64,000 bases of DNA from Methylomarinovum caldicuralii (GTDB taxonomy: Bacteria; Pseudomonadota; Gammaproteobacteria; Methylococcales; Methylothermaceae): NCBI RefSeq assembly GCF_033126985.1, contig NZ_AP024714.1, forward strand, positions 2,000,990-2,064,989, given 5' to 3'. Under the pieces are notes generated by a model. The model was not told where the DNA came from. It worked only from the letters and a program-made list of their open reading frames with translations, and ran no database searches. Shown here in pieces: positions 1 to 64,000 of this stretch (within the stretch, counting starts at the first letter, position 1; the number at the start of each line of letters is the position of its first letter). Position numbers and translations under genes: made by a program.

Positions 1-50
1 GCCCGCATGGAAGACCTGGTCTACGGCACCACGCCGGTCGCCCTGCACTG
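1..50 (+). CDS. smg: C-terminal tail of an Smg (DUF494)-like protein, partial
   Basis: Only the last 16 codons lie in the window, ending in TGA at 48-50. The tail (RMEDLVYG... ending in LH) resembles the end of E. coli Smg (QMEELLFE... ending in LH). Smg normally sits between dprA and topA, and topA follows here 29 bases downstream, which supports the call. Smg is a small conserved protein of uncertain function linked to DprA-type genes. The fragment is too short for certainty. Confidence 0.6.
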
Positions 51-79
51 ATTTTTTCAACCGAACCCATCCGAACCGA

Positions 80-2392
80 ATGGCTCAGAATCTCGTCATC
101 GTCGAATCGCCCGCCAAGGCGAAAACCATCGCCAAATACCTGGGGCCCGGCTTCAAGGTCCTGGCCTCCTACGGGCACGTGCGCGATCTCGTCCCCAAGG
201 AGGGGGCGGTCGATCCCGAGCGCGATTTCGCGATGAAATACGAACTCATCGACAAGAACAAAAAGCACGTCCAGACCCTGAAGCAGGCGGCCAAGCAGGC
301 CGACGCCCTCTTCCTTGCCACCGACCCGGACCGCGAGGGCGAGGCGATCTCCTGGCACATTCTGGAGATCCTCAAGCAGGACAAGTCCATCAAGGACAAA
401 CCCGCCCACCGCATCGTGTTCCACGAGATCACCCAGCGGGCGGTGCAGGAGGCGCTGAAAAATCCCGGCGAGATCTCCATGAATCTGGTCAACGCCCAGC
501 AGGCGCGCCGGGCGCTGGACTATCTGGTGGGCTTCAACCTGTCGCCACTGCTGTGGCGCAAGATCCGCCGCGGACTTTCCGCCGGCCGGGTGCAGAGCCC
601 GGCGCTGCGGATGATCGTCGAACGCGAGATCGAGATCGAGAACTTCGAGCCCCAGGAATACTGGACCATCGAAGCCGCCTGCAAAGCCGAGGAAAAGCCC
701 TTCAAAGCCCGCCTGCTGCAGTACCAGGGCGAAAAGGTCAAGCAGTTCAGTTTCACCGACGCCGACCAGGCCCATCAGGTGCGCCGGACCCTGCTGGATC
801 TGGCCCAGGGCCGGCTCACCGTGGTCAAGGTGGAAAAGAAGCAGCGCCGCCGCAACCCGGCGCCGCCCTTCATTACCTCCACCCTGCAGCAGGAGGCGGC
901 GCGCAAGCTCGGCTTCACCACCCGCCGCACCATGTCGGTGGCCCAGCAGCTGTACGAGGGCATCGACATCGGCGGCGAGACCGTCGGTCTCATCACCTAC
1001 ATGCGTACCGACTCCACCCAGCTGGCCCAGGAGGCGGTGGCGGAGATCCGCGACCTGATCGCTTCAGTGTACGGCAAGGACAACCTGCCGCCCAAGCCGC
1101 GGGTGTTCAAGGCCAAATCCAAGAACGCCCAGGAGGCCCACGAGGCCATCCGTCCCACCTCGGTGGGGCGCTTGCCGGAGCAGGTCAAGCCGTACCTGAC
1201 GGCGGAGCAGTACAAGCTCTACGATCTGATCTGGAAGCGCACCGTCGCCTGCCAGATGATCCACGCCACCCTGAACACCGTAGCGGTGGACCTGGCCTGT
1301 GGCAACGAGGACAACCTGTTCCGCGCCACCGGCTCCACCATCGCCCATCCGGGCTTCATGGCGGTGTACCAGGAAGGCAAGGACGACGGCAGCGGAGAGG
1401 ACGGTGACAAAATCCTGCCGCCGCTGCGGGAAGGCCAGCAGGTGGCCCTGGAGGACATCCTCGCCGACCAGCACTTCACCGAACCGCCGCCCCGCTACAC
1501 CGAGGCCAGTCTGGTGAAGGCGCTGGAGGAATACGGCATCGGCCGTCCCTCCACCTACGCCAGCATCATCTCCACCCTGCTCAACCGCGAATACGTGGTG
1601 CTGGAGAACAAGCGCTTCAAGCCCACCGACATCGGCCGCATCGTCAACAAGTTCCTGACCGAGCACTTCACCCGCTACGTGGACTATCACTTCACCGCCG
1701 GATTGGAGGACGAGCTCGATGCGGTGTCGCGCGGCGAGAAGAAGTGGATCGGGCTGCTGAAGCACTTCTGGGAACCCTTCAAGCGCCTGGTGCTGGACAA
1801 GGACAGCAGCGTCCAGCGCAAGGACGTCACCCAGGAGGCCCTGGACGAAAAGTGCCCCGAGTGCGGCGGCCAGCTGTCCATCCGCCTGGGACGCAACGGC
1901 CGTTTCATCGGCTGCACCAACTTCCCCGAGTGCAAGTACACCCGCAACCTGGACAGCGACGGCAAGGCCCAGGAACCGGAAACCCTGGACCGCCAGTGCC
2001 CCCAATGCGGCAAGCCGCTGCAAATCAAGGTCAGCCGCTACGGCAAGTTCATCGGCTGCAGCGGCTATCCCAAGTGCCGCTACGTCGAGCCGCTGGAAAA
2101 ACCGGAGGACACCGGCGTCGAATGCCCCCAGTGCCATCAGGGCAACCTGCTCAAGCGCAAGTCACGCGGGGGCAAGATCTTCTATTCCTGCGCCACCTAT
2201 CCCAAGTGCCGCTATGCGGTCTGGAACCCGCCCCTGGCCGAACCCTGCCCAGAGTGCGGCTGGCCCATCCTCACCCTCAAGACCACCAAACGGCGGGGCA
2301 CGGAGAAGGTCTGCCCGCAGAAGCACTGCGGTTACACCGCCCCTTACGAGGAAACCGAAGCGGCGGAAGCGGCCGCCGCCGGGACCGGATAA
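80..2392 (+). CDS. topA: DNA topoisomerase I (type IA)
   Basis: Relaxes negative supercoils through a transient 5'-phosphotyrosine break in one strand. The 770 residues begin with a Toprim domain (VESPAKAK at 8-15, acidic metal motif DPDRE at 82-86). The catalytic tyrosine lies in ITYMRTDS, about residue 307. Four C-terminal zinc-ribbon units begin near residue 592, each with a CPxC pair (the last is CPEC...CPQKHC); E. coli TopA has three. No clear Shine-Dalgarno precedes the ATG at 80. It is followed by tsaC, a common gammaproteobacterial order (smg-topA-tsaC). Confidence 0.97.
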   Translation: MAQNLVIVESPAKAKTIAKYLGPGFKVLASYGHVRDLVPKEGAVDPERDFAMKYELIDKNKKHVQTLKQAAKQADALFLATDPDREGEAISWHILEILKQDKSIKDKPAHRIVFHEITQRAVQEALKNPGEISMNLVNAQQARRALDYLVGFNLSPLLWRKIRRGLSAGRVQSPALRMIVEREIEIENFEPQEYWTIEAACKAEEKPFKARLLQYQGEKVKQFSFTDADQAHQVRRTLLDLAQGRLTVVKVEKKQRRRNPAPPFITSTLQQEAARKLGFTTRRTMSVAQQLYEGIDIGGETVGLITYMRTDSTQLAQEAVAEIRDLIASVYGKDNLPPKPRVFKAKSKNAQEAHEAIRPTSVGRLPEQVKPYLTAEQYKLYDLIWKRTVACQMIHATLNTVAVDLACGNEDNLFRATGSTIAHPGFMAVYQEGKDDGSGEDGDKILPPLREGQQVALEDILADQHFTEPPPRYTEASLVKALEEYGIGRPSTYASIISTLLNREYVVLENKRFKPTDIGRIVNKFLTEHFTRYVDYHFTAGLEDELDAVSRGEKKWIGLLKHFWEPFKRLVLDKDSSVQRKDVTQEALDEKCPECGGQLSIRLGRNGRFIGCTNFPECKYTRNLDSDGKAQEPETLDRQCPQCGKPLQIKVSRYGKFIGCSGYPKCRYVEPLEKPEDTGVECPQCHQGNLLKRKSRGGKIFYSCATYPKCRYAVWNPPLAEPCPECGWPILTLKTTKRRGTEKVCPQKHCGYTAPYEETEAAEAAAAGTG

Positions 2393-2467
2393 CTTCCCCG
2401 CCATGTTCTGGCCGACCGGAGGGAGTGGCAGTCAGGGACGTCGTGAATCCATCCGTGGAGACTCGAA

Positions 2468-2486
2468 CTCGGCCATCCAGGCCGAG
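2468..2486. other. 7-bp perfect hairpin in the topA-tsaC gap
   Basis: The arms ctcggcc and ggccgag flank a 5-base loop, about 75 bases after the topA stop. No T-run follows on either strand, so it is not a classical terminator. It could attenuate read-through into tsaC or mean nothing. The rest of the 147-base gap shows nothing recognisable. Confidence 0.3.
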
Positions 2487-2539
2487 TACGCCCTGACCGC
2501 CACCCCCTCCGGCCGGCTTCTGCATCTCAAAGCAATGCC

Positions 2540-3103
2540 ATGATCCTATCCCGCTGGCGTCTGCGGCTCATCGTCCGTCACCTGCGCCGCGGCGGGGTGA
2601 TCGCCTATCCCACCGAGGGAGTCTACGGCCTCGGCTGCGACCCTTGGAACCAAGCGGCGGTCGAGATCATTCTGGCGCTGAAAGGCCGGCCGGCGGACAA
2701 GGGCCTGATCCTGATCGCTGCCGATATCGAGCAGCTGCTGCCGTTCGTCCGGCTGCCGTCGGAAACCGTGGTGGAAAGACTGCTCGAAACCTGGCCGGGA
2801 CCGGTCACCTGGATCCTGCCCGCCTCCCCGCTGGCGCCGGAATGGCTGCGGGGGAAGCGTCCCACCGTCGCCTGCCGGGTCACCGCCCACCCGGTCGCCG
2901 CCCAGCTGTGCCGCGCCTTCGGCGGCCCGCTGGTGTCCACCAGCGCCAATCCCGCCGGCCACCGGCCGGCCCGCTGCCTGCTTGAAGTGCGGCGGTATTT
3001 TCGCGACCGGCCGGAGCTATTGCCGGTCCCCGGCCCGCTCGGCGGCCTCGAACGCCCCACCCCCATCTTCGACGCCCTCACCGGCCGCTGCCTGCGCCCC
3101 TGA
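2540..3103 (+). CDS. tsaC: L-threonylcarbamoyladenylate synthase (YrdC/Sua5 family)
   Basis: Makes threonylcarbamoyl-AMP from threonine, bicarbonate and ATP, the first step of the t6A37 tRNA modification. At 187 residues it is the short TsaC form without the extra Sua5 domain. Visible family motifs are the YPTEGVYGLGCD loop near the N-terminus, KGRPADKGL around residue 48 and STSANPAGH around 135. The start is the ATG at 2540. Its last 87 bases overlap the 3' end of the convergent phosphopantetheinyl transferase gene. Confidence 0.95.
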   Translation: MILSRWRLRLIVRHLRRGGVIAYPTEGVYGLGCDPWNQAAVEIILALKGRPADKGLILIAADIEQLLPFVRLPSETVVERLLETWPGPVTWILPASPLAPEWLRGKRPTVACRVTAHPVAAQLCRAFGGPLVSTSANPAGHRPARCLLEVRRYFRDRPELLPVPGPLGGLERPTPIFDALTGRCLRP

Positions 3104-3802
3104 CAGCAACCGCTCGGGCGCCAGCATTCCTGTCACCAGCCGGCCACCGCCGCCATGCACGCACAGGGCCGCCTGCCAGCCTCGCGCCGGGGACCAGGCA
3201 TGCACCTGCCACGCCGCGACCCGACCGCAGTCCGGCGGTGCCGCCACCAGGCGCGGCGGATGCAGGTCGAAGCGGCAGCGCTCAAGCCCCAGCGCCAGTC
3301 CCCGCCCGTCCGCCTTGACGAAGGCTTCCTTCAAGGTCCAGAGACGGAAAAAATCGTCCCCCCTGGCGCCAGCGGCCTGCCAGGTTTGATATTCCTGAGG
3401 GGCGAAGCAGCGTCCGGCCAGCGCCGCCATCCGCGGCAAGACGCGAACCTGTTCCACGTCCACGCCCAAGCGGCCGTCCCAGGCCAGGGCGACCAGCAGA
3501 CAGTCCCCGCTGTGGGACAGGTTGAAGCGGAGCGGATGATCCAGCAAATAGGGTTTGCCGCGGGGCTCCCGGCCGAAGCTCAGCGCCTGCGGCGCCACGC
3601 CCAGCCCGTGCGCCAGCAGCCAGCGCAGCTGCCCCCGGGCGGCAACGGCCCGGCGGCGGTGCCCGGGCCGTTGCAGGCGGCTTATCCTGAGGCGTTCGTC
3701 TTCGGCGAGCACCGCCTCACAGCACGCCAGCAGATTCGGCGGCAAATCCAGAGACAGACGCCAGACGCGGATTTCGTTGTCCAGCGGCAGCAAGGGGAGC
3801 AT
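3017..3802 (-). CDS. 4'-phosphopantetheinyl transferase (Sfp/AcpT superfamily)
   Basis: Transfers the phosphopantetheine arm of CoA to a serine of a carrier protein. Diagnostic motifs appear in order: REPRGKPYL, then FNLSHSGD, GVDVE with the Mg-binding acidic pair, and FRLWTLKEAFVKA. With 261 residues it is slightly long. The last 30 or so residues are low-complexity (Ala/Gly/Glu) and are encoded opposite the end of tsaC, so the true 3' end may be a recent extension. No NRPS, PKS or fatty acid gene is adjacent, so the partner carrier protein is unknown. Confidence 0.88.
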   Translation of the reverse strand: MLPLLPLDNEIRVWRLSLDLPPNLLACCEAVLAEDERLRISRLQRPGHRRRAVAARGQLRWLLAHGLGVAPQALSFGREPRGKPYLLDHPLRFNLSHSGDCLLVALAWDGRLGVDVEQVRVLPRMAALAGRCFAPQEYQTWQAAGARGDDFFRLWTLKEAFVKADGRGLALGLERCRFDLHPPRLVAAPPDCGRVAAWQVHAWSPARGWQAALCVHGGGGRLVTGMLAPERLLSGAQAAAGEGVEDGGGAFEAAERAGDRQ

Positions 3803-3815
3803 GGAAATTGCTGCG

Positions 3816-4337
3816 TCAGTCTAGCGAAGCGACGCAGGCTTCACCTGTCAGGACAAAATGATTGCCATTGTCCTCAGGGCAATAATTGACGGTCCCGTTC
3901 GCCTCGATGGCTGCTTCAATTCCTTTGAAAAACCCCTTTCCCCTGGTGTGGGAGACGATTTCCACGACGTCGAAACGGCCCACGCTATTATCAGCGCACA
4001 ACGGATTCGCCGCCGGCGTCAGCGTCGCCTGGTCTTTGCGGGTCGTCAGGCAGTCATTGTTATTAAAACAAACGTAGTGATTGAGCAGCACCGTGCCGTC
4101 CGGCTGAGTACCGCTAATTTGACCCAAGATACCGCCGGTGTCCGCAAACACCTCGCTTCCTCCCAAGTCCGTCAGCACCAAATGGATGTGTCCCACCTGA
4201 ATGGTTTCGGAAAGATTGATTGTATCGATCGTGCCGCTGACCGTGACCGGCACTCCATCGTCGCATTCCAAAGCGCCTGCTGCGGAAACGGTTGCACTCA
4301 GGGCGAGGACCAGGCTGATTTGTCTGATTGTTTGCAT
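3816..4337 (-). CDS. Secreted hypothetical protein
   Basis: I do not recognise this 173-residue protein. It starts with a typical signal peptide (MQTIRQ, then a hydrophobic stretch and an ALEC region that suggests cleavage near residues 22-24). The mature part is acidic with six cysteines (including CDDG, CFNNNDC, CADN, CPEDN and CVASL), so disulfides in the periplasm or outside the cell are likely. A good Shine-Dalgarno (GAGGGTAAC) precedes the ATG but lies in one arm of a 10-bp inverted repeat. The C-terminal stretch reads like a small beta-sheet domain, which is inference only. Confidence 0.7.
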   Translation of the reverse strand: MQTIRQISLVLALSATVSAAGALECDDGVPVTVSGTIDTINLSETIQVGHIHLVLTDLGGSEVFADTGGILGQISGTQPDGTVLLNHYVCFNNNDCLTTRKDQATLTPAANPLCADNSVGRFDVVEIVSHTRGKGFFKGIEAAIEANGTVNYCPEDNGNHFVLTGEACVASLD

Positions 4338-4339
4338 AA

Positions 4340-4405
4340 TTGTTACCCTCGAAAGTCATGGAAATGATCGACGGCTCCCCTTGCCGCCAGATCGTAGGGT
4401 AACAA
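4340..4405 (-). promoter_or_regulatory. 10-bp inverted repeat covering the Shine-Dalgarno of the secreted hypothetical gene
   Basis: In the minus-strand transcript, TTGTTACCCT (4405-4396) can pair perfectly with AGGGTAACAA (4349-4340), enclosing 46 bases. The second arm contains the ribosome-binding site GAGGGTAAC just ahead of the ATG at 4337. The pairing would hide the site, as in RNA thermometers or other translational switches. It might instead be a split operator for a DNA-binding dimer. This is seen in sequence only. Confidence 0.45.
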
Positions 4406-4421
4406 AACTTTCCAGCAGCAC

Positions 4422-7391
<2,970 letters not shown>

Positions 7392-7408
<17 letters not shown>

Positions 7409-8723
7409 CACCCCTGGAAACGGCGCCCCCGCCCACCAGAACCGTCTGGAAACGGTCGGGATCCAGATGACGCCGGAAGGCTTCGACGACCGCCGTGCGG
7501 TCGACCCGGGCCACCTCGCGGGGGAAGCGGTCGAGATAGTCCAGCGGCAGACCGTAGAAACCGATCATGGCGACGTAGTCGGCCAGTTTGGCGTTGCTGT
7601 CGTAACGCAGCACGAAACCGCCGGTGATGTTCTTCTTGGCCGCCTCCAGCTCCGTCTCGGTTGGCCCTTCGGCCAGATAGCGGTCGATGGTCCGGCGCAG
7701 CACCTCGAGGGCGGACTCCGCCGCATCGTTGCGGGTCTGCAGGCCGGCGACGAACGGCCCCTTTTCCTTCAGCGGCACGAAGTAACTGTAGGCGCTGTAG
7801 GACAGCCCCCGCTTCTCCCGCACTTCCTTGACGATGCGCGAGGTGAAGCCGCCCCCGCCGAGGATGTGGTTGCCGACGTAGAGGGCGTAGTAGTCGGGAT
7901 CGCCCCGTCTGATCACCGGCATGCCGGTATAGATGTGGGTCTGGGCCGAGGGGAAGGGTTTGCGCTCGGTACGGGCGTGCTGCGGCGCGGGGACCGGCGG
8001 GATCGGTGCGGCCGGCTCCCCCTGCGGGAGTGCATCAGTGAGGCGGCGGGCAATGCGGTCGGCTTCGGTGCGGCTCACGGCCCCGACCACCACCACCAGG
8101 GCGTTGCGGGCGACGTAATAGCGACGGTGAAAGTCCTCAAGATCCTGGCGCCGCATCGCCTTGACGGTGTCGATCTCCCCTTCGCTGGGATGGGCGTAGG
8201 GGTGGTCGCCGTAGATCATCTGGTAGAAACGCATCGCTGCCAGCTGCCCGGGCGATTCCTCCCGCTGTTTCAGGGCCAGCAGCAGGCGCTTCCTTTCCCG
8301 CTCGAAATCGGCCCGGGCGAAGCGGGGGTGGGCCAGGATCTCGGCGGCGGTTTCCAGGGCGACGTCCAGCTTGTCCGCGGCGGTGAGGCTGCGCAGATCG
8401 AGCCAGGCGGAGTCGCGCGACACCCCGGTGCTCAGCTGCGCGCCCACGTTTTCCAGACGCTGGGCGATGGCATCGGCATCCCAGCGGCCGGCGCCGGTAT
8501 CGAGCAGCGCCGAGGTCAGGTGGGCGAGACCGAAGCGGTCCCCGTCCCAGGCGCTGCCGGCGGCGAACACCACCTGCACGTCTACCAGCGGCAATTCCGG
8601 CGTGTGGACGTAATAGACCTTCACGCCGTTTTCGGTCCGCCAGGACTGGATCTTGGGCCCGGCCCAGACATCGAAGGCCAGCACCAGCCCCACAAAGAGC
8701 GCGAAACAAGCTTTAACGGACAT
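7392..8723 (-). CDS. M16 family peptidase-like protein, non-catalytic partner
   Basis: A 443-residue exported protein with an N-terminal signal peptide (ACFALFVGLVLAFDVWAG) and the two M16 domains. The inverted zinc motif HxxEH is degenerate: the equivalent position reads HLTSALLD, so it should not bind catalytic zinc. The C-terminal half keeps the R-Y-like substrate-binding region (REKRGLSYSAYSY). Tandem pairs of one active and one inactive M16 subunit form heterodimers resembling mitochondrial processing peptidase. Here the partner is the gene just upstream, overlapping by 11 bases. Confidence 0.92.
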
Positions 8724-10101
8724 GGTTACCTCCTAAACCTGCCGGTGCGGGCGGACGCTGACCGGCCTTGATCGGCAACGGCTGCAGCCGGGCGACGGTG
8801 AGATGATCGGCGGTCAGGTACTTGCGCGCCACTTCCTGCACCTGGGCGGCGGTGATCTGCTGAATGCGGTCGACGTACTCGTCCAGGCGGCGCCAGCCCA
8901 GTCCGTTGGTCTCCAGCAGGCCGATCTGCATGGCCTGGTAGAACATGGAGTCCCGTTCGTAGACGGCTTCGGCGGTCACCTGGGTCTTGACCCGTTCCAG
9001 CTCCCCGGCGGACACCGGTTCTTCCTGCAACCGCTTGACCTCCTGGCGCAGGGCCTGTTCCAGTTCGTCCAGGTCATGACCCTGAGCAGGGGTGCCATTG
9101 AACAGAAACAGTGTCGGCAAACGGTCGTAGAGATCGTAACCGGCGCCGGCGGCGGCGGCGATCTGTCTGCCCCGCACCAGGTGGGTGGCCAGGCGGGCGC
9201 TTTCACCGCCGTCGAGAACGCCGGCCAGCACGGTGAGGGCGTAGGCTTCCCACTGCCGGTCCTCGGGCAGACTCGCCAATACCGGCACCTTGTACCCCAT
9301 GAGCAGATAGGGCAGTTTGGCCGGCACCTTCACCGTCAGCCGCCGCTCTCCCCGCTGCTCGACTTCGGTGCGGGGCTTGAGCGGCGGAATCTCACTGGGT
9401 TCGAGCGGGCCGAACCACTTTTTCGCCCACGTGAGAATCCGCTCGGGATCCACGTCTCCCACCACCACCAGGGTGGCGTTGTTGGGGGCGTACCACTGCC
9501 GGTACCACTGGCGCAGGTCGGCGACGGTGAGTGCTTCGATGTCCGCCGGCCAGCCGATCACCGGATTCCGGTACGGGCCGTTGGTGAAGGCGACGGCCAT
9601 GAAGTGTTCGTAAGTCTTGGCCCTCGGCTGGTCGTCGGTGCGCATGCGGCGCTCCTCCAGCACCACCTGCTTTTCCTTGGCGAATTCCTTTTCGTCCAGT
9701 TTGAGGTGACGCATGCGGTCCGCCTCCAGTTCGAAGGCCACCGGCAGCCGGGACTTTTCCAGGGTTTCGAAATAGGCAGTGTAATCGGTGCCGGTAAAGG
9801 CGTTCTCGCGCCCGCCCAGCTCGGCGATGATGCGGGAGAATTCGCCCGGCCCGTGCTTTTCGGTCCCCTTGAACATCATGTGTTCGAGCATGTGGGAGAT
9901 GCCGGTGATGCCGTCGTGCTCGTAGCTCGAACCCACCTTGTACCATACCTGGGAGACCGCCACCGGAGCGCGGTGATCTTCCTTCACCACCACCTTGAGG
10001 CCGTTGTCGAGCCTGTATTCGTGAACCTTGGGGGCGGTGGCGCAGGCGGCCAACGGCAGCAGCAACACCAGCCAGAGAAAACAGAGAAATCTTCGGATCA
10101 T
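8713..10101 (-). CDS. M16 family zinc metallopeptidase, catalytic subunit, predicted lipoprotein
   Basis: 462 residues from the ATG at 10101. A signal sequence ends in a lipobox-like LAAC, suggesting lipid anchoring in the envelope. The zinc site HMLEH is intact, with further conserved glutamates in the ENAFTGTDYTAYFE region. It probably degrades peptides in the periplasm together with the inactive partner downstream. In many gammaproteobacteria this gene is divergent from ftsY; here it faces ctaB instead, which supports a local inversion. Confidence 0.93.
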   Translation of the reverse strand: MIRRFLCFLWLVLLLPLAACATAPKVHEYRLDNGLKVVVKEDHRAPVAVSQVWYKVGSSYEHDGITGISHMLEHMMFKGTEKHGPGEFSRIIAELGGRENAFTGTDYTAYFETLEKSRLPVAFELEADRMRHLKLDEKEFAKEKQVVLEERRMRTDDQPRAKTYEHFMAVAFTNGPYRNPVIGWPADIEALTVADLRQWYRQWYAPNNATLVVVGDVDPERILTWAKKWFGPLEPSEIPPLKPRTEVEQRGERRLTVKVPAKLPYLLMGYKVPVLASLPEDRQWEAYALTVLAGVLDGGESARLATHLVRGRQIAAAAGAGYDLYDRLPTLFLFNGTPAQGHDLDELEQALRQEVKRLQEEPVSAGELERVKTQVTAEAVYERDSMFYQAMQIGLLETNGLGWRRLDEYVDRIQQITAAQVQEVARKYLTADHLTVARLQPLPIKAGQRPPAPAGLGGNHVR

Positions 10102-10184
10102 CGCGTCCGTCCCGTAAATTCCAAGGGATTTAGTATAAAATGATATGTCCCAACCATTGTAATGCAATCTCACCCTCAGGGCCC

Positions 10185-11093
10185 ATGAAAGCGAAAACGC
10201 TCGACGATTCCACGCTCCCTTCCGCCTCCTGGCGCGCCTATTTCGAGCTGTGCAAACCCCGGGTGGTGGCGCTGATCGTCTTCACCGCCGTCGTCGGCAT
10301 GTTCCTGTCGGTTCCCGGCATGGTGCCGCTGCGACCGCTCGTTTTCGGCACCCTAGGCATCGCCCTGGCGGCGGCCTCGGCGGCCGCTTTCAACCATTAT
10401 CTCGACCGTCACGCCGACGCCCAGATGGGCCGCACCCGCCACCGTCCCCTGCCCCAGGGGGAACTGGAGCCCTGGAAGGTGCTGGTATTCGCCTCGGCTT
10501 TGGGGCTGGCCTCGATGATCATCCTGGTGGTCTGGGTCAACTGGCTGACGGCGATCCTGACTTTCCTGTCGCTGATTGGCTATGCGGTCGTTTACACCGT
10601 CTATCTGAAACGGGCCACCCCCCAGAACATCGTCATCGGCGGGGCGGCCGGGGCGGTGCCGCCAATCCTGGGATCGTGCGCGGTGTTGGGGCAGATCCAC
10701 CCCAACACGGTGCTGCTGTTCCTCATCATCTTCCTGTGGACCCCGCCCCACTTCTGGGCCCTGGCCATCGCCAAACGCGACGAATACGCCAAGGTGGACA
10801 TTCCCATGCTGCCGGTGACCCACGGCGTCGAGTTCACCGGTCTGCAGGTGTTTCTCTACACCATCCTCCTCACCGTCATCAGCGTGATGCCCTACCTCAC
10901 CCGCATGAGCGGCCTGATCTACCTGGGCGTCACCGTCATCCTGGACGCCATCTTCCTCTATCTGGCCTGGCAGCTGCGCCTGCAGCCTGACAACAAGCGC
11001 CTGGCGATGCGGACCTTCGCCTACTCCATCCTGTATCTGATGATCCTGTTCGCCGCCCTGCTGGTGGACCACTACTGGTATTTTTATCCATAA
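10185..11093 (+). CDS. ctaB: Protoheme IX farnesyltransferase (heme O synthase)
   Basis: Membrane prenyltransferase (302 residues, several TM segments) that farnesylates heme b to heme O, the precursor of heme A for the aa3-type oxidase encoded at 21-25 kb. The catalytic Asp-rich motif is NHYLDRHADAQMGRTRHRP, and a second conserved motif is YTVYLKR with TPQNIVIGGAAGA. The ATG at 10185 is preferred over an upstream in-frame ATG at 10140 because it gives the normal N-terminus. In related genomes ctaB follows ctaA; here they are 7 kb apart and oppositely oriented. Confidence 0.94.
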   Translation: MKAKTLDDSTLPSASWRAYFELCKPRVVALIVFTAVVGMFLSVPGMVPLRPLVFGTLGIALAAASAAAFNHYLDRHADAQMGRTRHRPLPQGELEPWKVLVFASALGLASMIILVVWVNWLTAILTFLSLIGYAVVYTVYLKRATPQNIVIGGAAGAVPPILGSCAVLGQIHPNTVLLFLIIFLWTPPHFWALAIAKRDEYAKVDIPMLPVTHGVEFTGLQVFLYTILLTVISVMPYLTRMSGLIYLGVTVILDAIFLYLAWQLRLQPDNKRLAMRTFAYSILYLMILFAALLVDHYWYFYP

Positions 11094-11124
11094 AAAACGG
11101 ACGGCCCCGTTTCCGGAACCGCCC
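11092..11124 (-). terminator. Rho-independent terminator of rpoH
   Basis: On the minus strand GGGCGG pairs with CCGTCC (one G-U) around a loop and is followed by GTTTTTT, 26 bases past the rpoH stop. The T-run overlaps the stop codon of the convergent ctaB gene. Confidence 0.75.
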
Positions 11125-11149
11125 GCCGCACTTTGCAACAGGTCGGCGC

Positions 11150-12013
<864 letters not shown>

Positions 12014-12062
12014 CCTGCTATCCCCCTGTTGGTTTGTTGTTGTTGCAAAGCCGAAGGCCAAT

Positions 12063-12089
12063 CTAGCACTCTCGAAGAGAGAGTGCCAG
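12063..12089. promoter_or_regulatory. CIRCE operator (HrcA-binding inverted repeat) upstream of rpoH
   Basis: The plus strand reads CTAGCACTC, nine spacer bases, then GAGTGCCAG. The CIRCE consensus is TTAGCACTC-N9-GAGTGCTAA, so the halves match 8 of 9 and 7 of 9 with the exact spacer. It lies 50-76 bases ahead of the rpoH start. HrcA repressors bind CIRCE to control groESL and dnaK in many bacteria. Its place here predicts HrcA repression of rpoH. An identical copy precedes the broken rpoH at 16313-16339. Confidence 0.8.
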
Positions 12090-12105
12090 TCTCCTGGAAA
12101 GTTCC
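12078..12105 (-). promoter_or_regulatory. Sigma-E-type promoter of rpoH overlapping the CIRCE operator
   Basis: Minus strand: a -35 element GGAACTT (12105-12099), identical to the sigma-E consensus, then 16 bases and TCTCT (12082-12078), a partial match to the -10 consensus TCTGA. E. coli rpoH also has a sigma-E promoter. The -10 falls inside CIRCE, so HrcA binding would block it. The -35 is kept at 16349-16355 in the duplicate. Confidence 0.6.
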
Positions 12106-12116
12106 TTGACGTAAAG

Positions 12117-12140
12117 AAAAAAACCGCCCCGAAGGGCGGT
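12117..12140 (-). terminator. Rho-independent terminator downstream of pmoC
   Basis: Minus strand ACCGCCC and GGGCGGT pair around a short loop and run into seven T residues. It lies 110 bases past the pmoC stop and just upstream of the rpoH promoter, so it should insulate rpoH from pmoC transcription. Confidence 0.85.
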
Positions 12141-12175
12141 CCCCAAAAAGAGGCAATTCAATGGCTACGCAATAA

Positions 12176-12224
12176 GGAAAAGTGCAACCACTTTTCCAGG
12201 GTCCCCCACCTCCCTGTGGGGGGA
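12176..12224 (-). other. Two further perfect hairpins in the pmoC 3' untranslated region
   Basis: A 9-bp stem (ggaaaagtg with cacttttcc, 4-base loop) at 12176-12197 and an 8-bp stem (tcccccac with gtggggga) at 12202-12224 lie between the pmoC stop and its terminator. Neither has a T-run. Stacked hairpins of this kind can protect the 3' end of an abundant mRNA from exonucleases. That role is inference. Confidence 0.5.
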
Positions 12225-12249
12225 TATGGAGAAAAACATGAAGCGTCAA

Positions 12250-13086
12250 TCAGTCTTCCAAGACGTCGTCCGCCCACTGGGCCTGGTCAGCGCCGATGCG
12301 GGCGACAGCCTCGTCGTAGACCTCACCACACAGCGGTTTGCCCAGCAAGTTCAGGATACTGGCAAGGCTCTGCAGCCAGACTCCCAGGATCCCCAGCGCG
12401 AACCAACCGAAGAAGACAAAACCGTAGTGCAGGGGGGCAACGAACAACTCTTCCATAAACCAGAAGGTATGACCCCATTCATTCAGACCGACGTTAGGGA
12501 CGATCATGAACGGCCCCACCACCGAGATCAGGTACGGGAGGGACATCCCCTTCTTTGTATAGTCAAAGTAAGGCAAACGGGTATGAGCGTAGATGAAAGC
12601 GCCAAAACCCGTGATGATGTAGACCGGATACGAACCATAAAACTCGATGATGTGGCTCGGCGTGAAGTCGGTATCACGGACGATGGTCTGATGCCAGGTT
12701 CCGTCCTGTTCAGTGAAAAAGCTCGCCCCCCAGTAAATGGAATAGGCATAGGCAAACAACCAGATAAGATGGGTAAAGTTGCGGCGCAGCTCCTCCCGGG
12801 TGCCAGCGATCTTGTCCAGATCGCGGGGCCGGGTGCGCCACAGATAACCCCACAGCATGGCGGCAATGATGACTTCCACCACGATTTCAGTGTACAGGAA
12901 ATTCATCCAGTAGGTTTCGAATTCCGGTGCGAAGGAATCCAGACCAGCTTGCCAGCCGTAAACCCTTTCATACCACACCACCCAAGAATAGAGGATGGTG
13001 TAGATCGCAAAGGCAAACGCAAGCCATCTGCGGTTCAATATAGGTTGCTCCGCCTGGGCGGAGACACCAGCCGATGTAGCTGCCAT
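12250..13086 (-). CDS. pmoC: Particulate methane monooxygenase subunit C, orphan copy
   Basis: 278-residue integral membrane subunit of the copper enzyme that oxidises methane to methanol. The PmoC signature is clear: TEIVVEVIIAAMLWGYLWRTRPRDL, and the copper ligands Asp128, His132 and His145 in the DGTWH...PSH arrangement, matching Asp156/His160/His173 of the Methylococcus capsulatus protein. The start at 13086 has a strong AGGAGG at 7 bases. No pmoA or pmoB lies within the window; lone extra pmoC genes are known in Methylococcus capsulatus. The upstream DNA is strikingly AT-rich and contains an FNR-like site. The gene sits between an intact rpoH and broken rpoH and IS debris. Confidence 0.96.
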   Translation of the reverse strand: MAATSAGVSAQAEQPILNRRWLAFAFAIYTILYSWVVWYERVYGWQAGLDSFAPEFETYWMNFLYTEIVVEVIIAAMLWGYLWRTRPRDLDKIAGTREELRRNFTHLIWLFAYAYSIYWGASFFTEQDGTWHQTIVRDTDFTPSHIIEFYGSYPVYIITGFGAFIYAHTRLPYFDYTKKGMSLPYLISVVGPFMIVPNVGLNEWGHTFWFMEELFVAPLHYGFVFFGWFALGILGVWLQSLASILNLLGKPLCGEVYDEAVARIGADQAQWADDVLED

Positions 13087-13158
13087 AAGTAACCTCCTTA
13101 ACGTTTCGTTGTTATGACGAGCGAGGCAAAATCTACCAGTTCCATCGTCGCGCTTTTT

Positions 13159-13172
13159 TGACCCAGATCAAA
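13159..13172. promoter_or_regulatory. FNR/CRP-type inverted repeat upstream of pmoC
   Basis: On the pmoC strand the site reads TTGATCTGGGTCAA, matching 9 of 10 defined bases of the FNR/ANR consensus TTGAT-N4-ATCAA. It lies about 73 bases before the pmoC start. It predicts redox- or effector-dependent control by an FNR/CRP-family regulator. No such regulator gene is in the window. Confidence 0.5.
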
Positions 13173-13207
13173 AATAATACATTTTTTGTAGTTTTATATC
13201 GCATAAA

Positions 13208-13230
13208 AACCATTTTTATTTCAAATGGTT
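13208..13230. promoter_or_regulatory. 8-bp inverted repeat in the AT-rich pmoC upstream region
   Basis: aaccattt and aaatggtt flank seven bases within a stretch (about 13150-13252) that is far richer in A and T than the rest of the window. It could be an activator site or part of the pmoC promoter region. I could not place a convincing -35/-10 pair. Confidence 0.35.
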
Positions 13231-13252
13231 ACAATATTAAACTATTAGAAGT

Positions 13253-13463
<211 letters not shown>

Positions 13464-13471
13464 GAGCTGCC

Positions 13472-13493
13472 GAGCTATTGTCAAATCTGGTGT
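13472..13493 (+). repeat. Left terminal inverted repeat of the IS256-type element
   Basis: Outer tip gagctat, inner end tctggtgt. The transposase stop codon at 13481 lies within this repeat. Pairs with 14800-14821. Confidence 0.75.
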
Positions 13494-14722
13494 CCAGCCG
13501 CCTCGGTCGTACCCTGTGAATGATCCTCTACGCGTTCGCCATCCTTGAATTTCACTCCCTCGACCACATCGGCCAACAGATTGTAGCCCCGAAGGCGTCG
13601 CCACTTTTTCTGCGCTGTCTCCATCAGCTTCCATGCCATCGTCAATATCGTCATGCGGTTGCGACAGTTTTTGGTCTTGATGGTCCTCAGGCGCACCGTG
13701 GCAAATACCGATTCGATCGGGTTCGTTGTCCGAATGTGCTGCCAGTGCTTGGCAGGAAAATCGTAGAACGCCAGCAGCGATTCCTTGTCCTTCGTCAGGC
13801 ATTCTATGGCCTTTGGGTACTTGGCCTCGAAGCGCTTCACGCAACGGTCGAAGGCCTGGTAGGTGTCCTGCCGGGTTTCGGCCATCCAGATCTCGTGCAG
13901 GGCCTCCGTGAGCTTGGGCTGCACCGACTTGGGCACCTTGTTCAGCACGTTCGCCGTCTTGTGCACCCAGCAACGCTGTTGTGCCGTCTTTGGCCACTTC
14001 TTGGCGATGGCCTTCCAAAAACCCAGAGCGCCGTCACCAATGGCCAGCTTTGGCGGGACCGTCAGCCCCTGGCTTTCTAGTTGCTCGATCACCTCCAGCC
14101 AGCTGGCCTCGGACTCCCGATAGCCATCGACCACCGCCAGCAGATCCTTGCGCCCCGTCTCGTCCGAGCCTACCACCACCAGCAGGCACAGACGATCGTC
14201 CAGCCGCACGTTGCTGTAGACCCCATCGACCCATACGTACACATAGCGCCGCCGACTCAGATCCCGCCGGCGCCATTGCCGATACTCCGCCTCCCAGATC
14301 TTCTTGAGCCGACCGACCGTGGCAGCCGACAGCCCCTTGGCCCAGCAGGGCCTCCAGCGCTGGATGCATCTCCCCCGTCGAGACCCCCTTCAAGTACAAC
14401 CAGGGGATGAATTCCTCGACGTTCTTGGTCCGCTTCAGGTACGGCGGTACCAGTCGGCTGTTGAACTTGATACCCTGGCCAGAACGTTGGGGACCTTGAC
14501 CGGCACCTCACCCAGACCGGTCTGGATGCTGCGTTCCGGGAGATACCCATTGCGCACCACTGCCCGCTTCCCGTCCACGCTCTGATCGGCATATCGGCTC
14601 AGAAGCTCAACCACCTCCGCCTCAATGGCCTGCGCCAAAAGCTGCCTGGCCCCTTCCTTCAGCAGTTCATTCAAGGCATCTTCGGCTGGTGTTTTCAACT
14701 CGACAACGTTACTCTCGTTCAT
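13481..14722 (-). pseudogene. IS256/mutator-type transposase, frameshifted
   Basis: The N-terminal part (MNESNVVELKTP... to ...GLGEVPVKVPNVLA) is in one frame. The middle (KFNSRLVPPYLKRTKNVEEF... to ...EALLG) is in a second frame, and the C-terminal 250 residues (WVDGVYSNVRLDD... to KDGERVE) are in a third. The breaks are near 14460, where some residues also seem deleted, and near 14345. The catalytic-domain DDE pieces (VDGVYSN, GDGALGFW, NPIES) are still readable. Without frameshift correction no full transposase of about 400 residues can be made. Confidence 0.88.
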
Positions 14723-14799
14723 AGCGATGTACATCTCCTGGTGGTTGTTGTTTCGTCACGATCAGTCATCAGGGTACACCGCTTCTTCAATCACCCCAT

Positions 14800-14821
14800 A
14801 CACCAGAAATCAGCATAGCTC
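14800..14821 (-). repeat. Right terminal inverted repeat of the IS256-type element
   Basis: Inner end acaccaga, outer tip atagctc. It abuts the truncated istA directly, so this element or its deletion event removed the 5' part of the IS21-type element. Confidence 0.75.
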
Positions 14822-15369
14822 CTACCAAGGGCAAATGCGAGCATGGTGTCGGCTATGTCAAGCGCAACGCCATTGCCGGACGTGAGTTTGGCTCGTTTGC
14901 CGAGCTCCAGGCCCATCTGGAACACTGGATGGCGGCCGTGGCCGACGTGCGCATCCATGGCACCACCGGTGAGCGTCCCATCGACCGCTTCCAGGCACAA
15001 GCGCGGCAGGCGCTTGGGTCCTTGAAAGACCGGGCGCCCTTCCAGCAGATCCGGGAGTTGAGCCGCAAGGTCCACGCCGATGCCTGCGTCGAAGTCGACA
15101 CCAACCGCTACAGCGTTCCCTGGCGGCTGATCGGCCAGCAAACCCAGGTCCAGATCGAAACCGGCCAGGTGAAGATCTACCACGGCGGCGTGCTGGTCGC
15201 CTGCCATGCCGAAGCGGTCGGCAAACGTCAGCGCCGTCTCGATCCGGCCCACCTCAAGGGCGTGATCAGCTCCCCGCATCCGGCCCCATCCCCGTCGGTC
15301 GAGCCCGCCACTTCCGAGCTGTTACGCCCCCTGGCCGAGTATGAGCAGATCGCAGGAGGTGCCTGGTGA
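14822..15369 (+). pseudogene. istA: IstA transposase, C-terminal fragment
   Basis: The open frame begins right at the IS256 boundary and reads GKCEHGVGYVKRNA, RIHGTTGERPIDRF and a C-terminal beta-barrel region (VEVDTNRYSVPWRLIG), typical of IS21 IstA. About 182 of some 500 residues remain and the DDE catalytic core is largely missing, so it cannot transpose. Its stop overlaps the istB start (GTGA), as is usual for the pair. Confidence 0.9.
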
Positions 15370-16172
15370 ACAACGACCGCCTCGACGCCATGCTCACCCG
15401 GCTCAAGCTCACTGCCATTCGCGACGGCCTCGACACCCTGCTCGACGAGGCCGCCCGAAGAGACCTCAACCTGCGGGAGGCCCTCACCTTCCTGTGCGAA
15501 GCCGAAATCGCCAGGAAGGACCAGCGCCGGGTTCACATGGCCACCAGCATTGCCAAATTCCCCTACGTGCGCACCCTGGAGGGGTTCGACTTCCAGGCAC
15601 AGCCGTCGGTCGATCCCAAACAGATCCGGGAACTGGCCACAGGACGCTGGATCGCCAACGGCGACGCACTCCTGCTGCTCGGTCCCCCGGGAGTCGGCAA
15701 AACCCACCTGGCCGTCGCCTTAGGCCGTGAGGCCATCCACAAAGGTTATTCGGTGCTGTTTACCACCGCCACAGCCCTGATGACCACCCTCACCCAGGCA
15801 CAAGCCCAGGGCAGGCTGGAGGAACGTCTCACGCACTACAGCAAACCCAAGCTGCTCATTGTCGATGAACTGGGGTATCTGCCTTTCGAATCCCAGGCAG
15901 CCCACCTGTTCTTCCAACTGGTCTCGAGGCGCTATGAGCGGGGCAGCCTGCTGATTACGAGCAACCGCAGTGTCGGCGAATGGGGAGAAGTCTTCGGAGA
16001 CGCGGTGGTCGCCACCGCCATCCTGGACCGGCTGTTACATCACAGCCATGTCATCACCATCCGCGGCGAAAGCTATCGCCTGCGGGAGAAACGGCGGGCC
16101 GGCCTTATCAGGCCCGCTTCCCACCTCCCCGGGACTGAGCAAGCCGGGAAATCCAACGCAACAACCTTGTAA
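15366..16172 (+). CDS. istB: IS21-type helper ATPase IstB (DnaC-like)
   Basis: 268 residues with a GTG start overlapping the istA stop. It shows a Walker A (LLGPPGVGKTHLA), a Walker B region (LLIVDELGYLPF) and the SNRSVGEWGEVFGD motif conserved in IstB. IstB is an AAA+ ATPase that assists IstA in target selection. The frame is intact, but without IstA the protein has no known use here. It could act on other IS21 copies in the genome. Confidence 0.93.
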   Translation: MNNDRLDAMLTRLKLTAIRDGLDTLLDEAARRDLNLREALTFLCEAEIARKDQRRVHMATSIAKFPYVRTLEGFDFQAQPSVDPKQIRELATGRWIANGDALLLLGPPGVGKTHLAVALGREAIHKGYSVLFTTATALMTTLTQAQAQGRLEERLTHYSKPKLLIVDELGYLPFESQAAHLFFQLVSRRYERGSLLITSNRSVGEWGEVFGDAVVATAILDRLLHHSHVITIRGESYRLREKRRAGLIRPASHLPGTEQAGKSNATTL

Positions 16173-16189
16173 ACCAGGGGGGCAGTTCC

Positions 16190-16228
16190 AAGTGTCGCAA
16201 GAGGGTCAATTTCTGGTGTCGCTTGACA
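16190..16228 (+). repeat. Right terminal repeat of the IS21-type element
   Basis: Two related repeats (gtgtcgcaag...gtcaat and ctggtgtcgcttgaca) end in CA at 16227-16228, the expected IS21 tip. The last bases directly adjoin the rpoH 5' remnant. Confidence 0.75.
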
Positions 16229-16262
16229 TGCCGATACCCGGAATGGCCAGTGCGTTGCTCAT
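16229..16262 (-). pseudogene. rpoH: First 11 codons of the broken rpoH copy
   Basis: The start codon (16262-16260) and 5' coding sequence match the intact rpoH, with a substitution (atacccgg for atgcccgg) in the short coding stub, and are cut by the IS21-type end. This copy lies downstream of ftsX in the canonical ftsY-ftsE-ftsX-rpoH order, so it marks the ancestral rpoH position. Codons 12-130 are missing altogether; 131-201 survive at 13253-13463. Confidence 0.92.
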
Positions 16263-16312
16263 CCTGCTATCCCCCCTGTTGGTTTGTTGTTGTTGCAAAG
16301 CCGAAGGCCAAT

Positions 16313-16355
16313 CTAGCACTCTCGAAGAGAGAGTGCCAGCTTTTTGGAAAGTTCC
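16313..16355 (-). promoter_or_regulatory. Duplicate CIRCE operator and sigma-E-like -35 of the broken rpoH
   Basis: CTAGCACTC-N9-GAGTGCCAG at 16313-16339 is identical to the site ahead of intact rpoH. GGAACTT sits at 16355-16349 at the same distance. Between them four or five bases differ from the other copy, leaving the presumed control elements unchanged. Transcripts from here would run into istB in antisense. Confidence 0.7.
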
Positions 16356-16389
16356 TTGATTCAGGGCAAAAAACCGCCCGGGAGCGATG

Positions 16390-17316
16390 TCACGGACGGA
16401 ACAGCCGCCACAGGTGCCGGCTGACCACCAGCGCGGCGGCGGCCGTCGTCAGCAGGCACACGGCCAGCCAGATTCCGAGGATTTCACCCAGGGAGAAGAA
16501 GTGCGCCTCGAAGCGGCTGCCGTAGAGGCGCGCCAGTTCGACGACATGGGGATAGAGCAGCCGATACAGCAGGAAAACGCCCGCGAGCGCCGCACCGCCA
16601 CCGAGGAAGCCGAACCAGAAGCCGCAATACAGGAACGGACGGCGGATGAAACCGGGGGTGGCGCCCAGCAGGCTCATCACCTCGATCGCTTCATGATGTT
16701 CTTCCAATTCCAGGCGCACGGTATTGCCCACCACCAGCACCACCGCCAGCGACAGAATCACCCCCAGCGCCAAGGCGGCGTGCCGGGCCAGGCGCAACCA
16801 GGCCCGAAAGCGCTGCAACCAGGCCTGATTCCACTGGATCTGCTCCACGCCGGGCCACCGGCGCCAGCGCTGGATCAGCTCGGCAAGGCGGGCCTCCTCG
16901 CTCCAGGCTGGCTTCGGTGTCACTTCGATGACCGCCGGCAGCGGATTGTCGGGCAGCCAGTCCAGGGCCGCGGCGAAATCGCCCGCCTCGCGCAACTGAG
17001 CCAGGGCCTCGTCCTTGCCGATCAGATGGACTTGCGCCACCGCCTCCTCCTCCCGCAGACGCGCCGCCAGGCTTTGCGCCTTCTTTGCGGGCAGATCCGG
17101 CTGCAGATACAGCGTCACCTGCCGACCGGAATCGAAAGCGCCCCCCAAACGCTGCACCTGGGACAAGATGAGATGGAAGCTTAAAGGCAGCACCAGAGTG
17201 ACCGCGATGACGCCGATCGTGACCGCCGTCATCCACGGTGCCCGCCACAGCTCCTCCAGACTGGAAAGCAAAGCCTGGCGGTGCAGACGCAGGTAGGTCT
17301 TCAGCCGGCCAGCCAT
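16390..17316 (-). CDS. ftsX: Cell division protein FtsX
   Basis: 308-residue membrane partner of FtsE in the divisome, an ABC-transporter-like complex that controls septal peptidoglycan hydrolases rather than transporting a substrate. It has the FtsX layout: a cytoplasmic N-terminus, TM1 (TAVTIGVIAVTLVLPLSF), a periplasmic domain of some 130 residues, then three TM segments in the C-terminal half with the MSLLGATPGFIRRPF loop. The start at 17316 gives MAGRLKTYLRLHRQALLSSL. It is 4 bases downstream of ftsE. A weak T-run-like end (GGGCGGTTTTTTG) follows the stop. Confidence 0.95.
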   Translation of the reverse strand: MAGRLKTYLRLHRQALLSSLEELWRAPWMTAVTIGVIAVTLVLPLSFHLILSQVQRLGGAFDSGRQVTLYLQPDLPAKKAQSLAARLREEEAVAQVHLIGKDEALAQLREAGDFAAALDWLPDNPLPAVIEVTPKPAWSEEARLAELIQRWRRWPGVEQIQWNQAWLQRFRAWLRLARHAALALGVILSLAVVLVVGNTVRLELEEHHEAIEVMSLLGATPGFIRRPFLYCGFWFGFLGGGAALAGVFLLYRLLYPHVVELARLYGSRFEAHFFSLGEILGIWLAVCLLTTAAAALVVSRHLWRLFRP

Positions 17317-17320
17317 CCCC

Positions 17321-17980
17321 TCACCCCACTTCGACGACACGTCCCTGTTCCAGGTGGAACCAGCGGCTGGCGAAGCGTTCGACCAGCCCCTGGTCGTGAC
17401 TGGCAATCAGAAAAGTCACCCCGACCCGGTTGAAATCGCGGAACATGGCGAAGATCTCCTGGGACAAGTCCGGGTCCAAATTTCCGGTCGGCTCGTCGGC
17501 CAGGATCAAGGGGGGGCGGGTGACGATGGCCCGGGCGATACCGACCCGCTGTTGTTCGCCCCCGGAGAGGGTGACCGGCCCGCGCCGTTCACAGCCGGCC
17601 AGTCCCACCTTGGCCAGGGCCGCCCGGGTGCGGCGCTCGATCTCTTCCGGCGCGTATCCGGCGATCTGAAGCGGCAGGGCGACGTTGTCGAACACACTGC
17701 GGTCGTAAAGCAGGCGGTAGTCCTGGAAGATTAGACCGATGCGGCGGCGCAGGTAGGGCACGCTCCGGGACGGTAGCCGGGTCAGATCGCGGTCGTTGAG
17801 GAAAATCCGGCCGCGGCTGGGCCGTTCGATGAGAGCCGCCAACTTGAGGACGGTACTCTTGCCGGCCCCGGAATGGCCGGTGATGAAGGCCATGTCACCG
17901 CGCTCGACCGCCAGATCGAGCCCTTTCAAAATCTCGCCGCTGCCCGGATAGCGCTTACCGACCCCCTGGAAACGCAGCAT
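17321..17980 (-). CDS. ftsE: Cell division ATP-binding protein FtsE
   Basis: 219-residue ABC ATPase with Walker A GHSGAGKST, Q-loop region IFQDYRLL, signature LSGGEQQR, Walker B LILADEPTG and the H-loop ASHDQ. The start at 17980 (MLRFQGVGKRYPG) is the standard FtsE N-terminus. It lies 4 bases after the ctaA-ftsY fusion, so ftsY, ftsE and ftsX form one operon as in most gammaproteobacteria. The operon is probably transcribed from upstream of surf1 or within that cluster. Confidence 0.97.
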   Translation of the reverse strand: MLRFQGVGKRYPGSGEILKGLDLAVERGDMAFITGHSGAGKSTVLKLAALIERPSRGRIFLNDRDLTRLPSRSVPYLRRRIGLIFQDYRLLYDRSVFDNVALPLQIAGYAPEEIERRTRAALAKVGLAGCERRGPVTLSGGEQQRVGIARAIVTRPPLILADEPTGNLDPDLSQEIFAMFRDFNRVGVTFLIASHDQGLVERFASRWFHLEQGRVVEVG

Positions 17981-17984
17981 GGCG

Positions 17985-20009
17985 TCAGTGCAGGAGCGGA
18001 GCCGGCGCCTCCCGGGATTGTTCGGCGAACAAGGCATCGATGAACGCCTTGGCGTTGAAGTCCTGCAGGTCGTCGATGCCTTCTCCGATGCCGATGAAGC
18101 GGATCGGAATGCCGAAGCGCTTGGCCAGGGCGAAGATCACCCCGCCTTTGGCGGTGCCGTCGAGCTTGGTCAGGGCGATGCCGGTCACCCCCACCGCCTG
18201 GTTGAACTGCTCGGCCTGGGAGATGGCGTTCTGCCCTGTGGTAGCGTCGAGCACCAGCAGCACCTCGTGGGGGGCGGTGGGATCGAGCTTGGCCATGATA
18301 CGCTTGATCTTGGCCAGCTCCTCCATCAGATTGGACTTGGTGTGGAGACGGCCGGCGGTATCGGCGATGAGCACGTCGATGCCGCGCGCCCTGGCGGCCT
18401 GGAGGGCATCGTAGATGACCGAGGCGGAATCGGCGCCGCTGTGCTGAGCGACGACCGGTACCTGATTGCGTTCTCCCCAGACCTTGAGCTGTTCCACGGC
18501 GGCGGCGCGGAAGGTGTCACCGGCGGCGAGCATGACGCTGCGGCCCTGACGCTGCAGGCGCTTGGCCAGCTTGCCGATGGTGGTGGTCTTGCCGACGCCG
18601 TTGACCCCCACCACCAGGATCACGAAGGGTTTGTGGGCGGGATCGATCCTGAGGGGCCGGCTGCAGGGTTCGAGGATCTCCAGCAGCACGTCGTGGAGGG
18701 CCTGCATCACCGTCTCCTGATCCTTGAGCTGCTGACGCGACAGGCGGGCCTTGAGGCGGTCGATGATTTCTTCGGTGGCCTCGACACCGACGTCGGCCAT
18801 GAGCAGGTGGGTTTCGATCTCCTCCAGCAGCTCCTCATCCAGCTCGCGTCCGGCCAGGGGCAGGGAGGCGAGGAAGCCGGTCAGCCCCTTGCGGGTCTTG
18901 CCCAGGCCGCTTTTGAGCCGCTCGAACAGGGTTTCCGGCGCGGGCGGCACCTCTGCCGGCGGCGGGATCGGAACCTCGGGAGGCGGCGGCGCTTCTCCTG
19001 CGGCTTCGGCCGCGCGCGCCTGGGGCAGCGGCGGACCGCAGCGGAGGAAGAACGCCACGCCGTAGCCCGTGACCAGGATCGCCAGCGCCGCCAGCGAATG
19101 GCCCACCACCAGATAGGCCGGCGCGCCCTTGATGACCACCGACATGCCGAAGGCGATCACCACCAGCAGCAGGAAGTTGAGCAGTACCCCAACTTTGCTC
19201 AGGTGAGGCACCTTGGGATTGGAACTGATCGACAGCCCCAGCAGGAACAGCACCACGAACCCCACCAGCGCCCCGAGGCGGTGAAGCCAGTGCAGGGTGA
19301 TGCGGCCGTCGGCATCAGGCAGGCTCCATCCGCTCAGCCCGTAGTGCCACTGCTCCCAGAAGGCCAGGGCGTGCCAGTCGGGGCTTTCAGGCCACCAGCG
19401 CCCCTGACAGGTGGGGAAATCCGGGCACACCAGAGCGGCGTAATCAGCCCCCACCAGGGCCCCGAGCCAGCCCTGGAGCAGGGCGACGCCCAGGGCAATC
19501 AGGGCCAGACGCCGCAAACCCTGGGTGTGGGCATAGCGTTCCCAGGGCGACGGGGCGAGGCGCAGATACCAGCCGAAGGCCGTCAGGATCATCGCCACGC
19601 CGCTCAACCAGTGGAAGGCGACCAGCGCCGGCATCATGCGGCTGGCCACCAGGGCCGCGCCCAGTCCCGCCTGCAGCCCGTACAACAAGGCCAGACTCCA
19701 GCTGCCGATCAGGGCGATGCGGCGGCGGGGGTGGCGCACTGCGGTCACCAGCAGCCCCAACAGCAGCACCCCTGCCGCACCCGCCGCCAGACGGTGGAGC
19801 ATGTGCAGCCGCGCGGCGGCGGCATCGTAGAAGACGCCGGGATAGCGCTGCAATGCCTCGGCCGGCAGGTTTTCCGGCGGCCACCACTGACCGAAGCACG
19901 CCGGCGCGTCGGGGCAGGCGGTTCCGGCGCCGGTGGCACGCACGTAAACGCCGAGAGCGAAGGTGACGACGAGAAAGAACAGGGTCAAAAGAACGAATTT
20001 TCTGTACAT
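17985..20009 (-). CDS. Fusion of heme A synthase (CtaA/COX15) with the SRP receptor FtsY
   Basis: One uninterrupted 674-codon frame. Residues 1-325 are a CtaA-type heme A synthase with about eight TM segments: loop cysteines C32/C38 (CPDAPAC) and C195/C201 (CPDFPTC), and candidate heme histidines H69/H72, H133, H240/H243 and H304. Residues 326-358 are a Pro/Ala/Glu-rich linker. Residues 359-674 are the FtsY NG GTPase, starting [16 protein letters not shown], with G1 GVNGVGKTT (468-476), DTFRAAA (498-504), DTAGR (550-554) and TKLD (614-617). The acidic A domain of normal FtsY is gone and CtaA takes its place. Both domains look complete. CtaA has a cytoplasmic C-terminus, so the topology is plausible. 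No good internal start was found for separate FtsY. I know of no such fusion. Confidence 0.92.
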
Positions 20010-20023
20010 GATCGCAGCGCGTT

Positions 20024-20644
20024 TCAGCCGATCCGCGAGGCTTTGAGCAAGCGTTTCAAATCCCGGTAGAGCCCGTAGGGGTCGAATCCGGCATCATACC
20101 ACATCATCAAATTTCCCAGCGGATCCATCAGAAACAGCTGGCCGCAGCGCAACGGCCTGCCGATCCAGCCGGCCAGCCGGGCAGCGAAATCCGGCGGTAC
20201 GCGCGCCAGATACAGATCGCGATCCCCGAAGAGCTGGCTCCGTAACCCCGCCGCGGGCGGCCGATCCTCGCCCCAGACCGCCAGCCGCCGCACTCTGGGA
20301 ATGTCCTTGCTGAACAGCGGGTGCAGCCGCCGGGTGTCGTCCAGCACTTGGCGACAGGCAGGTTCGTCGCCGGGAACGATCACATGCATCATGACCCAGC
20401 GCCCCCGGATTTCCTTCAGATCCTTCCTGGCGCCGGGAACCGGCTGGAACTGCTCGTAAGAGAGCGGTCTGGGCGGCTGGAGCAGCTGACCGTGATTTCC
20501 AGGCGTTCCCCATAGCCCCGGATGCCTGACCAAGTACCAGGCCCCCAGCCACGGTGCCGTGCCGATCAGGACGATCAGCCAGAATATCCACAGACCGTGG
20601 CGTTTGCGTTGTCGTGTCAAACCCGTCTCCTCGCCCGTTTCCAT
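20024..20644 (-). CDS. Cytochrome oxidase cluster hypothetical membrane protein (thioredoxin-like fold suspected)
   Basis: 206 residues with one N-terminal TM segment (LWIFWLIVLIGTAPWLGAWYLV) and a periplasmic domain. The domain carries features seen in degenerate SCO-like proteins (HVIVPGDEPACRQVL, LFLMDPLGNLMMWY) but lacks the CxxxC copper motif. A protein of this kind sits between surf1 and ctaA in the oxidase clusters of Pseudomonas and relatives, so an accessory role in oxidase assembly is likely by context. The start at 20644 overlaps the surf1 end by 28 bases. The function itself is unproven. Confidence 0.8.
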   Translation of the reverse strand: METGEETGLTRQRKRHGLWIFWLIVLIGTAPWLGAWYLVRHPGLWGTPGNHGQLLQPPRPLSYEQFQPVPGARKDLKEIRGRWVMMHVIVPGDEPACRQVLDDTRRLHPLFSKDIPRVRRLAVWGEDRPPAAGLRSQLFGDRDLYLARVPPDFAARLAGWIGRPLRCGQLFLMDPLGNLMMWYDAGFDPYGLYRDLKRLLKASRIG

Positions 20645-21348
20645 CCGTGCCACAGCCAAAGTCCTACGGCGATGGCGGAAAAACTGAACCATTGTAAGGC
20701 ATATCCCCGGCTGCGTTCCGGCCGGATGTGCGCCAATTCCCAGGCCCGCACGTAGCCCTCCTCCGCCTCAGGATCGAGTTTGATCTGGAAATCGGCCACC
20801 GGGCGGCCGAGCCGCGCCGCGGCCGCCTCGGGTTCCAGCACCTGGACCACGCTGGGCCAGCCCGGCGACAGACGGCGCATTCCCGGCAGGTCCATGCCGG
20901 CCCGGGGAAAGGCATCGACCCATCCCGCCACCGTCACCGCATGGTCACCGAGGGAGACGTCCGGCAGCGTGCGGCGGTCGGCGGCGGCCGGCACCCAGCC
21001 GCGGTTGACCAGCACGATCCGGCCGCTGGGGAGCAACAGCGGTGTCAGGACTTCGTAGCCGGCCCGTCCCTGGTGCGTGCGCCCGTCGAGCAGAAACTGG
21101 TGCCTGCCGTCCCAGACGCCCTTCACCCGGACGTGGCGGTAGCGCCCCAGCTGCGCCAGGGTTTCCTCCCCGTCCAAAACCAGCGGCGGCTGCTGCCAGC
21201 GCCGGGCCTGCAGATCCAACAGCGCCTGTTTCTCCGCCGCCCGCCGCAGCTGCCAGTTCCCCAGGTTCAGGAACGCAACCACGGCGACCAGCGTCAAAAG
21301 TGTCATCAGGAGACTGGGTTTGAAAAGGATGTTACGGCGTTTTACCAT
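20617..21348 (-). CDS. SURF1-family cytochrome oxidase biogenesis protein
   Basis: 243 residues with the SURF1 pattern: TM1 near the N-terminus (LLMTLLTLVAVVAFLNLGNWQLRR), motifs GRYRHVRVKGVW, HQGRAGYEVLTPL and VNRGWVPA, and a final TM (GYALQWFSFSAIAVGLWLWHGW). SURF1 aids insertion of heme a into the catalytic subunit. It begins a minus-strand run into the small membrane protein, ctaA-ftsY, ftsE and ftsX. A terminator between coxC and this gene implies a separate promoter. Confidence 0.94.
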   Translation of the reverse strand: MVKRRNILFKPSLLMTLLTLVAVVAFLNLGNWQLRRAAEKQALLDLQARRWQQPPLVLDGEETLAQLGRYRHVRVKGVWDGRHQFLLDGRTHQGRAGYEVLTPLLLPSGRIVLVNRGWVPAAADRRTLPDVSLGDHAVTVAGWVDAFPRAGMDLPGMRRLSPGWPSVVQVLEPEAAAARLGRPVADFQIKLDPEAEEGYVRAWELAHIRPERSRGYALQWFSFSAIAVGLWLWHGWKRARRRV

Positions 21349-21380
21349 GACCGATTTCGCAGCGGTGTTTTTTCATCATC

Positions 21381-21620
21381 ATGCTCATTAGACTGATCAT
21401 CCTCGCCGCATTCGTCGGCATCGTCGTCAGCCTCGGCTCCGCCCTCTACTACCTCCTCAACGATCCGAGCCGCTCACCGCGCACCGCCAAGGCGCTGACC
21501 ACCCGCATCTCCCTGTCGCTGGTCCTGTTCTTCTTCCTGCTATTTGCCGCCTTCAAAGGCTGGATCAAGCCTCACGGCATCCGCCCGCTGCCCCAGGCAA
21601 CAAAAAAGGCGCTGCCCTGA
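21381..21620 (+). CDS. Twin-transmembrane protein (DUF2909 family)
   Basis: 79 residues with two hydrophobic helices (IRLIILAAFVGIVVSLGSALYYLL and ISLSLVLFFFLLFAAF) around a short polar loop. Proteins of this family are typical residents of cytochrome oxidase clusters between coxC and surf1. It is encoded on the opposite strand to its neighbours. Its last codons contain the coxC terminator, so RNA structure and coding sequence are superimposed. The molecular role is unknown. Confidence 0.85.
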   Translation: MLIRLIILAAFVGIVVSLGSALYYLLNDPSRSPRTAKALTTRISLSLVLFFFLLFAAFKGWIKPHGIRPLPQATKKALP

Positions 21621-21630
21621 AAGCAGCGCC
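21602..21630 (-). terminator. Rho-independent terminator of the cox operon
   Basis: Minus strand GGCGCTGC and GCAGCGCC pair perfectly around a short loop, followed by TTTTTTG, 25 bases past the coxC stop. It overlaps the final codons and stop of the oppositely oriented DUF2909 gene. Confidence 0.9.
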
Positions 21631-21654
21631 CCTTGGCTGGATGAGCGGAACCGC

Positions 21655-22524
21655 TCAGAGCCAGTACACGAAGATGAACAGGCCCAGCCAGACCACGTCC
21701 ACAAAGTGCCAGTACCACGCCGCCGCTTCGAAGGCGAAGTGGTGCTCGGCATCGAAATGGCCCCGCAGGGCGCGGAGCAACACCACGGCCAGGAAGATCG
21801 TGCCGATGGTCACGTGGAAGCCATGGAAGCCGGTGAGCATAAAGAAAGTGGAACCATAGATCCCGGCCCCGAGGGTCAGGCCCATTTCGGTGTAGGCGTG
21901 ATAGTACTCGTACGCCTGGAAGCCGACAAAGAGGAAACCCAGGGCGATAGTAGCGATCAGCCCCTTGACGAACTGGCTCCGGTCGTTCTTGAGCAGCCCC
22001 CAGTGGGCCCAGGTGACCGTGGCGCCGCTGGAAAGCAGGATCAGGGTGTTGAGCGCCGGAAGCCCCCAGGGCTCCATGGGTTCGAACTCGCCGCCGATAT
22101 GGGCCGGGCCGTTGGTGGGCCACTCCGGTGCGTAATCCGGCCACAACAGATGGGTGAAAGCCCCCACACCGGTGGTGCCTTCCCCGCCCAGCCAGGGAAC
22201 CGCGTACATGCGCACGTAGAACAGGCTGCCAAAGAAAGCGGCGAAGAACATCACCTCCGAGGCGATGAACCAGATCATGCCCCAGCGGAAGGAACGCTCC
22301 ACCTGGGCGTCGTAAAGGCCGTTGAGCCCCTCGTTGATGACTTCGCCGAACCAGCCCGCCATCATGCCGAGGACGGTCAACAGCCCCAGCACCATGAAGA
22401 AGGGCCCCGCGCCGGAGCCGATCAGCATCGCCCCGAAGCCACCCAGAAACAGGGTCAGACCGATGGAACCGATGATCGGCCATCGGGCCTGGTGTGGCAG
22501 ATAATAACCGCTTGCAGATGCCAT
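21655..22524 (-). CDS. coxC: Cytochrome c oxidase subunit III
   Basis: 289-residue polytopic subunit with the conserved WFIASEVMFFAAFF helix, the HWGLLKND helix, FHGFHVTIGTIFL and the C-terminal AAWYWHFVDVVWLGLFIFVYW. It stabilises the oxidase and the D-channel proton supply. The usual cox11-type ctaG gene that often sits between coxA and coxC is absent; only a 38-residue membrane peptide gene lies there. Confidence 0.97.
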   Translation of the reverse strand: MASASGYYLPHQARWPIIGSIGLTLFLGGFGAMLIGSGAGPFFMVLGLLTVLGMMAGWFGEVINEGLNGLYDAQVERSFRWGMIWFIASEVMFFAAFFGSLFYVRMYAVPWLGGEGTTGVGAFTHLLWPDYAPEWPTNGPAHIGGEFEPMEPWGLPALNTLILLSSGATVTWAHWGLLKNDRSQFVKGLIATIALGFLFVGFQAYEYYHAYTEMGLTLGAGIYGSTFFMLTGFHGFHVTIGTIFLAVVLLRALRGHFDAEHHFAFEAAAWYWHFVDVVWLGLFIFVYWL

Positions 22525-22549
22525 AACTCTCCCCTATGTCGTTACTGTC

Positions 22550-22666
22550 TTATTTTGTTCCGCCCGCCGGCAGACCGAATACGTTGTACAGCGCGAGCAG
22601 ATAGAACACCAAGGCCACCAGCCCCAGCAGAGCGGCCAGAATGAGATTTTTCTTGCGGATATCCAT
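22550..22666 (-). CDS. Cytochrome oxidase small assembly protein-like peptide (38 residues)
   Basis: A 38-codon gene between coxA and coxC with a basic N-terminus (MDIRKKNL) and a single hydrophobic helix (ILAALLGLVALVFYLLALYNVFGL). Comparable single-helix peptides occupy this place in other proteobacterial cox operons and are annotated as small assembly proteins. The spacing (47 bases after coxA, 25 before coxC) fits an operon member. Confidence 0.75.
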   Translation of the reverse strand: MDIRKKNLILAALLGLVALVFYLLALYNVFGLPAGGTK

Positions 22667-22713
22667 GCGCGTTCCGTGAAGGCCGGCCCCGCCTTCGGGC
22701 GGGGCCGGATCCG

Positions 22714-24321
22714 TCATTCTTCGGCGACCGCCTTCTGGATGTCGATACCCTCGAAGGAATGATGATACGGCATCGGCGAAGGCAGATTCCATTCCAGTCC
22801 ATGGGACTTGGCGCCCTCCCAGACCTCGTCGCCGACCTTCTCGCCTTCACCCTTGACGCACTTGTAGACGATGTAGATCAGCAGCAGCTGGGTGAAACCG
22901 AAGATGAAGGCCCCGACGGTGGACATCTGGTTGAACTCGGTGAACTGCACCGCGTAGTCGGGGATCCGCCGCGGCATCCCCGCCAGTCCCAGGAAGTGCT
23001 GGGGCATGAACAGCAGGTTGAAGCCAAGGAACGACAGCCAGAAGTGGAGTTTGCCCAGCTTCTCGTCGTACATGGTACCGGTCCACTTGGGCAGCCAGTA
23101 GAACAGGCCAGCGAAGATGGCGAACACCCCGCCACCCACGAGGGTGTAGTGGAAATGGGCGACGATGAAGTAGTTGTCGTGGTAGTACAGGTCCACCGGC
23201 GCCTGGGACATCATGATGCCGGTAAAGCCTCCGATCACGAACAGCACCAGGAAACCGAGAGCGTGCAGCATCGGCGTCTCGAAGGTCAGCGAGCCCTTCC
23301 ACATGGTGGCGAGCCAGTTGAACACCTTCACCCCGGTGGGCACGGCGATCAGCATGGTGGCGTACATGAAGTACAGCTCCGCCGGCACCGGCATACCGAC
23401 GGTGAACTGATGGTGGGCCCAGACGATGAAGGACAGGAAGCCGATCACCGCGGTGGCGAACACCATCGAATTCTTGCCGAACAGCGGCTTGCGGGAGAAG
23501 GTCGGGACGACCTGGGAGATGATGCCGAAGGCCGGCAGGACGATGATGTACACCTCGGGATGACCGAAAAACCAGAACAGATGCTGGAACAGCACCGGGT
23601 CACCGCCGCCGGCGGCATCGAAGAAGCTGGTGTCGAAGAACTTATCGGTCAGCAGCATGGTGACCCCGCCCGCCAGCACCGGCATCACCAGGATCAGCAG
23701 GAAGGCGGTGATGAGCCAGGCCCAGCAGAACATCGGCATTTTCATCATCGTCATTCCCGGTGCGCGCAGGTTGAAGATGGTGACGATGATGTTGATCGCC
23801 GCCATAATCGACGACAGCCCCAGCAGGTGGACACTGAAGATGGTGAACGGCAGGGCGTTGCCGAACTGCAGCACCAGCGGCGGATAGAGGGTCCAGCCGG
23901 AGGCCACCGCCCCGCCGTCCATGAACAGCGTGGCGCTCAGCATGGCGGCGGCGAACGGCAGCACCCAGAAGCTCCAGTTGTTCATCCGCGGCAGGGCCAT
24001 GTCCGGCGCCCCGATCATCGGCGGAATCATCCAGTTGGCGAATCCGGCGAAAGCCGGCATCACCGCCCCGAACACCATGATCAGGGCGTGCAGGGTGGTC
24101 ATCTGGTTGAAGAAATGCGGGTCCACCAGCTGCAGGCCGGGCTGGTACAGCTCGGCGCGGATAATGAGCGCCATCGTCCCGCCCACCAGGAACATGACCA
24201 TGGCGAAGGTCAGGTACAAGGTACCGATGTCCTTGTGGTTGGTGGTGGTGATCCAGCGCATGATGCCCTTGGCCGGGCCGTGTTCATGCTCTGCGGTATG
24301 GGTATCTGCTACCGTTGCCAT
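22714..24321 (-). CDS. coxA: Cytochrome c oxidase subunit I
   Basis: 535-residue catalytic subunit carrying heme a and the heme a3-CuB centre that reduces oxygen to water and pumps protons. Visible motifs are HALIMVFGAVMPAFAGFANW (low-spin heme histidine and D-channel region), GHPEVYIIVLPAFG (CuB histidine, cross-linked tyrosine and A-type glutamate), AHHQFTVGMPVP, and HDNYFIVAHFHYTLVGG (paired heme histidines). It is an A-type heme-copper oxidase. A strong AGAGGTAGAGG precedes the ATG at 24321. Confidence 0.98.
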   Translation of the reverse strand: MATVADTHTAEHEHGPAKGIMRWITTTNHKDIGTLYLTFAMVMFLVGGTMALIIRAELYQPGLQLVDPHFFNQMTTLHALIMVFGAVMPAFAGFANWMIPPMIGAPDMALPRMNNWSFWVLPFAAAMLSATLFMDGGAVASGWTLYPPLVLQFGNALPFTIFSVHLLGLSSIMAAINIIVTIFNLRAPGMTMMKMPMFCWAWLITAFLLILVMPVLAGGVTMLLTDKFFDTSFFDAAGGGDPVLFQHLFWFFGHPEVYIIVLPAFGIISQVVPTFSRKPLFGKNSMVFATAVIGFLSFIVWAHHQFTVGMPVPAELYFMYATMLIAVPTGVKVFNWLATMWKGSLTFETPMLHALGFLVLFVIGGFTGIMMSQAPVDLYYHDNYFIVAHFHYTLVGGGVFAIFAGLFYWLPKWTGTMYDEKLGKLHFWLSFLGFNLLFMPQHFLGLAGMPRRIPDYAVQFTEFNQMSTVGAFIFGFTQLLLIYIVYKCVKGEGEKVGDEVWEGAKSHGLEWNLPSPMPYHHSFEGIDIQKAVAEE

Positions 24322-24356
24322 TTGCCTCTACCTCTATCGTTGAATAGCCAAATCTG

Positions 24357-25487
24357 TCAGCGGGCGTCGGCGATGTCTTCCGGCGTCACCACATCCCCGG
24401 TGTCGTTGCCGAAGGCATTGCGGACATAGGTAATGACGGCGGCCAGATCCGCGTCGCTGATGTTCTCGTCGCTGCCGAAGGCCGGCATCGCGCCCTTGCC
24501 TTCGAGGACGATCTCGATCATCGCGTCCACGTCGTCGGTAGCCACGGGGCTGCCCGCCAGCGCCGGGAAGGTGCCCGGGATGCCGCTGCCGTCGGCTTGA
24601 TGGCAGCTGGCGCAGTGGGTGTTGTAGGCTTCGCGCCCGCGTTCCATCGCCACCTGCAGATTCCATCCCTGGGCAGCGGCCCGACCGCCGGCCAGTTTCT
24701 GCTTCTGCTCAGCCACCCAGGCTTGGTATTCCTCCTTGGTCACCGCCTTGACCACGATGGGCATGTAGCCGTGATCGCGTCCACACAGCTCGGCGCACTG
24801 GCCGCGGTAGATCCCGGGTTTTTCGATCTCCACCCAGGCGGCGTTGACAAAACCGGGAATGGCATCCTTCTTCCAGCCGAAGGCCGGCACCCACCAGGCG
24901 TGGATCACGTCGGCGGCGGTGATGAGGAAGCGGATCTTGGTGTTGACCGGCACCACCAGCGGGTGATCGACGTTAAGCAGGTAGTTGGGAACGGTCTTGG
25001 GATCGATACCGGAACCGAGCTGGCGGGCACGGTTGCTGGCCTCGTCCAGGCTGCTGAAGAAGGCGATGCCTTCCTTCGGATATTCGTAGTGCCACTTCCA
25101 CTGGTAGCCGGTGACCTTGATGTCCATCTCGGCGCCGCTGGTGTCTTCGATTTCGATCAACGCTTTGGTGGAAGGCACCGCCAAGCCGATGAGGATCAGC
25201 ACCGGAATGATGGTCCAGACCACTTCCAGTTTCAGGTTTTCATGGAACTTGGCCGGCACCGGGTGCTTGGACTTGCGGTGGTTGATGATGGAATAGAACA
25301 TCACCCCGAAGACCACCACCGCGATACCCACGCAGACCCAGATGGCGTACATGTGGAAGTCGTAGATGACGCGGCTGGTTTCGGTCGGACCGACCGGAAT
25401 GTTGAGATGATAATCGGCCCAGGCGGCCTCCCCCACCAAAGCCAGGATCGCTGCGACGAACAAGCGCTCGAGTTTATTCAAGTTCAC
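24357..25487 (-). CDS. coxB: Cytochrome c oxidase subunit II with fused cytochrome c domain (caa3 type)
   Basis: 376 residues: signal-like N-terminus, two TM segments, and a CuA domain with ligands in AWWVPAFG and YRGQCAELCGRDHGYMP. A C-terminal c-type cytochrome follows, with CASCH near residue 294 and a Met ligand in KGAMPAFG. The fusion makes this a caa3-type oxidase that can accept electrons through its own heme c. The start is a GTG at 25487 with GGGGAG eight bases upstream. It heads the coxB-coxA-small-coxC operon. Confidence 0.96.
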   Translation of the reverse strand: MNLNKLERLFVAAILALVGEAAWADYHLNIPVGPTETSRVIYDFHMYAIWVCVGIAVVVFGVMFYSIINHRKSKHPVPAKFHENLKLEVVWTIIPVLILIGLAVPSTKALIEIEDTSGAEMDIKVTGYQWKWHYEYPKEGIAFFSSLDEASNRARQLGSGIDPKTVPNYLLNVDHPLVVPVNTKIRFLITAADVIHAWWVPAFGWKKDAIPGFVNAAWVEIEKPGIYRGQCAELCGRDHGYMPIVVKAVTKEEYQAWVAEQKQKLAGGRAAAQGWNLQVAMERGREAYNTHCASCHQADGSGIPGTFPALAGSPVATDDVDAMIEIVLEGKGAMPAFGSDENISDADLAAVITYVRNAFGNDTGDVVTPEDIADAR

Positions 25488-25538
25488 GGAACACTCCCCT
25501 CAAGTTTTGCAACCACGAAAACCGATCTTTGACGATCT

Positions 25539-26009
25539 CTAAAACGCCTGGATGCGGAGCTGCCGCAGCATCCCCGCCAGACGCATTTTTTCTTCTTCCG
25601 CCAGAAAAGCGCCGACCTCCACCCACTTGCCGTGGGATCCGACCCGCAACCGCGGCGCCGGCCCCGGCTGCCATTCGACCCGGAACCAAGCCCGCAGGAA
25701 CTCCCGCCGTTCCTTCCGGTCCGGTCCCTTATGTTCGATCTGGATAGTGTCTCGGGAGACGGTGATGGTTTCCCGTACCGCACCCTGCCGCATACTATAA
25801 CTCAGGGCGTAGCCGAGCAACAGCAGCTCGCCCCCGGAGAACGGCAGCACCAGCCACGCCCCCACGGCGGCGAAACCCAGACCGATCGCCCCCATCATCA
25901 ACCCCATCATGCCGATCAGCAAACGGGCCTGGGAGGGCGTCAGGGAAGCGTTGGGACGCAGCACCAGACGAAACTCCTCCTCGCTGGCGCCGCGGTGCCG
26001 TTCGATCAT
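25539..26009 (-). CDS. DUF2244 family membrane protein
   Basis: 156 residues with two TM helices in the N-terminal half (LLIGMMGLMMGAIGLGFAAVGAWLVLPF and a second one, GELLLLGYALSYSM) and a soluble C-terminus (VRETITVSRDTIQIEHKG, FLRAWFRVEW, VEVGAFLAEEEK). DUF2244 proteins recur next to cytochrome oxidase genes; their biochemical role is not known. The gene is 51 bases upstream of coxB on the same strand and may lead the operon. Confidence 0.85.
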   Translation of the reverse strand: MIERHRGASEEEFRLVLRPNASLTPSQARLLIGMMGLMMGAIGLGFAAVGAWLVLPFSGGELLLLGYALSYSMRQGAVRETITVSRDTIQIEHKGPDRKERREFLRAWFRVEWQPGPAPRLRVGSHGKWVEVGAFLAEEEKMRLAGMLRQLRIQAF

Positions 26010-26075
26010 TTGGTAATAAGCATGTGCTAAATTTGGTTTAATGTAGCCGATAAGCCGCTGACACTCAAGGTCATT

Positions 26076-27008
26076 ATGCCCATCCCTTTGACATACGCAA
26101 AAAAACCTCCGCTCCCGGGGCTGGTTCTGCTACTGTCGCCGCTGCCTGCCTGGAGCCACGGCGGCCTGGAAGACGACCTCTGGCGGGCCTGGACATTCAC
26201 CCCGGAAATCCTGGCGCCGCTGCTGCTGACGGGGCTGGTCTACGCCCGCGGCTGCTGGCGGCGTCACCGCCAGCACCGCCCGGTGCCGGTCGGGCAGATC
26301 GCCGCTTTCTGTCTGGGAATTCTGTGTTTCTTCATCGCGCTGCAATCGCCCATCGAACCGCTCTCGGATCATTTCTTGTTCATCCACCAGATCGAACACC
26401 TGCTGCTGCGGGTCTTCGCCCCCCTGCTCATGATCCTGGCCATGCCCCTGGCACCGCTGATTCAGGGGCTTCCCCGCCGGGCCCGCCATTCCCTGCTGGC
26501 GCCCTTGGTCAGAAGCCGCCTGGCCCGCGGGCTCTATGGCTTTTTCAGCCATCCTTTGGTGGCGCCGGTCCTGTTCGTCGCCACTTTGGTGGTGTGGCAG
26601 ATCCCCACCCTGCACGACCGGGCGGTGCAGGACCTTCTGCTCCACGACCTGATGCACCTGAGCATGATCGTCACCGGCTTTTTCTTCTGGTGGCTGATCG
26701 CCGACCCCCGCGGCACCCGAGCCAGACTCCCCTACGGGCTGCGCCTGATCGTCCTGTGGGCGGTGACGATCCCCAACACCCTCCTGGGAGCCGGCATCAC
26801 CCTGAGCAGGCAGCCGCTCTACCAAGTCTATGACGTCCTTACCGGCCGCTGGGGGATCGACCGGCTGATGGATCAGCAGATCGGGGGCATTCTCATCTGG
26901 GGGCCCGGCGCGATGATGGGGGTGATCGGCACCGGGGTGGTGTTTCTGGTCTGGATCCGGGCGGAAAGGAAACGGCCCGCCGGCCCTCACCTGAGCGCGG
27001 TCACGTAG
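26076..27008 (+). CDS. ctaG: Cytochrome c oxidase assembly factor, caa3-type CtaG
   Basis: 310 residues with about seven TM segments and the conserved histidine pattern of the caa3_CtaG family (SHGGLEDD, FIHQIEHLLLRVFAPLL, LLHDLMHLSMIV, DQQIGGILIWGPGAMM). In Bacillus, CtaG is needed for the caa3 oxidase, consistent with the fused cytochrome c in coxB. It is unrelated in sequence to Cox11, for which no gene is seen here. It is divergent from DUF2244, with 66 bases between that hold both promoters. Its 3' end overlaps bioC by 22 bases. Confidence 0.92.
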   Translation: MPIPLTYAKKPPLPGLVLLLSPLPAWSHGGLEDDLWRAWTFTPEILAPLLLTGLVYARGCWRRHRQHRPVPVGQIAAFCLGILCFFIALQSPIEPLSDHFLFIHQIEHLLLRVFAPLLMILAMPLAPLIQGLPRRARHSLLAPLVRSRLARGLYGFFSHPLVAPVLFVATLVVWQIPTLHDRAVQDLLLHDLMHLSMIVTGFFFWWLIADPRGTRARLPYGLRLIVLWAVTIPNTLLGAGITLSRQPLYQVYDVLTGRWGIDRLMDQQIGGILIWGPGAMMGVIGTGVVFLVWIRAERKRPAGPHLSAVT

Positions 27009-27754
27009 GTCGCCACATAGGTGGCGACCACCTGCCCCTGACGGCGCGGATAGGCCGCCTCCAGGCGTTGCCAGGCACCCTTGCCCATTAGGTGGCGGGG
27101 ACGGCCGGTCGTGACGTTGTGGGCCCCGATCTCCTTCAGGGAACGCAGCAGGGTCTTGAGGTCCGGATAGGCCAGGGACAGGGTTTCGCTGCGCAGCCGC
27201 CAGCGGCGGAAGCCGGCAGCGGCAACCGCCGCCTCCAGATCCGCCGGAGCCGGGAAGGTGTTGACGTGGCTGTAGTCGTCCACCGCCGCCCAGGCGCGGC
27301 GCAGCGTCTCCAGGGTGCCGGCCGTGAAAGTGGACAGCAGCAGGCGGCCGCCGGGCTTCAGAATCCGGGCCATTTCCGCCAGGGCCCGGGCCGGATCGAG
27401 ACACCACTGCAGGGCCAGATTGCTCACCACCAGGGCGGCGCTGCCCGTCGCCAGCGGCAGGCGTTCGGCATCGGCGGCCAGATAACGCCCGGCCGGTCCC
27501 AGCCGGGCCCGCGCCTGGTGGAGCATCCCTTCGGCCAGATCCACCAGCAGCAGGGCCGGCGGTCGCCACGCCGCCAACCGCTGTGCACACCAGCCGGTAC
27601 CGGTTCCGATGTCCACCCACCACCCCGGCGGCAGCTCTTCGGGACGGGCAGCCAGCAGGCGCTCGCCGATCTGCCGCTGCAACACCGCCTGGCGGTCGTA
27701 GCCCGGGGCGGCGGCGGAAAAGGCGCGGCGCACCAGGCGCTTGTCCCAACTCAT
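26987..27754 (-). CDS. bioC: Malonyl-ACP O-methyltransferase
   Basis: 255-residue SAM methyltransferase that caps malonyl-ACP so that the fatty acid pathway can build the pimeloyl chain for biotin. It shows the N-terminal FSAAAPGYDRQAVLQ motif of BioC, SAM loop VDIGTGTGW, and SNLALQWCLDP. It is the last gene of the biotin operon; its ATG overlaps the bioH stop (ATGA). Confidence 0.95.
   Translation of the reverse strand: MSWDKRLVRRAFSAAAPGYDRQAVLQRQIGERLLAARPEELPPGWWVDIGTGTGWCAQRLAAWRPPALLLVDLAEGMLHQARARLGPAGRYLAADAERLPLATGSAALVVSNLALQWCLDPARALAEMARILKPGGRLLLSTFTAGTLETLRRAWAAVDDYSHVNTFPAPADLEAAVAAAGFRRWRLRSETLSLAYPDLKTLLRSLKEIGAHNVTTGRPRHLMGKGAWQRLEAAYPRRQGQVVATYVATYVTALR
27008..27029. other. 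9-bp perfect hairpin at the ctaG/bioC convergence
   Basis: ggtcgccac and gtggcgacc flank the loop atag, immediately after the ctaG stop and inside the 3' coding end of bioC, where it encodes a repeated VATYVATYV. It could act as a weak bidirectional terminator. There is no T-run. Confidence 0.4.
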
Positions 27755-28476
27755 GTCAAGGCGTTCCGGATCGCTGCGGCCACCGCCGCAGGGTCGGCGA
27801 GAAAAGGCGCATGGCCGCCGGTCACTTCCAGCCAGCGGCCGCCGCTGAGGCGGGCCGCCGCCCGCATCGCCGCCGCCGGCACCAGGACGTCATCCTCACT
27901 CCCGAGCCACAGGCTGGGACAGGAAAGCTGCGGTAGCGCGGCGCGCAAATCCCACTGCCGCAGCCAGGACAGGCCGGCCAGCAGCGTTTCCAAGGGCGGC
28001 GGCGGCCGCTGCCGCCACAACTGTGTCAGGGACCTGGCCGCAGGACCGCCCTTCGCCACAAGAGCCAGGAAACGGCGCAGGCCGCGCACCGGATCCTCCC
28101 GGACCCGCCGCTCCAGGTCGGAGAATGCGGCCGCCGCCATGCCCGCCCAGTCGGGCGCGGCCAGAAAGCGGGGATTGCTGGCCACCAGCACCAGACCGGT
28201 GACCCGCTCGGGATAGCGGTGCGCCAGCTGGAGCGCCAGCTGCCCCCCCAGGGACCATCCCAGCCAGCCCGCCGCCGGGACCTGTTCTGCCAGGGCGGCG
28301 ATCAAGGCCGGCGCAGCGTCGGCGCGGCAAACCGGCGGCAGGTCCACCAGCAGCAGCTGGAAATGGTGCGCCAACTGCTCGACCAGCGCGCCCCAGACGC
28401 CGCTGTGCATGGCCCAGCCGGGAAGCAACACCAGCGGCGGGCCGCAGCCCACCCGCCTGACCGTCAGCCGGATCAC
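27751..28476 (-). CDS. bioH: Pimeloyl-[acyl-carrier protein] methyl ester esterase
   Basis: 241-residue alpha/beta hydrolase that frees pimeloyl-ACP methyl ester, ending the chain-building phase opened by BioC. It shows oxyanion region [12 protein letters not shown], nucleophile elbow GWSLGG (Ser near residue 74), an Asp in GSEDDVLVP and the His in [11 protein letters not shown]. The start is a GTG at 28476 overlapping the bioF stop (GTGA). Confidence 0.94.
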
Positions 28477-29624
28477 GCCGCCAGTTCAGCCAGGGCCGCC
28501 AGCAGGCCGTCCACCTGTTCCTCGCTGTGGGCGGCGCTGAGGGTGATCCGCAGTCGGGCGCTCCCGGCCGGCACCGTGGGCGGGCGGATCGGCGCCACCC
28601 AGTATCCCCGTTCCAGCAACCGCCGGCTCCAGCGCAGCGCCCGCGCGTTGTCGCCGACGATGAGCGGTTGGATCGGGGTCGGCGACGGCAGCAGCGGCAG
28701 GCCGAACCGCTCCGCACCGCGGCGGAAACGGGCGGTCAGGGCCTGCAGATGCCGGCGGCGCCAGTCCTCGTCCTGCACCAGCCGCCGGGCCGCCCGCGCC
28801 GCCTCCGCCAGGGCCGGCGGCAGGGCGGTAGTGTAAATGTAGGTGCGGGCGCTCTGGAGCAGCCATTCGATCAGGTCGTCGCTGCCGGCGACGAAGGCAC
28901 CGAACACCCCCAGGGCCTTTCCCAGGGTCGCCATCAGGACCGGCACTTGGGTCTGGTCTAGACCGAAATGGGACAGGGTTCCGGCCCCCGTCTCCCCCAG
29001 GACCCCGAAGCCGTGGGCGTCGTCCACGTGGAGCCAGGCATCGTGGCGGCGGGCCAGTTCCGCCAGCTGCGGCAAGGGCGCCAGATCGCCGTCCATGCTG
29101 AAAACCGCGTCGGTGGCGATCAGCGCTTCCTCCCCCCGGCTCAGCCAGCGCTCCAGCACCTTAAGATCACCGTGGGGATAGCGGCGCAGCCGCGCCCCGG
29201 CGAGACGGGCGCCGTCCAGCAGCGAGGCGTGATTGAGGCGGTCCTCGAACACCCGCCCGCCGCGCGTCACCAGCGCACCGATGACGCCGAGGTTGGCCTG
29301 ATAGCCGGTGGAAAACACCAGGGCGCGGTCGCGGCCGGTGAAGGCCGCCAGTTCCTCCTCCAGGGCGTGATGGGGACGCAGGTGGCCGCAGACCAGATGG
29401 GAAGCCCCGCTGCCGACACCGTAGGCTTCCGCCCCCCGCCGCCAGGCGGCGACCACCTCGGGATGGTTGGCCAGCCCCAGATAGTCGTTGCTGCAGAAGT
29501 TGACCACCCGGCGGCCGTCAACCACCACCTCCGCCCCCTGGGGGCTGTCGAGCACATGGCGGTGACGGTAGAGCCCGGCGGCACGGCGCGCCGCCAGGGC
29601 GGCGCTCAGCTCAGTGACACGCAC
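28473..29624 (-). CDS. bioF: 8-amino-7-oxononanoate synthase
   Basis: 383-residue PLP enzyme joining pimeloyl-ACP and alanine. Motifs include [37 protein letters not shown] and the PLP lysine in [16 protein letters not shown]. The start is a GTG at 29624, overlapping the bioB end by 14 bases. Confidence 0.97.
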
Positions 29625-30597
29625 CGGAGAATTTCAGCCCCAGACGTTCGAACAGGCGGCGGTCGGCGTCGGCTTCCGGATTGTCGGTGGTCAGCAGCTT
29701 CTCGCCGTAGAATACCGAATTGGCCCCGGCGAGGAAGCACAGCGCTTGCATTTCGTCGCTCATGTCGCTGCGCCCGGCCGACAGCCGCACCCGCGATGCG
29801 GGCATGAGGATGCGCGCCACGGCGACGGTGCGCACGAATTCGATGGGATCAAGGGCTTCCCGACCGTGCAGCGGGGTTCCCTCCACCTGGACCAGCAGAT
29901 TGATGGGTACGCTTTCGGGATGTTTCGGCAGATTGGCCAGCTGTTGCAGCAGGCCGGCGCGGTCCTCGCGGTCCTCGCCCATGCCGACGATGCCGCCGCA
30001 ACAGACCGCCATCCCCGCCTCGCGCACGTGCTCGAGGGTGCGCAGACGGTCTTCGTAGGTGCGGGTGCTGATGATCTGCGGATAGTATTCCGGCGAGGTG
30101 TCGAGGTTGTGGTTGTAGTAATCGAGTCCCGCCTGGCGCAGCTTGCGGGCCTGTTCGGCGGTCAGCATCCCCAGGGTCATGCAGGTTTCCAGTCCCAGGG
30201 ACTTGACCTGCGCCACCATTTCCGCCACCTGCTCGATGTCGCGGTCCTTGGGGGCACGCCAGGCCGCCCCCATGCAGAAGCGGGTCGCCCCCTTGGCCTT
30301 GGCGGCCCGGGCGGCCTCGACCACTGCGTCGAGTGGCAGCAGAGATTCGCGTTCCAGCCCGGTTTCGTAACGGCCGCTCTGGGGGCAGTAGGCGCAGTCC
30401 TCAGGACAACCGCCGGTCTTGATCGACAGCAGGGTGCTGACCTGGACCTCGTTGGGGTCGAAGTGGCGCCGGTGTACCGTCTGGGCCTGAAACAGCAAGT
30501 CGTTGAAAGGCTCATCGAACAGCGCCAGGATCTCCTCCCGGGACCAGTCGTGGCGCAGGTCATCCTGCGGGGCCAGTTCAGCTGCGGACACCGCCAT
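29611..30597 (-). CDS. bioB: Biotin synthase
   Basis: 328-residue radical SAM enzyme inserting sulfur into dethiobiotin. The [4Fe-4S] motif is [12 protein letters not shown] (CxxxCxxC), and the second-cluster cysteines and [12 protein letters not shown] and [11 protein letters not shown] motifs are present. The ATG at 30597 has GGAGG five bases upstream. It heads bioB-bioF-bioH-bioC; bioA and bioD are not in the window. The 76-base gap to the divergent comF must hold both promoters. Confidence 0.97.
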
Positions 30598-30673
30598 CCT
30601 ATCCTCCGGAAACGAATTAGACTTGGAAGGCGATGTTAGCGCAACCCCAGCGGCTGTCAACTGGAAAGAGCAG

Positions 30674-31366
30674 ATGAAAGTTTACCACTGGCTGGAAGCG
30701 ATCCAGTTCTACCTCCTGCCGCCCCGTTGCCTCCTCTGCGGCGGGCCGGGACGGCAGCCGCTGGACCTGTGCCTTACCTGTGAAGCCGAGCTGCCCTGGA
30801 TCGAACACCCCTGCCCCGTCTGTGCCCGGCCCCTTCCCGCTGCCGCTCCGGCCTGCGGGGCCTGCCTGCGGCGGCCGCCTCCGTTCGAACGCACCATCGC
30901 CCTGTGGCACTACCAACCGCCGGTGGACCGCCTGGTGACCGCCGCCAAATACCGCGGCCTGCAGCCGCCGCTGCGCCTGTTCGGGGAGTGTCTGGCACGG
31001 CGGCTTGACAGCGCCCCCCGCCCCGATTGCCTGGTGCCGGTGCCGCTGCACCCCCGCCGCCTGCGCCAGCGCGGTTTCAATCAGAGCCTGGAAATCGCCC
31101 GGGTGGTCGGCCGGCGTCTGGGAATCCCCCTGCGTCCCGGACTGTGCCGGCGGATCCGCTTCACCCCGCCCCAGCAGGGTCTCAGCGCCCGCGACCGGCG
31201 GCGCAATCTGCGCGGGGCCTTCGTGGCCGATCCGGCTGTTCGCGGCCGCCACGTCGCCTTGATCGACGACGTCATGACCACCGCCGCCACCGTGGCCGAA
31301 ATCGCCACCACCCTCAGGCGCGCCGGTGTGACCGAAGTCTCGGTTTGGGTGATCGCGCGGGCCTGA
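30674..31366 (+). CDS. comF: ComF family phosphoribosyltransferase-like protein
   Basis: 230 residues. An N-terminal double zinc ribbon (CLLCG...CLTC and CPVC...CGAC) is followed by a PRTase domain with RQRGFNQS and the PRPP loop [16 protein letters not shown]. ComF proteins are needed for DNA uptake in transformable bacteria and are often next to bioB in gammaproteobacteria, as here. The enzymatic substrate is unknown. Confidence 0.93.
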
Positions 31367-31453
31367 GCGCCGGAACGTGAGTCCGGTCACAGACGCCAAG
31401 ATCACCTTGGACCATGCTTACCCCGAAACGATCACACAGCGGAGGTATACGTC

Positions 31454-31561
31454 ATGTCCAGCGTTGAACTCATTCTCACCGGCAGTCTGCTGACCACCAT
31501 CGCCGCCAGCGTCGGTTACTGCTGGCACCACTACCATCACCTGAGCGCACGTCACAGATAA
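31454..31561 (+). CDS. 35-residue small membrane protein candidate
   Basis: A short frame [15 protein letters not shown]... ending in a His-rich tail ([15 protein letters not shown]). A consensus-strength Shine-Dalgarno (GGAGG, 9 bases before ATG) and one predicted helix support translation. It sits 87 bases after comF, and its stop overlaps the convergent ubiA end by 10 bases. I do not recognise it. The HHYHH cluster with a cysteine could bind metal, which is speculation. Confidence 0.5.
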
Positions 31562-32412
31562 TCCAGCAGAATCCCCAGAAACACCACCGCCCCCAGCCAA
31601 TTGTTGTTGAGGAACGCCTGGAAACAGCGCCCGGGGTCGTGCTCACGGATGAGCCACTGCTGGTAGGCCATGAAACCGGCCGCCGCCACCAGACCGGCCC
31701 AGTACCATCCCCCCAGCCCCACCAGGCGGCCGACCCAGGCCAGCACCGCCAGCATCGCCAGCTGGATCAGGCCGATGATGAGACGGTCGTGGCGGCCGAA
31801 CAGAATGGCGGTGGATTTGACCCCGATACGAAGGTCGTCCTCCCGGTCGACGATCGCATACATGGTGTCGTAGGCCAAGGCCCAGAGCAGCGTTGCCAGC
31901 AGCAGCCACCAGGCGACGGCCGGCACGGCGCCGGTTTGGGCGGCGAAGGCCATCGGCACCGCCCAGCCGAAGGCCAGCCCCAGATAGGCCTGAGGCAGAT
32001 GGGTGTAGCGTTTCATGAAGGGATAGGAAGCGGCCAGAAAGGCGGCGACGAAGGCCAGAGCGATGGTGAGGCGGTTGAGGAACAACACCAGCACGAATGC
32101 CAGCCCGCACAATACCGCGAACAGGATCAGCGCCTCCCTGGGAGTGACCCTGCCGGCCGCCAGGGGACGGTCGCGGGTCCGGCGCACGTGGGGGTCGAAG
32201 CGGCGGTCGGCGTAATCGTTGATGACGCAGCCCGCCGAGCGCATCAGCACCACCCCCAGGATGAAGATCGCCACGATCACAGGATCGGGACGGCCGTTGC
32301 CGGCGATCCACAGGGCCCACAGAGCCGGCCACAGCAACAGGAAGATGCCGATGGGACGGTGCAGCCGCATCAGATAAGCGTACTGCCGCAGCCGGTCACG
32401 CCAGTCGGTCAT
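31552..32412 (-). CDS. ubiA: 4-hydroxybenzoate octaprenyltransferase
   Basis: 286-residue membrane prenyltransferase attaching the polyprenyl tail to 4-hydroxybenzoate in ubiquinone synthesis. The first Asp motif is [19 protein letters not shown] and the second [12 protein letters not shown]. The start at 32412 ([22 protein letters not shown]) is standard, and the gene overlaps ubiC by 17 bases. ubiC supplies its substrate. Confidence 0.96.
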
Positions 32413-32986
32413 GGTCAGCCTCCAGTTCGAACAGCGGGGGCAAAAAGAATTCGGCGACCAGCAACGGCCGCCCGTCGATGGTGTAGCGGGTGCGCCGGCC
32501 CCAGTCGGGGCGCGGCAACGGCGCTCTCCAGTTCCGGGAAACCAGGCGGGTCCATTCGCAGCCCTGCCGGCGCACCGCCGGATCGGTGAACAGCAGCGCC
32601 CCCAGCGGCCGGGCGCCCAGCCGGGCAAAGCCGGCGCCTTCCCCTTGCAGGGTCGCCGGCGGGGCTACCGTCCGCGCCGCCAGCAGCGGCATTCCCCGGT
32701 GTTCCAGCACCACCTCCCGCACCCACAGCAGCCGGGGGCGGTAAGCGAGCCGGCGGCGTTCGCTCGCCAGCGCCCACCCCAACCCCTGACGCAACACCCG
32801 CACCTCTACCGTGCCGGTCAAGGACTGGAGGCGGGCGGTGAGGGAACCGGTTTCCGCCAGCCAGCTCAGCGCCTGGGGAGGCGGACGCCCGGCGAACCGA
32901 AACCTGGGAACGAACCAGCGCGGATCGTTGGCGAGCAGCAGACTGGGGGCGAGCGGCTTCAAAGGCAATGATCGCTGTAGGGTCAA
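32396..32986 (-). CDS. ubiC: Chorismate lyase
   Basis: Cleaves chorismate to pyruvate and 4-hydroxybenzoate, the substrate of UbiA next door. The fold markers are the SLTARL helix, [21 protein letters not shown] and a C-terminal [23 protein letters not shown]. No ATG fits the expected N-terminus. The best start is a TTG at 32986 that overlaps the recG stop (TTGA), giving 196 residues; an in-frame ATG at 33067 lies well inside recG. The start is therefore uncertain while the gene is not. Confidence 0.85.
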
Positions 32987-35046
32987 ACGTCGGCGTAGCG
33001 GTCGCCGCTGCCGATCCAGAAGGCCAGCAGCGCGGGGATGCGTTCCGGAGCGTGGCGTTCGAGCCATTCGGCCGCCTGCCGCACCTGGGGCAGCCATTGA
33101 CGGTCGCGCACCGGGTCGGCCATTTTAAACTGCAGGGCCCCGCTTTGGCGAGTGCCGAGCACCTCTCCCGGACCGCGCAGTTCCAGATCCTTTTCCGCCA
33201 GGGCGAAACCGTCGTGGCAGCGGCGCAGATAGTCGAGGCGCTGGCGCGCCGCTTCCGTCAGCGGGGGACGGTAGAGCAGGATGCAGTAGCTCTGTCCCGG
33301 CCCCCGCCCCACCCGGCCCCGCAACTGGTGCAGCTGGGCCAATCCTAAGCGTTCGGCGTTCTCGATCACCATCAGGCCGGCGTTGGGCACGTCCACGCCC
33401 ACCTCGATCACCGTGGTCGCCACGAGAAGGTCGATGTCGCCGGCCTTGAAGGCCGTCATCACCGTTTCCTTGTCGGCGCCTTTCATGCGCCCGTGCACCA
33501 GCCCGATGCGCACGCCGGGAAGTTCTTCGGCGAGCCGTTCCGCCGTCTTTTCCGCCGCCTCTCCCGCCAGCGCCTCGGATTCCTCGATCAGGGTACAAAC
33601 CCAGTAGGCCTGGCGGCCGCCGGCGAGCCAGTCCCGCAGCCGGGCGATCAGTTCGGTGCGGCGGGCCTCGCTCATCACCCGGGTTTCCACCGGTTGCCGT
33701 CCCGGCGGCAGCTTGTCGATCACCGACACCTCCAGATCGCCGTAACGCAGCATCGCCAGGGTTCGGGGAATGGGGGTGGCGGTCATCACCAGATAGTGGG
33801 GGATCCACCCGTCCGCCTTGGCCTTGAGGGCGAGGCGCTGATCCACACCGAAACGGTGCTGCTCATCGACGATCACCAGCCCCAGGCGGGCGAAATCCAC
33901 CGCCCGCTGGAACAGGGCGTGGGTGCCGATGACCACGTCGATCTCACCGGCGGCGACGGCTTCCAGCAGGCGGCGGCGTTCGCGGCTGGCGGTGCGGGCC
34001 GTCAGCAGCGCCAGCCGCACGCCCAGAGGTTCGAACCAGGCCCGCCAGGTGTGGGCGTGTTGCTCCGCCAGCAGTTCCGTCGGCGCCATCAGCGCGGTCT
34101 GCCAGCCATTGGCGGCGGCGCACAGGGCGGCCAGCGCGGCGACCACGGTCTTGCCGGAACCGACGTCCCCCTGCAAAAGCCGCCCCATCTGCCGGGTGGC
34201 AGCCAGATCGCCGCGGATTTCGGCGAACGCCCGCCGCTGGGCACCGGTGAGCTGAAAAGGCAGCTGCGCCAGAAACCGCGTTAGGTCTTCCTCCGCCAGC
34301 GGCAGCGCCGGCGCCCTGCCCTCGGCCCGGAAACGGCTCTGGCTCCGAAAGGCCAGCTGATGCGCCAACAGCTCCTCGAAAGCCAGCCGCTGCCAGGCCG
34401 GATGACGCCCTGCGGTCAGGGCGGCGGGGTCGGCCTCGGCGGGGGGACGGTGCAGGGCGGCCAATGCTTCCGCCGGCGCCATCGAAAGCGATGACGGCAG
34501 GGATTCCAGCGGCAACGCCGGCAACCACGGCGGGGCGGCGTCCAGCTGATCCAGCGCCAGCCCCTGCAGGCGCCGCAGGGTGCGCTGGCTGAGCCCCGGG
34601 GTGGTGGCGTAGACCGGCACGATCCCCCCGCTGGCCTGCTGGGACGGCTCCAGTTCGGGATGGATCATCTCGCGGCCGAAGGCGGACACCCTGACCTCGC
34701 CGAAACAGCGCCAGCGGCTGCCGGGCGCCAGCCGGTTACGCAGGGCGGCGCTGAAATGAAAAAAGCGCAGGTCCATGGCGTCGCTGCCGTCCCGTATCCG
34801 ACTGACCAGCATCGGCCTGCGCCGTCCGGTCACCTCGGTGAGCACCACCTCGCCTTCGATCAGGCACTTACCCGCGGCAGCGGCGATGGGGACCACGGTA
34901 CGCCGGTCCTCGTAGCGAATGGGGGCGTGCAGGAGCAGGTCACGCAGGTCGAAAATACCGAGCTTCTGCAGCCGCGCCGCTAAGGCCGGGCCGACGCCCT
35001 GGAGACTCAGAACCGGGGGAATGGACATCGCGGCGGCTGCCGCCAT
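32983..35046 (-). CDS. recG: ATP-dependent DNA helicase RecG
   Basis: 687-residue superfamily 2 helicase that reverses stalled forks and branch-migrates junctions. It begins with the wedge/OB domain (LQGVGPALAARLQKLGI, RYEDR) and continues with the helicase motifs GDVGSGKTVVA, APTELLAEQH, DEQHRFGVDQR and MTATPIPRTLA, and in the second lobe ATTVIEVGVDVPNA and QLRGRVGRG. It lies 2 bases after spoT and runs into ubiC. Confidence 0.97.
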   Translation of the reverse strand: MAAAAAMSIPPVLSLQGVGPALAARLQKLGIFDLRDLLLHAPIRYEDRRTVVPIAAAAGKCLIEGEVVLTEVTGRRRPMLVSRIRDGSDAMDLRFFHFSAALRNRLAPGSRWRCFGEVRVSAFGREMIHPELEPSQQASGGIVPVYATTPGLSQRTLRRLQGLALDQLDAAPPWLPALPLESLPSSLSMAPAEALAALHRPPAEADPAALTAGRHPAWQRLAFEELLAHQLAFRSQSRFRAEGRAPALPLAEEDLTRFLAQLPFQLTGAQRRAFAEIRGDLAATRQMGRLLQGDVGSGKTVVAALAALCAAANGWQTALMAPTELLAEQHAHTWRAWFEPLGVRLALLTARTASRERRRLLEAVAAGEIDVVIGTHALFQRAVDFARLGLVIVDEQHRFGVDQRLALKAKADGWIPHYLVMTATPIPRTLAMLRYGDLEVSVIDKLPPGRQPVETRVMSEARRTELIARLRDWLAGGRQAYWVCTLIEESEALAGEAAEKTAERLAEELPGVRIGLVHGRMKGADKETVMTAFKAGDIDLLVATTVIEVGVDVPNAGLMVIENAERLGLAQLHQLRGRVGRGPGQSYCILLYRPPLTEAARQRLDYLRRCHDGFALAEKDLELRGPGEVLGTRQSGALQFKMADPVRDRQWLPQVRQAAEWLERHAPERIPALLAFWIGSGDRYADV

Positions 35047-35048
35047 TG

Positions 35049-37202
35049 TCAGCTGCGGGCTCGCTGGATCTTCAGGACCACCGGCAGATGGCGCAGACGG
35101 CGGATGATTCGGGCCAGATGACGGCGGTCGCGGACGGTCAGGGTGACCAGATCGGTGCTGGTGTGGCTGTCCTGCTGGGTGATCTGGAAGTTCTCGATGT
35201 TGGCCTCCGCCTCGGCGATGGTCGCCGCCACCCGGGCCAAAGCCCCGCGGCGGTCGAGGAGGACGATGCGCAAATCGACGGGAAATTCCCCTTCCACGTT
35301 GCGATCCCACTCCGCCGGCATCCAGGTCACCTGTTTCTTCTGGAATTCCAGGGCGTTCTTGCAGCCGCTGCGGTGCACCACCAAGCCCTTGCCGGGGCGG
35401 AAGAAACCGATGATCGGATCGCCGGGAATCGGCCGGCAGCACTTGGCCAGACTGACCACCATGCCCTCGGTGCCCTGTATGATCAAGGGTACTCCGCTGC
35501 CGCTTTCCTCCAGCGCCACATCGACGCCGTCACCGCTGGCGGCCAGCTGGCGCGCCACCAGCATTGCCATGCGGTTTCCCAGGCCGATCTCCTCGCACAG
35601 CTGCTCGAGATCGCGGCAGCCGATGGCCTGCAGTTTGGCGGTCAGCGCTTCTGGAGGGATCGCCTCCAGATTCAGCCCCAGCTTGTGCAACTCCGCCTCC
35701 AGCATCCGCCGCCCCAGCCCCACCGCCTCGCGGCACTTGAGCTGGCGCAGGTAGCTGCGGATCGCGCTCCGGGCCTTGGCGGTCACCACGTAGTTGAGCC
35801 AGGAGGGATGGGGACGGGCGTGCTCCTGGGTCACCGCCTCGACCGTCTGGCCGTTGGCCAGGGGCGTGTGCAGGGGCATCAGCCGGCCATCGATGCGGGC
35901 GGCGACGCAGTGATGGCCCACTTCGGTGTGGACCGCGTAGGCGAAATCCAGGGCGGTCGCGCCGTAGGGCAGTTTGACGATGTCCCCTTCCGGGGTGAAG
36001 ACGTAGACCTCCGAAGGAAAGAGATCGATCTTGAGGTTGTCGAGAAACTCCAGTGATCCCCCCTCGCCCTGCTGGTGCTCCAGGAACTCCTTGATCCAGG
36101 CATAGGCGCGGGCCTTGGCAGTGTCGGCGATCTCCTTTTTGTAGAGCCAGTGGGCGGCGATGCCGTTTTCGGCAATCCGGTGCATGTCGCGGGTGCGGAT
36201 CTGCACCTCCACCGGCACCCCGTAAGGGCCGACCACCACGGTGTGGAGCGACTGATAGCCGTTGTCCTTGGGCAGAGCGATATAGTCCTTGAAACGTCCG
36301 GGCACGGGTTTGTAGAGCCTGTGCACCAGCCCCAACGCCCGGTAACAGGCGTCCACGTCGGTGGTCACGATGCGCACCGCATAGACGTCGAAGACCTGGT
36401 TGAAGGTCAGTCCCTTCTCGCGCATCTTTTTGTAGATGCTGAAAATATGCTTTTCCCGCCCACGGACCTCCCCCTCGATGCCCGCTTCCTCCAGACGCTG
36501 GCGCAGGTTGGATTCGATGGTGGCGATCACTTCCTTGCGGTTGCCCCGGGCCCGCTTGACCGCCCGCTTCAGCACCCGGTAGCGCATCGGGTGCATGGCC
36601 TGCATGGCCAGTTCCTCCAGCTCGAGGCGGATGCGGTGCATTCCCAGACGGTTGGCCAGCGGTGCGTAGATCTCCAGGGTTTCGCGGGCGAAGCGGCGCC
36701 GCCGTGCGGGGGCCATCGGCCCCAGGGTGCGCATGTTGTGCAGGCGGTCGGCGAGCTTGACCAAGATGACACGCAGATCCTGGGCCATGGCCAGGATCAT
36801 CTTGCGCAGGGATTCGGCCTGGACCTCCTGCTTGGACTTGGTGTCGAGCTGGGTCAGCTTGGTGACCCCGTCCACCAGCCCGGCCACTTCGTCGCCGAAA
36901 AGCTCGGCGAGCTGCGCCTTCGTGACCGGGGTGTCTTCGATGACGTCGTGAAGGATGGCGGCGACGATTCCGGCCGTATCCATCTTCATCTGCTCGGCCA
37001 GAATCGTCGCCACTTCGATGGGATGGCAGACGTAGGGCTCGCCGCTGAGGCGGAACTGATCGGCGTGGGCCGCGTCGGCGAATTCGACCGCATGACGGAC
37101 CGTTCCAACCTGTTCCTCAGGCAGATAACCGGCCACCGTCTCCAGCAGGCGCGCCGCCAGGACGTCCTGAGGGCGTTCGAGTTGCAGGGCCGGTTCCGCC
37201 AT
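35049..37202 (-). CDS. spoT: Bifunctional (p)ppGpp synthase/hydrolase
   Basis: 717 residues. The HD hydrolase domain keeps HDVIEDT and LADRLHNMRTL, so degradation should work. The synthetase domain contains KDYIALPKDNGYQSLHTVVVG and VQIRTRDMHRIAENGIAAHW. TGS and ACT regulatory domains follow (VYVFTPEGDIVKLPYGAT; ILLDRRGALARVAATI). The ATG at 37202 is chosen from MAEPALQL. It lies 10 bases after rpoZ in the conserved rpoZ-spoT-recG order. Confidence 0.96.
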   Translation of the reverse strand: MAEPALQLERPQDVLAARLLETVAGYLPEEQVGTVRHAVEFADAAHADQFRLSGEPYVCHPIEVATILAEQMKMDTAGIVAAILHDVIEDTPVTKAQLAELFGDEVAGLVDGVTKLTQLDTKSKQEVQAESLRKMILAMAQDLRVILVKLADRLHNMRTLGPMAPARRRRFARETLEIYAPLANRLGMHRIRLELEELAMQAMHPMRYRVLKRAVKRARGNRKEVIATIESNLRQRLEEAGIEGEVRGREKHIFSIYKKMREKGLTFNQVFDVYAVRIVTTDVDACYRALGLVHRLYKPVPGRFKDYIALPKDNGYQSLHTVVVGPYGVPVEVQIRTRDMHRIAENGIAAHWLYKKEIADTAKARAYAWIKEFLEHQQGEGGSLEFLDNLKIDLFPSEVYVFTPEGDIVKLPYGATALDFAYAVHTEVGHHCVAARIDGRLMPLHTPLANGQTVEAVTQEHARPHPSWLNYVVTAKARSAIRSYLRQLKCREAVGLGRRMLEAELHKLGLNLEAIPPEALTAKLQAIGCRDLEQLCEEIGLGNRMAMLVARQLAASGDGVDVALEESGSGVPLIIQGTEGMVVSLAKCCRPIPGDPIIGFFRPGKGLVVHRSGCKNALEFQKKQVTWMPAEWDRNVEGEFPVDLRIVLLDRRGALARVAATIAEAEANIENFQITQQDSHTSTDLVTLTVRDRRHLARIIRRLRHLPVVLKIQRARS

Positions 37203-37212
37203 CTCGGGATGC

Positions 37213-37470
37213 CTAGACCGTTTGCGGCTGCGGCGCCGACCCCAGCAGCGGATCGACACCGCCGTTCATGTCCAGCTCGCGCAGCTTGTCGATGTCGAGC
37301 TTGCCGGCGGCGATTTCCCGCAGGGCCACCACGGTGGCCTTGTCGTCACCCCAGGGAACCAGGGGTTCGGCGCCGGCGAGCAGCTGGCGGGCCCGCTTGG
37401 TGGCGAGCAGCACCAGTTCGAAACGGTTTTCGACCTTGTCGAGGCAGTCTTCTACGGTGATTCGGGCCAT
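37213..37470 (-). CDS. rpoZ: RNA polymerase omega subunit
   Basis: 85 residues with the omega core [30 protein letters not shown] and a helix ending in [14 protein letters not shown]. Omega helps assemble RNA polymerase and forms part of a ppGpp site, which fits its operon with spoT. The ATG at 37470 follows AAGTCCTGTTG and a clear sigma-70 promoter. Confidence 0.96.
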
Positions 37471-37496
37471 GGATTTTCCTCAAGTCCTGTTGTATC

Positions 37497-37525
37497 CGTA
37501 TAACAAATCTGTTGTAAATTAGCAA
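37497..37525 (-). promoter_or_regulatory. Sigma-70 promoter of the rpoZ-spoT-recG-ubiC-ubiA operon
   Basis: Minus strand -35 TTGCTA (37525-37520), 17-base spacer, -10 TATACG (37502-37497), 27 bases before the rpoZ ATG. The -35 overlaps the last codon and stop of pgk. Confidence 0.6.
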
Positions 37526-38700
37526 TCCCGTTGTTCCAGAATCTCCACCGCCGGCAGTTTCTTGCCCTCAAGGAATTCCAGAAACGCGCCGCCGCCGGTG
37601 GACATGTAGGAAATGCCGTCGGCGACGCCGAACTTCTCGATCGCCGCCAGGGTGTCGCCGCCGCCGGCGATGGAGAACGCCGGGCTCTTGGCGATGGCCT
37701 CGGCGATGCGGCGGGTACCGTGGCTGAACTGCTCGATCTCGAACACCCCGACCGGCCCGTTCCAGACGATGGTGCCCGCCTGCATGATCCTGTCGGCATA
37801 GAGATCGGCGGTCTTGGGACCGATGTCGAGGATCATGTCGTCCTCGGCCACTTCCTCCACCGGCTTGGTGACCGCCTCGGCGTCTTCGGAAAATTCCTTG
37901 GCCACCACCACGTCCACCGGGATGGGAATCTCGGCGCCGCGGGCTTGGGCCTGTTCCATCAGGCACTTAGCTTCGGGGATCAGACCCTCCTCGTAAAGGG
38001 ATTTGCCCACCGGGTGGCCGGCAGCGGCGATGAAGGTATTGGCGATGCCGCCGCCCACGATCAATTGATCCACTTTCTGCGCCAAAGTTTCCAGCACCGT
38101 CAGCTTGGTGGACACCTTGGAACCGCCGACGATGGCCAGCAACGGACGGTCGGGATTTTCCAGGGCCTTCGCCAGCGCCTCCAGTTCCCTGGCCAGCAGC
38201 AAACCGGCGCACACTTCGGGGGCGAACCGGGCCACCGCATGGGTGGATGCCTGGGCCCGGTGGGCGGTGCCGAAAGCGTCCATCACGAAGACGTCGCAGA
38301 GGGCGGCCATCTTTCTCCCCAGTTCCGGATCGTTCTCCTTCTCCCCCTTCAGGAAGCGGACGTTCTCCAGCAGGACCAGTTCACCGGGCGCCTGGCACTG
38401 CACCCCGTCGATCCAGTCCTTGACCAGCCGCACCGGCAGCCCCATCAGTTCGGATATGCGTTCCGCCACTGGCGCCAGGGAATATTGGGGATCGTATTCC
38501 CCTTCCTTGGGGCGGCCCAGATGGGACATGACCATCACACAGGCAGCACCCTGTTCCAGGGCGTAACGGATGGTGGGAATGCTGGCGCGGATACGGGTAT
38601 CGGAAGCGACTTTGCCGTCACTGATCGGCACGTTGAGGTCGGCGCGGATCAACACCCGTTTGCCCTTGAGTTTCAAATCGGTGATTTTCTTGATGGCCAT
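37519..38700 (-). CDS. pgk: Phosphoglycerate kinase
   Basis: 393 residues, normal bacterial length. Motifs include [48 protein letters not shown], the nucleotide region NGPVGVFE and [13 protein letters not shown]. It transfers phosphate between 1,3-bisphosphoglycerate and ADP in glycolysis, gluconeogenesis and any Calvin cycle. AGGAGG lies just upstream of the ATG at 38700. Confidence 0.98.
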
Positions 38701-38752
38701 GTTTCCTCCTGTCAGATGAACGAGTGATGAACGGGAAATGGGCGCTCCCCCA

Positions 38753-39313
38753 TCAGGCGTTTTCCGGCTTCCACTTGATGGAACAGCCCATGCTGGGATA
38801 CTGCACCTCCGGCCCCCGGCCGGTGGCGGCGATCTGCTTCATGGCCTCCAGCAGTTCGTGGCGGGCGCCGGGCACCGGGTCCTTGCCGCCTTCGATCAGG
38901 CGGCCGCGGTACTGCAGCTGCAGCTCGGCGTTGTAGCCGAAGAAATCCGGAGTGCAGATGGCGCCGAAGGCCCGGGCGACCTCCTGGGTTTCGTCGAGCA
39001 GATAGGGGAACGGGAACTGTTTCTCCGCGGCGATGCGCTTCATGTTGTCGAAGGAATCCTCCGGATAGCGCTCGGTGTCGTTGGGATTGATGGCCACGCA
39101 ACCGACGCCGTGACGGGAAATCTCGCGACAATCCTCGATCAGGATGTCGAGGATCGCCTTCACGTAGGGGCAGTGGTTGCAGATGAACATCACCAGCAGG
39201 CCGTTGGGACCTTTGCACTGATCCCGGGTCCAGACCCGGCCGTCGACACCGGGCAGGGCAAAGTCGGGACAGGGCTTTCCAAACTCGCACAGCGGGGTTT
39301 TCATCAGCGCCAT
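38753..39313 (-). CDS. Thioredoxin-like redoxin family protein
   Basis: 186-residue cytoplasmic protein of the AhpC/TSA-redoxin type. The active-site segment is [11 protein letters not shown], with CxxC in the place of the peroxidatic motif, and a conserved [13 protein letters not shown] follows. Close relatives are annotated only as thioredoxin family proteins. A peroxiredoxin or disulfide reductase role is likely but unproven. A strong AGGAGG precedes the ATG. It is upstream of pgk on the same strand with a 52-base gap. Confidence 0.85.
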
Positions 39314-39358
39314 GACACACCTCCTCTTGAGTCTTTTTAATGAAAAATCATATCAGAA

Positions 39359-40021
39359 TCAGCCCGTTGCCGCCTTCTCTCCGCCCCGTTCCAGGCGCTT
39401 TTCGGGGTATTCGCACAAGTCACGGATAACGCATTGGTCACACTTGGGATTGCGGGCGGTACACACGTAGCGGCCGTGCAGGATCAGCAGATGGTGAGCG
39501 TCTTTCTTGAATTCCTCGGGGGTGTAGCGGTTCAGCTTCTCCTCCACCTCGCGCACGGTCCTGCCCGGCGCCAGGCCGGTGCGGTTGGCGACCCGGAAAA
39601 TGTGGGTATCGACGGCGATGGTCGGCTCGCCGTAGAGGGTGTTGAGAATGACGTTGGCGGTCTTGCGTCCCACGCCGGGCAGGGCTTCCAGCGCCTGGCG
39701 CGTCCGCGGCACCTGGCCGCCGTGTTTCTCGAGCAGCTGCCGGCACAGGGCGATGAGATTGCGCGCCTTGGTGTTGTAAAGGCCGATGTGACGAATGTAA
39801 CGCTTCAGCCCTTCCTCGCCCAGAGCCAGCATCTTCTCGGGCGTGTCGGCCACTTTGAACAATTCCGCGGTGGCCCGGTTGACGCTCTTGTCGGTGGCCT
39901 GCGCCGACAGCACCACCGCCACCAGCAGTTCGAAAGGCGTGCGGTACTTGAGCTCGGTGGTGGGATTGGGAATGGCCTTGGCCAGACGTTCGAAAATCAG
40001 CCTGCGCTTTTTCTGATTCAA
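39359..40021 (-). CDS. nth: Endonuclease III (DNA glycosylase/AP lyase)
   Basis: Removes oxidised pyrimidines in base excision repair. Helix-hairpin-helix [13 protein letters not shown] with catalytic Lys, catalytic Asp in [11 protein letters not shown], and a [4Fe-4S] cluster C-x6-C-x2-C-x5-C ([17 protein letters not shown]). The start is a TTG at 40021 overlapping the stop of the RsxB-like gene (TTGA). Reading from it gives [15 protein letters not shown], which aligns with the E. coli N-terminus MNKAKRLEILTRL. Length is 220 residues. Confidence 0.95.
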
Positions 40022-40389
40022 ACCGCCCGTCTCCGTTTCAGCGCCGCCTTCTTGGCTTCCAGCCTGGCCCGGTGCCGGGCCGCTTCCTCCTCGAGACGCC
40101 GCCGGCGCGCCCGGTAGCGGGCCTTGGCCTGCTCGCTGCGGGCGCGGCGTTCCTCGGCCGTCTGCGGGCGGAGGGATTCCGGCGCCGGCAGCATTTCGAT
40201 GCACGCCACCGGGCACGGCGGCAGGCACAATCCGCAGCCGATGCATTCGGCGGCGATCACCGTGTGCATCCAGTTGGGAGCGCCGACGATGGCGTCCACC
40301 GGGCAGGCTTCCAGGCAGCGGGCACAGCCGATGCAGCGGGCCTCGTCGATCTTCGCCACCCGGGCGAACTTGCCGCCGGTTGCCGTCAT
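40018..40389 (-). CDS. RsxB/RnfB-like 2[4Fe-4S] ferredoxin, short form
   Basis: 123 residues with two clusters ([12 protein letters not shown] and [12 protein letters not shown]) and the RnfB-style [14 protein letters not shown] linker. It then has a long basic Ala/Arg/Glu coiled tail. RnfB/RsxB proteins normally have an N-terminal TM anchor and an extra cysteine-rich domain; both are missing, so this is a soluble version. It lies between metG and nth with overlapping or tight junctions. In E. coli nth follows the rsx operon. The electron partner is unknown. Confidence 0.85.
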
Positions 40390-40393
40390 GGAT

Positions 40394-42412
40394 TCACTTG
40401 ACCCGCATCCCCGGCTCGGCCCCTGCGTCCGGCGACAGCAGGTACAGGTCCTTGCCGCCGGGACCGGCCGCCAGCACCATGCCTTCGGACACCCCGAAGC
40501 GCATCTTGCGCGGCTTGAGGTTGGCCACCATCACCGTCAGCCGCCCCTCCAGGGTTTTGGGATCGTAGGCGGCCTTGATGCCAGCGAATACGGTGCGGGT
40601 CTCGCCGCCCAGGTCCAGGGTCAGCTTGAGCAGCTTCTCCGCCCCCTCCACGTGCTCGGCCTTGACGATGCGGGCGATGCGCAGGTCGATCTTGGCGAAA
40701 TCGGCGAACTCGATTTCCGGCGCGACAGGCTCCGCCGCCGAAGCCTCTCGGGGCGCCAGCGCCAGGCTTTCCCGGGAGGCTTCGATCATCTGCTCGATTT
40801 TGGCCGGATCGACGCGGGTCAGCAACGGCTTGAAGTCACAGATGACGTGATCGAGCAGCGGCTGGGTCGCCACCTCGGGCCAGTCCTGAGGCTCGATGGC
40901 CAGAAAAGCCTCCGCCTCCCGCGCCAGTTTGGGCAGGACCGGCTTGAGATAGACGGCCAGAATCCGGAACAGGTTGAGCCCCTCGGTGCAAATCCCCTGC
41001 AGTTCGCCCTCCCGTCCCGGTTCTTTGGCGATGACCCAGGGCTTGTGTTCGTCGATGAACTGGTTGGCGGCATCGGCTAGGGCCATGATCTCCCGCATGG
41101 CCTTGCCGAACTCGCGCCTTTCGTACAGAGCGGCGATCTCCTCGCCGGCTTCGAGAAAGCGCACGAACAGGTCGGGATCGGGCAGATAACCGGCCAGGCG
41201 GTTGTCGAAACGCTTTTTGATGAAACCGGCGCAGCGCGAGGCGATGTTGACCACCTTGCCCACCAGGTCGGCGTTGACCCGTTGGGTGAAGTCCTCGAAG
41301 TTGAGATTGATGTCGTCCACCCCCGGCCCCAGCTTGGCGGCGAAATAGTAGCGCAGATACTGGGGATCAAGGTGGTCCAGATAGGTGCGGGCCTTGATGA
41401 AGGTGCCGCGGGACTTGGACATCTTTTCGCCGTTGACGGTGAGGAAGCCGTGGGCGTAGATGGCGGTGGGCGTGCGGAAACCGGCCCCGTGGAGCATCGC
41501 CGGCCAGAACAGGGCGTGGAAATAGACGATGTCCTTGCCGATGAAGTGATACAGCTCGGCATCGCTGTCCGGCCCCCACCAGGCGTCGAAATCCAGGCCC
41601 TTTTCCCGGCACAGGCGTTTGAAACTGGCCATGTAGCCGATGGGGGCGTCGAGCCAGACGTAGAAATACTTGCCGGGGGCGTCAGGAATCTCGAAACCGA
41701 AGTACGGGGCGTCGCGGGTGATGTCCCAGTCCTTGAGGCCGCTCTGCAGCCACTCGTCCACCTTGTGGGCCACTTCCGGCTGCAGGTGGCCGGGCTGATG
41801 GACCCATTCCCTGAGAAAGGACGCGAAAGCCGACAGCTTGAAGAAGAAATGTTCGGTCTCCTTCTCCACCGGCGTCGCTCCGGAAACGGCGGAAACCGGG
41901 TTCTTCAGCTCGGTGGGGGAATAGGTGGCGCCGCACACCTCGCAGTTGTCCCCGTACTGGTCCTTGGCGCCACACCGGGGGCACTCGCCCTTGATGAACC
42001 GGTCCGGCAGGAACATCCGCCTGACCGGATCGTAGAGTTGGGTGATGGTGCGGGCCTCGATGTAGCCCTTCGCCTTCAGGCGACGGTAGATTTCCGCGGC
42101 CAGCTCTCGGTTCTCCGGCGAATGGGTGCTGTGGTAGCAGTCGAAGCCGATCTCGAAGCCGGCAAAATCGGCGCGGTGCTCGCGGCCGATGCGCTCGACC
42201 AGATCCTCCGAGGTGATCCCCTCCTCCTGGGCCTTGAGCATGATCGGCGTGCCGTGGGCGTCGTCGGCGCAGACGTACCAGCAGGTGTTGCCCCGCAGCT
42301 TCTGGAAGCGGACCCAGATGTCGGTCTGGATGTATTCCACCAGATGGCCCAGATGGATGGGGCCGTTGGCATACGGCAGGGCGCCGGTGACGAGCAGGTT
42401 GCGGCCTGGCAT
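40394..42412 (-). CDS. metG: Methionyl-tRNA synthetase
   Basis: 672-residue class I synthetase. HIGH-type motif [12 protein letters not shown], zinc knuckle [23 protein letters not shown] motif in [11 protein letters not shown], anticodon-binding helices (FNRIL-type region) and a C-terminal EMAP-like tRNA-binding domain ([26 protein letters not shown]). The N-terminal [17 protein letters not shown] fixes the start at 42412. It begins the metG-ferredoxin-nth operon and is divergent from glgX. Confidence 0.98.
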
Positions 42413-42518
42413 GGGACTCCTCTCCGTGGGATATGGCTCGTGATCTTCAAGGAAAGCAAATTATTCTAACCCAGTTTGGTGGTAAAGTATTTCGCCCCTT
42501 GGACTAGACTTGAAGTTT

Positions 42519-44638
<2,120 letters not shown>

Positions 44639-44642
<4 letters not shown>

Positions 44643-45079
44643 TCGACCGCCGCCGCCAACGGGAACGACGCCAGCCTGGCTGGCGCACTTTCTGGTACGC
44701 CCTGATACGGGGACGGCGCCGGGGGCCACGACGTGCCGCAGAGCAAAACCGTCCCCATTATGTCGATTACTATGAAGACCACTGGCTGCTGCTGTGGAGC
44801 CTGGGGATCGTCGCCGCCTGCGCCCTCGACGCGATCCTGACGCTGCTGATCCTGGCCCGGGGCGGCATCGAGATCAATCCCTTGATGCGCCTGCTGCTCG
44901 AACTGGGCACCTATTCGTTTTTCTACGTCAAATATCTCGGCACCAGCCTGGCGGTGATTTTCATCCTGCTGCATCACCGCCATCGCCTGCTGCACCGGCC
45001 GGTGGCATCCTTCCTGCCGTTGCTGTTTGGCGCCTATGCTCTGCTGATCGGCTACGAGTGGTGGCTGCTGTCGGCCTGA
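44639..45079 (+). CDS. DUF5658 family membrane protein
   Basis: 146 residues: a basic N-terminal tail (RRRQRERRQPGWR), then TM helices LWSLGIVAACALDAILTLLIL, FFYVKYLGTSLAVIFILLHH and FLPLLFGAYALLIGYEWWLL. The pattern of an Asp in the first helix followed by EINPLM is characteristic of DUF5658. Function unknown. It is translationally coupled to glgX and overlaps the convergent symporter by 28 bases. Confidence 0.8.
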
Positions 45080-46311
45080 GCCGGAACCGGCAACACCCGC
45101 TCGACGATGGCGCAACCGACGCTGTCGCCCCAGACGTTGACCGCGGTGCGGAAGCGGTCCAGGAGCCAGTCCACCGACAGCAGAATGCCGATGTATTCGG
45201 TCGGCAGCCCCACCGCGCTGAGCACGATCACCATGGTCACCAGCCCCGCCTCGGGAATGCCGGCGGCACCGATGGCCGCCAGGGTGGCGGTCAGCGCCAC
45301 GGTGACCTGTTGCATCAGGCTCAGATCCACGCCCAGCACCTGGGCGATGTAGATCGCCGCCACCGCCTCGTACAGGGCGGTGCCGTCCATGTTGATGGTC
45401 GCCCCCAGGGGAATGACGAATTCGGCCGCCTCCGGCCGCACCCCGCCCCGGTCCACCGCCGCCTCCAGGGTCACCGGCAGCGTGGCCGAGGAACTGGCGG
45501 TGGAAAAGGCCGTCAGCAACGCCGGCGACATCGCCCCCAGAAAGCGCCAGGGGGAGCGGCGGGCAAAGATCCACAGCAGCAGCGCCAGCGTCACGAAGGC
45601 GTGAAAGGCCAGCCCCATGAGCACAGTGCCCATGTATTTGCCGGTCTGCTGCAGGGTCTGCAGGAAGGCGCCGTGCAACTGGGCCTCACCGAAACGGGCG
45701 GTCACCAGACAGAAGATCCCCAACGGCGCCAGCGTCATGATCCCGAGGATGAGCGCCAGGAAGGCTTCGTTCAGCTGGACGATGAAGCGGCTGACGGCTT
45801 CGGCCCTCGGACCCAGAATGGTCAGGGTGCCGGCGAACAGCATGGAAAAGACGATCAAAGGCAGAAGTTGCATCTCCGCCATCGCCTTGATCACGTTGTC
45901 GGTCACCAGCATCAGCACCATGTGCTCGACGATGGCGCCGAGGCTCATTTCCTTGTTCGCCACCCGGGCCGATTCCAACAGCGTCGCATCCGGCGGCGGG
46001 GCGCCGGCGCCGGGCTCGAAGGCATTGACCAGAACGATGCCGACGATCACCGCCAGCACCGTGGTGGTCAGGTAATAACCGATGGACACCGCGCCCGGCC
46101 TGCCCAGCCGGCGCACGTCCCCGAGACCGAGGATCCCGGTCATGACGCTGGTCATCACCAGCGGCACCACCAGCATCTTCAGCAGACGCAGAAAGATCTC
46201 CCCGCCGACGGCAAAACCCACCGCCCAGTGGGGTCGCCCCAGCCCCAGCAGGACCCCGAGGACGATGGCGATGAAAATCCACAGGGTCAGATGATTCTTT
46301 TTGTTCGACAT
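45052..46311 (-). CDS. Dicarboxylate/amino acid:cation symporter (DAACS family)
   Basis: 419 residues with the GltP/DctA fold. Reentrant loop 1 has the serine-rich TAFSTASSSATLPVTLEAA; the TM7 sodium motif is GATINMDGTALYEAVAAIYIAQ; and the HP2 region is GAAGIPEAGLVTMVIVLSAVGLP. It probably imports C4-dicarboxylates or glutamate/aspartate with Na+ or H+; the substrate cannot be told apart from sequence here. It is divergent from the secretion module. Confidence 0.94.
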   Translation of the reverse strand: MSNKKNHLTLWIFIAIVLGVLLGLGRPHWAVGFAVGGEIFLRLLKMLVVPLVMTSVMTGILGLGDVRRLGRPGAVSIGYYLTTTVLAVIVGIVLVNAFEPGAGAPPPDATLLESARVANKEMSLGAIVEHMVLMLVTDNVIKAMAEMQLLPLIVFSMLFAGTLTILGPRAEAVSRFIVQLNEAFLALILGIMTLAPLGIFCLVTARFGEAQLHGAFLQTLQQTGKYMGTVLMGLAFHAFVTLALLLWIFARRSPWRFLGAMSPALLTAFSTASSSATLPVTLEAAVDRGGVRPEAAEFVIPLGATINMDGTALYEAVAAIYIAQVLGVDLSLMQQVTVALTATLAAIGAAGIPEAGLVTMVIVLSAVGLPTEYIGILLSVDWLLDRFRTAVNVWGDSVGCAIVERVLPVPAQADSSHHS

Positions 46312-46312
46312 C

Positions 46313-46342
46313 TTCGCTCCATTCCGCCAGGTTATCTATAAT
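46313..46342 (+). promoter_or_regulatory. Candidate promoter of the gspL operon
   Basis: A perfect -10 TATAAT lies at 46337-46342, 49 bases before the gspL ATG. The -35 (ttcgct, 46313-46318, spacer 18) is poor. Confidence 0.45.
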
Positions 46343-46390
46343 GAACGGTTTACGGATCCATCTTCCGCGGACGGCAATTCCCCCCACAGC

Positions 46391-47455
46391 ATGCTTTTGA
46401 TCGCCTCTTTCGCCTTCCCGCCGAGCCTGCAGCGTTTCTGGCACTGGTGGCGCCAGCAGCTGGCGGCACTGATCCCGGAAACCCTGCGGCGCCGCTGGCC
46501 AAAGGCGGAACGTTATTTCATCACCTTCACGCTGGAAGGGGAAATGGAAATCCTGCGCCAGACCGGGGACGACCGGCCCTTGCAGCCGGTCGCCCACGAC
46601 GGCAAGGCCGATGCGGAAGGGAGATACAGCCTGCTGCTGCAGCCGGGACAATGCCTGCTGCGGCGCACGGTCCTGCCGGCGGCGGCACGCAAGAATCTGA
46701 ACCAGGTCATCCGCTTCGAAATCGACCGCCACACCCCCTTTGCAGCCGATCAGGTCCATTTCGACACCCGCATCGTCGAACAGGCCAACGCCAAAATCGT
46801 CGTCGAGCTGATCGTCGTTCCCCGGCAGGTACTCGACCCGCTGCTGGCCCTGGCCGGGGAGGCCGGCCTGAATATCGACGACATCGCCGTTCTCGACCAC
46901 GGCCGGCCCAGGACCGGGCTTGCCCTGCTGCCCGAAGGCCGAAGCGATCAGCGCCCGCGCTGGTCACGGTATCTGAATCTGGCGCTCGGCGCCTTGCTGT
47001 TGGCCCTGATCGCCGCCGCCCTGCTGCTTCCCGTCCTGTTCCAGCAGCGTCAGATCGATATCCTGGAACGGCAGGTCGCCAAAGCCCGCAAGGCCGCCAT
47101 CCGCGCCACCGACATCCAGCAGCGCCTGACGGAACTGAAACGCCAGAGCCGTTTCCTGGTGGACAAGAAGCTTCAGACCCCGGCCCTGACGCAACTGCTG
47201 GAGGACCTGAGCCGCCGCCTGCCGGATGACACCTGGCTGACTCAATTGCGGTATCGGGACGGCCAGCTGCACATCGACGGCCAGTCCCCCGCCGCTTCCA
47301 AACTGGTAAAACTGCTGGAAGATTCCCCCTACTTCGACAACGTGCATTTCATCTCTCCCATCACCCAGGACCGCCGCAGCGGTCTGGAACGGTTCCGCAT
47401 CAGCATGGATGTCCATCATGGGCCCGACAAAACGCCTGAATCCAAATCTGAATGA
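46391..47455 (+). CDS. Type II secretion GspL/PilMN-like inner-membrane platform protein
   Basis: 354 residues: a cytoplasmic N-terminal half (EGEMEILRQ, RYSLLLQPGQCLLRRTVLPAAARKNL), one TM helix (LNLALGALLLALIAAALLLPVLF), a coiled coil, and a C-terminal PilN-like ferredoxin fold (LSRRLPDDTWLTQLRYRDGQLHIDGQS). The ATP-binding actin-like fold is not obvious, so it may be a reduced PilM/N. It opens a four-gene operon ending in a secretin. The ATG at 46391 has only a weak Shine-Dalgarno. Confidence 0.82.
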   Translation: MLLIASFAFPPSLQRFWHWWRQQLAALIPETLRRRWPKAERYFITFTLEGEMEILRQTGDDRPLQPVAHDGKADAEGRYSLLLQPGQCLLRRTVLPAAARKNLNQVIRFEIDRHTPFAADQVHFDTRIVEQANAKIVVELIVVPRQVLDPLLALAGEAGLNIDDIAVLDHGRPRTGLALLPEGRSDQRPRWSRYLNLALGALLLALIAAALLLPVLFQQRQIDILERQVAKARKAAIRATDIQQRLTELKRQSRFLVDKKLQTPALTQLLEDLSRRLPDDTWLTQLRYRDGQLHIDGQSPAASKLVKLLEDSPYFDNVHFISPITQDRRSGLERFRISMDVHHGPDKTPESKSE

Positions 47456-48023
47456 GACGGGGCAGCGCGTCCTTGCGGTGCTGCTGTTGTTGCTGCCGCT
47501 GGTGCTGCTCTATGGGCTTGTCATCGCCCCCTATCTGAAGATTCTCGTGGACAACCGGGAGCGGATCGAAGACCTGCGCTTCCAGTTGCAGCGGCTGCAA
47601 CGGACCGCCGCCAAAGCCCCCTTGTGGGAACAACAACTGCAGGCGCTGCAACAGGATCCGGCCACCCGGCGCCACTATCTCCAGGGCGCCACCCCGGCCC
47701 TGGCGTCGGCCGAGTTGCAGAAACGCTTGGGGGAAATCGTGCGCGCCGCAGGCGGAGAGCTCACCAGCACCCAGGTGCTGGGAACCAAGGAAGAAGACGG
47801 CTTTACCCGAATCTCGGTGCGGGCCCGCTTCACCGTCTCCAGCCGCCAGTTGCAGGAGATCCTGCAGGAAATCGAAGCCAATCCGCCCTACCTTCTCGTC
47901 GACCGCCTGACCGTCCGCCCCATCCGTGTCCGGCGCGATCCCAAAACCCGCAAATTCATTCCGGTCGACAAGCTCAACGTGGATCTGACCGTCTACGGCT
48001 ACATGAAAACCCAGCCCTCATGA
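47409..48023 (+). CDS. Type II secretion GspM/PilO-like protein (T2SSM_b type)
   Basis: 204 residues, one N-terminal TM helix (VLAVLLLLLPLVLLYGLVIAPYL), a coiled coil and a C-terminal ferredoxin-like domain. It overlaps gspL by 47 bases; an alternative ATG at 47418 would shorten it by three residues. GspM pairs with GspL in the assembly platform. Confidence 0.82.
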   Translation: MSIMGPTKRLNPNLNETGQRVLAVLLLLLPLVLLYGLVIAPYLKILVDNRERIEDLRFQLQRLQRTAAKAPLWEQQLQALQQDPATRRHYLQGATPALASAELQKRLGEIVRAAGGELTSTQVLGTKEEDGFTRISVRARFTVSSRQLQEILQEIEANPPYLLVDRLTVRPIRVRRDPKTRKFIPVDKLNVDLTVYGYMKTQPS

Positions 48024-48628
48024 TCCTCCACCGCAAACACTGGCCGACGCTCGCCCTGGGAACGGCGTGTCTGGGAATGGCGATGCTCGTTGCCGCGGAA
48101 TACGCGCACCTGCGCCGCACGCTTGCCCAACCCCAGCCGGGTATCGAGACGCCCCAGCCGGAGGCGTCGGCGGCGGAACCGGCGCAGGAATTCCGGTTGC
48201 CGCCGTTGTCTGCGGAGTCGGCTTTCGTCTCCCGCCCGCTGTTTCTCGAAGGCCGCCGTCCGGTCGCGGAGGAAAGCGCCGACGAACCCAAGCCGGAACC
48301 TGCCGCCGCCAAAGGACCGCCGCCCGAGGTCGAGCTGATCGGTATCCTGGAAACCCCGGAAACCCGCCTGATCCTGCTGCGCGACAAGCAGGGAAAGGTC
48401 GTGCGCCTGCACCCTGACGAAACCATCGGCGGCTGGCGCCTGCAGCGCATTGAGACCGACCACGTCATCCTGACCCAGAACGGCCAGGCGCACACGCTCA
48501 AGCTGGTCAAACCCCGCAAAGCCCCCAGGCGCAGGGTTTCCCAGCCGAGGCAAACAAAACCAAGTCCCCGCAATCCGTTCGCCAACCCGTTCACGAACCA
48601 CCAAAAACCAGGGAAGAAGTCACCGTGA
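48020..48628 (+). CDS. GspC/GspN-like pilotin-bridge protein of the type II secretion module
   Basis: 202 residues: one TM helix near the N-terminus, a Pro/Ala/Glu-rich linker, and a homology-region domain resembling GspC/PilP (VELIGILETPETRLILL, GWRLQRIETDHVIL). It ends in a basic Pro/Asn tail. In type II systems this domain links the inner-membrane platform to the N0 domain of the secretin, encoded next. The start overlaps the gspM stop (ATGA). Confidence 0.8.
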   Translation: MILHRKHWPTLALGTACLGMAMLVAAEYAHLRRTLAQPQPGIETPQPEASAAEPAQEFRLPPLSAESAFVSRPLFLEGRRPVAEESADEPKPEPAAAKGPPPEVELIGILETPETRLILLRDKQGKVVRLHPDETIGGWRLQRIETDHVILTQNGQAHTLKLVKPRKAPRRRVSQPRQTKPSPRNPFANPFTNHQKPGKKSP

Positions 48629-50763
48629 TCCGTCACGCCAAATCCATCACCGCTCTGACCCTGATCGGCGCACTGAGCGCCTGCGGCGCTTTGACCCAGC
48701 GCCCCGGAGAAAAACTGCCCCTGAAACTGCTCGAGGTACCGCCTCCGCCGCAGGAACCCGAGCAGGCGGCCGGGGAAACCGCCCCGCCGGCGAAGCCGGC
48801 GCTGCAGGAGGCGGAAATCACCCTGGGAACGGGACAGACGATCCGACCGCCGAGTCAGCCGCGCCCGCCCCGTAAACCGGGCAACTACACCCTCAATTTC
48901 GACGATGCCGACCTGGGGGAGGTCGCCAAGGTCATTCTGGGGGACATTCTCAAGACCAACTACGTTCTCAGCCCCAGGGCGGCGGGCAAGATCACCCTGC
49001 AGACCACCCGCCCCCTGAACCGGGAAGAAGTGCTCCCAGCCTTGGAACTGGTGCTACGCATGAACGGCCTGGCCCTGGTTAAAAAGGGGGACTTCTATTG
49101 GATCGGACCGCTGGCCGAGGCTTCCAAAGGCGCGCCCCTGTCCGTTGCCGGGCGCACCCTGCCCCCGGGCTTCCAGGTGCGGATCTATCCCTTGCGCTAC
49201 ATCGGGGTGAAATCGCTCGAAAAGATCCTGCCGCCGCTGCTCAGCCCCAAGGCCCTGCTGTATGCGGATCCGGTCCGCAATCTGCTGCTGGTGGCCGGCA
49301 CCAGCGACGAGCTGACCGCCGCCGACGAGGTCGTCCGCACCTTCGACGTCAATTTCCTCAAGGGCATGTCGGTGGGGCTGTTCCCGCTCCACAACCTGGA
49401 TGCCGAAACGTTGCGCGCCGATCTGGAATCCGTCCTGGGAAAAAAGGTCTTGGAGGACGATTCCATCCTGCGGCTGATCCCAATCGACCGCCTCAATGCC
49501 CTGATGGTCATCACCCGGCAACCGGAATACCTGCAGCTGGCCCAGACCTGGATTAACCGCCTCGACCGGGCGGTGTCCGAGGAAGCCGGTTCGGTCCACG
49601 TCTACCGGGCCCAGAACGTGGACGCCAAAAAGCTGGCCGAAACCCTGAACCAGATCTTCACCGGCAACACCCAGGCGCCGAAAACCCAAGTGGCCCCCGG
49701 CCGCAGGAAAGTCACCCTCAAGGGGCGCAGCCGGCCGCAGACCACCGCCCGCCGCACCCAGACCCCGCTGCGCATCATCGCCGACGAGCCCAACAACGCC
49801 CTGATCATCATCGCCAGCCAGGAGCAGTACCGGGAAATCGAAAAGGTCATCAAGGATTTGGACCGGCTGCCATTGCAGGTATTGATCGATGCCTCCATCA
49901 TCGAGGTGACCCTGACCGATGACCTGCAATACGGGCTGGAATGGTTCGCCCAGAACAAGCTGCCCAAACAGCATAGTACCGCCGGTTTCAGCTCAAACGG
50001 CCTCAACCTTGGCGATGCCGCCAAGACTGCCCTGCTCAATTCGCTGGCGCCGGGCTTCAGCTACGTATGGCAGAGCAAATCCCAGGACATCGGCATCATT
50101 CTCAAGGCGGCCGCCGAGAAGGGTAAGCTTAACGTCATCTCTTCCCCGTCCTTGATGGTCCTCAACAACCACGAGGCCACCATCACCGTCGGCGAGCAGA
50201 TTTCCCTGCAGACCTCCCAGGCCACCAACACCGCCACCAGCGGCAACAACCCCATCATCACCGCCACTTTCCAACAACGCGACACCGGCGTCCAGCTCAA
50301 GATCAAACCCCGGGTCAATACCGGCGGACTGGTCATCATGGAACTGGATCAGAAAGTGGACGACATCGGCCGGCGGCTGGAAGGCAGCCCCAATCCCAAT
50401 ATTATCCAGCGCCAGATCAAGAGCACCGTGGCGGTCAAGAACGGGGACACCCTGGTTCTGGGCGGACTGATCAAGGACAATCGCAACAAAAGCCGCAGCG
50501 GCATTCCCTTCCTCTACAAGCTGCCGCTCATCGGCCATCTGTTCGGCACCACCACGGAAAACATCAACCGCACCGAGCTGGTGGTCCTGATCACCCCCCG
50601 GGTGGTGGAGAACCGGCGCGACGCCTTCGCCGTCACCAACGAATTCCGTCTGCGCCTCAAGGAGCTGTATCAGACCCCGGAGGAATACCTCAAGCAACCG
50701 TCGCAACCGCGCCGGGAACCGGAGCCGGCAACCCCGGCGGCAAAGCCCGGCTCAGCCGGCTGA
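48625..50763 (+). CDS. gspD: Type II secretion outer-membrane secretin GspD
   Basis: 712 residues beginning at a GTG (48625) that overlaps the preceding stop. The N-terminal signal ends in LSAC, a lipobox. N0 domain (YTLNFDDADLGEVAKVIL), N1-N3 repeats with GMSVGLFPLHNLDAETL and HVYRAQNVDAKKLAETLNQIF, then the secretin barrel (VLIDASIIEVTLTDDLQYGLEW, ISSPSLMVLNNHEATITVG, VKNGDTLVLGGLIKDN, LVVLITPRVVENR). It forms the outer-membrane channel. GspE, F, G-K are not in the window. The 3' end overlaps aas by 12 bases. Confidence 0.94.
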   Translation: MIRHAKSITALTLIGALSACGALTQRPGEKLPLKLLEVPPPPQEPEQAAGETAPPAKPALQEAEITLGTGQTIRPPSQPRPPRKPGNYTLNFDDADLGEVAKVILGDILKTNYVLSPRAAGKITLQTTRPLNREEVLPALELVLRMNGLALVKKGDFYWIGPLAEASKGAPLSVAGRTLPPGFQVRIYPLRYIGVKSLEKILPPLLSPKALLYADPVRNLLLVAGTSDELTAADEVVRTFDVNFLKGMSVGLFPLHNLDAETLRADLESVLGKKVLEDDSILRLIPIDRLNALMVITRQPEYLQLAQTWINRLDRAVSEEAGSVHVYRAQNVDAKKLAETLNQIFTGNTQAPKTQVAPGRRKVTLKGRSRPQTTARRTQTPLRIIADEPNNALIIIASQEQYREIEKVIKDLDRLPLQVLIDASIIEVTLTDDLQYGLEWFAQNKLPKQHSTAGFSSNGLNLGDAAKTALLNSLAPGFSYVWQSKSQDIGIILKAAAEKGKLNVISSPSLMVLNNHEATITVGEQISLQTSQATNTATSGNNPIITATFQQRDTGVQLKIKPRVNTGGLVIMELDQKVDDIGRRLEGSPNPNIIQRQIKSTVAVKNGDTLVLGGLIKDNRNKSRSGIPFLYKLPLIGHLFGTTTENINRTELVVLITPRVVENRRDAFAVTNEFRLRLKELYQTPEEYLKQPSQPRREPEPATPAAKPGSAG

Positions 50764-52896
50764 CACCTGCTGCTGGATACGGCGGTAATCGAGCTTGCCG
50801 CTTCCCAGCAGCGGCAGCGCCGCGCAGGTGACGATCCGCCGCGGCAGCCACAGCTCCGGGATGCCCTGCTCGCGGGCATGGGTCTGCAGCGCTTCCAGGC
50901 TGGCACTTTGACATTCGGTCACCAGCACCACCGCCTCGCCGCGCCGGGCATCGGCCACCGCCACGGCGGCATGGCGATGCTCCGGCCACAGTTGGGCGGC
51001 CAGGGACTCGACGCCGTTCAAGGGCACCATCTCTCCGCCCACCTTGGCGAAGCGTTTCAGCCGCCCCGCCAGGGTTACGAAACCGTCGTCGTCCACGGTC
51101 GCCACGTCGCCGGTGTCGTACCAGCCTGCACCGAAACCCGAGGACGGCGGCACCAGTTCACCGGGCCGCTCCGGCAGCCAGTAGCCTAGCATGACGTTGG
51201 GTCCGCGCACGTGCAGGCGGCCGCCCTGCGCCAGACCTTCCACCGGTTCCAGACGCCATTCGATCCCCGGCAGGAAGCGGCCCACGGTGCCACCGCGGTA
51301 ATACATGGGGGTGTTGACCGCCAGTACCGGGCTGGTTTCGGTGGCGCCGTACCCTTCCAGAATCCGCAGGCCGAATTTCTCCAGCCACAGCCGGCGCACC
51401 TCCTCCTGGAGCTTTTCCGCACCGGCGAAGACGTAGCGCAGGGTATGAAAGTCGTATGGGTGGGCGTGTCGACCGTAGCCCTGAAGGAAGGTGCTGGTGC
51501 CGAACAACACCGTGGCGTTGCTCTCGTAGGCCAGCTCCGGAATCACCTTGTAATGCAGGGGATTGGGATAGAGGAACGTGCGGATGCCGAACACCAGCGG
51601 CAGCAGCGTCCCAGGCCCCAGGCCAAAGACGTGGAACAACGGCAGCACGTTGAGGACCGTGTCGGTGGGATTGAAATCGAGCACCGCCGCCAGCTGGGCG
51701 CAGTTGGCCAGCAGATTGCGGTGGGACAGCAGTACCGCCTTGGGCGCCCCCTCGGAACCGGAAGTGAACAGCATGACTGCAGGCTCGGCCGCCGCCCCCG
51801 GCCGGCTGCGGAAGGAACGACCGAACCAGGCGGCGGCCCAGGCCGCCCATTTGTCGAAGGCGGCCACCCCCTCCCGCCAGTCCTCCAGATAATGGACGGC
51901 GATGCCCGCCGCCTCGAGGGCCGCGACCTCTTTGGAAAGCCCCGCAAGCTCGACGAAACGGCGCGCGGTCACCACCTCCCGGATCGTGCCGGTGCGGCAG
52001 GCGCCGGCCAGACCGGCGGGACCGGCGGTATAATTGAGCATCGCCGGCAGCCGGCCGTGCTTCTGCAGCGCCAGCACCGCGACAACCGCGGCGATGCCGC
52101 TCGGCAGCAGCACCCCGACAGGTCCCTGATGGCGCAGGTGCCGCTGCAGCAACACGGCCATAACCTGCACCCGGGTGAGCAGACCGTGATAGCCGAGCGG
52201 CCGCCGCTCAATGTCCTCGATCACCATCCGCCTCGTCCCCACCGTGCGGCGGGCGTCCCAGACCGCCTCCAGCAGGGTGCGATCACAGGGGGTGGCGGCG
52301 AACATCGTCTCGCGCATCAACGCCGCCAGATTTTCGCCGGCCCGGCGGCGGCGGGCGATGCCTTTGATTTCTTCCGGCGGGCGGATGTCCCGGGGCGGCC
52401 GCACCACCACGCGGATGCGGGGAAACCAGCGCCGGGGAAAGCGGCAGTCGAGACGGGAGAAGGGCGAATACTGGGCCCCGTCGATGCGGACCGGCACCAC
52501 CGCCGCGCCGGCGTGGTCGGCGATGAGCCCCGGGCCTTCGTAGATTTTCATCAACGCCCCGGTGGTGGTGATGCGCCCCTCGGGAAAGATGACGATGCGC
52601 CGGCCCGCCTGCAACCGCCGGATCAGGGTCTTGAGAGAGGCCGGTTGCAGCGGGTCGAGCGGTACCACCTCAGCGAAGCGCAGAAACGGCCGCACCCACC
52701 ACAGGCGGGCGATGTGGGTGTTGATGGCGAACGTCAGCCCGGCGGGCAGGAAGGCCCAGAGGATGACCGGATCGAGAAACGACTGGTGGTTAGCGACGAT
52801 CAGCACCGGCCCTTCAAGGCGCTGCAGCTGTTCCAGCCCCTCGATGCGGAGACGGTAGCAAAGACGCAGCAACAGACGGACGACGGCTCTCAGCAT
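50752..52896 (-). CDS. aas: Bifunctional 2-acyl-GPE acyltransferase/acyl-ACP synthetase (Aas-like)
   Basis: 714 residues in the Aas layout. An N-terminal PlsC acyltransferase (NHQSFLDPVIL, FPEGRITTTGALMKIYEG) is followed by an AMP-binding domain (P-loop TSGSEGAPKAVLLSHRN, EGYGATETSPV, YDTGDVATVDDDGF) and a catalytic lysine region (LLGSGKLDYRRI). The match to the E. coli Aas N-terminal half is close. It re-acylates lysophosphatidylethanolamine in the inner membrane. It is followed (upstream) by two CBS membrane proteins on the same strand, only 3 bases away. Confidence 0.93.
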   Translation of the reverse strand: MLRAVVRLLLRLCYRLRIEGLEQLQRLEGPVLIVANHQSFLDPVILWAFLPAGLTFAINTHIARLWWVRPFLRFAEVVPLDPLQPASLKTLIRRLQAGRRIVIFPEGRITTTGALMKIYEGPGLIADHAGAAVVPVRIDGAQYSPFSRLDCRFPRRWFPRIRVVVRPPRDIRPPEEIKGIARRRRAGENLAALMRETMFAATPCDRTLLEAVWDARRTVGTRRMVIEDIERRPLGYHGLLTRVQVMAVLLQRHLRHQGPVGVLLPSGIAAVVAVLALQKHGRLPAMLNYTAGPAGLAGACRTGTIREVVTARRFVELAGLSKEVAALEAAGIAVHYLEDWREGVAAFDKWAAWAAAWFGRSFRSRPGAAAEPAVMLFTSGSEGAPKAVLLSHRNLLANCAQLAAVLDFNPTDTVLNVLPLFHVFGLGPGTLLPLVFGIRTFLYPNPLHYKVIPELAYESNATVLFGTSTFLQGYGRHAHPYDFHTLRYVFAGAEKLQEEVRRLWLEKFGLRILEGYGATETSPVLAVNTPMYYRGGTVGRFLPGIEWRLEPVEGLAQGGRLHVRGPNVMLGYWLPERPGELVPPSSGFGAGWYDTGDVATVDDDGFVTLAGRLKRFAKVGGEMVPLNGVESLAAQLWPEHRHAAVAVADARRGEAVVLVTECQSASLEALQTHAREQGIPELWLPRRIVTCAALPLLGSGKLDYRRIQQQVSAG

Positions 52897-52899
52897 CGC

Positions 52900-53667
52900 T
52901 CAGGCCGACTGACGGGCCTCGCGCTCCGTTTCCCGCTCGAGCAGATCCACCATGTCGTTGAGCCCCTCGGACAGCACCGTGATGGTGTCGTCCAGGCTCA
53001 AAAGCCCTGCCAGCGCGCCGCGCTCGTCCACCACCGGCAGGCGGCGCATGCCGGCCTCGCGCATCTTGGTGACCGCCGAGTGCAGGTCTTCGCCCTCCAG
53101 GGCCAGGGGAATGTCGTCCTGCATCACCTCGGCCACGGTCACCGCCTCGCCGCTCAGGCCCTCGGCCCCGACCAGCAGGGTCACGTCGCGGTCGCTGAGC
53201 ATGCCAACGGGCACCCGGCTGGTTTCGGCCTCGGCGGCCGTCGTCTCCGGCAGCGCCTTCTTCCGGCTCCGTTTGCCGAACCAACCCTTCTTCTGGCTGA
53301 CCTGGGCGGCAGGGTTATAAATCTGCTCCCGGATCACCACCAGACTGCGGACCCCGGCCTCGCGCATCCTCTCCACCGCCTCGGTCACGCTGGCATCCGC
53401 CGTCACCGTGGCCACCTGGCGCTGGCAGACGTCCCTGACCGGCCGCCAGGCCCGGCGGTGGGGCACGTATTTGTAAAGCTTGTGCATCATCTCCAGGAAC
53501 CACTTGGGGCGCGCCAGCGCCACATAGAACAGCACCAGATCGGCCTCGGGGATGCCGATGGTGATCTCGTCGATGACCATCAGCAGGACGGTCCAGAGGA
53601 TCACCTTGGTCTTGTAGGCACGTTCCTTTTTGGGTTTTTTCGTTTTCGCCGGGGTCTTGTCGGCCAT
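52900..53667 (-). CDS. CBS-domain membrane protein, paralogue 1
   Basis: 255 residues: Lys-rich N-terminus, one or two TM helices (KVILWTVLLMVIDEITIGIPEADLVLFYVAL), an amphipathic link (KWFLEMMHKLYKYVPHRRAWRPV) and two CBS domains (VRDVCQRQVATVTADASVTEAVERM; VTVAEVMQDDIPLALEGEDLH) separated by an insert of basic residues. The C-terminus (ETEREARQ) is helical. CBS pairs bind adenine nucleotides, so a membrane-bound energy sensor is possible. I do not recognise a specific function. It lies 23 bases after paralogue 2. Confidence 0.82.
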   Translation of the reverse strand: MADKTPAKTKKPKKERAYKTKVILWTVLLMVIDEITIGIPEADLVLFYVALARPKWFLEMMHKLYKYVPHRRAWRPVRDVCQRQVATVTADASVTEAVERMREAGVRSLVVIREQIYNPAAQVSQKKGWFGKRSRKKALPETTAAEAETSRVPVGMLSDRDVTLLVGAEGLSGEAVTVAEVMQDDIPLALEGEDLHSAVTKMREAGMRRLPVVDERGALAGLLSLDDTITVLSEGLNDMVDLLERETEREARQSA

Positions 53668-53690
53668 GAATTTCCGTCCTCAGATCAAAA

Positions 53691-54464
53691 TCAGCGGCTG
53701 ACTTCCGCTTCGCGCTGGATTTCCCGCTGCAGCAGTTCCACCACGTCTTCGAGACTGTGGGACAGCATGGCGATGGTGTCATCCAGGCTCAAGGTCCCGA
53801 TCAGGTGACCGCGCTCGTCGACGATGGGCAACTGGCGAGCGCCGATCTCGCGCATCTTCTCCACCACCGCATGGACGTCCTGGTCGGCGCGGGCCACCAC
53901 CGGATCGGGCGTCATGATCTCCTCGGCCAGGGTATCCTCCCACAACAGGCCCTGTCCTTCGACCCGAAGGGCCAGGTCGCGGTCGGTGACGATCCCCACC
54001 GGCACCTGGATGCTTTCACCCGCGGTCTTGGCCAGGGCCTTGCCTTTTTTCCCCGCCGCTTTGGCTGCGGTTTCTTCGCCTTCCCCCGCTTCCGGCACAT
54101 AGGGCCGCGTCTCCACCACGATGAGGCTGCGCAGGTGCTCGTCGCGCATCAACTGGGCCACCTCCAGCGCCCGGGCGTCCGGCGCCACGGTGACCACATC
54201 CCGTTTGCAGATATCGCCGACGGTGTGCCAGGACTGGCGGTCCGGCATGTATTCGTACACCCGGTGGACCATTTCCAGCAGCCAGCGGGGCAGGAAAATC
54301 AGCAGGGCAAGGATGAAGGCCTCGGCCAGCGGCAGGCCGGGGGTGATCTCGTCGGCGACCATGAAGAGGAAGATCCACAACAGGGCCTTGCCCTTGTAGG
54401 AACGCGATTTCTTCTTTTTCTTCCTGGTCTGTTTCCGTTGCGCCAGCGCCTGTGGCTCCGCCAT
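53691..54464 (-). CDS. CBS-domain membrane protein, paralogue 2
   Basis: 257 residues with the same plan as its neighbour: KKKKKSRSYKGKALLWIFLFMVADEITPGLPLAEAF, the PRWLLEMVHRVYEYMPDRQSW link, two CBS domains (VGDICKRDVVTVAPDARALEVAQLM; LAEEIMTPDPVVARADQDVHAVVEKM), and LSLDDTIAMLSHSLEDVVELLQREIQRE at the C-terminus. The shared plan shows a tandem duplication. A 136-base gap separates it from feoA and holds promoters for both directions. Confidence 0.82.
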   Translation of the reverse strand: MAEPQALAQRKQTRKKKKKSRSYKGKALLWIFLFMVADEITPGLPLAEAFILALLIFLPRWLLEMVHRVYEYMPDRQSWHTVGDICKRDVVTVAPDARALEVAQLMRDEHLRSLIVVETRPYVPEAGEGEETAAKAAGKKGKALAKTAGESIQVPVGIVTDRDLALRVEGQGLLWEDTLAEEIMTPDPVVARADQDVHAVVEKMREIGARQLPIVDERGHLIGTLSLDDTIAMLSHSLEDVVELLQREIQREAEVSR

Positions 54465-54564
54465 GACTGCCTACTCGATCTGGAGTTTTGAAAAAACGCC
54501 TTTATCTTAATGGGTTTGAAGCAAAATCGGAAACGGCGGGGCTGGACAAACCCGGATCATAAAC

Positions 54565-54583
54565 TATAATCGTTCTCATTAAC
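54565..54583. promoter_or_regulatory. Fur-box-like operator upstream of feoA
   Basis: tataatcgttctcattaac matches 13 of 19 positions of the Fur consensus (GATAATGATAATCATTATC), with both AT-rich cores. It sits 18-36 bases before the feoA start, where a repressor would block RNA polymerase. Iron repression of feoABC is the expected behaviour. Confidence 0.6.
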
Positions 54584-54600
54584 TATTCCATCAGAGTGCC

Positions 54601-54834
54601 ATGACCCCATCCCGACCTCTCAGCGGCATCCCAGCCGCCCGCCCGGTGCGCATCATCGACGTCGCCGATAAACGCACCCGGCTGCGCCTCCTCAGTCTGG
54701 GACTGGCCCCGGGCGTGACGATCCAAGTGTGGCGCAACCGCAACGGCGCGGTGGTGATCGGACGCCATCACGACCGCATGGCCGTCGGCCGGGATCTGGC
54801 CGAACGCATTCTGGTGCAGGAAGAAACCCCATGA
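54601..54834 (+). CDS. feoA: Ferrous iron transport protein A
   Basis: 77-residue SH3-like protein with the LRLLSLGLAPGVTIQVWRN core. FeoA is thought to support the FeoB transporter on the cytoplasmic side. Its stop overlaps the feoB start (ATGA). Confidence 0.93.
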   Translation: MTPSRPLSGIPAARPVRIIDVADKRTRLRLLSLGLAPGVTIQVWRNRNGAVVIGRHHDRMAVGRDLAERILVQEETP

Positions 54835-57173
54835 CTGCATACGCCATCGCCCTGATCGGAAACCCCAATTCCGGCAAGACCTCGCTGTTCAACCGCCTGA
54901 CCGGCGCCCGCCAGCGCACCGGCAACTGGCCGGGGGTGACGGTGGAGCGCAAGGAGGGCGACTATCGCTTCTGCGGTGTGGACTTTCGGGTCGTCGATCT
55001 CCCCGGCACCTACTCCCTCGACCCGGAGGAAACCTCCCCCGACGAGCGCATCGCCCGCGACTTCATCCTCTCCCGCCAGGCCGACGTGCTGGTCAACATC
55101 GTCGATGCCAGCCAGCTGGAACGGGCCCTGTATCTGACCCTGCAGCTGGCGGAAACCGGCGTTCCCCAGGTCCTGGCGCTCAACATGATGGATCTGGCCG
55201 AACGCCGCGGCATCGAGGTGGATGCCGCCGAACTGAGCCGGCTGCTGGGCACCCCGGGGGTGCCCATAATCGCCCGGGACGGTACCGGCCTGGAGGACCT
55301 CAAGGCCGCCATCGCCCAACAGGCCAGGGAGCCGGCTCCGCCCAGAATCCGGGTCACCTACCCCGCAGCGCTGGAGCAGGCCATCGCCCGGCTCACCCCG
55401 TCGCTGGCCCGGTTCGCCCCCGCACGATCCGAACGCTGGCAGGCATTGCATCTGCTCGCTGGTCACCCGGCATCCGAACCGCTACCGGAGACGCTTGCCG
55501 CCCAAGTCAAGGAATGGCGCACCCGGCTGCAGGCAGAACTGGGCCCGGATCTGGACCTCGTCATCGCCGACGCCCGTTACCGCCAGGCCCACGAACTGGC
55601 CCGCCAGGTGACCCGCCGCCGCACCACCGGCGCCCGTTCCCTGTCGGACCGTATCGATGCCGTGGTCCTCAACCGCTGGCTCGGGGTACCGGTGTTTCTG
55701 CTGGCCATGTACGCCCTGTTCACCTTCACCATCAACATCGGCGGTGCCTTCGTGGACTTTTTCGATCAGGCCGCCGGCGCCCTGTTCGTGGACGGGCTGA
55801 AACAGCTGCTGGCCGGCTGGGGCGCGCCCGCCTGGCTGCAGGTACTGCTGGCGGACGGGATCGGCGGCGGCATTCAGGTGGTCGCCACCTTTGTTCCCAT
55901 CATCGGCTTTCTGTATCTTTTCCTCACCTTGCTGGAGGACTCCGGCTACATGGCCCGGGCCGCCTTCGTCATGGACCGGCTGATGCAGAAGCTGGGCCTG
56001 CCGGGCAAGGCCTTCGTGCCGCTGATCGTCGGCTTCGGCTGCAACGTTCCGGCGATCATGGCGGCCCGCACCCTGGAACGGGAACGGGAACGCATTCTCA
56101 CGGTGATGATGGCGCCGTTCATGTCGTGCGGGGCGCGCCTGGCAGTCTATGCCCTGTTCGCCGCTGCATTCTTCCCCCAGGGCGGCCAGAACGTGGTGTT
56201 CCTCCTCTATCTGGTCGGCATCCTGGCGGCCATGGGCACCGCCTGTCTGCTCAATACCACCCTGCTGCCGGGGGAGCCGGAACCGCTGTTGCTGGAGCTG
56301 CCCGCCTACCAGCTGCCGAGCGGCCGCAACCTGCTGTTGCACAGCTGGCTGCGGCTCAAGGGGTTCGTCACCGACGCCGGCAAGTACATCGTCGTCATGG
56401 TGATGGTGGTCAACTTCCTCAACGCCTGGGGCACCGACGGGCGCTTCGGCGACGTCGCCCCCCACCGCTCCATGCTGGCGGCCACCGCCCAGGCCGTCAC
56501 CCCGGCGCTGCGTCCCTTGGGGATCGAAGCCGACAACTGGCCGGCCACCGTCGGCATTCTCACCGGCATTCTGGCCAAGGAAGTGGTGGTGGGGACCCTC
56601 GACACCCTCTACAGCCGTCTGGATGAGACCGCCGCCGCCCCGGAGACGGACGCACCTTTCGACTTGAAAGCCGAGCTGGCGGCGGCCATCGCCACCATTC
56701 CCGCCAATCTCCGCGACAGTCTCAACGCCCTCGGCGATCCTTTGGGGCTGCGGGTGCTGGAAAGCAGCAGCGATTTGGAACAGGCGGCAGCGGTCCAGGA
56801 AGTCCACCGCAGTACCTTCGGGACCATGGTGCGCCACTTCGACAGCCGTATCGGCGCCTTCGCCTACCTGCTGTTCATTCTGCTGTACAGCCCCTGCGTG
56901 GCCGCCACCGCCGCCATCCGCCGCGAAACCGGCAGCCGCTGGATGCTGTTCGCCCTGGGCTGGACCACCGGGCTGGCCTACGGCGTGGCCACCTTTTTCT
57001 ATCAGGCCGCCACCCTGCCCCGCCATCCCATGTCCTCGCTGATCTGGATGGCCGCCGTCACCGCCGCCCTGGCCCTGTTCTGGCTCGGCCTGAGGCTGCG
57101 GCGTCAGCCCCCGCCGCCGCTGGCTCCCAGCGGCGGCGGCCCCGGTCTGATCCACCGCAGTTGCTGCCGGTGA
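54831..57173 (+). CDS. feoB: Ferrous iron transporter FeoB
   Basis: 780 residues. N-terminal GTPase with GNPNSGKTSLFN (G1), the WPGVTVERKEG switch, DLPGTYSL (G3) and NMMD (G4), then a GDI-like helical domain. The membrane part has two Gate motifs (LIVGFGCNVPAIMAARTLE and LFILLYSPCVAATAAI). It moves Fe2+ across the inner membrane. The start at 54831 gives MTAYAIALIGNPNSGK. Confidence 0.97.
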   Translation: MTAYAIALIGNPNSGKTSLFNRLTGARQRTGNWPGVTVERKEGDYRFCGVDFRVVDLPGTYSLDPEETSPDERIARDFILSRQADVLVNIVDASQLERALYLTLQLAETGVPQVLALNMMDLAERRGIEVDAAELSRLLGTPGVPIIARDGTGLEDLKAAIAQQAREPAPPRIRVTYPAALEQAIARLTPSLARFAPARSERWQALHLLAGHPASEPLPETLAAQVKEWRTRLQAELGPDLDLVIADARYRQAHELARQVTRRRTTGARSLSDRIDAVVLNRWLGVPVFLLAMYALFTFTINIGGAFVDFFDQAAGALFVDGLKQLLAGWGAPAWLQVLLADGIGGGIQVVATFVPIIGFLYLFLTLLEDSGYMARAAFVMDRLMQKLGLPGKAFVPLIVGFGCNVPAIMAARTLERERERILTVMMAPFMSCGARLAVYALFAAAFFPQGGQNVVFLLYLVGILAAMGTACLLNTTLLPGEPEPLLLELPAYQLPSGRNLLLHSWLRLKGFVTDAGKYIVVMVMVVNFLNAWGTDGRFGDVAPHRSMLAATAQAVTPALRPLGIEADNWPATVGILTGILAKEVVVGTLDTLYSRLDETAAAPETDAPFDLKAELAAAIATIPANLRDSLNALGDPLGLRVLESSSDLEQAAAVQEVHRSTFGTMVRHFDSRIGAFAYLLFILLYSPCVAATAAIRRETGSRWMLFALGWTTGLAYGVATFFYQAATLPRHPMSSLIWMAAVTAALALFWLGLRLRRQPPPPLAPSGGGPGLIHRSCCR

Positions 57174-57406
57174 TCCTCGAGCTGCGCTCCCTGCTGCGGC
57201 GCCAGCGGCAGATTCCGCTCAAGGAACTGGCTGAAGCCCTCGGCAGCGATCCGGAAACCGTCCGCCCCATGCTCGAGCGTCTCATCCGCCGCGGCGAGGT
57301 GGAGAGACTGCCGTCCGCCACCCCCTGCCCCGGCGGCTGCACCCTGTGCCCGCCGCAGACGGTGGAAATCTATCTCTGGATTGCCGACAATGACGGGGAA
57401 ACCTGA
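57170..57406 (+). CDS. feoC: FeoC-like iron-sulfur winged-helix protein
   Basis: 78 residues from a GTG at 57170 that overlaps the feoB stop (GTGA). Winged helix (PLKELAEALGSDPETVRPMLERLIRRGEVERL) followed by a cysteine cluster CPGGCTLC typical of FeoC, which can hold an Fe-S cluster. It is thought to regulate FeoB stability or feo transcription. It completes the feoABC operon. Confidence 0.88.
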   Translation: MILELRSLLRRQRQIPLKELAEALGSDPETVRPMLERLIRRGEVERLPSATPCPGGCTLCPPQTVEIYLWIADNDGET

Positions 57407-57423
57407 ACACGGGAGGAAATCCA

Positions 57424-57906
57424 ATGCGCAAGCGCGCACTTCTGTTCGCAACCGCGATCCTGCCTCTGGGCGCGCCAGCCGCCCCGCCCCCTTCCAACGG
57501 CATCCCGCTGCCAGCCACCTACAAACACTGGTAGGTGCTGGGAGTTTCCCACCGCGACGACAACCAGTCCCTGCGGGCAATCGTCGGCAACACCACCGCC
57601 ATGACGGCCGCCCGCAACGGCAACACCAACCCCTGGCCCGACGGCACCATTCTGGGAAAACTGGTGTGGAAGGACAGCCGCCACCCCTTGTGGCAGCCCG
57701 CCCTCGTCCCGGGGGAACTGTCCCACATCGAATTCATGGTCAAGGACAGCAAAAAATACGCAAACACCGGCGGCTGGGGCTTCGCCCGCTGGGTGGGGAT
57801 GGAACTCAAGCCCCTTAACAACGACGGCGGCAAGCCCTGCTTCGAATGTCAAAAGGCCGCCGCCGAGACCGATTTCGTATTCACCCGGCCGGCGCCGCTA
57901 CCCTGA
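57424..57906 (+). pseudogene. Cytochrome P460 family protein, inactivated
   Basis: The reading frame starts well (GGGAGGAAA before ATG; MRKRALLFATAILPLG signal peptide) but meets an in-frame TAG at 57532-57534, codon 37. It then continues in the same frame with clear P460 sequence (GVSHRDDNQSLRAIVGN, NTNPWPDGTILGKLVWKD, EFMVKDSKKYANTGGWGFARWVG). The heme site reads CFECQ instead of CxxCH, so the axial histidine is also lost (CAA for CAC or CAT). P460 enzymes oxidise hydroxylamine or bind NO in methanotrophs and nitrifiers. With two independent lesions it is most likely dead. Confidence 0.85.
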
Positions 57907-59118
57907 ATCCGGCGCGCCTGTCGCGTCCAACAACTCCAGCCAGTGCCGCACCGGCCGGGTGGCTACCGGCGCCAGGTGCAGCAGGCAGCCGATGTTGGCG
58001 CTGGCAATGACCTCCGGATCGCCGCTTTCCAGAGCGGCGATTTTTTGTGCCCGCAGCCGGGCGGCCAGCCTGGGCTGGAGCAGGGAATAGGCGCCGGCGG
58101 AACCGCAGCACAGCTGGGCATCGGGCACCGGCGTCAGCGCGAACCCCAAACGCTGCAGAATCCCCTCCACCACTCCGGCGAGACGCTGGCCGTGCTGCAG
58201 GGTGCAGGGAGACTGGAACGCCACCCGGCCGGGGGTGGCCTGCAATGGGCGCAGGTCCAGACCTGCGAGGATTTCCGCCGGATCCCGGGCCAGCTCCGCG
58301 ATCCGGCGGGCTTTGTCGCGATAGGCGGGATCGCCGCCCAGAAGCTCGCCGTAATCCTTCACCATCACCCCGCAGCCGGAGGCGGTGACGAGGATGGCTT
58401 CCGCGCCCGCTTCCACATGGGGCCACCAGGCATCGATGTTGCGGCGGGCGAAATCGAGGCCCTCGTCGTGGGCGTCCAGGTGGTAGCTGAGGGCGCCGCA
58501 GCAACCAGCTTCGGGCGCCCGGATCAGGCTGATGCCGAGACGGTCGAACACCCGCGCGGCTGCCGCGTCGATGGCCGGCTCCAATACCGACTGGACACAG
58601 CCTTCCAGAATCAGCATCCGGCGCCGATGACGCGGCGGCGGCCAGGCAAAGCGCCCGCCCCGCCCCAGACGGGCGCGCAGTGAACAGGGCAGCAGCGGCC
58701 GCAGCGGTTCGGCCAGCCGATACCACGGCCGCAGCCGCTGTGGATGGGGCAGCCAGAAGCGCAACGCCGCCCGCAACAGGCGCTGGTGCCAGGGTCGCGG
58801 CACCGCCTGCGCCACCCAGCCGCGCCCCAGATCCAGCAGACGGCCGTAGGCCACCCCGGAAGGACAGGTGGTTTCGCAGGCCCGGCAGGTCAGGCAGCGG
58901 TCCAAATGCTTCTGCAGGCTGGCGGTGGGAGGCAGGCCCTCGAGCAGGTCCTTGATCTGGTAGATCCGCCCGCGGGGACCGTCCAGCTCGTCCCCCAACA
59001 ACCGGTAGGTGGGACAGGTGGCGTTACAGAAGCCGCAGTGGACGCAGCCACGGATGATGTCGGCCGCCAGCCGGGCGGCCGGATCCTGGGCGTGGGAGGG
59101 GGCGAGTTCGACCTGCAT
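57898..59118 (-). CDS. glcF: Glycolate oxidase iron-sulfur subunit
   Basis: 406 residues with two N-terminal [4Fe-4S] motifs (CVHCGFCNATCP and CLTCRACETTCP) and two CCG-type domains (CCGALSYHL, CCGSAGAYSLLQP). It carries electrons from the flavin subunits to the quinone pool. Its start codon shares a base with the glcE stop (TGATG). The 3' end overlaps the P460 pseudogene by 9 bases. Confidence 0.95.
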   Translation of the reverse strand: MQVELAPSHAQDPAARLAADIIRGCVHCGFCNATCPTYRLLGDELDGPRGRIYQIKDLLEGLPPTASLQKHLDRCLTCRACETTCPSGVAYGRLLDLGRGWVAQAVPRPWHQRLLRAALRFWLPHPQRLRPWYRLAEPLRPLLPCSLRARLGRGGRFAWPPPRHRRRMLILEGCVQSVLEPAIDAAAARVFDRLGISLIRAPEAGCCGALSYHLDAHDEGLDFARRNIDAWWPHVEAGAEAILVTASGCGVMVKDYGELLGGDPAYRDKARRIAELARDPAEILAGLDLRPLQATPGRVAFQSPCTLQHGQRLAGVVEGILQRLGFALTPVPDAQLCCGSAGAYSLLQPRLAARLRAQKIAALESGDPEVIASANIGCLLHLAPVATRPVRHWLELLDATGAPDSG

Positions 59119-60170
59119 CAGAGATCCTCGTACATCCGGCCGGGATTGAGAATGCGCTTGGGATCGAAGGCTTCCTTGAGGGCCTTATGCAGCTTGAACA
59201 GCGGCGGCGGCAAGGGCTGGAACACCGGATCGGCCGGACCGTGCCCCCGGAACCAGGTGGCGTGCCCCCCCGCCTGCGCCGCTGCCTGGAAAATGGCGTC
59301 CGGCTCAGCGGTGGTCCTGAGCCAGCGCTGGGCACCGCCCCAGTCGAGCAGCCAGCGGCCCGGCAGGTCGGGGTTGGGGGCGGCCGGGGCCCAGGCCAGC
59401 CGCCACAGGGATTCCTCCCCTGCGGTGAAGAAGGCTAGGCGCTGTTCTCTCAGATCCAGCCAGAAACGGTTGTCAGGCAGGTATTCCGCCCCCAGACCGG
59501 ACGCCGTTTCCTCGATCACCTCAGGCAGACCGCTGAGGCGCAAATAGAGAAACGGCGCATCGTAGGCCAAACCGCTCAGGGGCAGATCGCGCCCCATCAG
59601 CTCCGCCATCGCGCCCAGCGCCTGCGCCGGCGGCAGCCGGCGGCGCAGAGTCACCTCCAGGGGCGGTCTGGGAAGCACTTTGAGCGATACCTCCAGAATC
59701 ACACCCAGCGTCCCCAGGGAACCGGCCAGCACCCGTGCCAGGTCGAAGCCGGCCACGTTCTTCATCACCTGCCCGCCGAAGGACAGCACCTCGCCGCGCC
59801 CCGTGAGCAGTTTGACGCCGAGGACGAAATCCCGCACCGCACCGGCGAAGGGACGGCGGGGACCGGAAAGCCCCGCCGCCACCGCCCCGCCGACGGTGGC
59901 CGGTCCGAAGTGGGGCGGCTCGAAACCGAGCATCTGCCCTTCGGCCGCCAACACCTGCTCCAGCTCCGCCAGCGGGGTGCCGCCGCGGACGGTCACCACC
60001 AGCTCGCTGGGCTGGTAAGCGACGATTCCCCGGTGTCCGCCCAGCGCCAGCACCTCGCCTTCGACGGCGCGGCCGTAGAACGCCTTGCTGCCGCCGCCGA
60101 CAATCCGCAGCGGCCTACCGCGGCGGTAGGCCGTCGATACCTGTTCCTGCAATGCTTCGGTCAAGTCCAT
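59118..60170 (-). CDS. glcE: Glycolate oxidase FAD-binding subunit GlcE
   Basis: 350 residues with a PCMH FAD-binding fold (RIVGGGSKAFYG, TPLAELEQVLAAEGQMLGFEPPHFGPATVGGAVAAGLSGPRR, VMKNVAGFDLARVLAGSLGTLGVI). It belongs to the GlcDEF complex that oxidises glycolate to glyoxylate. The start at 60170 lies one base after the glcD stop. Confidence 0.95.
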   Translation of the reverse strand: MDLTEALQEQVSTAYRRGRPLRIVGGGSKAFYGRAVEGEVLALGGHRGIVAYQPSELVVTVRGGTPLAELEQVLAAEGQMLGFEPPHFGPATVGGAVAAGLSGPRRPFAGAVRDFVLGVKLLTGRGEVLSFGGQVMKNVAGFDLARVLAGSLGTLGVILEVSLKVLPRPPLEVTLRRRLPPAQALGAMAELMGRDLPLSGLAYDAPFLYLRLSGLPEVIEETASGLGAEYLPDNRFWLDLREQRLAFFTAGEESLWRLAWAPAAPNPDLPGRWLLDWGGAQRWLRTTAEPDAIFQAAAQAGGHATWFRGHGPADPVFQPLPPPLFKLHKALKEAFDPKRILNPGRMYEDL

Positions 60171-60171
60171 C

Positions 60172-61626
60172 TTAGAAACGCGCCAGTTCAGGATGGGGCA
60201 ACCGCCCCCGGTGTACGTGCATGCCGCCCAGTTCGGCGCAGCGGGCCAGGGTGGGCACCGCCTTGCCGGGATTGAGCAATCCGGTGGGATCGAACGCCCG
60301 TTTGACGGCGTGGAACAGGCGCAGCTCCCCCGCGCCGAACTGCCGGCACATGGAATCGAGCTTCTCCACCCCCACCCCGTGCTCGCCGGTGATGGTGCCG
60401 CCGACCCGCACGCACAGGTCCAGAATCTCCCGTCCCAGCTGCTCGACCTTCTCCAGCTCTCCGGCGGCGGCGTCGTACATGATGAGAGGATGGAGATTGC
60501 CGTCCCCGGCATGAAAGACGTTGGCCACCCGCAGGCCGTATTTGTCCGCCAGCCGAGCGATTCCGGCCAGCACCTCGGCCACCCGGTGGCGGGGGATGGT
60601 GCCGTCCATGCAGTAGTAGTCGGGGGTGATGCGGCCGATGGCGGGAAAGGCGGACTTGCGTCCCTGCCAGAAGCGCTGCCGCTCGGCCTCGTCCCGGGCC
60701 ACCTGTACCCGGAAGGCGCCGAGACGCTCGAACTGACAGCGGGCGGCGGCCGCTTCCGCCTCCACCTGGGCCTCAGGGCCATCCAGTTCACAGATCACCA
60801 GGGCGGCTGCCTCGCGCGGATAGCCGGCCTGGAGATAATCCTCCACCGCGAGGATGGCGGGCCGGTCCATCATCTCCATCGCCGCCGGAATCAGTCCGGC
60901 CTCGATCACCGCCGCCACCGCGTCCGCAGCCGCGGCCACCGTGGGGAAGGCCGCCAGCAGGGTGCGGGTGCAGCCGGGGAGCGGCAACAGGCGCACGGTG
61001 ACCTCCGTCACCACCGCCAGCAGTCCCTCGGAGCCGTGCACCAGGGCCAGCAGGTCATAACCGGGCCCGTCGAGCCCGGCGCTCCCCAGGGTCACCGCCT
61101 CCCCGTCCAGCGTCAGGCAGCGCAGGCCGATCACGTTGTGCACCGTCAGGCCGTATTTCAGACAATGGATGCCGCCGGCGTTCTCGGCCACGTTGCCGCC
61201 GATGCTGCAGGCGATCTGCGACGAGGGATCGGGGGCGTAATACAGCCCGTGAGGGCAGGCCGCCTCGCTGATGGCGAGATTGCGCACGCCGGGCTGGACC
61301 CGGGCGGTGCGGCCCACCGGGTCCAGTTCCAAAATCCGGTCGAAGCGCGCCAGGCTCACCAGCAGCCCTTCCTCCAGAGGCAAGGCGCCGCCGGAAAGCC
61401 CGGTGCCGGCGCCGCGCACCACCAGGGGCAGCTTCTCGTCACGGCACAGCTTCAGGATCCGGACCAGTTGGGCTTCGTGTTCCGGCAGCACCACTAGCCA
61501 GGGCACGCGCCGGTAGGCGGTCAGGCCGTCGCACTCGTAGGGCTTCAGTTCCTCCGGTTGCCGCAGGATCGCCTCATCGGGCACGATCGCCTGCAGACGG
61601 CGGATCACGGCGTCACGCCGGGTCAT
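60172..61626 (-). CDS. glcD: Glycolate oxidase catalytic FAD subunit GlcD
   Basis: 484 residues: FAD-binding PCMH domain (VVRGAGTGLSGGALP, CSIGGNVAENAGGIHCLKYG) and the FAD-oxidase C-terminal domain (HAGDGNLHPL, GTITGEHGVGVEKL). In an autotrophic or mixotrophic methanotroph the likely source of glycolate is RubisCO oxygenation. The start at 61626 is chosen because it gives MTRRDAVIRRLQAIV, and it overlaps the rhomboid 3' end by 14 bases. Confidence 0.95.
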   Translation of the reverse strand: MTRRDAVIRRLQAIVPDEAILRQPEELKPYECDGLTAYRRVPWLVVLPEHEAQLVRILKLCRDEKLPLVVRGAGTGLSGGALPLEEGLLVSLARFDRILELDPVGRTARVQPGVRNLAISEAACPHGLYYAPDPSSQIACSIGGNVAENAGGIHCLKYGLTVHNVIGLRCLTLDGEAVTLGSAGLDGPGYDLLALVHGSEGLLAVVTEVTVRLLPLPGCTRTLLAAFPTVAAAADAVAAVIEAGLIPAAMEMMDRPAILAVEDYLQAGYPREAAALVICELDGPEAQVEAEAAAARCQFERLGAFRVQVARDEAERQRFWQGRKSAFPAIGRITPDYYCMDGTIPRHRVAEVLAGIARLADKYGLRVANVFHAGDGNLHPLIMYDAAAGELEKVEQLGREILDLCVRVGGTITGEHGVGVEKLDSMCRQFGAGELRLFHAVKRAFDPTGLLNPGKAVPTLARCAELGGMHVHRGRLPHPELARF

Positions 61627-62284
61627 GATCCGTCTCCCCGCGGATGAAGAAGCGGTGCAACAGGAAACCGGCGGCGAACCCCCCCAGATGCCCCCACCAG
61701 GCCGCCCCCGCACCGGTGGTGGTGGCCTGATAGGCTTGAAAAATGACCCACAACCCCAAAAACAGGATCGCCGGCACCGGAATGAACAGCGGGAACGGGA
61801 AGATCCACACGATCACCTGGGCGTGGGGAAAAAGGTAGAAGTAGGCGGCCATCACCCCGGCGATGGCGCCGGAAGCCCCCACCGCCGCGATGGTGGCATC
61901 GGCGTTGATGGCCATGTGCACGCCATTGGCGATCAGACCGCACAGCAGGTAATAAACCAGGAACCGCCCCGACCCCATGCGGTCCTCGACGTTGTCGCCG
62001 AAGATCCACAACAACCAGGCATTGAAAATGATGTGCAGCCAGCCGCCGTGGAGAAACAGGTTGGCAAGGAAGGGCCAATAATCATTCGGATCGAGCCCGA
62101 CCCAGGCGGCCCATTCGGGATGGGTGTAGCGGGCCGGCACCAGACCGTAGAGATAGAGGATCTTGAGGCGGATCTCCTCCGGCAGCCACCACAGGTAAAG
62201 GAAGATCGTAACATTGACGCCGATCAGGCACCAGGTCACCCATGGCGTGCGGTGGCAGGGGATCGTGTCGCGCAGCGGGATCAT
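61613..62284 (-). CDS. Rhomboid family intramembrane serine protease
   Basis: 223 residues, six or so TM helices. Catalytic serine in GASGAIAGVMAAYF and histidine in WWGHLGGFAAGF; the HGGWLHIIFNAWLLWIFGDNVE and YLLCGLIAN segments are standard. It cleaves TM substrates within the inner membrane; the target is unknown. The start at 62284 overlaps the stop of the upstream DUF2232 gene (ATGA). Confidence 0.93.
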   Translation of the reverse strand: MIPLRDTIPCHRTPWVTWCLIGVNVTIFLYLWWLPEEIRLKILYLYGLVPARYTHPEWAAWVGLDPNDYWPFLANLFLHGGWLHIIFNAWLLWIFGDNVEDRMGSGRFLVYYLLCGLIANGVHMAINADATIAAVGASGAIAGVMAAYFYLFPHAQVIVWIFPFPLFIPVPAILFLGLWVIFQAYQATTTGAGAAWWGHLGGFAAGFLLHRFFIRGETDHDPA

Positions 62285-63168
62285 TCGCTCAGGGACTGCG
62301 CCGCCCAGGCGCGCAGATCGATGAGGCTGTCCATCGCACCCAGCGTCGCCACGGCGACGAATGCGTACTGGGGCACGAACAACAGCGCTCCGTAAACCAG
62401 GATCATCCACAGGCCGCTGGCGTTTTGCAGGTCCAGCAGGCAATGCAGGATCGCCAGCCCCTGAAGGGTATAGACCGCCATGCTCACCAGCAGCAGATCG
62501 ACCATCAACACCTTGTCGATATAGCCGGCACCCCAGATCAGAGCGATCGCCAGCGGCAGCAGCCAGCGCGGCAGGCGCAGGTGATAGAACTCCTCGCCGA
62601 ACCCGCCGGGATTGTAGCGCAACGCCTGCCACCAGCGGGCCAGGGCCAGAGCGGCGAAGACGCACAGGGTGTACAGCATCGCCACCAGGCCGTTGAGCAG
62701 ACGCAGGGTGCCCTCGCGCTCGAAACCGTAAACGGTCGCACCCTTGACATTGGCGACCGCCAACGCCAGCCAGTGCTTCCAGAACGCCGTCACGTCACCG
62801 GTCAGGGCATGGGTCAGCCCCACATAGGCGACCATCAGCGCCCACAGGGTCAGCAGCGCAACCCCCTGGGAAAACGTGTTGCGCAACACCAGGGCGACGG
62901 GTATCAGTGGCAGCCACAGGGCAAAGGCCAAGGGGAATGGGAAACCGGGACGCGGCGGCAGCCACATGAAACCCAGCCAGGTCAACGCTGCGGCACCGAT
63001 CAGGACCAGCAGCCCCTCCCACAACCCCCGGCGCAGGAGCACCAGTGCGATAACCGCGCCACTGACCACGATCAGGGGAAGGAAATAGACGCCGATCAGC
63101 GCGCAGACAGCGGCTACCGCCATGGCACGCCAGCGGCTGGCCATGATGAAAGCGGCGATTTCTTCCAT
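62281..63168 (-). CDS. DUF2232 family polytopic membrane protein
   Basis: 295 residues, about eight hydrophobic helices. The segment RWWQALRYNPGGFGEEFYHLRLPRWL matches the loop typical of gammaproteobacterial DUF2232 (YybS-like) proteins. Function unknown. The ATG at 63168 has GAGGAGA upstream. It heads the operon DUF2232-rhomboid-glcDEF and lies 109 bases downstream of xoxF past a terminator. Confidence 0.75.
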   Translation of the reverse strand: MEEIAAFIMASRWRAMAVAAVCALIGVYFLPLIVVSGAVIALVLLRRGLWEGLLVLIGAAALTWLGFMWLPPRPGFPFPLAFALWLPLIPVALVLRNTFSQGVALLTLWALMVAYVGLTHALTGDVTAFWKHWLALAVANVKGATVYGFEREGTLRLLNGLVAMLYTLCVFAALALARWWQALRYNPGGFGEEFYHLRLPRWLLPLAIALIWGAGYIDKVLMVDLLLVSMAVYTLQGLAILHCLLDLQNASGLWMILVYGALLFVPQYAFVAVATLGAMDSLIDLRAWAAQSLSE

Positions 63169-63207
63169 GACGTCTCCTCGCAAAGCCCGGCAGGGCATCA
63201 GTATAAA

Positions 63208-63245
63208 ACAAAAAACCCCGACCGGGCGCGGGCCCGGCCGGGGTT
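63208..63245 (-). terminator. Rho-independent terminator of xoxF
   Basis: A 14-bp stem (AACCCCGGCCGGGC with GCCCGGTCGGGGTT, minus strand) and a 4-base loop are followed by TTTTTTG, 33 bases after the xoxF stop. It is one of the strongest hairpins in the window, as expected for a highly expressed gene. Confidence 0.92.
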
Positions 63246-63277
63246 GGCGTCAATGCCGTTTCAGATCCTGAAAGGTC

Positions 63278-64000
63278 TTACTTGGACAGGGTGAAGACGC
63301 TCAGCACGCCACCCAGCTGGGTGACCTTCTCCAGCGAGCGGTAGGCACCCACGGCGCCCAGACCTTCGGTCTCGCCTTCGAGGCCGGCAGCCATGCCGAT
63401 ACCGGCCCAACCACCGAGGCCGGACAGCACGCCGATGTACTGCTTGCCTTCGAACATCCAGGTGTTCGGATTGCCGATGATGCCGGACGGGGTCTTGAAC
63501 TTGTACAGTTCCTTACCGGTCTTGGCATCACGCACCTTCAGGTAGCCTTCCAGGGTGCCGTGAACCACGATGTCACCCTTGGTGGCGAGCACGCCGCTCC
63601 ACACCGAGAAAGGCTCCTTGTAGGACCAGACGATCTTGCCGGTCTTGGCGTCCCAGGCGGTGAACTGGCCCAGGTTGTGGGAGCCGTCCTTCTTGCCGGT
63701 GAACACATCACGGCCGGCCGGGAACATGGTCACGGTGGCGCCCACGTACGGCTGGCCCGGGGTGTATTCCACCTCGAAGGGCTCGTAGTTCATGCACAGA
63801 TGGTTGCCCGGCACGTAGAACAGACCGGTGCGCGGCGAGTAGGCCACCGGGCCCTGGTTCTTGGAACCGAGGGCGGCGGGACAGACTTCCTCGGTGGTCA
63901 CGTCTTCGCCGTTCTCCTCGGTGCTGTACTTGGGATCGACCACCGGGCGGCCGGTTTTCATGTCCACGTACTTGGCCCAGTTGACCGACTTGTCGTACTT
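63278..64000 (-). CDS. xoxF: XoxF-type PQQ methanol dehydrogenase, C-terminal part (cut by window edge)
   Basis: The last 240 residues of a quinoprotein alcohol dehydrogenase that oxidises methanol in the periplasm. Propeller repeats are visible: [83 protein letters not shown], and GVGGW-type [14 protein letters not shown]. The C-terminal pattern ([25 protein letters not shown]) is closer to lanthanide-dependent XoxF than to MxaF. The deciding Asp that binds the lanthanide lies beyond the edge. Confidence 0.85.

Follow-up and report, generated by a model that had tools for sequence, protein, structure and literature searches.

Repression by HrcA and activation by sigma-32 are usually described as separate heat-shock circuits. 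The locus analyzed here raises the question of whether they meet, because in front of rpoH, the gene for sigma-32 itself, a CIRCE operator lies over the -10 element of a sigma-E-type promoter. The window, i.e., the whole stretch of DNA that was analyzed, comprises 64,000 nt of Methylomarinovum caldicuralii (GCF_033126985.1, NZ_AP024714.1:2,000,990-2,064,989, forward strand; GTDB lineage Bacteria; Pseudomonadota; Gammaproteobacteria; Methylococcales; Methylothermaceae).

The rpoH upstream region in the window

The features of the locus are as follows.

11150-12013, minus strand: rpoH (sigma-32), intact, 287 aa (NCBIfam TIGR02392, 401.3 bits, scored on the longer ORF)
12020-12026, minus strand: rpoH ribosome-binding site GGGGGAT (sequence reading)
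12063-12089, minus strand: CIRCE operator (putative HrcA site), 15/18 to consensus (motif search; kept before rpoH in relatives)
12078-12082, minus strand: sigma-E-type -10 TCTCT, 16 nt past the -35; its TC closes the left arm of CIRCE
12099-12105, minus strand: sigma-E-type -35 GGAACTT, exact; also the GAAC position in rpoH sites of relatives
12119-12144, minus strand: terminator-like hairpin, downstream of pmoC and ahead of the rpoH promoter (hairpin scan; the sister genome has one too)
12250-13086, minus strand: pmoC/amoC-like gene, upstream of rpoH (sequence match)
16225-16379, minus strand: broken copy of the rpoH 5' region, 91.6% over 155 bp to 11976-12129
16313-16339, minus strand: CIRCE in the broken copy, identical (alignment)
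16349-16355, minus strand: GGAACTT in the broken copy, identical (alignment)
16390-17406, minus strand: ftsX (sequence match)

Read along the minus strand, the order is hairpin (12144-12119), GGAACTT (12105-12099), 16 nt, TCTCT (12082-12078) inside CIRCE (12089-12063), and the rpoH ATG 49 bp further on, with GGGGGAT within these 49 nt. The ATG at 12013, which has GGGGGAT upstream, was taken as the best start in preference to the TTG of the longest ORF. The hairpin scan found one terminator-like hairpin against a shuffle mean of 0.6, i.e., no excess over chance. Upstream of rpoH, ftsX is the neighbor in E. coli too and also in several relatives, and in the window the pmoC/amoC-like gene stands between ftsX and rpoH. 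The order ftsX-pmoC-rpoH-cyoE recurs in the sister genome (L008) and in L009, and pmoC also precedes rpoH in L012; L010 has only a short pmoC match there, and no pmoC match occurs in the stretches compared from L011 and L013-L016.

The CIRCE consensus is the inverted repeat TTAGCACTC-N9-GAGTGCTAA. The window site reads CTAGCACTC-TCGAAGAGA-GAGTGCCAG on the plus strand (12063-12089), with arms matching at 8/9 and 7/9 positions around a spacer of exactly 9 bases, as the first-pass annotation had described it. At up to 3 mismatches, 2 CIRCE matches were found in the window and 0 in 100 dinucleotide shuffles of it; in the whole genome (2,694,844 bases) there were 5, and the reversed pattern gave 0. 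The five precede groESL (L002), hrcA-grpE (L003), a second groEL (L004) and the two rpoH copies. The groESL site is perfect (groEL was found there and groES was read by eye). The CIRCE-like site before the second groEL (L004:1501-1527) is asymmetric at 15/18, and its dismissal as a chance match was ruled out by the groEL gene downstream. With 3 mismatches to consensus the rpoH site in the window ranks among the weaker ones, compared with 17/18 in the sister genome and up to 18/18 in relatives.

The proposed regulators are encoded in the genome, so that the absence of hrcA, which the first-pass annotation had named as a refutation, can be dismissed. hrcA was recovered with an E value of 2.1e-64 (PF01628) and both HrcA domains, and grpE adjoins it; rpoE scored 305.7 bits (cut-off 236.15) and is followed by rseA and rseB. 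E. coli was not among the control genomes matched by the HrcA family profile, and it served as a named control in the rpoE search.

The -35/-10 spacing of 16 nt is that of GAACTT-N16-TCTGA, found upstream of rpoH and after ftsX in E. coli, which we take to be P3. The first-pass claim of a consensus sigma-E -35 with CIRCE over the -10 held up: GGAACTT is exact at 12105-12099, the -10 lies within CIRCE, and its coordinates proved correct on recheck, though the final base of TCTCT departs from TCnnA (no final A). Since the left arm of CIRCE ends in the first two -10 bases, repressor and sigma factor would read the same bases. GGAACTT is given as a sigma-E -35 motif in passages of two papers (PMC8103513; PMC4890791). 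A scan of 11950-12260 for a sigma-70 promoter (TTGACA-like and TATAAT-like elements 16-18 nt apart) returned none, and a sigma-54 promoter (GG-N10-GC), judged by eye only, was a poor fit.

It had also been noted that the elements persist in the broken copy although bases between them changed. CIRCE and GGAACTT are indeed unchanged there and the bases between them differ, but this is weak evidence of conservation, since the duplication looks recent: from CIRCE through the ATG the sole difference between the two copies is one extra G. The -35/CIRCE spacer of the broken copy is nearly identical to the sister genome's, which places the change in the intact copy. The interval between pmoC and ftsX holds IS256 and IS21 genes with an rpoH fragment on either side (13253-13463, identical at 100% to 11411-11621, and 16225-16379).

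CIRCE before rpoH in the order, class and phylum

A comparison of rpoH upstream regions across Methylococcales had been proposed as a check, and it gave strong support that extends into the class. In the order sample, 150/151 genomes have rpoH-like matches. Upstream stretches of 129 genomes were surveyed (30 loci and 100 stretches, one genome being in both); the 22 left out had fragmentary or weak matches, no match (one genome) or upstream stretches outside the set retrieved. CIRCE scoring at least 14/18 precedes rpoH in 114 of the 115 genomes with hrcA and in 7 of the 14 without an hrcA match (Fisher p 2.6e-7, a value that treats sites as independent although they are related, without phylogenetic weighting). 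In shuffled stretches of the relatives the best CIRCE score was 13/18. The only hrcA-positive order genome without an rpoH CIRCE is G026 (L016, L133); a different gene, ftsY by eye, lies directly upstream of its rpoH.

Across the order and class surveys, CIRCE was rarer or degraded where hrcA was not found. Best CIRCE scores in the six hrcA-negative genomes examined from one genus (g6) were 14, 14, 12, 12, 11, and 10, and five of the six have GAAC with TCNNA 16 nt on, in a search that required TC and A and left GAAC free of CIRCE. A kept -10 TC in hrcA-negative genomes was dropped as evidence, since the site picking had required TC. Counting against a simple link, strong rpoH sites do occur in other order genomes without hrcA (G137 at 18/18; G123, G110, and G042 at 17/18; G118 at 16/18), and further genomes without an hrcA match also have good ones (G188 at 18/18; G244, G249, and G278 at 17/18). 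These cases may reflect hrcA genes that escaped detection, genomes that are incomplete, a recent loss, or some other reader of the site. Among named relatives, the best 80 of 448 were taken, some of them shared with the order survey, so that the set is neither random nor independent; 72/80 have CIRCE of at least 14/18 before rpoH. The named loci include Methylococcus capsulatus, Methylocaldum, Thiobacillus, Rhodocyclaceae, Gallionellaceae, Hydrogenophilus and Pseudogulbenkiania. The methanotroph Methylococcus capsulatus (L057) shows the arrangement. One locus (L083) has an additional CIRCE-like sequence, upstream of its rpoH CIRCE.

For the class we used a strict pattern, GGAAC-N10..14-CIRCE, and a sample of 274 genomes. 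It occurs in 62/274, with one match each, and spans 44 families (hand count); the reversed control gave 0. The gap is 11 in 50 matches, 12 in 9 and 10 in 3, and neither 13 nor 14 was found among the five gaps allowed. The window genome lacks the strict pattern, because its CIRCE arms fall outside it. hrcA was found in 199/274 genomes, and the strict pattern in 60 of these 199 vs. 2 of the remaining 75; completeness is 62% and 72% for those two genomes. Of 54 strict matches checked among the 62, 53 precede rpoH (44 just upstream of a listed rpoH match, 9 more by tblastn) and one (G236) precedes groES; rpoH places in the class covered at least 148 genomes besides that of the window. Forty genomes, not a random draw, were taken from the 76 that have hrcA and a listed rpoH and no strict match: CIRCE lies before rpoH in 34/40 and is missing in 6/40. 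For genomes with neither hrcA nor a strict match (20 of the 27 with a listed rpoH) the count was 6/20, and GAACTT-N15..17-TCNNA within 400 nt upstream of rpoH was present in 11/20 hrcA-negative class genomes vs. 0.04/20 in shuffles.

Of 200 genomes sampled from the phylum, the 149 from other classes all lack the strict pattern, and 3 of the 51 from this class have it, two before rpoH and G236 before groES. This is below the rate in the class sample, so the rate depends on the lineages drawn. As far as genome sequences can tell, the arrangement is widespread among relatives and not peculiar to this genome.

Site geometry and the competing explanations

We pooled 269 upstream stretches, which gave 214 distinct CIRCE windows with enough flank (36 fell below 14/18, and 19 had short flanks or were duplicates). 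The comparison set was 40 of 45 non-rpoH CIRCE sites from 22 order genomes, oriented by a simple rule; a chaperone gene downstream was confirmed for some of them, not each. GAAC occurs 13-16 nt upstream of CIRCE (first register) in 119/214 rpoH sites vs. 1/40 other sites, at 15 nt in 96, and after clustering at 70% identity 100 of the 180 remaining rpoH sites have it. The commonest -10 sequences among the 119 are TCTTA (21), TCTAA (18), TCTCT (12), and TCAAA (10). The third spacer base is A in 84/119 sites with first-register GAAC vs. 32/95 without, an excess predicted by the -10 reading TCnnA. A second register, 28-34 nt upstream, holds GAAC in 17/214 rpoH sites; it has little statistical weight, since 5/40 other sites carry GAAC there too. 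Twelve of its members lack first-register GAAC, and several are full -35/-10 pairs that end just before CIRCE. In 83/214 rpoH sites GAAC is in neither register.

The reading that we consider best, and probably correct, is that HrcA represses a sigma-E promoter of rpoH, in many genomes together with a housekeeping one. A doubtful but substantial alternative keeps HrcA as the repressor and gives GGAACTT no part, the promoter being a sigma-70 start that CIRCE itself makes. TTAGCA or TTGGCA occurs in the left arm of 191/214 rpoH sites and, with TANNAT across the right arm and flank, forms a sigma-70-like pair 18 nt apart; TANNAT is present in 168/214 rpoH sites vs. 2/40 other CIRCE sites, and in 84 of the 95 rpoH sites that lack first-register GAAC. 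The window fits this less well, its right-arm hexamer being TAGATT vs. TANNAT in most relatives' rpoH sites, with no sigma-70 promoter called there by the scan; the link between the GAAC position and the third spacer base also speaks against this alternative. The two kinds of start may coexist.

That sigma-E drives rpoH and CIRCE is a leftover free of HrcA control in this organism seems unlikely: the three mismatches of the window's site, a weaker match than the sister's 17/18, speak for it, whereas hrcA is still present, the groESL CIRCE is perfect, and the rpoH sites of several hrcA-negative genomes have decayed further, to 10-14 of 18. CIRCE sits in the leader of many chaperone genes, from which one could argue that the inverted repeat acts as an mRNA hairpin controlling stability or translation. 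We regard this as very improbable here given the predicted start; a start set by the sigma-E elements is expected around the right arm, close to 12071, so that the mRNA would be without the CIRCE left arm, and CIRCE presence goes with hrcA. Three mismatches are also all that speaks for a chance resemblance, which we set aside as next to impossible: the shuffles of the window and of the relatives (at most 13/18) and the conservation in 114/115 hrcA-positive order genomes rule it out, the survey already contradicting it.

HrcA activity depends on GroEL, and envelope stress releases sigma-E from RseA. For the preferred reading, HrcA repression of a sigma-E promoter, the following course of events can be proposed. 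Sigma-E RNA polymerase would start rpoH from GGAACTT-N16-TCTnn once RseA has let go of sigma-E under envelope stress. In the unstressed cell, an HrcA dimer bound to CIRCE would cover the -10 and sterically block that start, and in many relatives HrcA would probably block a housekeeping start within CIRCE as well (TTAGCA/TTGGCA-N18-TANNAT). Heat or misfolded protein would inactivate HrcA and release rpoH; GroEL made in the response would then restore HrcA and shut rpoH off. Full rpoH transcription would thus need HrcA off regardless of the active sigma factor, and through HrcA, GroEL would exert feedback on the sigma-32 supply.

Relation to known systems and implications

The operator is that of the HrcA/CIRCE regulon (groESL, hrcA-grpE-dnaK-dnaJ), with the same 9-base spacer, and hrcA and other CIRCE genes are present in this genome. 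The differences are that the target here is the sigma-32 gene and that CIRCE sits on a sigma-E-type -10; the groESL and hrcA CIRCE sites of this genome lie downstream of a sigma-70 promoter recognized by eye. Two parts of the arrangement are already published, namely the control of rpoH by sigma-E and, in Geobacter, a CIRCE in front of that gene; the combination reaches wider than the first-pass annotation supposed. Heat-shock regulons of beta-, gamma- and epsilon-proteobacteria are said to be the subject of a 2003 study by Permina and Gelfand, in which rpoH may already figure as a CIRCE gene. For Geobacter sulfurreducens, a predicted HrcA site (CIRCE) was placed at -51 of rpoH, and Table 8 of that paper lists rpoH for this species only (Rodionov et al. 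2004, PMC545781). G. sulfurreducens is a delta-proteobacterium, and the portions of the paper concerned name no sigma-E promoter for its rpoH (PMC545781). E. coli rpoH P3 is described as RpoE-dependent (PMC8103513, in excerpt); it shares the sigma-E geometry and has no CIRCE, and the idea of a CIRCE relic there was discarded because 6/18 at the equivalent place is no signal. In Vibrio alginolyticus sigma-E directly binds the rpoH promoter, and, in contrast to the present locus, HrcA is absent from the accessible text of that report (PMC4890791).

Other reports argue against a simple general rule. In Xylella, according to part of a review, the rise was 2-fold for rpoH and more than 4-fold for hrcA (PMC11764788), which is not what simple HrcA repression would predict. 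Meningococcal sigma-E is reported, in a section of PMC2893595, with another -35, and this also counts against such a rule. Neither HrcA nor rpoH appears in the accessible text of a comparative-regulon paper (PMC5343134). Our search, restricted to open-licence PMC papers, found no description of the sigma-E/CIRCE combination before rpoH.

With confidence just short of even, we suggest that the HrcA operator nested with a sigma-E promoter is the ancestral rpoH control in the class that holds the beta- and gammaproteobacteria, that the site integrates envelope and cytoplasmic stress as a coincidence gate, with GroEL feeding back on the sigma-32 supply, and that hrcA-less lineages such as E. coli lost the operator while P3 was retained. 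An operator lost once the repressor was gone would fit the same geometry without CIRCE in E. coli and the GAACTT sites in 11/20 hrcA-negative class genomes. Stress circuits that have been described separately probably meet at one short piece of DNA before rpoH. Should HrcA occupy the rpoH promoter in much of the class, the repressor would rank above sigma-32, and the situation known from E. coli may be derived, following HrcA loss. Lineages that lost hrcA would then amount to natural deletion mutants and offer a simple test, since they show what becomes of operator and promoter.
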